Virus record (IMG/VR): IMGVR_UViG_3300022745_000098
Coordinates: 1 to 36,872 of that record
Source of the DNA: a virus
DNA length: 36,872 bases
Strand: one strand, 5' to 3'
A model generated the notes under the pieces. That model searched no databases, was not told where the DNA came from, and was given only the letters and a program-made list of their open reading frames with translations. Position numbers and translations under genes: made by a program. Shown one piece after another: positions 1-36,872 of this stretch. Each line of letters begins with the position of its first letter. The stretch's first letter is position 1.

Positions 1-104
1 TAGCCGGAGCCGTAGCCGTAGCCGTAGCCGTCGCCGGAGCCGGAGCCGTAGCCGGAGCCGTAGCCGGAGCCGTCGCCGGAGCCGGAGCCGTCGCCGTAGC
101 TCAC
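1..104 (-). CDS. N-terminal part of a Gly-X repeat / coiled-coil protein (runs off the left edge)
   Basis: Reading leftward, GTG at 104-102 overlaps the TGA stop of the upstream gene (GTGA). The frame then encodes about 34 residues of alternating glycine and Tyr, Ser or Asp, with no stop before position 1. If the window is circular, the next codon is made of bases 36872, 1 and 2 (TAC, Tyr). The frame then joins exactly to the open frame ending at 36545, giving a protein of about 143 residues: a flexible Gly-X head followed by a charged coiled coil. The function is unknown. The N-terminal repeat is low complexity and would be disordered or sticky. The GTGA coupling and the position in the recombination operon support expression. 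The join is inferred, not seen directly. Confidence 0.55.
   Translation of the reverse strand, partial: MSYGDGSGSGDGSGYGSGYGSGSGDGYGYGYGSG
3..98. repeat. Hexanucleotide tandem repeat (GCCGNN)16
   Basis: Sixteen uninterrupted 6-bp units of form gcc+gta, gcc+gga or gcc+gtc. On the minus strand each unit is a constant GGC (Gly) plus TAC (Tyr), TCC (Ser) or GAC (Asp). All unit differences fall in the second codon and change the amino acid. Gain or loss of units keeps the frame, so length variation in the encoded protein would be tolerated. Confidence 0.9.
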
Positions 105-418
105 GGCTTCCACGCCGAGGCTCCTTCGATCTGCTTCGCGGCATCGGCCGAGCACGGGAGGATCTCGATCCAGCCCTTGAGGCGGTGACCGTCGACGGAC
201 GCCGCGATCGCGCTGTTCGCCGCGTCGAGGCCCTTCGTCGCGATCTCGCTCAGCGTGTTCGCGCCGCGCCAGCGCCAGAGGCGGCGCGCGCCGTCGAGCA
301 CGACCTCGTCACCCTCCCTCGAGCGGAGCGTGCCGAAGTGCACGCCCGCGCTGAACGTGCGCACGATCACCTTCTGGGACTGGGTCTTCTTCGTCGCGGT
401 CTTCTTCTTCGTCGCCAT
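101..418 (-). CDS. DUF6948-like small phage protein
   Basis: A 105-residue protein with a lysine/threonine-rich N-terminus, then a compact domain whose core (VIVRTFSAGVHFG, a following VVLDGARRLWRWRGA, and a late IEILPCSADAAK) resembles the DUF6948 family found in many phages. No activity is known for that family. Two in-frame ATGs exist at 424 and 418. The AGGAG at 425-429 touches the first but lies six bases from the second, so 418 is the better start. It sits between the SSB-like gene upstream and the Gly-X repeat gene, which it overlaps by GTGA at its stop. The 108-bp gap upstream (419-526) holds only the ribosome site as far as I can see. Confidence 0.75.
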   Translation of the reverse strand: MATKKKTATKKTQSQKVIVRTFSAGVHFGTLRSREGDEVVLDGARRLWRWRGANTLSEIATKGLDAANSAIAASVDGHRLKGWIEILPCSADAAKQIEGASAWKP

Positions 419-526
419 GGTCATCTCCTGTGGAGTGAGAAATAGAGCCGGTGCTGGGCACCTACCGGCGGAGGCCCGAACCCGAACGCGCGCGAGGAGG
501 GTGCGCGGCGCGGGTGCCCGGAGGGG

Positions 527-958
527 TCAGAAGGGGATGCGGTCGCCCTTCTTCTCGGGCTCGGCCTTCGTCTGCTTGGCCAAGTTCGCGAACCGCTGCG
601 CGAACGCGCGCTTGCTGCGGTCGTCGAGCGGGTCCTTGATCGTCACCGTGCCGCCGGTCACGATCTCGACGCGCATCTTCTCCTTGCCCTCCCACTGCTC
701 GTAGCTGACGCGCACGTCGCACTCCCGCGAGCCGAGCCCCTGGAGGTCGGCGAGGTTGTCGCCCTCCCACCCGAGCGCGCGGAGGCGCTTCATCGAGTGC
801 GGCGCCGCCGCCTCGCTGAACACGAGGAACGCGCTGACGCGGTCCCCCGTCTCGAGGTCGACGTCGACCACGATCTGGTCGTTGCCGCCCTTGGTCGTCC
901 CGTACTGCTCCGAGCCCGCGACCGCCCGACCCTTGAACACACCCGCGTTGATAGCCAT
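527..958 (-). CDS. SSB-like / DUF669-like single-stranded DNA-binding protein
   Basis: A 143-residue protein. Its N-terminal part is beta-rich, with a conserved-looking WEGK region, and it ends in KGDRIPF, resembling the acidic IPF tail by which SSB-type proteins dock partner enzymes. It lies directly downstream of the nuclease and RecT-like annealing genes, as phage ssDNA-binding proteins often do, so a role in coating ssDNA during recombination or replication is likely. The ATG at 958 is preceded by AGGAAGGCAGG and sits one base after the stop of the nuclease gene. A longer open frame to 1021 lacks this support. The assignment rests on tail motif and context; I cannot confirm an OB fold from sequence alone. 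Confidence 0.65.
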   Translation of the reverse strand: MAINAGVFKGRAVAGSEQYGTTKGGNDQIVVDVDLETGDRVSAFLVFSEAAAPHSMKRLRALGWEGDNLADLQGLGSRECDVRVSYEQWEGKEKMRVEIVTGGTVTIKDPLDDRSKRAFAQRFANLAKQTKAEPEKKGDRIPF

Positions 959-959
959 G

Positions 960-1673
960 TCAGCCTGCCTTCCTGATCTGGTACAGCCCGCACGCACCGC
1001 GCGCCGGGCACCACTCGCCATCGCAGTGCTCGCCCGGCTCCGGCCAGGCGTCTGCGATGGCTCCCACGTCGCGGCGGATTCCCTCCGTCACACGCCGCAA
1101 GTCGTTGGCGTCGAGCTCCCGGCGCATGCCGTCCTCGATGCCGTAGTCCGTCACGTGCAGCGGCCGGAGCACGACGCTCTCCACGCCGTACGCACGCGCG
1201 GCGAACAGCCCGAGCCACTCCATCTGCGGCCAGACGGAGTCCGTGACGGCCTTCCCCGTCTTCCAGTCGTAGACGTGGACCACTCCGCCCTCGCGCACCA
1301 CGAAGTCCGCGGAGCCAGCGATCTCGTCGTCGGTCTTGCCGTGCTGCCGGTACTTCCGGCCGATGTTCTTCCCGATGACCCTCGAGGTACCCGTGCTCCA
1401 GTCGTACGCGAACGCCACCTCGGCCTGCGGCGCCGTCGGGAAGTCCTGCGCGTCGAGCCACGCCGTGGCGTGGTTCAGGCGGTCCAGGAGCCACTTCGTG
1501 CCCTTGATGGCCATCGGCACGACCGCGGGGTCCACGACGCCCGCGATGGCATCGTGGAACCGCTGCCCGTACTCCGCCGCGCGACCCGGCGGGGTGTTGT
1601 CCCACGGGGTCGCGTCGCGGAACGGGTACTGACACCGCGGGAGCAGGCCGGCCTTGGAGGCGGAGACCCTCAC
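960..1673 (-). CDS. PD-(D/E)XK exonuclease, Cas4/RecB-like with candidate Fe-S cysteines
   Basis: A 237-residue nuclease. Visible motifs are G36xxxH40, D123 in GSADFV, D136-W-K138 in DWKTGK and Q150 in the following helix, the order expected of RecB/Cas4-type PD-(D/E)XK enzymes. Four cysteines (C14 near the N-terminus; C217, C222 and C228 at the C-terminus) are placed as in members of this group that clamp the fold with a 4Fe-4S cluster. The likely role is 5'-end resection of linear dsDNA to feed the RecT-like annealing protein encoded just upstream (1670-2479). Start is GTG at 1673 inside a GTGA overlap, preceded by GGGGAAGG. Cluster binding is inferred from cysteine placement. Confidence 0.85.
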   Translation of the reverse strand: MRVSASKAGLLPRCQYPFRDATPWDNTPPGRAAEYGQRFHDAIAGVVDPAVVPMAIKGTKWLLDRLNHATAWLDAQDFPTAPQAEVAFAYDWSTGTSRVIGKNIGRKYRQHGKTDDEIAGSADFVVREGGVVHVYDWKTGKAVTDSVWPQMEWLGLFAARAYGVESVVLRPLHVTDYGIEDGMRRELDANDLRRVTEGIRRDVGAIADAWPEPGEHCDGEWCPARGACGLYQIRKAG

Positions 1674-2479
1674 GCCGCCTTCCCCTCGAGCTGCGCACGC
1701 CGCGCCGAGCAGAGGCCCTTCACGTACGAGACCTGGGCCTCGCCGATCCGGTCGTCCTCACGCGCGGACTTGTAGACGTCCATGAGGTCGGCCACCGTCT
1801 TGGCCTCCTCGATGACGGACACGTAGACCCGCACGATGCGGTCGAGCTCCTCCGGCGTGGCCTCGTACTTCGGCTCGCTCGGCGGCGCCGGCGGCGTCTC
1901 GGTCGGCAGCTCCGTCACGACGGCGTAGGTCCCGCGCACCGGCTCCCGCGAGAGCTCATCCGGGTCGTAGATGCCCATGAGCAAGTCCGGGTAGACCGCC
2001 CGCGCGAGCGCCGTGATGCAGCGCGCCCGGAGCATCGCCGCCGGGTACTTCCGCCAGTTGTCCTTGTTCGTGCTCCCTGCCCGCTGCGCGTCCTCCCACG
2101 AGAACGACATCGACGTCGGCGACGGCTCGCCCACGCGCTGCGTCTCGTAGCGCGCGACCTTGTCCGTCGACTCGACCATCCGGAAGTACGCGCAGACGTC
2201 CTTGCGGCTCTTGCAGAGCCCCGCCATCGCGTCGGCGGAGAGGGTTGGACGACCTTCGATAACGTGGAGTCCACGGAGGCTCTGCATCATCGACAGCCCG
2301 AGTTCCCGCCCCGTGGCGATGAGCGCGAACGCCGCCTCGGGGCTCTTGATGCCGGGGAACAGCCTCGACTCGACGAGCGCCTTCGCCACCTGCATCGCGT
2401 CCACGAAGCTCGACGGCTCGAACGCCCGCGACGCCGCGATCTGCTGCTGCTCCTCGTGCTTGACCATCGCGCTCATCAC
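1670..2479 (-). CDS. RecT-like single-strand annealing protein
   Basis: A 269-residue protein resembling the RecT/Bet-like annealing proteins. The N-terminal half carries the family's typical blocks: a segment around ELGLSMMQSLRGLHVIEGRP, LSADAM, a central FSWEDAQRAG, then NWRKYPAAMLRARCITALAR and YDPDEL. Such proteins pair complementary ssDNA exposed by the partner exonuclease (960-1673). The C-terminal 90 residues, after a proline-rich linker, are helical and probably mediate oligomer or partner contacts. The start is either GTG at 2479 or the next codon ATG at 2476; both overlap the stop of the upstream small gene, and GGGGAAGG lies just before. Together with the SSB-like gene this makes a Red-type recombination module. 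Confidence 0.85.
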   Translation of the reverse strand: MMSAMVKHEEQQQIAASRAFEPSSFVDAMQVAKALVESRLFPGIKSPEAAFALIATGRELGLSMMQSLRGLHVIEGRPTLSADAMAGLCKSRKDVCAYFRMVESTDKVARYETQRVGEPSPTSMSFSWEDAQRAGSTNKDNWRKYPAAMLRARCITALARAVYPDLLMGIYDPDELSREPVRGTYAVVTELPTETPPAPPSEPKYEATPEELDRIVRVYVSVIEEAKTVADLMDVYKSAREDDRIGEAQVSYVKGLCSARRAQLEGKAA

Positions 2480-2634
2480 GCCACCTTCCCCTTCGCCGCC
2501 TCGTAGAGCGCGTCTTCCAGGTCGCCCACCTGCTTCTCGAGCTGGCGGACGCGCGCCCAGGCGTCGTCGCGCTCGCGGACGATGCGCCGCACGCTCTCCA
2601 GGAGCGCCTCCAGGTCCTTGATCTGCTCGTTCAT
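2476..2634 (-). CDS. Small coiled-coil protein
   Basis: A 52-residue protein, almost wholly a charged amphipathic helix (MNEQIKDLEALLESVR at the start, QLEKQVGDLEDALYE later), hence probably a dimeric coiled coil. No family recognised. The ATG at 2634 has a near-perfect AGGAGG seven bases upstream and overlaps the stop of the preceding gene, which decides the start against a longer open frame to 2928. It is translationally coupled to the RecT-like gene, so it may be an accessory factor of recombination or a small regulator. This is inference from position only. Confidence 0.7.
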   Translation of the reverse strand: MNEQIKDLEALLESVRRIVRERDDAWARVRQLEKQVGDLEDALYEAAKGKVA

Positions 2635-2936
2635 GCTGCTGCCTCCTCGCTGTCGTGCCCGTCGTCCCGCTGCTGCGCCGTGACCGCCTCGTGGATCTGG
2701 CGGTCGTAGTCGGCGATGACCCGGTCCACCGCCGCGATGCGGTGGTCGCCGGGGATGCGCTCCTCCGCGTATTGCGCGCGGAGCTTCATCGCCTTCGCGA
2801 TGGCCTCGACGCAGCCGACGATGCGCCGCGTGCGGGCCGCGCGGACGGAGAGGCGTTCGCAGTCCTCCGAGCACGGCCGGTCGTCGTCCGACTGGTCGCA
2901 ACACCAGGAGCACACGAGGTCGATCCACTCGCTCAC
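2631..2936 (-). CDS. Small Cys-rich (zinc-binding?) protein
   Basis: A 101-residue protein. Residues 9-26 hold five cysteines (LVCSWCCDQ, then PCSEDCERL), consistent with a small metal-binding knuckle. The rest is a basic then acidic helix ending in EEAAA. No family recognised. GTG at 2936 is the start: GGAGG lies seven bases upstream and the codon sits in a GTGA overlap with the preceding gene's stop. It is one of several short Cys-rich proteins in the leftward operon. Zinc binding is inferred from cysteine spacing. Confidence 0.7.
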   Translation of the reverse strand: MSEWIDLVCSWCCDQSDDDRPCSEDCERLSVRAARTRRIVGCVEAIAKAMKLRAQYAEERIPGDHRIAAVDRVIADYDRQIHEAVTAQQRDDGHDSEEAAA

Positions 2937-3121
2937 GACAGCGCCTCCACGTCGTACTCGCGCTGGGCGAGGTACATCGCGTGGAGCGCGCAGACGCGGT
3001 CGCCGTGGTGGAGCCGACCCGGAAGCCGCGGCTGCCACATGTGCTGCGTCACTCGGTGCGTCGACTCCTCCTCGCAGAGCGTCGAGTCTCGCGGGTCCTT
3101 GCTCTCGTCCCAGGTGCACAT
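2933..3121 (-). CDS. First gene of the leftward operon; small Cys/His protein
   Basis: A 62-residue protein with Cys/His pairs near each end (C2, C16, H22; then H38, H39, C44 and H47), which could bind a metal. No family recognised. The ATG at 3121 has GGAGG eight bases upstream; the open frame extends further, to 3307, but would then run through the control region and into the opposite-strand lipoprotein gene. It is the promoter-proximal gene of the long leftward operon, with the putative promoter and operator about 25-50 bp upstream. Confidence 0.65.
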   Translation of the reverse strand: MCTWDESKDPRDSTLCEEESTHRVTQHMWQPRLPGRLHHGDRVCALHAMYLAQREYDVEALS

Positions 3122-3145
3122 CGCTGCGTCCCTCCAGTGGCTATA

Positions 3146-3174
3146 TCTGTAGTCGCGTTTACAGACGTAGTCAA
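3146..3174 (-). promoter_or_regulatory. Putative leftward operon promoter with overlapping dyad operator
   Basis: On the minus strand TTGACT (3174-3169) is followed after 17 bases by TACAGA (3151-3146), a fair sigma70-type promoter aimed at the gene starting at 3121. A dyad, TCTGTA-8-TACAGA (3146-3165), covers the -10 hexamer and most of the spacer, as an operator would. The 10-mer ACGTAGTCAA, which includes the -35, recurs at 5154-5163. A shorter form, TAGTCA, recurs inverted in the repressor/cro intergenic region. No experimental support; the dyad arms are only six bases. Confidence 0.5.
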
Positions 3175-3225
3175 TGGTGCCGACGCACGAAGTCGGCAAC
3201 GTCCGTGGAAACCCCAATGGTGCCG
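3172..3225. promoter_or_regulatory. Stem-loop and 11-bp direct repeat in the control region
   Basis: A perfect 7-bp inverted repeat, TGCCGAC (3178-3184) and GTCGGCA (3192-3198), has a 7-base loop. The 11-mer CAATGGTGCCG occurs at 3172-3182 and again at 3215-3225. They lie between the divergent starts at 3121 and 3254 and may be extra regulator sites. I see no clear promoter for the rightward lipoprotein gene here. Confidence 0.4.
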
Positions 3226-3253
3226 CGTCGCTGGGTGCGTACGATTTCGAGCG

Positions 3254-3595
3254 ATGCGAACCGCTCCCGTTGTCCTCCTCGCCTTCTGCTTCGTCGCATG
3301 TGGCCACGACGCGCAGCTCCGCCGAGAGCGCTTGGCGTCGCCCGACTGTCAGCGCGCCGGAGCGGACCCTGAGACGTGCGGGGGCCTTGGCGAGGCGAAA
3401 GCGTCGGCTGCGCGGGGCCCCAGCACTGGCGATGTGGTGCTTGAGGCCGTTGGCGCTGGACTCAGAGGGTTCGCCGAGGGAGCTCGCTCGTCGTCGGCAC
3501 CCACCGGCTGCGTGAACAGCTACGGCTGCCAGTACGGCTACGTCTGCCTGCTCCCGCAGGGCCAGACGTCCGGCGTCTGCGTGAAGCCGAACTAG
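3254..3595 (+). CDS. Secreted/outer-membrane lipoprotein, probable lysogenic cargo (moron)
   Basis: A 113-residue protein starting with a short signal peptide (MRTAPVVLLAFCFVAC). The lipobox FVAC puts the lipidated cysteine at residue 16. The mature part ends in a Cys-rich segment with GCVNSYGCQYGYVC and a final SGVCVKP, suggesting a small disulfide-rich domain outside the cytoplasm. It is the only rightward gene among the leftward regulatory and recombination genes and stands alone, which is typical of cargo genes expressed from a prophage. Its stop and that of the convergent ImmA-like gene share the palindrome CTAG (3592-3595). The function is unknown; candidates are superinfection exclusion or alteration of the host surface. 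Confidence 0.75.
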   Translation: MRTAPVVLLAFCFVACGHDAQLRRERLASPDCQRAGADPETCGGLGEAKASAARGPSTGDVVLEAVGAGLRGFAEGARSSSAPTGCVNSYGCQYGYVCLLPQGQTSGVCVKPN

Positions 3596-4215
3596 CCCAC
3601 CACGTCGAGCACGACCCGCTCCGGGTCATCCGAGAGCCGCGTCTTCCGCACGCCCGGGATGTCTTTGCCCACGAGCTTCCTGACCGAGAGCGGCCACCGG
3701 AAGTCCTCCGGGCCACGCACGTAGACCCGGGCTGGCGTCACCACGGCTCGGGGGATGCTGAGCACCTCCGCCAGGCGCAGCGCCGCCCACGTCTGCGTTG
3801 CCACCACCTCGTCGGCGAGCTCCTCATGGGTAACGCCGGCCCGTACGAAGGCCGCCACCGCAGGCGCAGGGGCCATCAGTGCCGCCGCGATCTGGTCGCA
3901 CACCTGCTCGAGACGAGGGCCGCGGAAGCCCTGCTCCTGGCAGATGATGTGCCCGAGCTCGTGGCCGATGCAGAAGGCCGCGTACTCCGGCGCGAGCTTG
4001 CGGGAGAGACCGATCCGGCGCTCGCCATTGATGACGAACGTGGAGGCTACCGCGCCCGCCAGAGACGAGCGCTCGATGGCATTCGGGCCGAGGATGGCGC
4101 GGGCGAGCTTGAACGTGGACACCGGCTCGGACGGGTCGAACCCGAGGCGTTCGTAGGTGGCGATCGCAAGCCCTTCGACCGAGGAGACGTCCATCTCCCT
4201 TGGTTCTCCCTCCAT
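3592..4215 (-). CDS. ImmA/IrrE-family metalloprotease (antirepressor protease)
   Basis: A 207-residue protein with the zinc-protease motif H85-E-L-G-H89 in CIGHELGHIICQ and a downstream LEQVCDQIAAALMAP block. That block matches the ExxANxFAAxLLMP pattern of ImmA/IrrE proteins, with E103 as the likely third ligand. In known mobile elements ImmA cleaves the neighbouring HTH repressor to trigger induction. The repressor gene here lies 53 bp upstream on the same strand. The start at 4215 has no good ribosome site; ATG at 4194 (residue 8), just after AAGGGAG, is an alternative. The C-terminal 60 residues are not recognised. Confidence 0.85.
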   Translation of the reverse strand: MEGEPREMDVSSVEGLAIATYERLGFDPSEPVSTFKLARAILGPNAIERSSLAGAVASTFVINGERRIGLSRKLAPEYAAFCIGHELGHIICQEQGFRGPRLEQVCDQIAAALMAPAPAVAAFVRAGVTHEELADEVVATQTWAALRLAEVLSIPRAVVTPARVYVRGPEDFRWPLSVRKLVGKDIPGVRKTRLSDDPERVVLDVVG

Positions 4216-4229
4216 CCGAGGGGACCGGC

Positions 4230-4249
4230 CATACCCCCTGAGGGGTATG
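4230..4249. promoter_or_regulatory. Perfect 8-bp stem-loop between repressor and protease genes
   Basis: CATACCCC (4230-4237), loop CTGA, GGGGTATG (4242-4249). It lies in the 53-bp gap between the repressor stop (4269) and the protease start (4215). There is no T-run on either side, so it is not a classic terminator. It could be an attenuating hairpin that lowers protease expression, or an operator. Inference only. Confidence 0.5.
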
Positions 4250-4268
4250 TGGTGCAGTTAGGATCTGG

Positions 4269-4835
4269 TCAGGTCCGGCGTCGCTTGCGGTCTTCGACCG
4301 GATCGTCCGTCATGACGTGAGCGATGCGCTTGCCCTTCCGAGCAGCCAGCTCCTCCTGGATGCGCGCGTTCCAGTGACTGGCAGGGATGAAGCTGCCGCG
4401 GTGCTTGAACGCCTCGCGGGCCAGCGCGTCGGAAATCTCCGCGACCACGGCTGTCGGCGTTCCCGTCGGCCATTCGAAGCGCTCGAGCGCCTGTTGTGCC
4501 TGCGCGGACATGACGACTTCCTGAGTGAACGACGTCGGCGCAGAACGGGCCGGGTCCGGCGCCCGCAGCGGCATGTCCTCTCCGCCCATCAGCCAGTCCA
4601 CGGAGACGCCTGCCGCCTCGGCGAGCCTCTGGACCACGTCGATCTTCGCCGTCGTGGCTTCGCCTTTCTTGTGCTTGGTGCGCAGCGCGCCGATGTAGCT
4701 CTCGCTGACGCTCGCTGCGCGGCACCACGCGCGCTCTGACGCGAACGTTCCGCGCGCGAGCACCTCGTCGAGGCGCGAGAGCATCTTGCCAAGATCCCGA
4801 GTCACCTCGTGAGCTTCGCACGCATGGCTACGCAC
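4269..4835 (-). CDS. HTH repressor (Xre-like, CI/ImmR role)
   Basis: About 188 residues. A helix-turn-helix domain (RAWCRAASVSESYIGALR, then KIDVVQRLAEAAGVSVDWL) occupies roughly residues 17-85. The C-terminal part (from about residue 90) is helical and lacks any S24/LexA-type self-cleavage motif. That fits a repressor inactivated by the ImmA-like protease encoded next to it. It is divergent from a Cro-like gene across an operator dyad. The start is uncertain: GTG 4835 is given; GTG 4805 and ATG 4784 would shorten it, and ATG 4883 would extend it into the operator. None has a strong ribosome site, so the message may be leaderless. Confidence 0.75.
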   Translation of the reverse strand: MRSHACEAHEVTRDLGKMLSRLDEVLARGTFASERAWCRAASVSESYIGALRTKHKKGEATTAKIDVVQRLAEAAGVSVDWLMGGEDMPLRAPDPARSAPTSFTQEVVMSAQAQQALERFEWPTGTPTAVVAEISDALAREAFKHRGSFIPASHWNARIQEELAARKGKRIAHVMTDDPVEDRKRRRT

Positions 4836-4851
4836 GTCACTGCTCTCTGCA

Positions 4852-4880
4852 TTGACTATGCTCGTAATCTCAGCTACGTG
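4852..4880 (+). promoter_or_regulatory. Putative rightward promoter (leaderless cro-like transcript)
   Basis: TTGACT (4852-4857), 17 bases, then TACGTG (4875-4880), the same geometry as the leftward promoter near 3150. A start about 7-10 bases downstream would fall at or just before the ATG at 4891, and no ribosome site precedes that ATG, so a leaderless message is plausible. The -10 is weak. Confidence 0.4.
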
Positions 4881-4888
4881 CATAGTCA
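4853..4888. promoter_or_regulatory. Operator dyad in the repressor/cro intergenic region
   Basis: A perfect 9-bp inverted repeat: TGACTATGC (4853-4861) and GCATAGTCA (4880-4888), separated by 18 bp (4862-4879), so the arm centres are 27 bp apart. It overlaps the putative -35 and the region just after the putative -10 of the rightward promoter, as expected for a repressor or Cro site controlling both divergent genes. The half site TAGTCA recurs near 3170 and 5160. Confidence 0.65.
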
Positions 4889-4890
4889 GC

Positions 4891-5139
4891 ATGAGCACCC
4901 TCGCGGAACGGTTGAAGTGGGCGCGTGAAGCTGCCGGGCTGACGGCTCGAAAGCTGGATCGGCTGGCGAACCTGACGGCGGGGCACACGACCGCGATCGA
5001 GGCTGGCCGGCGGGCCGATCCGAGCATGAGCACCGTGACGGCGCTGGCTGACGCGCTGCGCGTGCCGCTCGAGTGGCTGGCCTCCGGCGACGGCACCGCG
5101 CCGTCGATGAAGCGTCTTCGCGCGCAGCATGCTGCCTAA
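4891..5139 (+). CDS. Small HTH (Xre/Cro-like) regulator
   Basis: An 82-residue protein that is essentially one HTH_3/Xre domain: LAERLKWAREAAGLTARKLD, the recognition-helix region ANLTAGHTTAIEAGRR, and MSTVTALADALRVPLEWL. It is divergent from the repressor gene, with the operator dyad between them, the layout of a CI/Cro switch; it probably favours the lytic state. ATG 4891 is chosen because the domain begins there; an in-frame ATG at 4852 would start inside the operator. No ribosome site is visible. Confidence 0.85.
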   Translation: MSTLAERLKWAREAAGLTARKLDRLANLTAGHTTAIEAGRRADPSMSTVTALADALRVPLEWLASGDGTAPSMKRLRAQHAA

Positions 5140-5153
5140 GCGTGAGCTGCCGT

Positions 5154-5197
5154 ACGTAGTCAAGCAACGCTGAACAGAGTCGATTTTGCGCGTTCAG
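5154..5197. promoter_or_regulatory. Candidate control sites upstream of the rightward early genes
   Basis: The 10-mer ACGTAGTCAA (5154-5163) is identical to the one at 3165-3174. It is followed by an inverted repeat CTGAAC (5170-5175) / GTTCAG (5192-5197) with a 16-bp spacer. They lie in the 91-bp gap before the gene at 5231. I see no convincing -35/-10 pair for that gene. Confidence 0.4.
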
Positions 5198-5230
5198 TGA
5201 CTGCGCGCGCGAACACCACAGGAGTGTCAC

Positions 5231-5458
5231 ATGACCAATCTGGAAGCACGCCTGCGCCTCGCCGCAGACGCCTTCGTCCAAGGCGTCGCCGACGCGATCG
5301 TCAACGCGACGGTCGCGGAGGTCGTCGAGCTCCGTGCACCGAAGGCCCCGAAGCCCGAGAAGAAGCCGAAGCCCCTGAAGAAGGCCGTGGCCAAGCCCAA
5401 GGTCATCGGCCGGGGCGTCTCGCTCCTGAGCGGCCGGCGCTCGTCCGAGGAGGAGTGA
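5231..5458 (+). CDS. Small Lys/Pro-rich protein
   Basis: A 75-residue protein: an alanine-rich amphipathic helix (residues 1-35) followed by a basic Lys/Pro tail (PKAPKPEKKPKPLKKAVAKP) and a short acidic end. The basic tail could bind nucleic acid. No family recognised. AGGAG lies just upstream of ATG 5231, and the stop overlaps the next ATG (TGATG). It is the first gene of a three-gene early cluster that ends at a strong terminator. Confidence 0.7.
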   Translation: MTNLEARLRLAADAFVQGVADAIVNATVAEVVELRAPKAPKPEKKPKPLKKAVAKPKVIGRGVSLLSGRRSSEEE

Positions 5459-5685
5459 TGTACACCGTCCACGCCGCCGACGACTCGGTGCTCGCGGTCT
5501 TCACGGATCCGCTCTACGGCCCGCTCGACGCGAACCGCACCATGCGCAAGCACCCGCGCGCGACGCACTGGTGCGGGCCGGACGGCAAGCGCGGCGGGCG
5601 CAAGATCTCCGCGGGCGTCGCGCAGCCCATCCAGTGGGACCGCGCGCCGATGGGCACGTACCTGCCGACGGGGTGGGGAGCGTGA
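5458..5685 (+). CDS. Small hypothetical protein
   Basis: A 75-residue protein starting MYTVHAADDSVLAVF, with conserved-looking aromatic and glycine residues (THWCGPDGKRGG, PIQWDRAPMG). No family recognised. It looks like a small folded beta protein rather than a disordered one. AGGAGG lies just upstream, and it is coupled to neighbours by TGATG before and GTGA after, so it is part of the same early transcript. Confidence 0.7.
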   Translation: MYTVHAADDSVLAVFTDPLYGPLDANRTMRKHPRATHWCGPDGKRGGRKISAGVAQPIQWDRAPMGTYLPTGWGA

Positions 5686-5858
5686 GCCTCGACCTCCAGG
5701 CCGAGGTCGCCCGCATCAAGGCCGACTACGCGCGCGCCGTCGACACGCTCATGACGCGCACCGAGGAGCGTGACCTCGCCCGCGCGCAGCTCGCTGCCAT
5801 CAAGGCCCGCAAGGCCGAGACCGTGCGCACGCTCGTCGCTGTTCTCCGCTCCGTCTGA
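5682..5858 (+). CDS. Small coiled-coil protein
   Basis: A 58-residue protein, one long charged helix (LQAEVARIKADYARAVDTL, then ERDLARAQLAAIKARKAE), probably a coiled coil. No family recognised. GTG 5682 is chosen from its GTGA overlap with the preceding stop and the GGGGAG just before it. It is the last gene before the terminator at 5864-5896. Confidence 0.65.
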   Translation: MSLDLQAEVARIKADYARAVDTLMTRTEERDLARAQLAAIKARKAETVRTLVAVLRSV

Positions 5859-5863
5859 TCCAG

Positions 5864-5896
5864 GCCCGGCTTGCGACCACGCAGCCGGGCTCTTTC
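5864..5896 (+). terminator. Rho-independent terminator
   Basis: A GC-rich stem GCCCGGC/GCCGGGC continues, past one bulged T, as TGCG/CGCA around an ACCA loop. TCTTTC follows directly. It lies just after the stop at 5858, so it closes the short early cluster and separates it from the replication genes. Confidence 0.8.
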
Positions 5897-5961
5897 GTAC
5901 CTCCGATCCTGAACACCCGGCCCCGTGAGCGTTGTCGCGCGGCCGCCTGACCCGAGGCTCC

Positions 5962-6153
5962 ATGTCCGACCTTCCGTTTGCAGCACGCATTCCCGGTGGC
6001 GCCGTCGTCATCGGCACCGTGTCCACCTCCACGCGCCTCGTGCTCTCCCTCGACGACGCGCGGTTCCTCCGCGACTCGCTCGACGACCTCATCGAACTCG
6101 ACGCGGCGGAGAAGGCCGCGGGCCTCTGCGTGTCGGACTTCCGAGAGGCCTGA
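5962..6153 (+). CDS. Small hypothetical protein preceding the helicase
   Basis: A 63-residue protein: a beta-rich start (IPGGAVVIGTVSTSTRLVLS) and a C-terminal helix (LDDARFLRDSLDDLIELDAA). No family recognised. ATG 5962 has GAGG five bases upstream. The stop is two bases before the helicase start, so the two are probably co-translated. Similar short helix-ended proteins sit before helicase genes in other phages, but no function is known to me. Confidence 0.65.
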   Translation: MSDLPFAARIPGGAVVIGTVSTSTRLVLSLDDARFLRDSLDDLIELDAAEKAAGLCVSDFREA

Positions 6154-6155
6154 GC

Positions 6156-7583
6156 GTGCTGCGGCCGTACCAGCAGCGAGGGATCGACGACCTGCGCGCC
6201 GCCGTGCGCGTGGGGCGTCGGCGGCTGCTGTTCGTGCTTCCTACCGGGGGCGGCAAGACCCTCACCTCGTCCGCGCTCATCGGCTCCGCGGTCTCGCTCG
6301 GGCACCGCGTGCTGTTCGTCGTCCACCTGCGCGAGCTCGTGGACCAGACCGTCGCCTCGCTGGCTCGCGTGGGCGTCACCGACGTCGGCGTCATGCGCGG
6401 GGACGACGGCCGAACGAACCCGGACGCCATGGTGCAGGTCGCGAGCATCCAGACGCTCGCCCGTCGCAAGATGCCGGCCGCGGACATTGTCATCCTGGAC
6501 GAGGCTCACCGCTCGCTCGCGGCGTCCTACGATCGGATCTTCGAACTCCCCGCCATCGTCATCGGCCTGACCGCCACGCCGTGCCGCGGCGACGGCCAGG
6601 GCCTCGGCAAGCGGTACGAGAAGCTCGTCGTCGGCGCCACGTACTCCGAACTCATCGCGGACGGGTTCATCGCCGAGCCGCGCGTGCTCGCCCCCCGGAC
6701 CGCACCGGACCTCGGCGGCGTGCAACGCATCGGCGGCGACTACGACGAGGGCGCGCTCGCAGGCGTCATGGCGAAGCTCGCCGGGGACATCGTCCCGACC
6801 TGGCAAAAGCACGCCGAGGGGCGCACCACGGTCGTCTTCGCGTGCGGCATCGACCACTCCATGGACATCGTCCAGCGCTTCCTGCGTGCGGGCGTGCGCG
6901 CGGCCCACCTCGACGGCGGGACCCCGGCTCAGGAACGCGCGGACCTCATCGCGCGGGTGCGCGACGGGGACCTCCAGGTGCTCAGCAACTGCGCCGTTCT
7001 CACGGAAGGCTTTGACGCGCCGGAGATCCGGTGCGCCATCATCGCGCGCCCCACGCTCTCGCTCGTGCTGCACATGCAGACGGCCGGGCGTGCGCTGCGG
7101 CGTGGTTCGGTGCAGCCGCTCATCCTCGACCACGCGGACAACGTCCGGCGTCACGGACTCCCGCACGAAGACCGCACCTGGTCGCTCGAGGGCGAGACTG
7201 GGCGGCCGAAGGTGAAGCGAGAGACCAAGCTATGCGCGTCCTGCTACGCGTACATCCCGCTGCGGGCGACCGTCTGCCCGTACTGCGACGCGCCCGTCTT
7301 GGTGCGGGAGCGCGAGCTCCCCGTCGAGGGCCAAGCGGAGATGTCCGAGGTGTCGAGCGGAGACGCGGAGCACGCGTTCTTCGTCGATGCGCTGCACAAG
7401 TGCTCGCTGTTCGGGCTGAAGCCCGGCGCGGCCGCGCACAAGTTCAAGGACAGGTTCGGACGCTGGCCCCCATGGGCGTGGAGTCAGCGGGCCAAGGCGA
7501 TGTTCGAGGCAGACACCGGGTGGAAGTGGAGGGTCGATGCACGCGCCGCGCGAAAACGAACTGCAAGCCAAGCTGCTGGCTGA
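6156..7583 (+). CDS. DEAD/DEAH-box superfamily 2 helicase with zinc ribbon
   Basis: A 475-residue protein with the SF2 motifs in order: Walker A PTGGGKT (29-35), DEAH (115-118), TATP (139-142), a C-terminal helicase lobe with VLTEGFDAPE (281-290), and arginine-finger motif QTAGRALR (308-315). A four-cysteine zinc ribbon follows (C360, C363, C374, C377). ATP-driven DNA unwinding or remodelling in phage replication or recombination is likely. GTG 6156 is chosen: GAGAGG lies seven bases upstream and the RPYQQRG Q-motif-like start follows at once. Its last 47 bases overlap the VRR-NUC gene, an uncommonly long overlap for this genome. Confidence 0.92.
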   Translation: MLRPYQQRGIDDLRAAVRVGRRRLLFVLPTGGGKTLTSSALIGSAVSLGHRVLFVVHLRELVDQTVASLARVGVTDVGVMRGDDGRTNPDAMVQVASIQTLARRKMPAADIVILDEAHRSLAASYDRIFELPAIVIGLTATPCRGDGQGLGKRYEKLVVGATYSELIADGFIAEPRVLAPRTAPDLGGVQRIGGDYDEGALAGVMAKLAGDIVPTWQKHAEGRTTVVFACGIDHSMDIVQRFLRAGVRAAHLDGGTPAQERADLIARVRDGDLQVLSNCAVLTEGFDAPEIRCAIIARPTLSLVLHMQTAGRALRRGSVQPLILDHADNVRRHGLPHEDRTWSLEGETGRPKVKRETKLCASCYAYIPLRATVCPYCDAPVLVRERELPVEGQAEMSEVSSGDAEHAFFVDALHKCSLFGLKPGAAAHKFKDRFGRWPPWAWSQRAKAMFEADTGWKWRVDARAARKRTASQAAG

Positions 7584-7893
7584 GGCTCCGAAGCACCTGC
7601 CGGATCTGCGCCTGTTCCGGCGCATGGTCGGCGTGGGGAACGTCGGGGGCCGCGAGGTTCGCTTCGGCATCCGTGGCCAGGCGGACCTGTACGGCTACTG
7701 GAAGGGCGGCATCGGCGTGGAGATCGAACTGAAGAGCGCCTCAGGGCGGCTCTCGGACGACCAGCGCCGGTGGGCATCGTGGTGCGAGGGCTGGGGCGTC
7801 CGCTGCCTCGTGCTCCAGGCTCGAGCGGACGAGTCCGCGGCCGAGACCGTCTCCCGGTGGCTCGCCGAGCTTGGGAGCACGCGCCCATGCTGA
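7537..7893 (+). CDS. VRR-NUC domain nuclease
   Basis: A 118-residue single-domain protein of the VRR-NUC branch of the PD-(D/E)XK superfamily. Visible are GQADLYGYWKGG (catalytic Asp), EIELKSASGRLSDDQRRW (the ExK pair and helix) and a C-terminal beta strand with CLVLQA. Such stand-alone phage proteins are thought to cut branched or flap DNA. It overlaps the helicase gene end; the start ATG at 7537 has GGAGG four bases upstream. The pairing with an SF2 helicase and a VapE ATPase fits processing of replication intermediates. Confidence 0.88.
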   Translation: MHAPRENELQAKLLAEAPKHLPDLRLFRRMVGVGNVGGREVRFGIRGQADLYGYWKGGIGVEIELKSASGRLSDDQRRWASWCEGWGVRCLVLQARADESAAETVSRWLAELGSTRPC

Positions 7894-8144
7894 CCGACGC
7901 CGAGGTTTGGCAGGAGGCCGAGGACGCCTTCTACGCCGCGCCCGCGGACGAGCACGTCGAGGCGCTCGTGTACCGCGAGCTCGCGCTCATGGTGCTCGAG
8001 GCGAAGACGAAGGCCTGCCGGAAGGCGGAGGAGCGGCTCCGGAAGGCGCACGCTGAGCTCGTGGCCGCACGGGAGGACATGCTCCGCGCGGCTTCCTTGG
8101 CCGAAGACACCGCCCGCCTTGTGGCGGCATGGAGCGACCTGTGA
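7887..8144 (+). CDS. Small helical protein
   Basis: An 85-residue protein, fully helical and charged (EVWQEAEDAFYAAPADEH, then RKAEERLRKAHAELVAARED), likely a coiled coil. No family recognised. ATG 7887 overlaps the end of the nuclease gene, and its own stop overlaps the next start (TGATG), so it is expressed with the replication genes. Confidence 0.65.
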   Translation: MLTDAEVWQEAEDAFYAAPADEHVEALVYRELALMVLEAKTKACRKAEERLRKAHAELVAAREDMLRAASLAEDTARLVAAWSDL

Positions 8145-9547
8145 TGAGCCTGAAGGACTTCGAGCGCGCCGTAACCCCCAAGCCGAAGAAGGTCTCCCAC
8201 CTCTGGGAAGCGAGCCTCACGCGCAAGGACGGCAAGATCGCCCGCACGCTCCGGAACGTGGGCATCGTGTTCGAGCACGCGCCGGAGTTCGTCGGCGCCA
8301 TCGCCTTCGACGACTTCGCGCAGCGCATGGTGAGCACCCGCCCGACCCCGGCCGGTGCCGCAGGGCCGTGGACGGACGACCACGACCTCCAGGCTACGAT
8401 CTGGCTACAGGGCTCCACGTGGGCCATCGAGGCCGGCGACGACCTGGTCTCGCGCGCCGTCCGCGCCGTCGCGTCCAGGCACCGCGTGCACCCGCTACGG
8501 GAGCGCCTGGCCGCGCTCAAGTGGGATGGCGTCCCTCGGGTCGACACCTGGACCACGACGTACCTCGGCGCCGAGGACACCGAGGTGCACCGCGCCATCG
8601 GCTCCACGTGGCTCTTGGGAGCCGTCGCTCGAGCGTTCGAGCCAGGCATCAAGGTGGACGCCGCGCTCATCCTCGAGGGCAGCCAGGGCGCCGGCAAGAG
8701 CACCGCGCTGAAGGTCCTCGCGCTCGGGTACTTCTCCGACGAACTCGCGGACATCGGGGGCAAGGATGCCGCCATGCAGCTCCAGGGCGCGTGGATCCAC
8801 GAACTAGCCGAGCTCGACGCCGTGAATCGTGCGGAGGCCACGCGCGTGAAGAGCTTCCTCACCCGAAGCGTCGACCGCTTCCGTCCGCCGTGGGGTCGCC
8901 ACGTAGTCGAAGTGCCCCGCCAGTGCGTGTTTGCCGGTTCGACGAACCACGACGCGTGGCTGCGCGACGAGACTGGCGGACGGCGGTTTCTTCCTGTGTG
9001 CGTTGGTGCGATTGACCTCGAAGCACTACGGCGAGACGTTGAGCAACTGTGGGCGGAGGTCGTAGTCCGGTTCCTGGCAGGCGAGCGCACCTACATCGTC
9101 GACGCTGAGATCCTGGCGAAGTTGCGCGAACACACGGCCGAACGATTTCAAGCAGATGCGTGGGAGCGCATGGTAGGTCAGTTCGCGCAAGTGCGCGAAA
9201 GTGTTAGCGTCGCAGAGTGCCTTGTTCACATCGGGATTGAGCCTGGTCGGTGGTCTCAGTCGGACCAGAACCGAGTGTCTAAGATCCTGGTTTCGCTCGG
9301 GTTTAGTCGTCGACAAGTACGTATCGGTAGCGCTCGGGAGAAACGCTACTTCCCGGTGACAGTGATGACAGACCGTGGACAATCTCAATCCGATAAAACA
9401 GGCCCAGTCACCCCTGTCACCTCTGTCACCACTCAAATAGTAAATAAAGAGCCTGGAGAGCAGGGGGCGCAGGGGCTTAATACGAGGCACCGGTCTACGG
9501 CGGTGACACCGGTGACAGAGCCCGGTTGGTGGGAGGTGGACCAGTGA
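8144..9547 (+). CDS. VapE-family AAA+ ATPase (primase-helicase-like replication protein)
   Basis: A 467-residue protein of the virulence-associated E family: Walker A EGSQGAGKST (178-187), Walker B IHELAELD (218-225), a sensor strand VFAGSTN (262-268) and the RDETGGRRFLP segment after it. The N-terminal 120 residues are too short for a full primase domain. In phages and pathogenicity islands such proteins act as replication initiator helicases. After about residue 290 the DNA becomes visibly less GC-rich, and the C-terminal tail contains VTPVTSVT and later VTPVT repeats that come from TGTCAC/GTGACA repeats in the DNA. Start ATG 8144 overlaps the previous stop; the GTG codon that overlaps its own stop begins the next gene. 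Confidence 0.9.
   Translation: MSLKDFERAVTPKPKKVSHLWEASLTRKDGKIARTLRNVGIVFEHAPEFVGAIAFDDFAQRMVSTRPTPAGAAGPWTDDHDLQATIWLQGSTWAIEAGDDLVSRAVRAVASRHRVHPLRERLAALKWDGVPRVDTWTTTYLGAEDTEVHRAIGSTWLLGAVARAFEPGIKVDAALILEGSQGAGKSTALKVLALGYFSDELADIGGKDAAMQLQGAWIHELAELDAVNRAEATRVKSFLTRSVDRFRPPWGRHVVEVPRQCVFAGSTNHDAWLRDETGGRRFLPVCVGAIDLEALRRDVEQLWAEVVVRFLAGERTYIVDAEILAKLREHTAERFQADAWERMVGQFAQVRESVSVAECLVHIGIEPGRWSQSDQNRVSKILVSLGFSRRQVRIGSAREKRYFPVTVMTDRGQSQSDKTGPVTPVTSVTTQIVNKEPGEQGAQGLNTRHRSTAVTPVTEPGWWEVDQ
9356..9517. other. Candidate replication origin: inverted TGTCAC/GTGACA repeats around an AT-rich core
   Basis: GTGACA occurs at 9356, 9503 and 9512, and TGTCAC at 9415 and 9424. The two pairs are each spaced nine bases and face each other. 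Between them lies the most AT-rich stretch I see in the window (9431-9451, containing AAATAGTAAATAAAG). A further GTGACA is at 9631. Iterons plus an AT-rich element inside an initiator gene is the plan of the lambda origin in gene O. The amino-acid repeats VTPVTSVT could instead explain the pattern; function is inferred. Confidence 0.4.
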
Positions 9548-10011
9548 CCCGGTCAGTCACGCGCGCGCGACCCCACGACGTCTCGGCGATGGTGTCGGAG
9601 ATCGCCGGTATGATGTCCAACGGCCAGTGGGTGACAGGGCGCTCTCACCAGGCCATGGCCGCGCGCGAGGGCGTTACGGTGTCAGCGGTCGAACGCTGGG
9701 CGGCTGAAGCCGGGAGGGTACTGCGTTCGTTGACCTCGGCGCAGCGCGAGGAGCTCCAGGCCCGCAACGCCGCCCACCTCGAGGCTCTCGCCGCCGACGC
9801 GCACGCCGCGGGCGAGTTCGGCGACGCGGTGCGGGCCAGGGCGGAAATGGCCAAGCTCCTCGGCCTCAACGCCCCCGAGAAGCACCAGCACGCGCACGTC
9901 GTGGCCAGCTATGAGCAGCTCGAGCCGAAGCAGAAGCGAGCGCAGCTCGTCGAGGCGATCGCCGCGCTCCAGGCCGAACTGGCCGAGCTCGACGCCATCG
10001 ACGGATCGTGA
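9544..10011 (+). CDS. HTH protein, putative small terminase subunit
   Basis: A 155-residue protein. Residues about 25-60 form a helix-turn-helix (SHQAMAAREGVTVSAVERWA). A long helical region follows, containing RARAEMAKLLGLNAPEKHQH, a phrase seen often in phage small-terminase-like proteins, and a C-terminal helix for oligomerisation. A role in recognising the packaging site is likely, since it opens the block leading to the large terminase, though three genes lie between them. GTG 9544 is set by its GTGA overlap and GGGAGG seven bases upstream. It could instead be a late-gene regulator. Confidence 0.6.
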   Translation: MTRSVTRARPHDVSAMVSEIAGMMSNGQWVTGRSHQAMAAREGVTVSAVERWAAEAGRVLRSLTSAQREELQARNAAHLEALAADAHAAGEFGDAVRARAEMAKLLGLNAPEKHQHAHVVASYEQLEPKQKRAQLVEAIAALQAELAELDAIDGS

Positions 10012-10057
10012 CTGGTGTGGTAGTTCACTCATCGAACCACTTGCGCGGGGTTCCTGC

Positions 10058-10591
10058 ATGAGCGACTGGCTGCGACGAGGCTACGAACCAGACCGGCACG
10101 AAGACGGCTGGGACGACGAGGGTGCGCTCTCGTACCTGCTCGGGGTGGCCTACGCCCGGTCGCGGGCCGGGCAGCGCGCGGGGGCGTCTCGAGCGGGCTA
10201 CCGCACTGAGGCGCCCGATCCGCACGCGGTCGCCCGCCAGAAGGCGTTCCTCGACGCGCACCGCCCGGTTTGGTCGTGGCTGCTCGGCAACGCTGACGTG
10301 GAGGTTCTCTCCGACCCGGAGAAGCCGTGGATCATGTGGGCGTGGCTCATCACGAGCGGCGAGGTGGTGCACGCGGTCGGGTGCAAGCGGTCGCTCATCG
10401 AGGCGAACGTGGCAGCCGACGCGGTGCGGGACCTGCTCGGCGACCGGCTCGCGCGGCATCAGGTATGCAGCCTGGAGCTCCCGCAGATGCGCACGCGTGG
10501 GCCGGACGCCATCGGCATCGACCGCCCGCGCGAGTGGAGCATGGACCCGACCTGGTTGCTGGTGCGGATGAGCGAGCGGAGGGCAGCATGA
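10058..10591 (+). CDS. Hypothetical protein, Trp-rich
   Basis: A 177-residue protein. The N-terminal 60 residues are charged and Gly/Ala-rich; the rest looks like a mixed alpha/beta domain with conserved-looking tryptophans (PVWSWLLGN, KPWIMWAWLI, DPTWLLVRM) and a central helix SLIEANVAADAVRDLL. I do not recognise the family; the strand-helix pattern ending in a strand faintly recalls acetyltransferase-like folds, but no acetyl-CoA motif is visible. The start ATG 10058 has no strong ribosome site. It is coupled by ATGA to the next gene. The 46 bp before it hold nothing clear. Confidence 0.65.
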   Translation: MSDWLRRGYEPDRHEDGWDDEGALSYLLGVAYARSRAGQRAGASRAGYRTEAPDPHAVARQKAFLDAHRPVWSWLLGNADVEVLSDPEKPWIMWAWLITSGEVVHAVGCKRSLIEANVAADAVRDLLGDRLARHQVCSLELPQMRTRGPDAIGIDRPREWSMDPTWLLVRMSERRAA

Positions 10592-10980
10592 TCACCTGGC
10601 TCCAGTTCTTCGAGCCCGTGCCCGTCCCGCAGTACGGCGAGCCCGTGTCGCGCCTGTTCGTCGCCGAGGAGGGCTGGACCATCAGCGCCGGACCGGCTGG
10701 CGTCATGCTGCTCCGGGGCGACGACGTGTTCACCATCCACGGCGTTCGGTACGCCGCGAAGCACACCGCGCCCGTCGTGGCGCCTGGCATCCCTCAGGAG
10801 ACAACCGATGATTCCCAGACCGACGGACGAGCGAGTGATCTTGCAGCCCCTGCCCCCGGAGGATACGACGGCGGGGGGCATCTTCATCCCGCAGACGGGC
10901 CGGAAGCGTACGCACCGCGGCCGGGTGCTGGCGGTGGGACGGGGCAAGGTCACCGAGCGCGGCGTTCGCGTCGAGCCTAG
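10588..10980 (+). CDS. Small hypothetical protein overlapping groES out of frame
   Basis: A 130-residue open frame starting at an ATGA overlap. Residues 1-72 look like a real small beta-rich domain (MITWLQFFEPVPVPQYGEP, LFVAEEGWTISAGPAG). From about residue 75 it is read out of frame through the groES gene and becomes low-complexity Gly/Ala/Arg, so that part is probably a by-product of the overlap. The 173-bp overlap is the longest same-strand overlap in the window. Either the tail is tolerated, or a stop was lost by mutation or sequencing error near 10800. No family recognised. Confidence 0.5.
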   Translation: MITWLQFFEPVPVPQYGEPVSRLFVAEEGWTISAGPAGVMLLRGDDVFTIHGVRYAAKHTAPVVAPGIPQETTDDSQTDGRASDLAAPAPGGYDGGGHLHPADGPEAYAPRPGAGGGTGQGHRARRSRRA

Positions 10981-11098
10981 CTTCGGGGTCGGCGACCTCG
11001 TGCTCTACGCCGAGTACAACAACGAGCAGCCCGTGACGCGTGAGCCGGAAGGGCCCGTCGTGCTGCTCATCGACGACGTGCTGGCGGTGGTGGAGTGA
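10808..11098 (+). CDS. groES: Phage-encoded GroES-like co-chaperonin (Cpn10)
   Basis: A 96-residue protein of normal Cpn10 length, aligning by eye along its whole length with GroES: RPTDERVILQPLPPEDTTAGG at the N-terminus, the mobile loop (residues 17-33) with the GroEL-binding GGIFIP, RGRVLAVGRGKV, VGDLVLYAEYNN, and the C-terminal IDDVLAVVE strand. It would cap the host GroEL and help fold phage proteins, as gp31 does for the T4 capsid; no GroEL is encoded here. ATG 10808 has AGGAG seven bases upstream. It sits directly before the large terminase gene, so it is expressed with packaging and head genes. Confidence 0.93.
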   Translation: MIPRPTDERVILQPLPPEDTTAGGIFIPQTGRKRTHRGRVLAVGRGKVTERGVRVEPSFGVGDLVLYAEYNNEQPVTREPEGPVVLLIDDVLAVVE

Positions 11099-11099
11099 C

Positions 11100-12716
11100 G
11101 TGACCCCCGCCGACGCCCTCGCGCTGGCCGCGTCCCGGCGCAAGGGCCCGGGCGTCCCGGCTCGGTTCGTCGACTTCCTGCCGTGGATGGGCGTGACGCC
11201 GAGCCCGGGGCAGCGTGAGCTCGCGCGTGTGGCGTTCGACGACCTGCCGCCTGAGGACCTCGAGCTCGCAGAGCGCATCTTCGGCCCGATTCCGTTCGAC
11301 GCGCTCCCGCCCATCGTCCGGCGTGTGCTCACGGCCGTCGTCGGCGGCCGAGGCGGCAAGACCTACTTGCTCATCGCGCTGCGGATGCTCTGGGGCGCGC
11401 TGACGCGGGACCTGACCACGCTCGCTCCGGGTGAGGAGGCGTTCGCCACGGTCGTGGCGCCGAACGACGAGCTCCGGCAGCAGGCGATCAACTACGCCCT
11501 CGGCGCCGCCCGCTCGAAGCCCGAGCTCCGAGCGCTGCTCCGGCTCCCCAAGGGCACCAAGGACGAGGACGCGCCGTCCACATTCGGCATCTTCCGGCCC
11601 GACTTCGGCCGCGTCGTGACGTTCCAGGGCGCGGTCGCGACCCGAGGCGGCTACGGCGTGCGCGGCAAGTGGCACACGGACCTCGCGCTCGACGAGTGCG
11701 CGTTCTTCCGGGACGCGTCGAGCAAGGTCAACGACAAGGACATCTACGAGGCCGGCGTCTCCCGCGTGCTGCCGGGCGGGCAAGTCATCCTCGGGTCCAC
11801 GCCGTGGGCCGAGACTGGGCTCCTGTACGAGTTCTGGCGCGACAACTTCGGCAAGCCGACGACCAGTCTGGTCGCCCACGCCCCGACACTGCTCCTAAAC
11901 GACTCGCCGACCACGCGCGAGGTGGTCGAACTCGAGCGGCTGCGGAACCCCGAGAACGCCGCGCGCGAGTACGACGCGAAGTTCATGACGTCCGGGACCA
12001 CGGTGCTCTTCGAGCGCGGGGCCCTCGACGCGGCTGTCACCGACGAGCTGTTCGCGCTTCAGGCAGGGGACGAGGTGGCGGCCGGCGGCGACTTCGCCTT
12101 CCGGGGTGACTCGAGCGCCCTGGTCATGGTCGCGATGCGCGCGGGCGTCCTGCATGTGTTCGACGGTGCGGAGCTCCGGCCCGAAGAGGGGCAGCCGCTG
12201 AAGCCGTCCGCCACGGTCGCAGCGTTCGCCAAGACCATCGCGGGCCGGTGCGGATACCTCGTCGCCGATGGTCACTACCGGGAGGCCATCGCTGAGCACC
12301 TGGATACGCACGGTCTGGCGTACCTTCCCGCCCCAGCGCAGCCCGCCGACACGTACGTTCGGTCGAGGATGCTTCTCCGGGAGGGCAAGGTGCGTATCCA
12401 CCCGCTCCCGTTCCGCGACCGGCTCGTGCAGCAGATGCGCGAGGTCCAGGGCAAGCCGACGAGCGGCGGCGGCATGAGCATCGTGCACCCGCGCTGGGCT
12501 ACTGGCGGCCACGGAGACCTCTGCGCGGCGCTCGTCCTTGCCCTCTGGCAGGCGCAGGGCGATGCCGTTGCGGTCGCGAAGACGCCCGACGACGCGCGCA
12601 TCGAGGCGAAGCGAGCCCGGATGGAGCACTTTCACGCCGAGGAGAATCGGCGCGGGTGGATGCCGAAGGGCGGCGCGGCAGATCGCGGACCGCGCGCACA
12701 CTGGCGCAGAGGTTGA
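11100..12716 (+). CDS. terL: Terminase large subunit
   Basis: A 538-residue packaging motor. The ATPase domain carries a Walker A variant GGRGGKT (82-88), Walker B LALDE (195-199) and the coupling motif GSTPW (232-236). The RNase H-like nuclease domain carries acidic residues D331 (GGDFAFRGD), D390 (LVADGHY) and D473 (GHGDLCAALVLALW). It binds the portal, cuts concatemeric DNA and pumps it into the prohead. GTG 11100 follows GGAG and the groES stop by one base. The C-terminal 60 residues are basic and helical. A strong hairpin follows immediately (12718-12753). Confidence 0.95.
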   Translation: MTPADALALAASRRKGPGVPARFVDFLPWMGVTPSPGQRELARVAFDDLPPEDLELAERIFGPIPFDALPPIVRRVLTAVVGGRGGKTYLLIALRMLWGALTRDLTTLAPGEEAFATVVAPNDELRQQAINYALGAARSKPELRALLRLPKGTKDEDAPSTFGIFRPDFGRVVTFQGAVATRGGYGVRGKWHTDLALDECAFFRDASSKVNDKDIYEAGVSRVLPGGQVILGSTPWAETGLLYEFWRDNFGKPTTSLVAHAPTLLLNDSPTTREVVELERLRNPENAAREYDAKFMTSGTTVLFERGALDAAVTDELFALQAGDEVAAGGDFAFRGDSSALVMVAMRAGVLHVFDGAELRPEEGQPLKPSATVAAFAKTIAGRCGYLVADGHYREAIAEHLDTHGLAYLPAPAQPADTYVRSRMLLREGKVRIHPLPFRDRLVQQMREVQGKPTSGGGMSIVHPRWATGGHGDLCAALVLALWQAQGDAVAVAKTPDDARIEAKRARMEHFHAEENRRGWMPKGGAADRGPRAHWRRG

Positions 12717-12717
12717 A

Positions 12718-12753
12718 CCAGTTGCTCGTCCGACCAGGACGAGGTACAACTGG
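12718..12753 (+). promoter_or_regulatory. Strong intercistronic stem-loop after terL
   Basis: CCAGTTG CTCGTCC (12718-12731), loop GACCA, then GGACGAG (12737-12743), a three-base bulge GTA, and CAACTGG (12747-12753): 14 paired bases. No T-run follows, so it is not a standard terminator. It begins two bases after the terL stop and ends three bases before the GTG at 12757, so the only SD-like bases there (GACGAGG) are buried in the stem. It could control translation of the next gene, protect the 3' end, or be an RNase site. Confidence 0.8.
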
Positions 12754-12756
12754 CAC

Positions 12757-12960
12757 GTGCCCAACGTGCAGGCGCTCCTCGTGCTGCTCCGTGACCAGGG
12801 GGTCGCCTCGGCGACGTTCTCCGAGTCCGGCGCGCTCCTGAGCGTCACGTTCGGCCCTGCCATCACCTCGGATACGTCCGAGGCCCAGAGCGACACGCCT
12901 CAGCCGAAGCCTCGGAGCGCGACTCCGAGACTGGTGCCGCGTGTCGACGGCAACAGCTAG
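12757..12960 (+). CDS. Small hypothetical protein between terminase and portal
   Basis: A 67-residue protein: a short domain (VQALLVLLRDQGVASATFSE, then GALLSVTFGP) and a disordered Ser/Pro/Thr tail. Small acidic-to-neutral proteins of unknown role are common at this place in podovirus-like genomes. GTG 12757 is the likely start, but the ribosome site is hidden in the preceding hairpin, and the frame is open further upstream through the hairpin and terL. The last 20 bases overlap the portal gene. Confidence 0.55.
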   Translation: MPNVQALLVLLRDQGVASATFSESGALLSVTFGPAITSDTSEAQSDTPQPKPRSATPRLVPRVDGNS

Positions 12961-14854
12961 CCGCATCGTCGATGCGGAGTGGCAGCTCCAGTCCGGCGAC
13001 GAGCTCGCCGAGACGCTGGGGACCGTTTTCCGCGTCGTTCGCGATGAGAACGAGTGGCGGACGGACGCCGACGAGTACCACTGGGGCCTCTACGAAGGCA
13101 CCGGGCTCGGTGGCGTGCAGATCCGCAGCCGTCGCAACATGACATACGCCGGGTGCACGCTCCCGGACAACGTCTGCAAGATGGCCGTCGACACGCTGAC
13201 GGCGAAGGTCGCGACGATCCGGCCCATCCCGCAGGTCACGACCGCGCGCGGCAACTGGAAGGACGCCCGCCGCGCCCGGAAGATGCGCCAGTTCCTTCAG
13301 GGCGCGTTCTACCAGCACAAGATCCACGAGCAGCTCGCCTCGCCCATCATCAAGGACGCGCTCGTGGCCCGTGCAGGCGTCGTGCAGGTCTACGCCGAGG
13401 GCAAGAAGACCCGCGTGGAGCGCGTGCACCCCTGGACGCTCTTCGTCGACGACTGGGATGCAGAGTTTGGCGCGCCGCTGACCATGATGCGGCTCCGAAC
13501 GATGGACCGTCGCAAGGCAGTCGCGAAGTTCGGCAAGACGGCGGAGCTCAAGGACAAGATCAAGAACGCCGGCCGGCTCTCGAACCGTCGAAACCTAGCC
13601 CTCGACGAGGATCGCAACGCCACGGTCGTGCGCGTCGAGCTTCTCGAGGCCTGGTACCGATGCCCGGAGCACGATCCGGACGATGAGGATCACGAGTGCA
13701 CTGGCCGGCACGTCATCATCTGCGACGGTGCGGTGCTGTTCGACGAGGAGTGGCCTCATGACTACTTCCCGTTCGCGGTGCTGACGTACGACACGCCGAA
13801 CACGGGCTACTGGGGCACGTCGCTCGTGCAGAGCCTCGAGGGCTACCAGGTCAGCATCAACGAATCGAACGAGAAGCTCGCCGACCAGTACGGCGCGTCG
13901 GGCAAGGGCGTCATCCTGCGCGACGGCGCGGGTATCCAGAAGGCCGAGATGGTGAACGGCCTGTTCACGTGGCAGGTCCGCCCCGGTCCGTACGAGCCCA
14001 CGGTGTTCGACCTCGACCTTGTGAACGAGCACATGCGGATGCGCCCGCCGGAGCTCATCGAGCGCGCGCTGAACGCGTCGGGCATCAGCCAGATGGCGGC
14101 CCAGAGCCAGAAGCCGACGGGCATCACGTCCGGAGTCGGGCTCCAGACGCTCGACGACGTGGAGAGTCAGCGACACATCGTGTTCGGGCGCCGCTTCGAG
14201 GCCTGGTGCTTGGACGTGGCGCGCCTGCTCGTCGAGTGCGTGAAGAAGATCGCCAAGGAGCACGGCGACTACGCGGTGCAGGTCCCCATGCGGGGCGCGT
14301 TCCTGGACCTGAAGTGGTCGGACGTGGAGATCGACGGCTTCCAGCTGGAGATGCAGACCGTCGGGCAGCTGTTCATGTCGCTGGCGGGACGCCGCGACCA
14401 GCTGAAGATGTACTTCGATATGGGCGCCATCGACCGCTGGACCTTCCTGCGGCAGATGGATGCCGGAGACGTGCAGGGCGAGCTCGACCTCGAGACGGCG
14501 GACAAGCTGCTCGTCGACGAGATGCTCGAGGCGATGCTCGACGCCGAACAGCCCGCCAACGACAACGACGAGGACGCTGGCTACTTCGCGCCGCACGGGT
14601 ACCTGCCGCTCGCGTGGGCGCACCGGCGCGCGCACCAGAAGCGCCTCCAGGCCGAGATGGAGGGCGCTCCGTTCTACGTCCTCGACCGCCTCGGCCGGTG
14701 GATCGACGACCTGGCGTACCTGATGGACAAGAACAAGCCGCCGCCGCCTGCCGCAGACGCTGGCCTCGGCGCGCCACCGATGATGCCGCCCGGCGATCCG
14801 GGCCTGATGCCTCCCCCACCCACGCCGCCCGGCCCGATGCCGGTCGCGGCCTGA
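12941..14854 (+). CDS. Portal protein
   Basis: A 637-residue protein in the portal position between terminase and scaffold, of the length usual for podovirus-type portals. The long mixed N-terminal domain contains DNVCKMAVDTLTAKVATIRP and PWTLFVDDWD; the central part has the portal-like stem region GYQVSINESNEKLADQYGAS and helices around LIERALNASGISQMAA. It ends in a proline-rich tail (about 600-637). It would form the dodecameric DNA channel. The GTG start at 12941 lacks a clear ribosome site and overlaps the previous gene by 20 bases, so coupling is likely. A Cys/His cluster (CPEHDPDDEDHEC) near residue 240 is unusual and could bind metal. Confidence 0.88.
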   Translation: MSTATASRIVDAEWQLQSGDELAETLGTVFRVVRDENEWRTDADEYHWGLYEGTGLGGVQIRSRRNMTYAGCTLPDNVCKMAVDTLTAKVATIRPIPQVTTARGNWKDARRARKMRQFLQGAFYQHKIHEQLASPIIKDALVARAGVVQVYAEGKKTRVERVHPWTLFVDDWDAEFGAPLTMMRLRTMDRRKAVAKFGKTAELKDKIKNAGRLSNRRNLALDEDRNATVVRVELLEAWYRCPEHDPDDEDHECTGRHVIICDGAVLFDEEWPHDYFPFAVLTYDTPNTGYWGTSLVQSLEGYQVSINESNEKLADQYGASGKGVILRDGAGIQKAEMVNGLFTWQVRPGPYEPTVFDLDLVNEHMRMRPPELIERALNASGISQMAAQSQKPTGITSGVGLQTLDDVESQRHIVFGRRFEAWCLDVARLLVECVKKIAKEHGDYAVQVPMRGAFLDLKWSDVEIDGFQLEMQTVGQLFMSLAGRRDQLKMYFDMGAIDRWTFLRQMDAGDVQGELDLETADKLLVDEMLEAMLDAEQPANDNDEDAGYFAPHGYLPLAWAHRRAHQKRLQAEMEGAPFYVLDRLGRWIDDLAYLMDKNKPPPPAADAGLGAPPMMPPGDPGLMPPPPTPPGPMPVAA

Positions 14855-14869
14855 CATGCAGGAACCCCG

Positions 14870-15862
14870 ATGACCGAAGCAGCCGCCGCCGCCCCCGTTG
14901 CCACCCCCGCCGCCCCCGTGGCACGTCCGTCCGTCGACGACCGTGCCAGCGCCCTCAAGGCGAGCTACGAGGCCGAGCCTGCGGAGCCCGCCGCCGAGAC
15001 GTCGGAGGCTGCCGAGGCGTCAGTGGGAGACTCCGGCACCAGTCCCTCGGCGGCGGACTCGGCCGACTTGGACGCGGCTACCAAGGCGCGCGCCGACCGA
15101 CTCGCTCGCATCGCCCAGGTCCAGGCCAAGGAGCGCGCCAAGGACCAGGAGCGCCAGGCGAAGAAGCAGGCCAAGAGCGAAGCCGGCGAGGTCGAGAAGC
15201 TTCGTGCTAGGCTGGCCGAGGTCGAGCCGCTCGAGCAGGTCTTCGGCTCCGAGGAGGCGCTCCTCGAGATGGCCGAGAAGAAGGGCATGACGGCGGAGAA
15301 GCTGGTCGCGTGGATGCGCCAGCGCCTCACCGACCCGCAGGCCGTCGCCGCGCAGAAGGCCAAGAGCGAGGCCGACAAGGTCCGCGAGGAGATGCAGGCG
15401 GCGCTCAAGAAGCTCGAAGCCGAGCGTGAGGCTGCCCGCCAGGAGGCCGAGCAGGCGAAGGCCCAGGCCGAGGCGGTGCACCGCGCGCAGTCGTTCGTGC
15501 AGCAGGTGGCGAACTCTGGGAGTCACCCGCTGACGAAGGCGTTTCTTCAGAAGCACGGTCCGCAGGGCCTCGTTGCCTTCGCGAACCACTTCCTGACCCC
15601 GATGCTCCCCGAGCACTACGAGCTCGGCCAGATGCACGACCACTTCGAGCAGATGCTCGACGAGATCGGCGTCTCCGTTGCCCCGACAGCACCTACGGCC
15701 ACGAGCCCCTCCACGAAGAAGCCCGGCGCAGAGAAGCCGGTGACCACCTTGAGCAACGCGATGGTTTCCGCGCGGGCGACGGCGGTGGAAGAGGTTCCAC
15801 TGCACAAGCTCTCCCGTGAGGAGCGCGCGCGGCGGCTCAAGGAGAAGCTCGCGAACGAGTAA
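14870..15862 (+). CDS. Scaffolding protein
   Basis: A 330-residue protein with the make-up of a phage scaffold: an Ala/Pro-rich disordered N-terminus (1-65), long charged coiled coils (KERAKDQERQAKKQAKSEAG; KLEAEREAARQEAEQAKAQA), a middle region LPEHYELGQMHDHFEQMLDE, and a basic helical C-terminus (REERARRLKEKLANE) of the kind that binds coat protein. It lies between portal and major capsid genes, the standard place. AGGAA precedes ATG 14870 by five bases. It would direct prohead assembly and then leave the shell. Confidence 0.85.
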   Translation: MTEAAAAAPVATPAAPVARPSVDDRASALKASYEAEPAEPAAETSEAAEASVGDSGTSPSAADSADLDAATKARADRLARIAQVQAKERAKDQERQAKKQAKSEAGEVEKLRARLAEVEPLEQVFGSEEALLEMAEKKGMTAEKLVAWMRQRLTDPQAVAAQKAKSEADKVREEMQAALKKLEAEREAARQEAEQAKAQAEAVHRAQSFVQQVANSGSHPLTKAFLQKHGPQGLVAFANHFLTPMLPEHYELGQMHDHFEQMLDEIGVSVAPTAPTATSPSTKKPGAEKPVTTLSNAMVSARATAVEEVPLHKLSREERARRLKEKLANE

Positions 15863-15907
15863 CACGCCCCGAAAGGGCACCACCGTTCGACGGGCACGGA
15901 GGCCATC

Positions 15908-17170
15908 ATGGCTGCTGGACCGTCTACGTACGCACGTCACATCGTCGGGGGGCTCGTCCGTGAGCTCTGGCCGGACGAGAACCTCATCGAGGAAGTCATC
16001 GACGAGGAGCCCATCCTTGGCATGTGCGCCAAGGAGACCGACTGGGGCTACGCGAAGCAGCACATCCCGCTCGGCTGGGGTGCGAACCAGGGCATCGCCC
16101 GCACCGCGGCGGACGCCAAGCGCCTGAAGAGCACCTCCTCGGAGGCGGAGTTCCAGGTAGCGACGCGCGAGATGTTCGCGTTCCTCTCGCTCGAAGGGAA
16201 GCTCATGCGCACCTTCGAGTACACGAAGAAGAAGGCGCTCCTCGTCGACCCAGTCAAGCGCGAGGGCGAGAACACCATCGACCGCATGAAGCGGCGCTTC
16301 TCGAAGGCGATCCACGGCAACGGCGTGGGCGTCATCGGCCGCATCGCCACGACCAGTACGGTCAACACCGCGACGATCACGCTGTCGGACTCGAACGACC
16401 TCAAGAACTTCGAGAAGGGCGCCGTGGTTCAGGTCGAGTCGACCGGAGCGACGGCCGGCACGATGCGCAGCGGTGGCGCGGAGCTCGAGGTCTTGAGCAT
16501 CGGCACCGAGGACAACCCCACGGTGACCTTCACCACGACGGCCAACGTCACGGTGCCGGACATCGCCGCGGGCGACCGCATGTACTTCACGGGCACCTAC
16601 GACAACGACTTCCTCATCGGCCTCGACGGCTTCCTGCCGCTCCACACGGGCTCCCCCGGCACGCTCCTGACGTGCAACCGGAACCAGAACCCGGGCTGGC
16701 TCGCCGGCCGGTGCATGACGGGCACGACCCTCTCGGTCATGCAGCGCATCAAGAAGGCCGCGCGCATCAGCGTCGATGCCGGCAACAAGCCGGACATCTA
16801 CCTGCTCTCGACGCGGAACTTCGAGAAGCTCGAGTTCGAGCAGGAGAACAAGCTCCAGTACTTCAAGGAGCCGGCCGCCGCGGTCGGGAAGTACCAGCTC
16901 GGCGTCGAGTACGGCGGCGTCATCGTCCAGGGGCCGCGCGGCCCCATCAAGGTCATGCCCTCGATGTGGATGCCGGACGACGTCGAGCGCTGCGGCGAGC
17001 TCAAGTCGCTGCTCATGGGCTCGATCGGACCGCTCGTCCACTGGGACATGGGCAACGGGCCTGGCGACCTCCGCACCGAGGACGCCACCGACAACCGCGA
17101 GCTCCGGGCCGTCAGCGACCCGGCGTTCGTCGTCAAGAAGCCGGGCGCCTGGGTGCGCGTGGCGGTCTGA
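15908..17170 (+). CDS. Major capsid protein
   Basis: A 420-residue protein following the scaffold gene, with the size and pattern of an HK97-fold coat protein: an N-terminal helical arm (VGGLVRELWPDENLIEEVID), a long spine-helix region (FLSLEGKLMRTFEYTKKKAL), a beta-rich insertion (about 150-220), and a P-domain-like end (KPDIYLLSTRNFEKLEFEQE). I cannot name a subfamily. GGAGG precedes ATG 15908 by five bases, one of the better ribosome sites here. A small GCCC-CGAAA-GGGC hairpin lies at 15866-15878 between scaffold and capsid and may stabilise the capsid message. Confidence 0.88.
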   Translation: MAAGPSTYARHIVGGLVRELWPDENLIEEVIDEEPILGMCAKETDWGYAKQHIPLGWGANQGIARTAADAKRLKSTSSEAEFQVATREMFAFLSLEGKLMRTFEYTKKKALLVDPVKREGENTIDRMKRRFSKAIHGNGVGVIGRIATTSTVNTATITLSDSNDLKNFEKGAVVQVESTGATAGTMRSGGAELEVLSIGTEDNPTVTFTTTANVTVPDIAAGDRMYFTGTYDNDFLIGLDGFLPLHTGSPGTLLTCNRNQNPGWLAGRCMTGTTLSVMQRIKKAARISVDAGNKPDIYLLSTRNFEKLEFEQENKLQYFKEPAAAVGKYQLGVEYGGVIVQGPRGPIKVMPSMWMPDDVERCGELKSLLMGSIGPLVHWDMGNGPGDLRTEDATDNRELRAVSDPAFVVKKPGAWVRVAV

Positions 17171-17181
17171 AGGAGGACCAG

Positions 17182-17661
17182 ATGGCTACCGATCGCGCAC
17201 TCATCAAGGCCACGCAGGCGGGCGTCAATCGCTCGATTGCCACCATCGTCGACCCCACGGGAGAGACGAACCGGATGCACGAGCACACCTTCCAGTTCGA
17301 CCTCGACGCGGATGCGTCGCTGGCCGAGCGCGGGATTCGCATCCCGAAGGCGTGCATCGTCAAGAGCGTCACGTTCACCCCGAACGCGGCGCTCGCGGCG
17401 AACGGCACGAACTACATCACCCTCGACGTCCAGAAGCGGGACGGCGCGGGTGGTGCGGCCGTGTCCGTGGCGACCACGAACACCAACACGGCGGGCGCGA
17501 ACGTGTCGCTCGCGGCCTTCGTGCCGCAGACCGTCACGATCACCACCACGGCCGCGAACAAGACGTTCGCGGCTGGCAACGTCCTGACCTTCAAGTCGAC
17601 CGAGACGGGCGCCCCTACGACCCCGATCGGCTGCTGCGAGGTCACGGTGGAGTGGATCTGA
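17182..17661 (+). CDS. Putative head decoration / cement protein
   Basis: A 159-residue protein after the capsid gene, with a perfect AAGGAGG five bases before ATG 17182, implying high expression. It is beta-rich with many Thr/Asn/Ala residues (YITLDVQKRDGAGGAAVSVA; FAAGNVLTFKSTETGAPTTP), looking like a jelly-roll or Ig-like structural protein. Position and strong ribosome site suggest a protein made in large amounts, such as a capsid decoration protein. No family recognised from sequence alone. Confidence 0.6.
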   Translation: MATDRALIKATQAGVNRSIATIVDPTGETNRMHEHTFQFDLDADASLAERGIRIPKACIVKSVTFTPNAALAANGTNYITLDVQKRDGAGGAAVSVATTNTNTAGANVSLAAFVPQTVTITTTAANKTFAAGNVLTFKSTETGAPTTPIGCCEVTVEWI

Positions 17662-17662
17662 C

Positions 17663-18067
17663 ATGCCCTCCTACGAACCGTCGCTGTACCCGAAGGGGCG
17701 TGGCAACTACCCGGCGAGCGACCAGACCTTCAAGGCCACGCTCGTGTTCGGCGCGTCGGTGCTCTCGTCTACCAAGACGAAGCACCTGACCGTCGTCCGC
17801 AACTCGGCGGGCAACTACACCGTGACGCTTCCGCGCGTCTACGCTCGCCGCACCGGCTTCCGGTGGGGCTGGGGCAAGTGCGCGGCCGGCGCGGTCTACT
17901 ACCCCGTCATCCTCACCAGCACTCCGGACACGGCGTCGTCCTCGGGCGGCGGCACGTTCGTAGTGGAGATCCGAACCGAGGCCGGCGTTGCTACGGACCC
18001 CGCGTCCGGCAACGAACTCGATCTCGAGTTCGACGTCTGCAACGACGCCCTTCTGTCGGGGTACTGA
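17663..18067 (+). CDS. Putative small head structural protein
   Basis: A 134-residue beta-rich protein (KHLTVVRNSAGNYTVTLPRV; GGTFVVEIRTEAGVATDPAS), with an aromatic/glycine patch RRTGFRWGWGKC. It begins one base after the previous stop, so it is made with the preceding decoration-like protein and is similar in character. A second capsid cement protein or head fibre is the best guess. No family recognised. Confidence 0.55.
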   Translation: MPSYEPSLYPKGRGNYPASDQTFKATLVFGASVLSSTKTKHLTVVRNSAGNYTVTLPRVYARRTGFRWGWGKCAAGAVYYPVILTSTPDTASSSGGGTFVVEIRTEAGVATDPASGNELDLEFDVCNDALLSGY

Positions 18068-18069
18068 CC

Positions 18070-18279
18070 ATGAAGGGCCTCATGATCGCGCTCGGAAAGC
18101 CCTCAAAGGGCTCTTCTCCGGACATGGAAGAGGAGTCCAGCGAGGGGCCCGAGGCGGAGTACGCCAAGGAGGCCTTCGGGGCGCTCAAGGACGACGACCA
18201 AGATGGCTTCGTGAAGGCTCTCTTGGGCGCCATCCGGTGCTGCTCGAAGTCCGACGAGGAAGAGGACGAGGAGGTCTGA
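18070..18279 (+). CDS. Small acidic head-region protein
   Basis: A 69-residue acidic protein (MKGLMIALGKPSKG, then EEESSEGPEAEYAKEAFGAL, FVKALLGAIRCC, ending DEEEDEEV). Small proteins starting MKGLMxALGKP and ending in an acidic tail occur beside capsid genes in many phages; their role is unknown. It starts two bases after the previous stop, with only a weak ribosome site, so it is likely coupled. Confidence 0.7.
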   Translation: MKGLMIALGKPSKGSSPDMEEESSEGPEAEYAKEAFGALKDDDQDGFVKALLGAIRCCSKSDEEEDEEV

Positions 18280-18282
18280 CGG

Positions 18283-18969
18283 ATGGCGCTCACGCGAACG
18301 CTCGCTCAGCTTCGGGAGGCCGCGCAGCGGTCTGCGGACGTGCTTGCGTTCACCGAGCGCCACCCCGTCGGGTACCTCAACGACCTCGTAAACCGGGGCA
18401 TCGGCGCGCTCCACCGTCTTACGATGGTGGTCGCGCCGGAGTTCCGGCCCCTTGCGTCCACGACCCTGACCGCCGATGGGACGAACACCACGTTCTCGCT
18501 CCCGGCCGCGTTCCGGTCGCTCATCTCCGTCGAGTACGTGGACGACGACGGGAACCGCTCGTGGCTTACACCGTTCGAGATGAGCGAGCGGCCCGAGCTC
18601 TACGGCGATGGCACGGTGGGGACGCGTGCGCTCAAGTACCGGCTCATGGGGTCGAGCTTGGAGTTCCTGCCGAAGCCGCCGAGCGGGCACACGGCGAAGG
18701 TCTGGTACGCCACGACCGCCTCGCAGCTTGCGGGAGACTCGGAGACGGTCGACGTGCTCGACCGGCTCGACGACTACATCGTGTGGTTCGCGGCACGCGA
18801 AATCTGCGACGAGCGCGGAGACTTCGACCGGGCGACCCGCCTGGAGGGGAAGCTCACGAAGCTCGAGGCGGAGATCCAAGTGCTCGCCCGCACGCGAGAC
18901 ATGAGCGCTCCGGCCCGTCCGGTCGACGTGTCTCGAGCGGACCGCTACGGACGGCGGAGGCACTGGTGA
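18283..18969 (+). CDS. Head-tail adaptor (connector) protein
   Basis: A 228-residue protein matching the layout of podovirus adaptor proteins that dock under the portal: N-terminal helices (LAQLREAAQRSADV; LNDLVNRGIGALHRLT), a beta domain with a FSLPAAFRSLISVEYVDDDG segment and KYRLMGSSLEFLPKPPSG, the WYATTA strand, then a long helical C-terminus (RATRLEGKLTKLEAEIQVLA). It would join the portal to the tail hub. Start ATG 18283 has GAGGAGG eight bases upstream. It overlaps the next gene by GTGA. Confidence 0.75.
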   Translation: MALTRTLAQLREAAQRSADVLAFTERHPVGYLNDLVNRGIGALHRLTMVVAPEFRPLASTTLTADGTNTTFSLPAAFRSLISVEYVDDDGNRSWLTPFEMSERPELYGDGTVGTRALKYRLMGSSLEFLPKPPSGHTAKVWYATTASQLAGDSETVDVLDRLDDYIVWFAAREICDERGDFDRATRLEGKLTKLEAEIQVLARTRDMSAPARPVDVSRADRYGRRRHW

Positions 18970-19355
18970 GCGCCGCCCTCGTCCTTCCATCCGGCGCCGT
19001 CCGTCAGCTCGACCGACCCGCGGAGGCAGACGCCCGCGTGACCTCCGAGGACGTGCAGGACGCCGAGAAGCTGGCCCGCATGGTCCAGGAACTCCGCAAG
19101 AGCGTGACGCGCCTCGAGCGGGCGTGGGCGCCGCGCGTGATGGTCTACCAGGACGTGACGACCACTGGTAGCGGCGGCAGCCCGGAGACGCTGCGCTTCG
19201 CCCACCAGATGGGCGGGCGCGTCTGGTACTCGGTGGTGTCGTCCAGCGGCGCGGCGATGCGACTCGATCAGTCGACGGCCACGACCAACGACGTGCTCGT
19301 CCTGACGTCGTATTCGGCCGGCACCTTCAGCCTCCGCGTGGAGCAGGCGGGCTGA
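18966..19355 (+). CDS. Hypothetical tail-region protein
   Basis: A 129-residue protein: a helical half (DVQDAEKLARMVQELRKSVT) and a beta-rich half (RVWYSVVSSSGAAMRLD; TSYSAGTFSLRVEQAG). No family recognised. It sits between the adaptor and the large tail protein, coupled to both (GTGA before, TGATG after), so a small tail completion or assembly factor is plausible. Start GTG 18966 is set by the overlap. Confidence 0.6.
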   Translation: MSAALVLPSGAVRQLDRPAEADARVTSEDVQDAEKLARMVQELRKSVTRLERAWAPRVMVYQDVTTTGSGGSPETLRFAHQMGGRVWYSVVSSSGAAMRLDQSTATTNDVLVLTSYSAGTFSLRVEQAG

Positions 19356-22300
19356 TGGCGACGAAGGAGCCGGTGCTCGAGGTCTCGTTCTCGGGCGGTA
19401 TCGACGAGAGCACGCGCGCGGAGCTCGTGGACGCCGCGCAGGCGTTCCCGGTGCTCGAGAACGTGCGCCAGGACAAGCGCGGCGCCCTGTCCAAGCGCCT
19501 CGGCTACGACTTCCTCGGTGTGACCCGCACCGACGCGACGACGCGGAGCGCTGGGTACAAGCTCTTCTCGTCCGGGCAGACCGCGTGCGTCACGGACGGG
19601 AGCACCCTCGACGCCTACAGCGAGAACCTGGGGCAGTGGGCCAAGCTCGGGCGCGTGTGCGAGGGCACGGTCTCCTCGTCTCCGCTGCCGGCCCTTGGTG
19701 GGTCGTTCATCGTCTCGGACACCATCCTGTGCGGCGGCGTGCTCTGCGTGCTCTACGAGTACGTGGCCGGCGGCTACGCCTTCGCGGCGCTGGACTTCGC
19801 CACGGGCGCCGCGCTCCTGGTTCCGCAGACCATCAGCGCATCCGCAAGCATCACCTACCGCGGGTGGCTCGCGACGTTCGGCACGCGCGTTGTCGTCGTG
19901 CAGCCTGGCACGGCCGCAGGCGTGGCGGCAGCCAACTCGATCGGTTGCAACATCTACGACACGTCGTCTCCCACCACGGCAGCTTCCTACCTCGCAACGC
20001 TCTGCGCGGACTGGTTCTCCACGGCGGCGTCCGTGTGCAGCCTCTCGGACCGCGCCGCCATCGCCTACGTGAACACCAGCGGAGGCATGAACCAGCTTAC
20101 CGTCAAGACGTTCGACCAGACCGGCGTACTCACGTCTACGACCATCAACACCAACCTCGTGGCCCCCACGGATGTGGACATCCACTACACGGGCACCCAT
20201 CTGTGGGTGGTCTGGAACGAGGGCGCGGACATCAAAGCCATCGCGCTGAACCCATCCACGCTCGCGGTCACCGGCACCAAGTACGCGGTGGCCTCTGTCA
20301 CGGGCGTCACGTACGTAGCGATCTGCGAGAGCGCGACGGCTGGGAACGCCGTGTGCTGGTACTGGTACGGCGGAACCCCGCAGGCCGTCGGCGCCTACGG
20401 CCTGACCATCTCGGCGGGCGCTGTCACGTCGTCTGGCGTCATCGGAACGGCCTACAACGCTACGCTGGCCTCGCGTCCGTTCCTTCGGAATGGGCGCTAC
20501 TACGCCCTCGTCGGCGACAGCGACGGCACCACCGTCGTGGTATGCGACGTCACGCCGGAGAACGTCTCGCAGTACTACCTGCGCCCCATCGGCGCCCCCA
20601 TCGTGCGCGGCATCGCCGATGACCTCGGTGCGCCAACGCGGCGGTTCTTCGTCTCGGGGAACAAGGCGTACCTGGGGCACAACATCAAGAACACGGCCCT
20701 CACTCGCGTCGGAAACCTCGCGTGCGTGGACTTCGCGTCCGCGAGCCGGTGGCAGGCCGTGGACCACGGCGGCGTCACGTACCTGTCCGGAGGCGTGCTG
20801 TCCTACGTCGATGGCGTGCAGGTCTGCGAGGCAGCCGTCCTCCACGCGCCTCCTACTCCGACCACCTCCACAAGCGGGACGGGCATCACAGCGGTCACTG
20901 GGTGGCGCTACGTCTGCGTCTACGAGTGCGTCGACGCCAAGGGCAACGTCACCACGAGCGGCGTGAGCTCACCGAGCTCGAGCACCGGAGCGGTGGCCAA
21001 CAAGACCGTCACGGTGACGACGCGCACGCTCAGCATCACGAGCCGCGGCAACCAGGACACGGTGACGCCGAGCAACGTCCGCGTGGCGTTCTACCGGACC
21101 CTCGACGGACTGAGCACGTACTACCGCGTGGGCGAGACCGCGGCGCCTCCCGGAACGGCCGCCATCACCTACGCGGACACCACAAGTGACGCCGTGCTGG
21201 CGAGCAAGGCGCTCCTCTACGGCACGGGCTCGCTCCCGGCGACGAACGGAAGCAGCCAGGACCATCGCGCGCCGCCGGGGCTCTCCTGCCTCGTCAGCTA
21301 CAACGGGATGCTCGTCGGCGCGCAGGGCCGCACGCTCTGGTTCTCTTCGCAGCTCGTGAGCGGTGAGACGCCGTGGTTCTCCCCGGTGTTCACGGTGCAG
21401 GTCGACCAGGACGTCACCGCCCTCACCGCGCAGGACGGGGCGCTCTACGCCTTCAGTCGCACCGCCGTCTTCGCGGTGAGCGGTGAGCCCCCCTCGGACA
21501 ACGCCGCCGCTGGCGGCCTCGGTACGCCCCGCCGGCTCGCGGCGGACGTGGGCTGCATCGACCAGCGGTCTGTGGTCGTGACGGCCCTCGGGGTGTTCTT
21601 CCAGTCCGCGCGCGGCATCGAGCTCCTGTCGCGCGCCCAGTCCGTAGAGTGGATCGGCGCGTCCGTCATGGACACGCTCGCGGACTACCCGGTCATCACC
21701 TCCGCGACGGTCGACAACGAGCGGGCGCTGGTCCGCTTCACGTGCGCCGCCTCGGAGACCTCGAACCAGGTGAGCGCCACTGGCGTGCACCTCGTCTTCG
21801 ACCTGTCGCTGAAGCTCTGGGTGAGTGTCGACAAGGTCACGAACGGCAACAACGCGAGCCGCGCGGCGCAGTCGGCGAGCATGGTCTACCTCGGTGGGTC
21901 CTGGCGCTTCGGGTGGCTCGACAAGGACGGCCGCGTGTTCATGGAGGAGCTCCCCGCGTCCACCACGGCGCACCTCGACCTGCGCGGGACGTACTGGGTC
22001 ACGCAGGCCGCGGAAACGGCGAACGTCCACGTTGGTGGACTCCAGGGCCAGCAGGTAGTCGACCGCATCCTGGTCCTGGCCGAGCAGCACACGGCGCACG
22101 ACCTCACCATCTCGGTTGCCCACGACTACGGGTCCAGCTACACCGAGTCCAAGACCTTCCCGGCCGACCTCCTCGCGACCCTGGGTCGCCAGTGGCTCGA
22201 CCGCGAACTCGTGAAGTCCACCGGACAGGCCGTCCGAGTCCGCCTCGCGGACGCGACGCCATCCAGCGGCACCGTAGGGACCGGCAAGGGCGCTACCTGG

Positions 22301-22372
22301 GTCGCTCTCACCTTCAGCGGTGAGCGGCGGAGCGGAGTGCGCCGGACGACGTCTGCGGAGCGCGGGACGTAA
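19355..22372 (+). CDS. Large tail hub / nozzle protein
   Basis: A 1005-residue, almost wholly beta-strand protein. Its start (LEVSFSGGIDESTRAELVDA, then KRGALSKRLGYDFLG) follows the plan of podovirus tail-tube or nozzle proteins (T7 gp12-, P22 gp10-like), which open with a sequence like GG(I/V)..., a list of entries and a KR-x-G(Y/F) phrase. Long repeated beta segments follow, suggesting a propeller-like body, with an Ig-like insert about 505-620 (VCVYECVDAKGNVTTSGVSS). It would form the channel below the adaptor and hold the fibres. The assignment to a named family is by pattern and position. Confidence 0.7.
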   Translation: MATKEPVLEVSFSGGIDESTRAELVDAAQAFPVLENVRQDKRGALSKRLGYDFLGVTRTDATTRSAGYKLFSSGQTACVTDGSTLDAYSENLGQWAKLGRVCEGTVSSSPLPALGGSFIVSDTILCGGVLCVLYEYVAGGYAFAALDFATGAALLVPQTISASASITYRGWLATFGTRVVVVQPGTAAGVAAANSIGCNIYDTSSPTTAASYLATLCADWFSTAASVCSLSDRAAIAYVNTSGGMNQLTVKTFDQTGVLTSTTINTNLVAPTDVDIHYTGTHLWVVWNEGADIKAIALNPSTLAVTGTKYAVASVTGVTYVAICESATAGNAVCWYWYGGTPQAVGAYGLTISAGAVTSSGVIGTAYNATLASRPFLRNGRYYALVGDSDGTTVVVCDVTPENVSQYYLRPIGAPIVRGIADDLGAPTRRFFVSGNKAYLGHNIKNTALTRVGNLACVDFASASRWQAVDHGGVTYLSGGVLSYVDGVQVCEAAVLHAPPTPTTSTSGTGITAVTGWRYVCVYECVDAKGNVTTSGVSSPSSSTGAVANKTVTVTTRTLSITSRGNQDTVTPSNVRVAFYRTLDGLSTYYRVGETAAPPGTAAITYADTTSDAVLASKALLYGTGSLPATNGSSQDHRAPPGLSCLVSYNGMLVGAQGRTLWFSSQLVSGETPWFSPVFTVQVDQDVTALTAQDGALYAFSRTAVFAVSGEPPSDNAAAGGLGTPRRLAADVGCIDQRSVVVTALGVFFQSARGIELLSRAQSVEWIGASVMDTLADYPVITSATVDNERALVRFTCAASETSNQVSATGVHLVFDLSLKLWVSVDKVTNGNNASRAAQSASMVYLGGSWRFGWLDKDGRVFMEELPASTTAHLDLRGTYWVTQAAETANVHVGGLQGQQVVDRILVLAEQHTAHDLTISVAHDYGSSYTESKTFPADLLATLGRQWLDRELVKSTGQAVRVRLADATPSSGTVGTGKGATWVALTFSGERRSGVRRTTSAERGT

Positions 22373-22383
22373 CGGAGGGCGAC

Positions 22384-24603
22384 ATGGCTGAAGGCGGCGG
22401 CGGAACCGGAGCGACAATCGCGGGGGCGGCATCCTCTGCCGTAGGCATGATCCCCGCCCTCATCGGGCGCGGGAAGAACCAGCGCACAGCCTCGAGCTTC
22501 GGGCAGTCGGACCAGTACGACCCGAACGCCGCGCTCTGGGCCGGTCGCCAGGGCGCGGCCGATGCGTATGCGATGCGGTACCAGGACCGCGCGAACGAGT
22601 GGCAGAACCAGGCGAACCAGTACGGGCAGCAGTCGCAGGGCCTCTACGCGGGCGGGCAGGCCAGCATGGGCCAGCAGCAGCAGGCCCGAGGGATGCAGAT
22701 GGACGCCGCGTCCATGGCGCGCGCCCGTGCAACCGGAGCCGTCCCGAGCATCGCGCAGATGCAGGGTGACCGTGCGATGGGTCAGGTGCAGGCCGCGCAG
22801 GCCTCGCAGGCGGCCTCTGCCCGAGGCGCGGCGGGTCTCGCGCTCGCGCAGCAGGGGGCGGCGAACAACACCGCCAACGCCCAGCAGAACATCGCCGGTC
22901 AGACGCAGGTTGCAGCGGCGCAGGAGCGTCTCGCGGCCGAGAACGCCTACGCGCAGCAGGCAGGCGCGATTCGTGGCGGCGACCAGAGCGCAGCGCAGAC
23001 GCAGTTCGGCGCAGGCGCCCAGTCCGGGCAGCTCGGGATCGGGGCTGGAGGGCTCGGTGTGCAGTACAGCCAGGCCGAGAACGACGTGCGCAAGGCGGAG
23101 ATGCAGGCCAAGGCGCAGCAGCAGGCGACGCTTGCCCAGAGCTACGGCCAGTCCGAGCAGCTCAACCAGCAGACGGCGAACCAGAACGCGCAGAACAAGG
23201 GGCTCGTCGACACGCTCACGGACTTCTTCAGCGATGCGCGCACGAAGATGTACCTGCCTCCAGGCAGTGACTTCGGAGGCTTCGGCACGCTCGGCGGTGC
23301 GATGGCGGGTGCGGTACAGCAAGACCCGGTGGGCAACGCCTCCGCGTACAAGCTCGCTCCGGGCGCCGGCATGGATGTGGACGCCACGATCAAGCAGCAG
23401 GCTGAGAGCGGCACGAAGTTCGTGAACGACCCGACGGGCGGCATGGTCGCCGGGGCGCGTGCGGAGGGCGGGCCGGTGGCGGGCGGGCAGCCGTACCTCG
23501 TCGGCGAGAAGGGGCCGGAGATCGTGGTGCCGGGGCAGGACGGTACGGTCATCCCGAACCACGCGATCAGCACGTGGGGCTCGGGAGCGGCTGACATCGC
23601 TGCGCAGGATGCCGCGGCAGTCGAGGCGGGGACGCAGGCCAACACGGCGGCGTTCGCGGCGCAGGAAGCGGCGAACTGGAAGAACCCGTACCAGCGCGAC
23701 CTCGACGAGATCAACGCGCAGCGGAACGCGTCGCGGCTGCTCGGCATCGACTCGGGCCTCACGGCCGACGACCGGCGCAAGGAGCGCGTCGCGAAGGCGT
23801 TCCTCAAGCAGCCAGTCAGTGCAGAGCCCGAGAAGCCTCCGGAGAAGTCCTCCGTCGATGGTGGTCCGGGCCGTGCTCCCATGTGGGGCGAAGGCACTGG
23901 CCAGTCGAGCCCGGACCCGCCGAACGCCGAAGCAGCCATGAATCCATGGCTCCTGGCGCTCTCGAACGCGTCCAAGAACCTGAACGAGGCCCAGTTCGGG
24001 ACCCCTCGACGCGCGGACGGCGGCCCGGTGAAGGCCGGTCAGCCGTACATGATGGGCGAGCGCGGACCCGAGGTGGTGCTTCCGCTCTCGAACCCAGACG
24101 GCTACGAGCTGCGCCAGAGCGAGGACGGACGCGGGTACTACGAGCGCCTCGGCGAGGCGCCGTCGGTGGTGCCCGCTCGGTTCGCCGCGGGCCTCCAGAG
24201 CGGCGGTCGCAAGGCGGAGGCGCCGAAGGCCAAGGCGAAGCCCAAGGCCGACGCGGTGGACCTCGACGCCTACGTGCAGCAGCTCCAGGCGCTCGCGAAG
24301 ACTGGGCCCTCGGTGGACGCCGTGTCCTCGCGGTACCGACCCGCCGACGCGCTGGCGGGAGCCCCGTACGTCTACAAGGACGAGTTCCGGCCCCCCGAGC
24401 AGGCGCCCGGGGAGGTGAACTACGGCCCGACGGCGCAGACCATGCAGCATAACCCGGTGACGGCGACGGCGGTGAAGCGTGACCCGGCGACGGGGCTGCT
24501 CGAGGTGGACGCGAACAAGCTCACGAAGGTGAACAGCTCGGCGATCGCTGACCTCCAGAAGCAGATCGACATGCTCGCACTCAACGCCGGGGGGCGCCGC
24601 TGA
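22384..24603 (+). CDS. Internal virion (ejection) protein with two tape-measure-type motifs
   Basis: A 739-residue protein. Residues 1-270 are Ala/Gln-rich helix (MGQVQAAQASQAASARGAAG), typical of podovirus internal proteins released into the cell with DNA. Two related motifs follow: GGPVAGGQPYLVGEKGPEIV around 362-381 and GGPVKAGQPYMMGERGPEVV around 546-565. This phrase is best known from the C-termini of siphovirus tape-measure proteins. A segment FFSDARTKMYL (about 280) resembles the start of S74 chaperone domains, but no full domain is present. GGAGG precedes ATG 22384 by five bases. Confidence 0.75.
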   Translation: MAEGGGGTGATIAGAASSAVGMIPALIGRGKNQRTASSFGQSDQYDPNAALWAGRQGAADAYAMRYQDRANEWQNQANQYGQQSQGLYAGGQASMGQQQQARGMQMDAASMARARATGAVPSIAQMQGDRAMGQVQAAQASQAASARGAAGLALAQQGAANNTANAQQNIAGQTQVAAAQERLAAENAYAQQAGAIRGGDQSAAQTQFGAGAQSGQLGIGAGGLGVQYSQAENDVRKAEMQAKAQQQATLAQSYGQSEQLNQQTANQNAQNKGLVDTLTDFFSDARTKMYLPPGSDFGGFGTLGGAMAGAVQQDPVGNASAYKLAPGAGMDVDATIKQQAESGTKFVNDPTGGMVAGARAEGGPVAGGQPYLVGEKGPEIVVPGQDGTVIPNHAISTWGSGAADIAAQDAAAVEAGTQANTAAFAAQEAANWKNPYQRDLDEINAQRNASRLLGIDSGLTADDRRKERVAKAFLKQPVSAEPEKPPEKSSVDGGPGRAPMWGEGTGQSSPDPPNAEAAMNPWLLALSNASKNLNEAQFGTPRRADGGPVKAGQPYMMGERGPEVVLPLSNPDGYELRQSEDGRGYYERLGEAPSVVPARFAAGLQSGGRKAEAPKAKAKPKADAVDLDAYVQQLQALAKTGPSVDAVSSRYRPADALAGAPYVYKDEFRPPEQAPGEVNYGPTAQTMQHNPVTATAVKRDPATGLLEVDANKLTKVNSSAIADLQKQIDMLALNAGGRR

Positions 24604-26228
24604 TGGCTGGCCCGTCCCAGGCCTGGCTCGCGGGATTCGGCGACCTGTCCAACATGGGCATCGGTCAGCCGCCTCCCGCAGGCCCGATGCTCGTGAACCT
24701 CGGTGGCGTGCCCGTGGCGGCCCCGCCTCCGGCTCCCGTTGCGGCTCCTCCCCCTCCGCCTCCCGCGCCGGGTCCCGTTGCGCCGCCGGCTCCTGCGCCT
24801 GCCCCCTCACCTGCTCCTGCTGCGCCTCCGCAGCCCGTCCCGCCCGACGTGCAGTTCGTGCGCGTCGGCGGCGGCTACACCCCGGCCGGCGAAGCGAGCG
24901 TCATGGGTCCGCAGCAGAAGGCGCACCTCATGGCGTCCTTCCAGGGCCCCTCGCAGTCGGCCGTCGAGAACGCCGACCGCGTGCAGCAGCAGGCCGTGAA
25001 CGAGCAAGCGCACTGGTTCGCGCAGGCCGAGAAGGCGCAGGCGCGCGAGGAAGGCGTCGTCGCGGCGCAGCAGAAGCGCACCGACGAGCTCCAGGCGCTC
25101 GAGCAGGACTACCGCGACCAGGTGGCTGCGCTCGGGAAGAACCACCTCGACTCGAACCGCTGGTGGGCGCAGAAGACCACGGGCGACAAGATCGCGACCG
25201 GCATCCTGGCGTTCCTCGGCGGACTCGGAGCGATGGGCACGGGCGGGCCGAACCTCGCCTGGGAAGCCATCAAGCGCGACATGGACGCGGACATCGACGC
25301 GCAGAAGTTCGACTTCGCGACGCAGATGGATCAGGCCAAGGGCACGCAGAACGCGTTCGCCCTGGCCATGCAGCGTTACGGTTCCGAGGACGCGGCGACC
25401 GCTGCGGCCCGGGCTGCGGCGCTCGACTTCGCGCAGGCCAAGCTCGGGCAGCTCCAGGGCCAGTGGAAGGGCGTCGAGGCGCAGAACGCAGCCGCCGACC
25501 TCCTCGGGCGCATCGACTCCGAGCGCGAGAAGACGATCGCCTCCGGCTTCCGCTACGTCCCGGCGACGCAGCAGGCCTCTCGGTACGTGATGCAGGTGCG
25601 CGGGCAGATGCTCCCGGGCACGGTGAGCGAGGCCGACGCGCAGAAGTACGCGCTCGAGCACGGGGTGAAGCCCTCCGAAGAGATCGACAAGATCACCGTC
25701 AAGGGCGGCGTCGACGCCGCGACCGAGCGCGCGAAGGGCTCGAACGAGCGGGAGAAGCGCACCGATGAGGAGACGCGAGCCATCGCCTCGCAGCTTCAGC
25801 AGGCGGGCGTCCCTGCGGCGCGACAGGCAGCCGAAAAGGCCCTCGCCGCGCTGAACAAGAGCGAGGGCGGGTTCGCCGAGGGCGTTCTTCGCGAGTCCTA
25901 CCCGACCGCCACGAAGGCGCTGTCGAGCCAGGACGCGAACGCGCGAGAGCAGGCGTACGCCAATTTCAGCAACGCGGCGATCAAGGCCATGATGGGCAAC
26001 GCGACGGAGCCCGAAGTGGGGCGCGCCAAGGAGGCCCTTGGCTCGGCGAAGGACCCGGCCGCGCGGAAGCGGGCCATCGCCGACGCTCTGGAGTCGCTCG
26101 CGGAGATCGAAAAGAACATCAAGGCAGGTGCGTCGCCTGAGGCCCAGGCGGCGTTCGACGAGCGGCGTGAGAACGCTGCGAGCGGCAAGCGCCTTGTTCC
26201 TGCCTCCGTCTCGAAGGGCTGGAAGTGA
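24603..26228 (+). CDS. Internal virion (ejection) protein
   Basis: A 541-residue protein: a Pro/Ala-rich disordered stretch (about 36-80), then long helices (RVQQQAVNEQAHWFAQAEKA). A hydrophobic Gly-rich segment, ATGILAFLGGLGAMGTGG (about 199-216), could insert in a membrane; the charged DMDADIDAQKFDFATQMDQA helix follows. This order (hydrophobic Gly-rich helix, then a DADIDAQ-like helix) recurs in internal proteins of podovirus-like phages. It probably helps form the channel for DNA across the envelope. ATG 24603 overlaps the previous stop. No enzymatic motif seen. Confidence 0.7.
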   Translation: MAGPSQAWLAGFGDLSNMGIGQPPPAGPMLVNLGGVPVAAPPPAPVAAPPPPPPAPGPVAPPAPAPAPSPAPAAPPQPVPPDVQFVRVGGGYTPAGEASVMGPQQKAHLMASFQGPSQSAVENADRVQQQAVNEQAHWFAQAEKAQAREEGVVAAQQKRTDELQALEQDYRDQVAALGKNHLDSNRWWAQKTTGDKIATGILAFLGGLGAMGTGGPNLAWEAIKRDMDADIDAQKFDFATQMDQAKGTQNAFALAMQRYGSEDAATAAARAAALDFAQAKLGQLQGQWKGVEAQNAAADLLGRIDSEREKTIASGFRYVPATQQASRYVMQVRGQMLPGTVSEADAQKYALEHGVKPSEEIDKITVKGGVDAATERAKGSNEREKRTDEETRAIASQLQQAGVPAARQAAEKALAALNKSEGGFAEGVLRESYPTATKALSSQDANAREQAYANFSNAAIKAMMGNATEPEVGRAKEALGSAKDPAARKRAIADALESLAEIEKNIKAGASPEAQAAFDERRENAASGKRLVPASVSKGWK

Positions 26229-29104
26229 GCGAGCCCACGCCCGACACCCAGCCGGTCAAGGCGTTCGACCGGCAGGGCAACAAGATCGAGCTTCCCGCCT
26301 CCGACGTCCCGGAGCTGGTGAAGCTCGGCGGCCGTGTCGCCACGCCTCAGGAACTCGCCGAGCACAAGGCCGAGCAGGACTACGCCCAGAAGAGCACCGT
26401 CGAGAAGGTCACCGGACCGCTCCGGTATGCCTCTCCGTTCACGTTCGCGGCGTCGCTCGCAGCCACCGGGCAGGCGCCGGTCCTGCCGCCCACGCTCGAG
26501 TCCCATCTCCAGGGCGTCGGCGAGGGCCTCGGCGCGGGTCTGCCGCAGCTCGCGGTCAAGGAGGCCACGAGGCTCGCGGGCGGCGACCAGGCTGCCCGAG
26601 CCTACGCCGACCGGGCCGAGACGGCCTCGACGGCGCATCCTACGGCCGGCACGGTCGGCCAGGTCGTCGGCATGGGCGTCGGCGCCATGATGGGCCGTGC
26701 CGCTCCGACGGGGCTCCTGTCCGAGGTCGGAGCGGGCGTCGAGGCGGGAGTGGGGCGCGCCATGGCGGGCGTTGCAGCCAAGGGCGTCCTGGGCCGCGCG
26801 GCCACGACCGGCGCCGAGCTCGCGGCGCGTGGGTTCATCGAGGCGGCTGGCTACAACGCCGCCACGGAGCTCTCAAAGGCGGCGTTCCTCGACCAGGAGA
26901 TCAACGGAGAGAAGCTCTACTCGATCGCTGGGCACTCAGCGCTTGCAGGCCTGTTTGGCGCCGGTGGCGGTGCGGTCCTCGGCGGGTCGGGCTCGCTCGT
27001 GGCGTCCGGTGGTCGAGCGGCCTACCGTGGCGCGGTCGGTGGCATCTCGAAGCTCGCGCAGGTCGGCGAGCTCGGGCTGGCGCGCGGCCAGGCTGCCATC
27101 GAGCAGACCATCGGCAAGGGTCGTGCGGTCGTGGACGAGCTCGGCGCCAAGGCCGAGACGGCCGCGGCCGAGGCGAAGGCGCTCGGCAAGGACGCCGCCG
27201 ATGCCGCCAAGGGCGCCGCCAAGGGGGCGGCAGAGGACGCCGCGACGGGCGCGCGCAGGATGGCCGGCGAGGCCGTCGACGACGGCGTCAAGACGGGCCG
27301 CACGCTGGCGGAGATCACCGGCACGAAGATCGAGCAGGAGCAGGCGGCGATGCGCGCGACCGTCGAGCGCCTGAAGACGCCCGAGGCGCAGAAGGCGTTC
27401 GCCTACGACCTCGCGTGGAAGCAGGTAGGCGGCGGACAGGGGCTCCAGTCGACCAGGTTCGCGAAGCAGGCCGAGAAGTACCTGCCGAACGGGACGCAGG
27501 ACGTCGGCGAGATTCTGATGCGCAAGGGGATCTTGGACGTGGAGCAAGGCGCGTTCGCTGCGGCCAAGAGCGGCACGGCGGCCGAGATGCTCCCGAAGAT
27601 CGCCGCCGCCGTCGAGGAGAACGGCGCACGCCTCGGCGCGATCACCAACGCGAGCGGCGCGACCATCGGCGCCAAGGACATCAACGGCCTGTTCGCCAAC
27701 GTGCTCGACCGCTACGGCTCGATCGCCGGGCGTGAGGGCGAGGTCGCGGCGATCAAGGCGTACCGCGAGAACCTGCTCCAGAAGCTGAACGTCGGCGACA
27801 CGTGGGCGGCGCACGCGGGTGACTTCTCCGCGCTCGACGGCCGAGCCGCCGAGGCGACCATCCAGGACGTGCTCAAGCAGCGCAAGGGCCTGGATGAGAT
27901 CATCTACGCCGAACAGAAGACCCTGGACCCCAAGGGCAGGCTCGCCGCGCTCCGTGACGTTCGCTCCGAGATGGAGCGGATGCTCATGGACAAGCTCGAC
28001 GAGGCGAGCGGCAAGGTGCCCGGAGAGCTCCGCAAGGAGTACCAGGCGCTCAAGCGTGACCACGTCGCGCTCAGCATCGCGAAGGATGCGGCCGAGGACT
28101 CCGCGGCGCGTATGGCGAAGGCCCGCAGCGTCTCGCTCACCGACTACCTGGCTGGCGCGGGCTCCCTCCCCCTCACGCTCGGGCACAAGGTTCTGCGCGA
28201 GCGCGGGAACGCTGCCGCGGCGGTGACGCTCTACCGCATGGCCGAGAGCGGGTCTCTCACGAGGGCCATCGAGGCCGCCGACCAGGCCGTCACGAAGGCG
28301 GCGAAGGGGGCGCTCCAGATCGCCTCCGAAGCGAAGGCGACTCCGGGTGCGCAGTCCCCCCGCACGGGCTTCAACTTCGGCGAGCGCGTGGCCCAGGCAT
28401 CGCAGCGCGTGGCCCAGGCTGGCAAGCGCCAGGAGCCAGTGCAGGTGCAGGAGATCCGGCGGCAGGCCGCGGCGGTCATCAAGTGGCAGGGCGACGTGCG
28501 TGCGAATCCACAGCCGTCCATCCAGCAGATCCAGGAGGCGGCGGCGCAGATCGGCCAGCAGTCCGGCCCGAAGGCGGCGGCGGCCTACTCGGCGGCGGCG
28601 TTCAAGGCGCTTACGTTCGTCGCCTCCCACATCCCCGCCAAGGAGCGGCGCGACCCGCTCGACCCTCGCAGCGTGCCGCCCCTCACGACCGAGGAGGCGG
28701 ATCGCGTCGTGCGCGCGGCGAAGTACGCGGCGCGTCCCGCGAGCGTGTGGGAGGACTTCGAGCGTGGTAGAGTGACCCCCGAGGGAATCGCAGCGGCAGA
28801 GACGTTCATGCCCGAGCAGCTGGCCAGCTTCCGCCAGCAGCTCCTGTCGGACGTCACCGAGCGCATGGCTCGGGACCAGCGCCTCACGGCTACGCAGCGG
28901 CTCCGCATCGACAAGCTCCTCGGCGGTGTGCCCGCCGGACCGGACCTGCGCCCAGAGAACCTGGCCAAGCTCCAGTCCAACTTCGCTCCGGTCCCTCCGG
29001 AGCCTGCCCCGACAGCACCCCCCGCACCGACCGGCGGCAAGAAGGTCGACATGCAGGTTCAGCAAACCGGGTTCGACGCTGTCGAGGCTCGCAAGGCGGG
29101 CTGA
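26225..29104 (+). CDS. Large internal virion (ejection) protein
   Basis: A 959-residue, Ala-rich helical protein. Gly/Ala-rich hydrophobic stretches around 145-265 (VGQVVGMGVGAMMGRAAPTG; HSALAGLFGAGGGAVLGGSG) may enter the membrane, followed by a long coiled region (300-345, 560-620) and a Pro-rich end. In podovirus genomes the last and largest protein of the ejection set sits here. I see no transglycosylase or lysozyme motif in it. GTG 26225 is set by the GTGA overlap with the previous gene. Confidence 0.7.
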   Translation: MSEPTPDTQPVKAFDRQGNKIELPASDVPELVKLGGRVATPQELAEHKAEQDYAQKSTVEKVTGPLRYASPFTFAASLAATGQAPVLPPTLESHLQGVGEGLGAGLPQLAVKEATRLAGGDQAARAYADRAETASTAHPTAGTVGQVVGMGVGAMMGRAAPTGLLSEVGAGVEAGVGRAMAGVAAKGVLGRAATTGAELAARGFIEAAGYNAATELSKAAFLDQEINGEKLYSIAGHSALAGLFGAGGGAVLGGSGSLVASGGRAAYRGAVGGISKLAQVGELGLARGQAAIEQTIGKGRAVVDELGAKAETAAAEAKALGKDAADAAKGAAKGAAEDAATGARRMAGEAVDDGVKTGRTLAEITGTKIEQEQAAMRATVERLKTPEAQKAFAYDLAWKQVGGGQGLQSTRFAKQAEKYLPNGTQDVGEILMRKGILDVEQGAFAAAKSGTAAEMLPKIAAAVEENGARLGAITNASGATIGAKDINGLFANVLDRYGSIAGREGEVAAIKAYRENLLQKLNVGDTWAAHAGDFSALDGRAAEATIQDVLKQRKGLDEIIYAEQKTLDPKGRLAALRDVRSEMERMLMDKLDEASGKVPGELRKEYQALKRDHVALSIAKDAAEDSAARMAKARSVSLTDYLAGAGSLPLTLGHKVLRERGNAAAAVTLYRMAESGSLTRAIEAADQAVTKAAKGALQIASEAKATPGAQSPRTGFNFGERVAQASQRVAQAGKRQEPVQVQEIRRQAAAVIKWQGDVRANPQPSIQQIQEAAAQIGQQSGPKAAAAYSAAAFKALTFVASHIPAKERRDPLDPRSVPPLTTEEADRVVRAAKYAARPASVWEDFERGRVTPEGIAAAETFMPEQLASFRQQLLSDVTERMARDQRLTATQRLRIDKLLGGVPAGPDLRPENLAKLQSNFAPVPPEPAPTAPPAPTGGKKVDMQVQQTGFDAVEARKAG

Positions 29105-29117
29105 TTCGGAGGGCCGC

Positions 29118-29552
29118 GTGGCCATTCAGCAGATCCAGGAGTGCCGCCCGCCGCGTCGCGGTGAGGTGATCGCGCTCACCGTCGATTCGACCGCCCGCGC
29201 GTACGACCTGCTCCAGGTCGCGCTCGCCGGCTTCACTCCGCAGAACGCTCAGCGTGAGCAGTCCTCGGTCGTCCTCTGGATGCAGGCCGAGACGAACAAC
29301 GTCTACTTCTACTTCGCGAGCGGCGAAGCCGGCGCGGTCGCGACCACCGACGTCAACAACATCGACAACACCGCGACGGTGGCGGCGGGCGGTTCGCTTG
29401 CGTTCGCGAACACCTACGCGGGCGTCATCGTCGCCGGGGCGCTTCCGCTCCAGATCCGCATCGACCGCAGCGTCGACCGGTTCCTCGTCGTCAAGGCGGC
29501 GTCTACGAGCGGCGTTCTCCGCTTCTGGGCGGCGTCGGGAGCGTATGTGTGA
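29118..29552 (+). CDS. Hypothetical structural protein
   Basis: A 144-residue beta-rich protein (MAIQQIQECRPPRRGEV at the start if GTG is read as Met; VVLWMQAETNNVYFYFASGE; LQIRIDRSVDRFLVVKAAST). No family recognised. GTG 29118 has GGAGG five bases upstream, so it should be well expressed. It lies between the ejection proteins and the lysis genes; a minor virion or fibre-connecting protein is possible. Confidence 0.6.
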   Translation: MAIQQIQECRPPRRGEVIALTVDSTARAYDLLQVALAGFTPQNAQREQSSVVLWMQAETNNVYFYFASGEAGAVATTDVNNIDNTATVAAGGSLAFANTYAGVIVAGALPLQIRIDRSVDRFLVVKAASTSGVLRFWAASGAYV

Positions 29553-29995
29553 TGGACGAGACGATTCGCGAAGGATTCTCCAACGTTCTGGCGGAAATCT
29601 CCAAGGTCGGCGCCGATGCCCGAGAGGCCGCGAGCCGGTCAAAGGAGACATTCGCCGCTGTGGGTCGCCTCGAGTCTCGCGTCGGCGACCTCGAGAAGAC
29701 CGTGTTCGGCGGGCAGCCACCGACCATCCCTCCGACCGTGCCAGTCGTCGCCCGCATCACCGAGGGCGAGGGCACCGTGGCGGACCTCACCGGCAGGGTG
29801 CTCGCACTCCAGAACGAGGTCGCCGAGGTGAAGAAGCAGAACGCCGAGCAGCTGGTGGTGCTCGGCACGATCGCGAAGTCGGTCGGAGGGGTCATCAACT
29901 CTCCGCTGGTCAAGAAGATCGCCCTCCTCGCCGGAACGGTGCTCCTGCTCTGGCTCTCGGCGATGCAGGCCAAGCTCCAGGGGGTGCTCCCGTGA
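29552..29995 (+). CDS. Holin-like protein (coiled coil plus C-terminal membrane helix)
   Basis: A 147-residue protein: a helical coiled-coil region (VLAEISKVGADAREAASRSK; VLALQNEVAEVKKQNAEQLV) with a Pro-rich linker between, and one C-terminal membrane segment (IALLAGTVLLLWLSA, about 123-138). This layout recalls XhlA-type membrane-anchored lysis proteins. It starts the cluster that holds a spanin-like lipoprotein, with the lysozyme further down. The start may be ATG 29552 or the codon before it, GTG 29549; both overlap the previous stop. Confidence 0.6.
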   Translation: MDETIREGFSNVLAEISKVGADAREAASRSKETFAAVGRLESRVGDLEKTVFGGQPPTIPPTVPVVARITEGEGTVADLTGRVLALQNEVAEVKKQNAEQLVVLGTIAKSVGGVINSPLVKKIALLAGTVLLLWLSAMQAKLQGVLP

Positions 29996-30249
29996 TCGCC
30001 TGGCGTTCCCGCTCCGTCGATACCCTCGTGGTGCTGCTCTTCGTAGCCGGCATCCTCTGCCTCGCCCGCGCCGTCAGCGGATGCGCGCTGCTCCCTCCGA
30101 AGGAGACGCGCGAGCACTCTGCCGAGGCGATGTACACGGCCGACCACATGGCGTGCGTCGACACGTTCCAGACGCGCAAGGAGATCGACGAGTGCCGCGA
30201 GGGCGTGCGCCTTCGCTGGGGCCGCTACCGAGACGGGGGTGTGCGATGA
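29992..30249 (+). CDS. Small lipoprotein, spanin-like candidate
   Basis: An 85-residue protein: a hydrophobic N-terminal segment (TLVVLLFVAGILCLA) followed by a lipobox VSGC with the cysteine at residue 31, then a short charged domain with two more cysteines (C55, C68). Size and position next to a holin-like gene suit an outer-membrane spanin subunit, but no partner inner-membrane spanin is clear and there is no typical proline-rich Rz1 tail. GTG 29992 is in a GTGA overlap. Confidence 0.55.
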   Translation: MIAWRSRSVDTLVVLLFVAGILCLARAVSGCALLPPKETREHSAEAMYTADHMACVDTFQTRKEIDECREGVRLRWGRYRDGGVR

Positions 30250-30449
30250 AGGACGCGACCATCCTGGCGATCCTCGCGACGCTCGCCAAGCTCATCGCGG
30301 ACATCGTGACGGGCCAGGCGAGCAAGCGCGACGCGTACGACACGATCCGCGCAACCGCCACGCTCCTCCACGATGACCTCACGACCGAGGCGCTCGCCCG
30401 TGGCGAGCTCGCGGCCGACATCGCCGAAGATCTGAAGGTGCCGCGGTGA
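30246..30449 (+). CDS. Small helical protein in the lysis cluster
   Basis: A 67-residue protein: an amphipathic to weakly hydrophobic N-terminal helix (ATILAILATLAKLIADIVTG) and a charged C-terminal helix (LTTEALARGELAADIAEDLK). No family recognised. It is coupled to neighbours by ATGA and GTGA. The first helix could associate with membranes, so a lysis accessory role is possible but not shown. Confidence 0.55.
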   Translation: MKDATILAILATLAKLIADIVTGQASKRDAYDTIRATATLLHDDLTTEALARGELAADIAEDLKVPR

Positions 30450-30766
30450 CGACGGCGCAGCTCTACCAGGGCATGGCCGCCCCTTACGCGTACACGATGA
30501 ACGTGACGCCGGGGACGAGCGGTCTCGACCTGTCGACCGTGACGGCGGCGTCGCTCGCGGTGGAGCTGCCCGACGGCACCGAGGTCACCTGGACCGCGAC
30601 ACGCAGCAACCAGACCGCGACGACGCTGACACTGACGCACGTGCTGTCGGTCGGAGACACGCCGCAGATCGGAACGTGCCGCGTCTACGGCGTCCTCACC
30701 GTGTCGGGAGGCGAAGAGCGCACCGACCCCGATAGACTTGAGATCCTTTCCAAGTTCGGAGCCTGA
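30446..30766 (+). CDS. Small beta-sandwich virion protein (BppU-like)
   Basis: A 106-residue beta-rich protein (LDLSTVTAASLAVELPDGTE; TATTLTLTHVLSVGDTPQIG; YGVLTVSGGEERT). The strand pattern resembles the small Ig-like N-terminal domain of BppU-type upper-baseplate proteins that attach fibres. GTG 30446 is in a GTGA overlap. The resemblance is by pattern only; a role in fibre attachment fits its place just before the fibre genes. Confidence 0.55.
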   Translation: MTTAQLYQGMAAPYAYTMNVTPGTSGLDLSTVTAASLAVELPDGTEVTWTATRSNQTATTLTLTHVLSVGDTPQIGTCRVYGVLTVSGGEERTDPDRLEILSKFGA

Positions 30767-30769
30767 GCC

Positions 30770-31210
30770 ATGTCCGCATCCAACAGTTTCGAAACCGCGA
30801 TCCTGAACCTGTTCTTCAACAACTCCAACTTCGCGAACGTCGGCGACGCCACGGGCCTGCGAGGGAGCACGACGGCGGGCTCCCTCTACATCTCGCTCCA
30901 CACGGCGGACCCTGGCGAGGCTGGTACGGCGGTCACGAGCGAGGCGACCTACACGGGATACGCGCGCGTGGCAGTGGCTCGCTCCGGTGCGGGCTGGACG
31001 GTGAGCGGCAACAGCGCGACCAATGCGGGCACCGTCACCTTCGGCGCCTGCACGGCGGGCACGAACACCATCACGCACTTCGGCATCGTCGAGACATCCT
31101 CGGGGGCCGGTGCGCTGCACTTCTCCGGCGCCCTGACCGCCTCGCTGGCCGTCTCGGCCGGCATCACTCCGTCCTTCGCGGCCTCGGCCCTCACCGTCAC
31201 CGCGGACTGA
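30770..31210 (+). CDS. Gp80-like phage tail fibre / appendage protein
   Basis: A 146-residue protein with the phrases typical of the small Gp80-like family of phage structural proteins: an N-terminal helix (ETAILNLFFNNSNFANVG), then LYISLHTADPGEAGTAVTSE and the Tyr-Ala-Arg strand YTGYARVAV, then ITHFGIVETSSGAGALHFSG. These proteins are found beside tail fibre genes and are thought to be virion parts. It starts three bases after the previous stop. Confidence 0.7.
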   Translation: MSASNSFETAILNLFFNNSNFANVGDATGLRGSTTAGSLYISLHTADPGEAGTAVTSEATYTGYARVAVARSGAGWTVSGNSATNAGTVTFGACTAGTNTITHFGIVETSSGAGALHFSGALTASLAVSAGITPSFAASALTVTAD

Positions 31211-31213
31211 CCC

Positions 31214-32545
31214 ATGCTGCTCCTCACCAGCACGAGCGACCTGCTACGCGTCGTCACCTCGGCGGCCGGCACCATCGAGGTGCACGCGTCATGGGTCGAC
31301 AACGCCAGCGGCACGTACACGCCTGGGCGCACGAACACGGCGATCACCACAGCGACCACGACGACGGTGGTCGCCTCGCCTGCGGCGTCGACGCAGCGGA
31401 ACGTCAAGATGCTGACGGTTCGCAACGACCACGCGAGCACGTCGAACGACATCCAGATCGAGCACACGGACGGCACCACCGTCATCACGCTATGGAAGGG
31501 CACGCTTGCGGCGCAGGAGTCGGTGCAGCTCATCCAGGAGGGTGAGTTCCTCCGCTTCAACTCGTCGGGCTCGCCCGTTGAGGGCGCCTTCGTCGGGACG
31601 CCAGACATCCAGGTCTTCACGACTGGCGGCACGTGGACGAAGCCCACGGCGTTCACTCCGAAGCTCGTACGCGTGCAGCTCTGGGGCGCCGGTGGCGGTG
31701 GCGGCGCGGGTGCGTCGCTCGCCACGGCCATCGTTGCCAAGGGCGGAGGCGGTGGCGGAGGCGGGGCCTACGTCGAGGCCATCTTCGCGGCATCGGACCT
31801 TTCCGCGACCGAGACCGTCACGCTCGGAACGGGCGGTACGGCGGGCACTCCCGGCGCTGCGGGTGCAGCGGGCGGCAACGGCGGCGTCGGCGGTACGTCC
31901 ACCTTCGGAACCAGGCTCACTGCGTACGGCGGCGGAGGCGGAGCTGGCGGCGCCATCTCGGCAGCCGTCACCGGCGGAGGCGGCGGAGGCGGTGCGGGCG
32001 GTGCGGGCGGCGTCGGATCGACCGCCGGCGGCACGGGAGGCCTTCCTACGGCTGCCACGAACGGAGCCGGAGGCCAGGGCGTCACGGGTACCGTCGCGGT
32101 ATCGACGACGGGGAACGCGGAGTTCGGAGGAGGCGCGGGCGCAGGGTCCGCTAATCCTCCCGTCGCCTCCTCGCTCGGCGGTTCGTCTCTGCGTGGCGGT
32201 GGTGGTGGTGGCGCGGGCGGAAGCCACTCGGCGACACCGACGAACGTGGCCGGTGGCGCAGGTGGCGCGTCGGGCAGCTACACCGCCGGAGGCGGTGGCG
32301 CGGTCGGCGCGGACGGTGCGACACCAACGGCCGGCACAGCTGGCGGCGCAGCAAACAGCCTGCGCGGCGGACATGGCGGCGGCGGTGGCGGCACGACCGT
32401 TACTGCCTCCACCAACGGCGCGGCTGGCGGCAACGGGGGCCAGGGCGGTGGAGGAGGCGGCGGCGGAGGCTGCGGCATGAACCCGGGCCTTGGAGGCGCC
32501 GGAGGCGCCGGAGGCGCGGGGTACTGCATCGTCTACACCTGGTGA
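31214..32545 (+). CDS. Glycine-rich tail fibre adhesin
   Basis: A 443-residue protein. Residues 1-135 form a beta domain (LLRVVTSAAGTIEVHASWVD). FTTGGTWTKPTAFTPKLVRV and LWGAGGGGG then open a Gly-rich domain of about 300 residues with many Gly runs (GGGGGGGG at 180, 255, 330 and 420), of the kind known from phage tail Gly-rich proteins and from S16-type adhesins, where glycine runs pack as polyglycine II helices. The last residues AGYCIVYTW cap it. It is probably the receptor-binding tip. No ribosome site is visible; it starts three bases after the previous stop. Confidence 0.82.
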   Translation: MLLLTSTSDLLRVVTSAAGTIEVHASWVDNASGTYTPGRTNTAITTATTTTVVASPAASTQRNVKMLTVRNDHASTSNDIQIEHTDGTTVITLWKGTLAAQESVQLIQEGEFLRFNSSGSPVEGAFVGTPDIQVFTTGGTWTKPTAFTPKLVRVQLWGAGGGGGAGASLATAIVAKGGGGGGGGAYVEAIFAASDLSATETVTLGTGGTAGTPGAAGAAGGNGGVGGTSTFGTRLTAYGGGGGAGGAISAAVTGGGGGGGAGGAGGVGSTAGGTGGLPTAATNGAGGQGVTGTVAVSTTGNAEFGGGAGAGSANPPVASSLGGSSLRGGGGGGAGGSHSATPTNVAGGAGGASGSYTAGGGGAVGADGATPTAGTAGGAANSLRGGHGGGGGGTTVTASTNGAAGGNGGQGGGGGGGGGCGMNPGLGGAGGAGGAGYCIVYTW

Positions 32546-32548
32546 CCC

Positions 32549-34141
32549 ATGGGCCTCTTTGACGAGGACCTGTTCCAAGACGAGGAGCTCCCGTGGTTCG
32601 ACGAGGACGCACCGACGGCAACTGCCTCGTCGGGCGCACCTGGCCTGCTACCGCTCACGCTGTGGCACCGTGCGAGCTACCCAGGGTCCACGCTCGACTG
32701 GCAGGGCGAGCCGTCTACCGGCGGCACAAGCGGATCCCATGACCTCGTTGCGTTCGGGTCTAGTCCCGCCACCGGGGCGACGATCAACGGCTACGACACC
32801 GCCGACTTCAATGGCTCGAGCTGGTACGCGCAGACGTCGCGGACGTTCGACGACATCTTCCCAGATAAGACGTCGTTCTACGGCGGCGTCCTCTTCTACG
32901 CCAACGCAGCGCCGGTGGGGCCAGGCGCCATCTACTCGTCCGCCGGGCTGCTCATCAACGAGGGGGGTCCGTACGGCGGCGGAGATGGCGTCGGCATCTA
33001 CGACACGGGTGTCACCGTCGGATGGTGGACTGGCTCCGCATGGATCGACGTGTACGCCACGCCATCTACCGGCGGCTGGCACTTCGCCGAATTCCGATAC
33101 GGCACGGGCACGCTCCAGGTACGCGTAGACGGCGGAGCCTGGCAGAGCAACATCGTCTCTGCTCCCACGGACTGGAGCGGAGGCGCCGGAAACATCGGCC
33201 GCGGGTGGAGCGGAACGCAGTGGTTCAACGGCCGCATCGCGGAAATCTTCTGCTGCTCGCGTACCGTCTCAGACACCGAGGCGGATGCGAACTGGGCGTA
33301 TATCCAATCGCGATACGCACTCACCGGTGCGGGCGCCATCTCCGGCGCAACCACGCTCACGTTCGCACAGACCGCGGCGCTCACGGGCAGCGGAGCGCTC
33401 GCAGGCGCGTCTACCGTCACCTTCGCGCAGACCGCCACGCTCGCGGGAAGCGGGGCGCTGGCTGGTCCCTCTACGCTCACCTTCAGCCAGACGGCGAACC
33501 TCCTCGGTGCGGGCGCGATCGCGGGCACGAGCCCGCTCACCTTCACGCCGTCTGCGACCCTTGCCGCCTCTGGCTCGCTGGCCGGAACATCGCCGCTCAC
33601 GTTCACGCCATCGGCAACGCTGCTCGGAGCAGGTGCGCTCGCGGCGTCCTCGTCGGTCACATTCACGCCCTCCGCCACGCTGGTCGGCGCTGGCGCCCTT
33701 GCGGCGTCGACAACGCTCATATTCAGCCCCGCGGGCACGCTCTCCTCCCTGGGCTCCGGCGCGATGGTCGGCGCATCTGCGTTGGCCTTCACCGCCTCCG
33801 CGACGCTCGCGGGCTCCGGTGCGCTCGTGGGCTCCTCGGCGCTGGCGCTGTCCACCACGAGCACGCTCGTGGGCGCCGGCGCACTCGCCGCTTCCACGTC
33901 GGTGACGTTCACGCTCACGGGCACGCTCGTAGACGGCGGCGTCGTAGTGCCGGTCATCGCCGCGTCCCACGACGTCGTGGTGGTCGCGTCACCGAGCGTC
34001 GCGGCATCGGTCACGCCGCCGGTCGTCGCGTCGGTGGTGGTCGTGCCTAGCCCAAGCGTGGCCGTCGAGGTCACGCCTGCGCCGGTGCAGGCCGTCGAGG
34101 TGGTCCCGAGCCCGGTGGTTACCGTGGAGGTCGCAGCATGA
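32549..34141 (+). CDS. LamG-like tail fibre protein with tandem repeats
   Basis: A 530-residue protein. An acidic N-terminus (GLFDEDLFQDEELPWFDEDA) is followed by a concanavalin/LamG-like domain (about 35-255: GWHFAEFRYGTGTLQVRVDG, then NGRIAEIF). Then come ten tandem repeats of about 20 residues (259-460) with the pattern (x)GAGALAGxSxLTFxxxATL, and a Val-rich end built on VVxxPSxxVxV repeats. The LamG-like part may bind sugars; the repeats probably form an extended beta shaft. It starts three bases after the adhesin stop. A cell-surface binding role is inferred from domain type and position. Confidence 0.75.
   Translation: MGLFDEDLFQDEELPWFDEDAPTATASSGAPGLLPLTLWHRASYPGSTLDWQGEPSTGGTSGSHDLVAFGSSPATGATINGYDTADFNGSSWYAQTSRTFDDIFPDKTSFYGGVLFYANAAPVGPGAIYSSAGLLINEGGPYGGGDGVGIYDTGVTVGWWTGSAWIDVYATPSTGGWHFAEFRYGTGTLQVRVDGGAWQSNIVSAPTDWSGGAGNIGRGWSGTQWFNGRIAEIFCCSRTVSDTEADANWAYIQSRYALTGAGAISGATTLTFAQTAALTGSGALAGASTVTFAQTATLAGSGALAGPSTLTFSQTANLLGAGAIAGTSPLTFTPSATLAASGSLAGTSPLTFTPSATLLGAGALAASSSVTFTPSATLVGAGALAASTTLIFSPAGTLSSLGSGAMVGASALAFTASATLAGSGALVGSSALALSTTSTLVGAGALAASTSVTFTLTGTLVDGGVVVPVIAASHDVVVVASPSVAASVTPPVVASVVVVPSPSVAVEVTPAPVQAVEVVPSPVVTVEVAA
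33323..33928 (+). repeat. Ten 60-bp tandem repeats inside the fibre gene
   Basis: Ten in-frame units, nine of 60 bp and one of 66 bp, each encoding a ~20-residue GxGxLxGxSxLTFxxxATL-like unit. Units are diverged at the DNA level but keep the frame and the glycine, LTF and TL positions. No spacers and no cas genes, so not a CRISPR. Repeat number could vary between related phages. Confidence 0.85.
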
Positions 34142-34392
34142 GCACGTGTATGGCGTACGAGCACCGCAAGCCACTCCTGACCGAAGCCCGGCTCAGCGCC
34201 GGGACGCTCTCCCGCTTCTGCACGCCGCTGACGTGGCCGGAGATCCTTCGTCTGGAACGCCGCCCTCGCGCGCTCTGGTGGACGTACGCCGTGGGCGACG
34301 CGGAGGACAGGGGCCTGCTCCGGTGGCTTCGGAACCGCAGGGCGTGGACGCTCACCGATGCCGGGCGCGAGCTCGTGCGGGGGGTGTCGTGA
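34138..34392 (+). CDS. Small protein with winged-helix-like end
   Basis: An 84-residue basic protein. The C-terminal part (RGLLRWLRNRRAWTLTDAGR) resembles the wing and last helix of winged-helix proteins, where a LTDxGRxL phrase is common; the N-terminal part is not recognised. It is coupled by ATGA to the fibre gene and by GTGA to the lysozyme gene. A DNA-binding role is possible, but its place among fibre and lysis genes gives no support. Confidence 0.55.
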   Translation: MSTCMAYEHRKPLLTEARLSAGTLSRFCTPLTWPEILRLERRPRALWWTYAVGDAEDRGLLRWLRNRRAWTLTDAGRELVRGVS

Positions 34393-35126
34393 GGCCGGCG
34401 GTCCGGGCGGCCTTCGTGGCCTTCAGTGCGCCGCTCGAGGGCGTCGTCCCGTGGATGTACGCCGACGTCCGGGGCCTCGTGACGACGGCCATCGGCATCC
34501 TCATCGACCCCGTGTCCTACGCGCTGGCGCTCCCGTGGGTCCGCCGCGACGGGTCCCCGGCGACGCCTGCGGAGGTCGTGGCAGACTGGCAACGCATCAA
34601 GGGCGACGCGAGCATGGCCAGGCTCGGGCACCGCGCGGCCGAACGAGTGACGTCACTCCGGCTCACCCCCGAGGGCGTCGAGGCGGTCGTCCTCCGCAAG
34701 CTCGACGAGCTCGACGCGCAGCTCGCGCAGCGGTGGCAGGAGTACCCGACGTGGTGCAGCGACGCGCAGCTCGCGACGCTCTCGATGGCGTGGGCGATGG
34801 GCGCAGGCTTCGACTTCCCGCGGTGGGACGCGGCGGTCAGGCGCGGACTCTGGCTCGTGGCGGCGCAGGAGTGCACCATCAGCGAGCGAGGGAACCCCGG
34901 CGTCGCGCCGAGGAACCAGCGGAACCGGCTCCTCTTCGGAGCCGCGCACCGCGTGCAGCAGGGCGGGCTTGACCCGGACACCATCTGGGGATGGCTGCAC
35001 CCGGATGCGCCGACCCTGCCCGAGCTCCCCGGCGAGACCGACGGCGGCGACTCCAGGCGGGACGCTACGAGCGAGGCCGTGGCGCAGGCGGCGGGTGATG
35101 CGGTGATGGGGAGGGCTTCGGAGTGA
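34389..35126 (+). CDS. Endolysin, T4-lysozyme-like (GH24-type) muramidase
   Basis: A 245-residue protein. The N-terminal region carries E17-G, Y24, D26, G29 and T32 (LEGVVPWMYADVRGLVTTAI), with exactly the spacing of the catalytic Glu11-Asp20-Thr26 triad of T4 lysozyme. Helical segments follow, including ATLSMAWAMGAGFDFPRWD and GLWLVAAQECTISERGNP, and PRNQRNRLLFGAAHRV near the end. It would cut the glycan strands of peptidoglycan for lysis. No signal peptide is visible, so release depends on a holin. GTG 34389 is in a GTGA overlap. The 3' end overlaps the opposite-strand gene by 62 bases. Confidence 0.88.
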   Translation: MRPAVRAAFVAFSAPLEGVVPWMYADVRGLVTTAIGILIDPVSYALALPWVRRDGSPATPAEVVADWQRIKGDASMARLGHRAAERVTSLRLTPEGVEAVVLRKLDELDAQLAQRWQEYPTWCSDAQLATLSMAWAMGAGFDFPRWDAAVRRGLWLVAAQECTISERGNPGVAPRNQRNRLLFGAAHRVQQGGLDPDTIWGWLHPDAPTLPELPGETDGGDSRRDATSEAVAQAAGDAVMGRASE

Positions 35127-35325
35127 GTCGCACGACCCACCCGCCGAACTTGCGAGCGACGAGGCGAGCCTCACTCCGCGTGAACCTGACCGCGTTACGC
35201 TGCTGAAGAACGCACCCACCTCTCACGTCCGGGTTCCGAACGTACCCCATCACCGCACGGCTCGACTTCCAGCCGTCGTGAACGAAGCGGTAGCACTTCA
35301 CGACGAAGCGCCTACGCTCACCCAT
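35065..35325 (-). CDS. Small basic protein, last gene of the leftward operon
   Basis: An 86-residue basic protein: a beta-rich start (RRFVVKCYRFVHDGWKSSRA), then AVRFTRSEARLVARKFGGWV, which looks like a strand-helix unit, and a Pro/Ser-rich tail. No family recognised. ATG 35325 has AGGAG six bases upstream. The tail is read antisense to the end of the endolysin gene. In circular terms this is the far end of the leftward operon that starts near 3150. Confidence 0.65.
   Translation of the reverse strand: MGERRRFVVKCYRFVHDGWKSSRAVMGYVRNPDVRGGCVLQQRNAVRFTRSEARLVARKFGGWVVRLTPKPSPSPHHPPPAPRPRS
35119..35178. terminator. Long-loop inverted repeat at the convergent operon ends
   Basis: CGGAGTGAG (35119-35127) and CTCACTCCG (35170-35178) are perfect 9-bp arms separated by 42 bases. 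They enclose the endolysin stop and lie inside the convergent small gene. With no T-run it is only a candidate for a bidirectional stop of the rightward late and leftward early transcripts. Confidence 0.3.
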
Positions 35326-35812
35326 CCCCGTCTCCTAGCACGGCCCGCAGGCGGCAGTCGGGGGCGTGGCCTTTATGGACGAAGCAGCCGCAGAACGGGC
35401 AGCAGTCACAGCAGGTTTCGCAGGACGCCCACTCCACGCTCCGCAGCACCTCCCTCGCCTCCGCAAGCCTGGCCTCGGCGGCTTCGGCGCGGGCCTCGGC
35501 ATCCCACATGAGTTCCTGCATGGCACTCAGCTCTAGAAGTCGGGCCTCGGCAAGCTCCAGCGCGCCGCTCAACTTGGGATCGGACATGCTTTCCATGTTC
35601 GCACGACATGCGCTGCACGCGTCACCAGTGCCGTCGCCACACCACTTGCAGTCGCGGTGCTCGTGGCACCATGCCATCGCCCTCGCCTCCAGGTCATCGC
35701 CCCCGTCTTTACGAGCCCCCTTGCATCCCGGGTGCAGCACGCCGCTCGGCACGTACGCGAGGCACGCTCCGCACGTCCACGAGGACAGTCGCGCGGTCTG
35801 GTCATCGCTCAT
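35318..35812 (-). CDS. Multi-zinc-ribbon-like small protein
   Basis: A 164-residue protein with three Cys clusters: CGAC with a later HPGC near the start, CHEHRDCKWCGDGTGDACSAC in the middle, and CETCCDCCPFCGC near the end. Between the last two lies a helix (LELAEARLLELSAMQELMWD). The CxxC pairs suggest zinc ribbons. No family recognised; helix plus ribbons resembles small phage adaptor or nucleic-acid-binding proteins. ATG 35812 overlaps the preceding gene and its stop overlaps the next. Confidence 0.7.
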   Translation of the reverse strand: MSDDQTARLSSWTCGACLAYVPSGVLHPGCKGARKDGGDDLEARAMAWCHEHRDCKWCGDGTGDACSACRANMESMSDPKLSGALELAEARLLELSAMQELMWDAEARAEAAEARLAEAREVLRSVEWASCETCCDCCPFCGCFVHKGHAPDCRLRAVLGDGDG

Positions 35813-36032
35813 CTTCGCCTACCTTCACGCCCTTCTTTAGGGCCTTCGCGATCTCGTCGTAGTACTCGCCGAGGGAGAGCCCTGACGAGTCCGCGCGCTT
35901 GCCTTCCGCCCTTAGCCACGCGACCACGCGCGCGATGGTCTCGCGCTCGCGTTCGTCGAGTTCTTTGATGCGACACCCCGGGCAGTACGGCACCGACGTG
36001 TGGTCCCCGCACTCCGTACACCGCTCACCCAT
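35802..36032 (-). CDS. Small zinc-ribbon-plus-helix protein
   Basis: A 76-residue protein. CTEC and CPGC (MGERCTECGDHTSVPYCPGC) form a compact zinc ribbon, followed by a charged helix (ELDERERETIARVVAWLRAE) and a second helix SLGEYYDEIAKALKK. The architecture is that of many small phage proteins of unknown role. ATG 36032 is set by GGAGG six bases upstream; a longer frame to 36068 lacks such a site. Confidence 0.7.
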   Translation of the reverse strand: MGERCTECGDHTSVPYCPGCRIKELDERERETIARVVAWLRAEGKRADSSGLSLGEYYDEIAKALKKGVKVGEDER

Positions 36033-36219
36033 CGCTCTCCTCCTCTCCGCCCTTGGGTGTGTACTCAACGACGCGCCACTCGCGATGCGGAACGAGCTTG
36101 CTCATCCCGTAACGAGACGCGCGCGCGTCCTTCCGGAGCTTGAACATCTTCTCCGTGCGCCACGCGTTGGCGCTGGTCTCGTGCCTCGACTCCACCACCC
36201 ACACCGAGCGGCGGGTCAC
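36025..36219 (-). CDS. Small basic hypothetical protein
   Basis: A 64-residue protein, probably a small beta/alpha fold (SVWVVESRHETSANAWRTEK, then HREWRVVEYTPKGG). No family recognised. GTG 36219 is chosen for its GTGA overlap with the upstream stop and GAGG six bases before it; a longer frame to 36294 would overlap the upstream gene more deeply. Confidence 0.6.
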   Translation of the reverse strand: MTRRSVWVVESRHETSANAWRTEKMFKLRKDARASRYGMSKLVPHREWRVVEYTPKGGEEESDG

Positions 36220-36548
36220 GGGGTGCCTCGCAGCCGGCAGCGGCGGCACACACCCGTCGCGCCGACGCTGTCCGGAGTCCGCAGCCGTCCACACTCGGTG
36301 CAGCGAGTCTCGGCTTCCGCCTCGGCCTGGATGCGCTGCATGACGCCCATGCGCTGGCCCCAGAGCCCGAGCGCGATGATGCCGGCGGCGATGGCGGCGC
36401 CCTCCTCATGGGCCTGGCGCAGCATGCAGCCGATGCAGCGCGAGAAGTCGTCGCACTCGCCCGGCGTCCGGCATCCCGTGTTGGACACGGGCCAATGCTT
36501 ACCGACGTGCAGCGTCGAGCGTCCCCAGCGGTCAGGGTGGAAGCTCAT
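36216..36548 (-). CDS. Small protein with C-terminal zinc ribbon
   Basis: A 110-residue protein. The first half has four spaced cysteines (GCRTPGECDDFSRCIGC) and the C-terminus a clear ribbon (CTECGRLRTPDSVG, then CRRC). Between them lies a hydrophobic helix (EGAAIAAGIIALGLWG) that may pack in the fold or touch a membrane. No family recognised. ATG 36548 follows AAGGGGGAG. It is directly downstream, in the leftward sense, of the coiled-coil gene ending at 36545. Confidence 0.65.
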   Translation of the reverse strand: MSFHPDRWGRSTLHVGKHWPVSNTGCRTPGECDDFSRCIGCMLRQAHEEGAAIAAGIIALGLWGQRMGVMQRIQAEAEAETRCTECGRLRTPDSVGATGVCRRCRLRGTP

Positions 36549-36872
36549 CGCTCCCCCTTCGCGGCGTCCAGGGCGGCGTCGAGCGCCGCTCTCGTCTCGT
36601 CGAGCACCCGCACCTCCTGCACACTGAGGTCCGGCTCCCACGGAGGCCGCATCGTCGCCACCTCGGCGGCCCGGTACGCCCTCGCCGCCTCGGCCACGGC
36701 GCGGAGCGCGGCGAATTCTCGGTCTGCCGCCTGGCACACGGCCCCGAGCGCCTCTCGGTTCTGCATGAGCAGGCGTTCGCGCTCAACACCACCGATGTGC
36801 ACGGCGAACTCGTCCCGCTCCTTCTCCAGCTCCCGCACGCGCTCCTCGGCGGCGCGGAGGCGGGAGAGGAGG
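36545..36872 (-). CDS. C-terminal part of the junction-spanning coiled-coil protein
   Basis: An open frame of 108 residues from the right edge to the stop at 36545, with no stop upstream within the window. It starts LLSRLRAAEERVRELEKERD, a clear coiled coil, continues with charged helices (NREALGAVCQAADREFAALR) and ends DETRAALDAALDAAKGER. If the ends of the window are joined, this frame continues exactly into the Gly-X repeat frame that begins at GTG 104. GTG 36838 is an internal alternative start but has no good ribosome site and would cut the coiled coil. No function recognised. Confidence 0.7.
   Translation of the reverse strand, partial: LLSRLRAAEERVRELEKERDEFAVHIGGVERERLLMQNREALGAVCQAADREFAALRAVAEAARAYRAAEVATMRPPWEPDLSVQEVRVLDETRAALDAALDAAKGER

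Follow-up and report, generated by a model that had tools for sequence, protein, structure and literature searches.

Known counterparts of the locus analysed here are found in cultured phages, for example Chlorobiaceae CV-1-33, Iodobacter PhiPLPE, Pectobacterium Taid and Vibrio IKEMa6-1, in which a gene of the DUF6948 family (PF22253) is followed by an overlapping frame that codes for a Gly-[Ser/Tyr/Asp] array. The same arrangement was found at the left edge of the window, which is the whole of the virus record IMGVR_UViG_3300022745_000098 (36,872 bp). Positions 1-100 are occupied by a tandem array with a 6/12-bp unit (Tandem Repeats Finder, 8.3 copies of 12 bp), which reads GGC TCC / GGC TAC / GGC GAC on the minus strand, codes for Gly-[Ser/Tyr/Asp] and is truncated at the left record edge. 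The 5' part of the array gene lies at 1-104 on the minus strand, and its translation from GTG 104 is VSYGDGSGSGDGSGYGSGYGSGSGDGYGYGYGSG. Two marks of the gene pair are present, as the GTG overlaps the TGA stop codon of the DUF6948 gene by 4 nt (GTGA) and every X residue in the window's array is Ser, Tyr or Asp.

The DUF6948 gene itself is at 101-424 on the minus strand. Its protein scored 91.1 bits with PF22253 over residues 17-99, above the gathering cut-off of 27 bits, and an AlphaFold2 model built from an alignment with 44 relatives had a pLDDT of 92.3. Nearly all the PDB matches listed for this model were Sm/LSm proteins (Foldseek E 0.009 at best, VIA-align Z of 7.4 at most), and one of them, 3by7, has been described as structurally similar to Sm/LSm-like RNA-binding proteins. 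The fold is predicted to be Sm-like, with moderate scores that carry no functional meaning.

The pair was then compared across 123 DUF6948 loci, 80 from IMG/VR and 43 from GTDB. A Gly-X array was found near DUF6948 in 117 of the 123, almost always immediately downstream, and 98 arrays began within 350 bp when a stricter parse was used. For most of 107 loci, the start of the array frame lay inside the DUF6948 stop or overlapped it. A single fused frame for the array and DUF6948 was considered and rejected, since none of these 107 loci had the two fused in frame. Arrays in relatives had a median length of 66 residues (range 16-138), compared to the approximately 33 array residues left in the window. 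Ser, Tyr or Asp filled about 91% of the X positions in 106 arrays, while codon choice varied among the phages (TCC/TCT, TAC/TAT, GAC/GAT and GGC/GGG/GGT/GGA). The retention of these three residues with differing codons indicates a protein-level constraint on the array. A DUF6948 gene with a Gly-[Ser/Tyr/Asp] gene of widely variable length, mostly with overlapped start and stop, was seen both in phages and in prophage-bearing contigs and with many hosts (window 1-424; L030-L152).

A preliminary description of this DNA had proposed that the two ends of the window are joined by one gene of about 143 codons, made of the Gly-X array and a coiled coil, and that relatives with two separate genes would speak against it. 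Of 77 uncut array genes, 72 ended 0-9 residues past the array, four of the other five carried a different C-terminal domain in common, and one was doubtful. Not one of the 77 was seen fused to a coiled coil, and no unbroken homologue of the proposed gene was found among the relatives checked. The single gene is, therefore, not supported by the family pattern, and the outcome comes close to what the description itself had named as its refutation. The extra C-terminal domain, of about 160 residues with a common FAHG-type motif, was seen in L069, L113, L123 and L136 and also in L025 and L028. The loci that carry it are largely gut- or rumen-derived, and the L025 domain, the sole one searched, had no Pfam match.

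The observation behind the proposed gene was literally correct. The minus frame that starts at GTG 104 runs off at bases 2-1, continues for 108 further codons and reaches a TGA at 36545 in the same phase and without a stop. The junction codon on the minus strand, read from bases 2, 1 and 36872, is indeed TAC. TAC would continue the Gly-X pattern as had been claimed, but this continuation hangs on one base, the C at 36872. The array at 1-100 has no stops in any minus frame, and, at the right edge, open stretches of 29, 108 and 112 codons occur in the three minus frames. Since the array is stop-free and two of these three frames are open for at least 108 codons, two of the three registers give a similar joined frame. 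Also, because the array unit is 6 bp, the loss or gain of any number of units leaves the phase unchanged. The in-phase, open join is not above chance and has near-zero weight as evidence for one gene.

The record ends were searched for other signs of closure. No terminal direct or inverted repeats were found, with exact direct repeats of at least 10 bp sought, and the window consequently lacks the direct terminal repeat of at least 20 bp by which CheckV and IMG/VR recognize a complete circular contig. Neither an array remnant nor an end overlap was found at the right edge, neither a tRNA nor an Rfam element was found at the record ends, and no close relative was found that spans the exact 36872/1 junction. 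Promoter and terminator scans gave nothing informative.

Next, the position of contig breaks was compared among the relatives. A contig ended within 400 bp of DUF6948 on the array side at 29 of the 123 loci and on the opposite side at 4 (binomial p 1e-5), and the array-side breaks were mostly inside the array itself. The left edge of the window is a break of this kind. Seventeen virus records ended at the array. Seven of them carried further Gly-X array at the opposite end, in an orientation that fits a circle, and above 30 kb the proportion with array at both ends was 7 of 11. Two of these seven records had ends that overlapped exactly, by 114 and 127 bp, and the other five did not. The seven records are, therefore, circular maps that were cut at the array.

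The preliminary description had also argued that a leftward operon closes across the join toward an endolysin gene, and this logic is sound. On the left side, the operon comprises, all on the minus strand, a gene for a RecT-like annealing protein (1670-2479; phrog_561, E 6.5e-27), a PD-(D/E)XK exonuclease gene (960-1673), a gene at 527-957, DUF6948 and the array, and it runs off at base 1. The start of the 527-957 gene at 957 is our own reading (an ATG upstream of 952). A homologue of this gene lies in the same place in L041/G007 (tblastn, 33.8%, E 9e-21 in L041), with a weak one in G001 (21%, E 2e-4). On the right side, an open frame at 36545-36871 on the minus strand, for which a coiled coil was predicted by eye, enters at the edge and overlaps the next gene by 4 nt. 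This next gene, also leftward, is cysteine-rich and zinc-ribbon-like (36216-36548), and it is followed by four overlapping leftward genes within 35065-36219 (36025-36219, 35802-36032, 35318-35812 and 35065-35325; overlaps of 4, 8, 11 and 8 nt). The operon ends head-on against the endolysin region, a convergent plus-strand frame at 34146-35126 without a family match, so that "endolysin", a name taken from the preliminary description, is putative. The overlaps of 4-11 nt among the six right-end genes leave no space within the window for their promoter, which is thus expected beyond 36872. An operon that is open at both edges favours a circular map in which the leftward operon crosses the join. 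The frame at 36545-36871, for which no homologue was found (INPHARED included), is probably a separate gene that starts at GTG 36838 or past the edge.

Alignment of portal and capsid proteins gave three relatives, G001, G002 and G003, and none in GTDB genomes. No near-identical or close IMG/VR record was found by exact DNA pattern or by the 527-952 protein, and INPHARED held no close relatives of the portal or of 36216-36548. Both record ends of G001 (IMGVR_UViG_3300021408_000140) lie in one 12-bp VxSA array of a DUF6745 gene (L004 1-196 and L006 12800-12878), though not in exact register; this is a further repeat gene in which an assembly was broken. G003 was considered as a bridge of the join and was set aside; its RecT and exonuclease genes are collinear with those of the window, but the matches listed at its left end included no clear homologue of the right-end genes of the window. 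A gene for a GroES-like co-chaperonin adjoins that for the large terminase in the window (10808-11098), with homologues in the same place in all three relatives. An ImmA/IrrE-like metalloprotease gene and divergent repressor-like genes at 3592-5139 are suggestive of a temperate phage; none of the window proteins tested matched an integrase. G001 has a tyrosine integrase gene followed by a tRNA-like sequence that may be an attachment site (L006 10817-11925; Rfam tRNA 29.1 bits, gathering score 29), and the position of the two inside the record is as expected of an unintegrated form.

Taken together, we consider it likely that the window is a near-complete tailed-phage genome, probably with a circular map, that was cut at a conserved Gly-X repeat gene and lacks sequence at the join. 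The assembler would have cut the record inside the hexanucleotide array coding for (Gly-Ser/Tyr/Asp)n, in the gene that immediately follows DUF6948 and is translationally coupled to it. What is most likely missing between 36872 and 1 is some of the array together with its stop codon, and the region in which the following leftward gene starts. The frame across the join would then be two genes, a short Gly-X protein that ends near the join and a coiled-coil protein (36545-36871) that comes next in the same leftward operon. The gap in the circle, from array lengths, is perhaps one to a few hundred bases; this size and the circularity of this genome are what we infer. The preliminary claim of circularity stands as far as circular mapping is concerned, supported by other evidence than the open join, namely the records with array at both ends, the ends of G001 and the operon open at both edges. 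Against an exact complete circle, the right edge has no array and the family pattern requires a stop after the array.

That exact circle, with 36872 and 1 adjacent and one gene of about 143 codons whose N-terminal half is Gly-X and whose other half is a coiled coil, appears improbable. It would account for the stop-free, in-phase join with TAC at the junction and for the open operon, but chance would give such phase and openness in two of three registers, no end overlap exists, and the 77 uncut relatives include no such fusion, with four or five carrying a different extra domain. A less remote alternative, though still an unlikely one, is a linear fragment whose left edge broke at the array and whose right edge is an unrelated break, with perhaps several kilobases missing. 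The right edge without array, the greater length of G001 (by 4 kb) and the 10 of 17 array-ended records without array at the far end are in its favour; these ten, like the window, could be plain fragments, which also counts against the near-complete genome that we prefer, as do the lack of an array remnant or end overlap at the right edge and the failure to find a close relative that spans the junction. Against a fragment, the core modules for replication, packaging and structure are present, and both edges hold parts of an apparently single leftward operon that ends opposite the late genes. Many tailed phages package linear DNA, and a linear virion genome whose unique physical ends lie here, such as terminal repeats or cohesive ends, would need no repeat in a trimmed record. 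We regard this as very improbable because the left edge falls within a coding tandem array, at a position where numerous unrelated contigs break, and the right-end operon would begin without a promoter.

The preliminary description had gone on from circularity to headful packaging. Terminal repeats in assemblies can be produced by circular templates as well as by concatemers of linear genomes (PMC8116208). A closed contig results whenever replication is circular or concatemeric, whatever the packaging type and, therefore, headful packaging does not follow from a contig that is closed or can be closed (PMC8116208). An assignment of packaging type from the large terminase was dropped because the comparisons were unusable; outside the group, the one phage match was KX853514 at 42%, and the PDB matches were marginal.

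These results show that, where an edge falls in a coding tandem repeat, ends that share a phase are an attractive but almost valueless indication that a genome is complete. The locus is a recurrent break site of phage assemblies and, therefore, many records without end repeats may be near-complete circles minus one repeat gene. Both DUF6948 and the repeat gene are conserved among phages whose hosts differ widely, and short-read data systematically cut the two short. This truncation may be why no paper naming DUF6948 was found in the literature searched. A tentative possibility is that the pair is a widespread and apparently undescribed one, in which an Sm-fold (LSm/Hfq-like) DUF6948 protein is translationally coupled to a low-complexity (Gly-Ser/Tyr/Asp)n protein that differs greatly in length between phages and resembles the [G/S]Y[G/S] low-complexity domains of condensate-forming RNA-binding proteins, and that these two proteins might assemble in infected cells to bind RNA.

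Among the systems compared, G001 shares with the window collinear capsid, portal, terminase and helicase genes (35-69% identity) and a record that ends within an early-operon tandem array, close to where that operon meets the late genes. In contrast to the window, the array of G001 lies in a DUF6745 gene and codes for VxSA repeats, G001 carries an integrase and a tRNA-like site, and no DUF6948 or RecT match was seen. The circular-map IMG/VR records L039 (37,300 bp), L084 (36,782 bp) and L041 (48,390 bp), among others, are of similar size to the window and likewise end inside a Gly-X array just downstream of DUF6948; L041 also has the 527-957 homologue upstream of DUF6948. These three records have array at both ends, with the exact overlaps in L039 and L084, whereas the window has it at one end only. 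In CV-1-33, PhiPLPE, Taid and IKEMa6-1, the array gene is whole and ends straight after the array, while that of the window is cut by the record edge.
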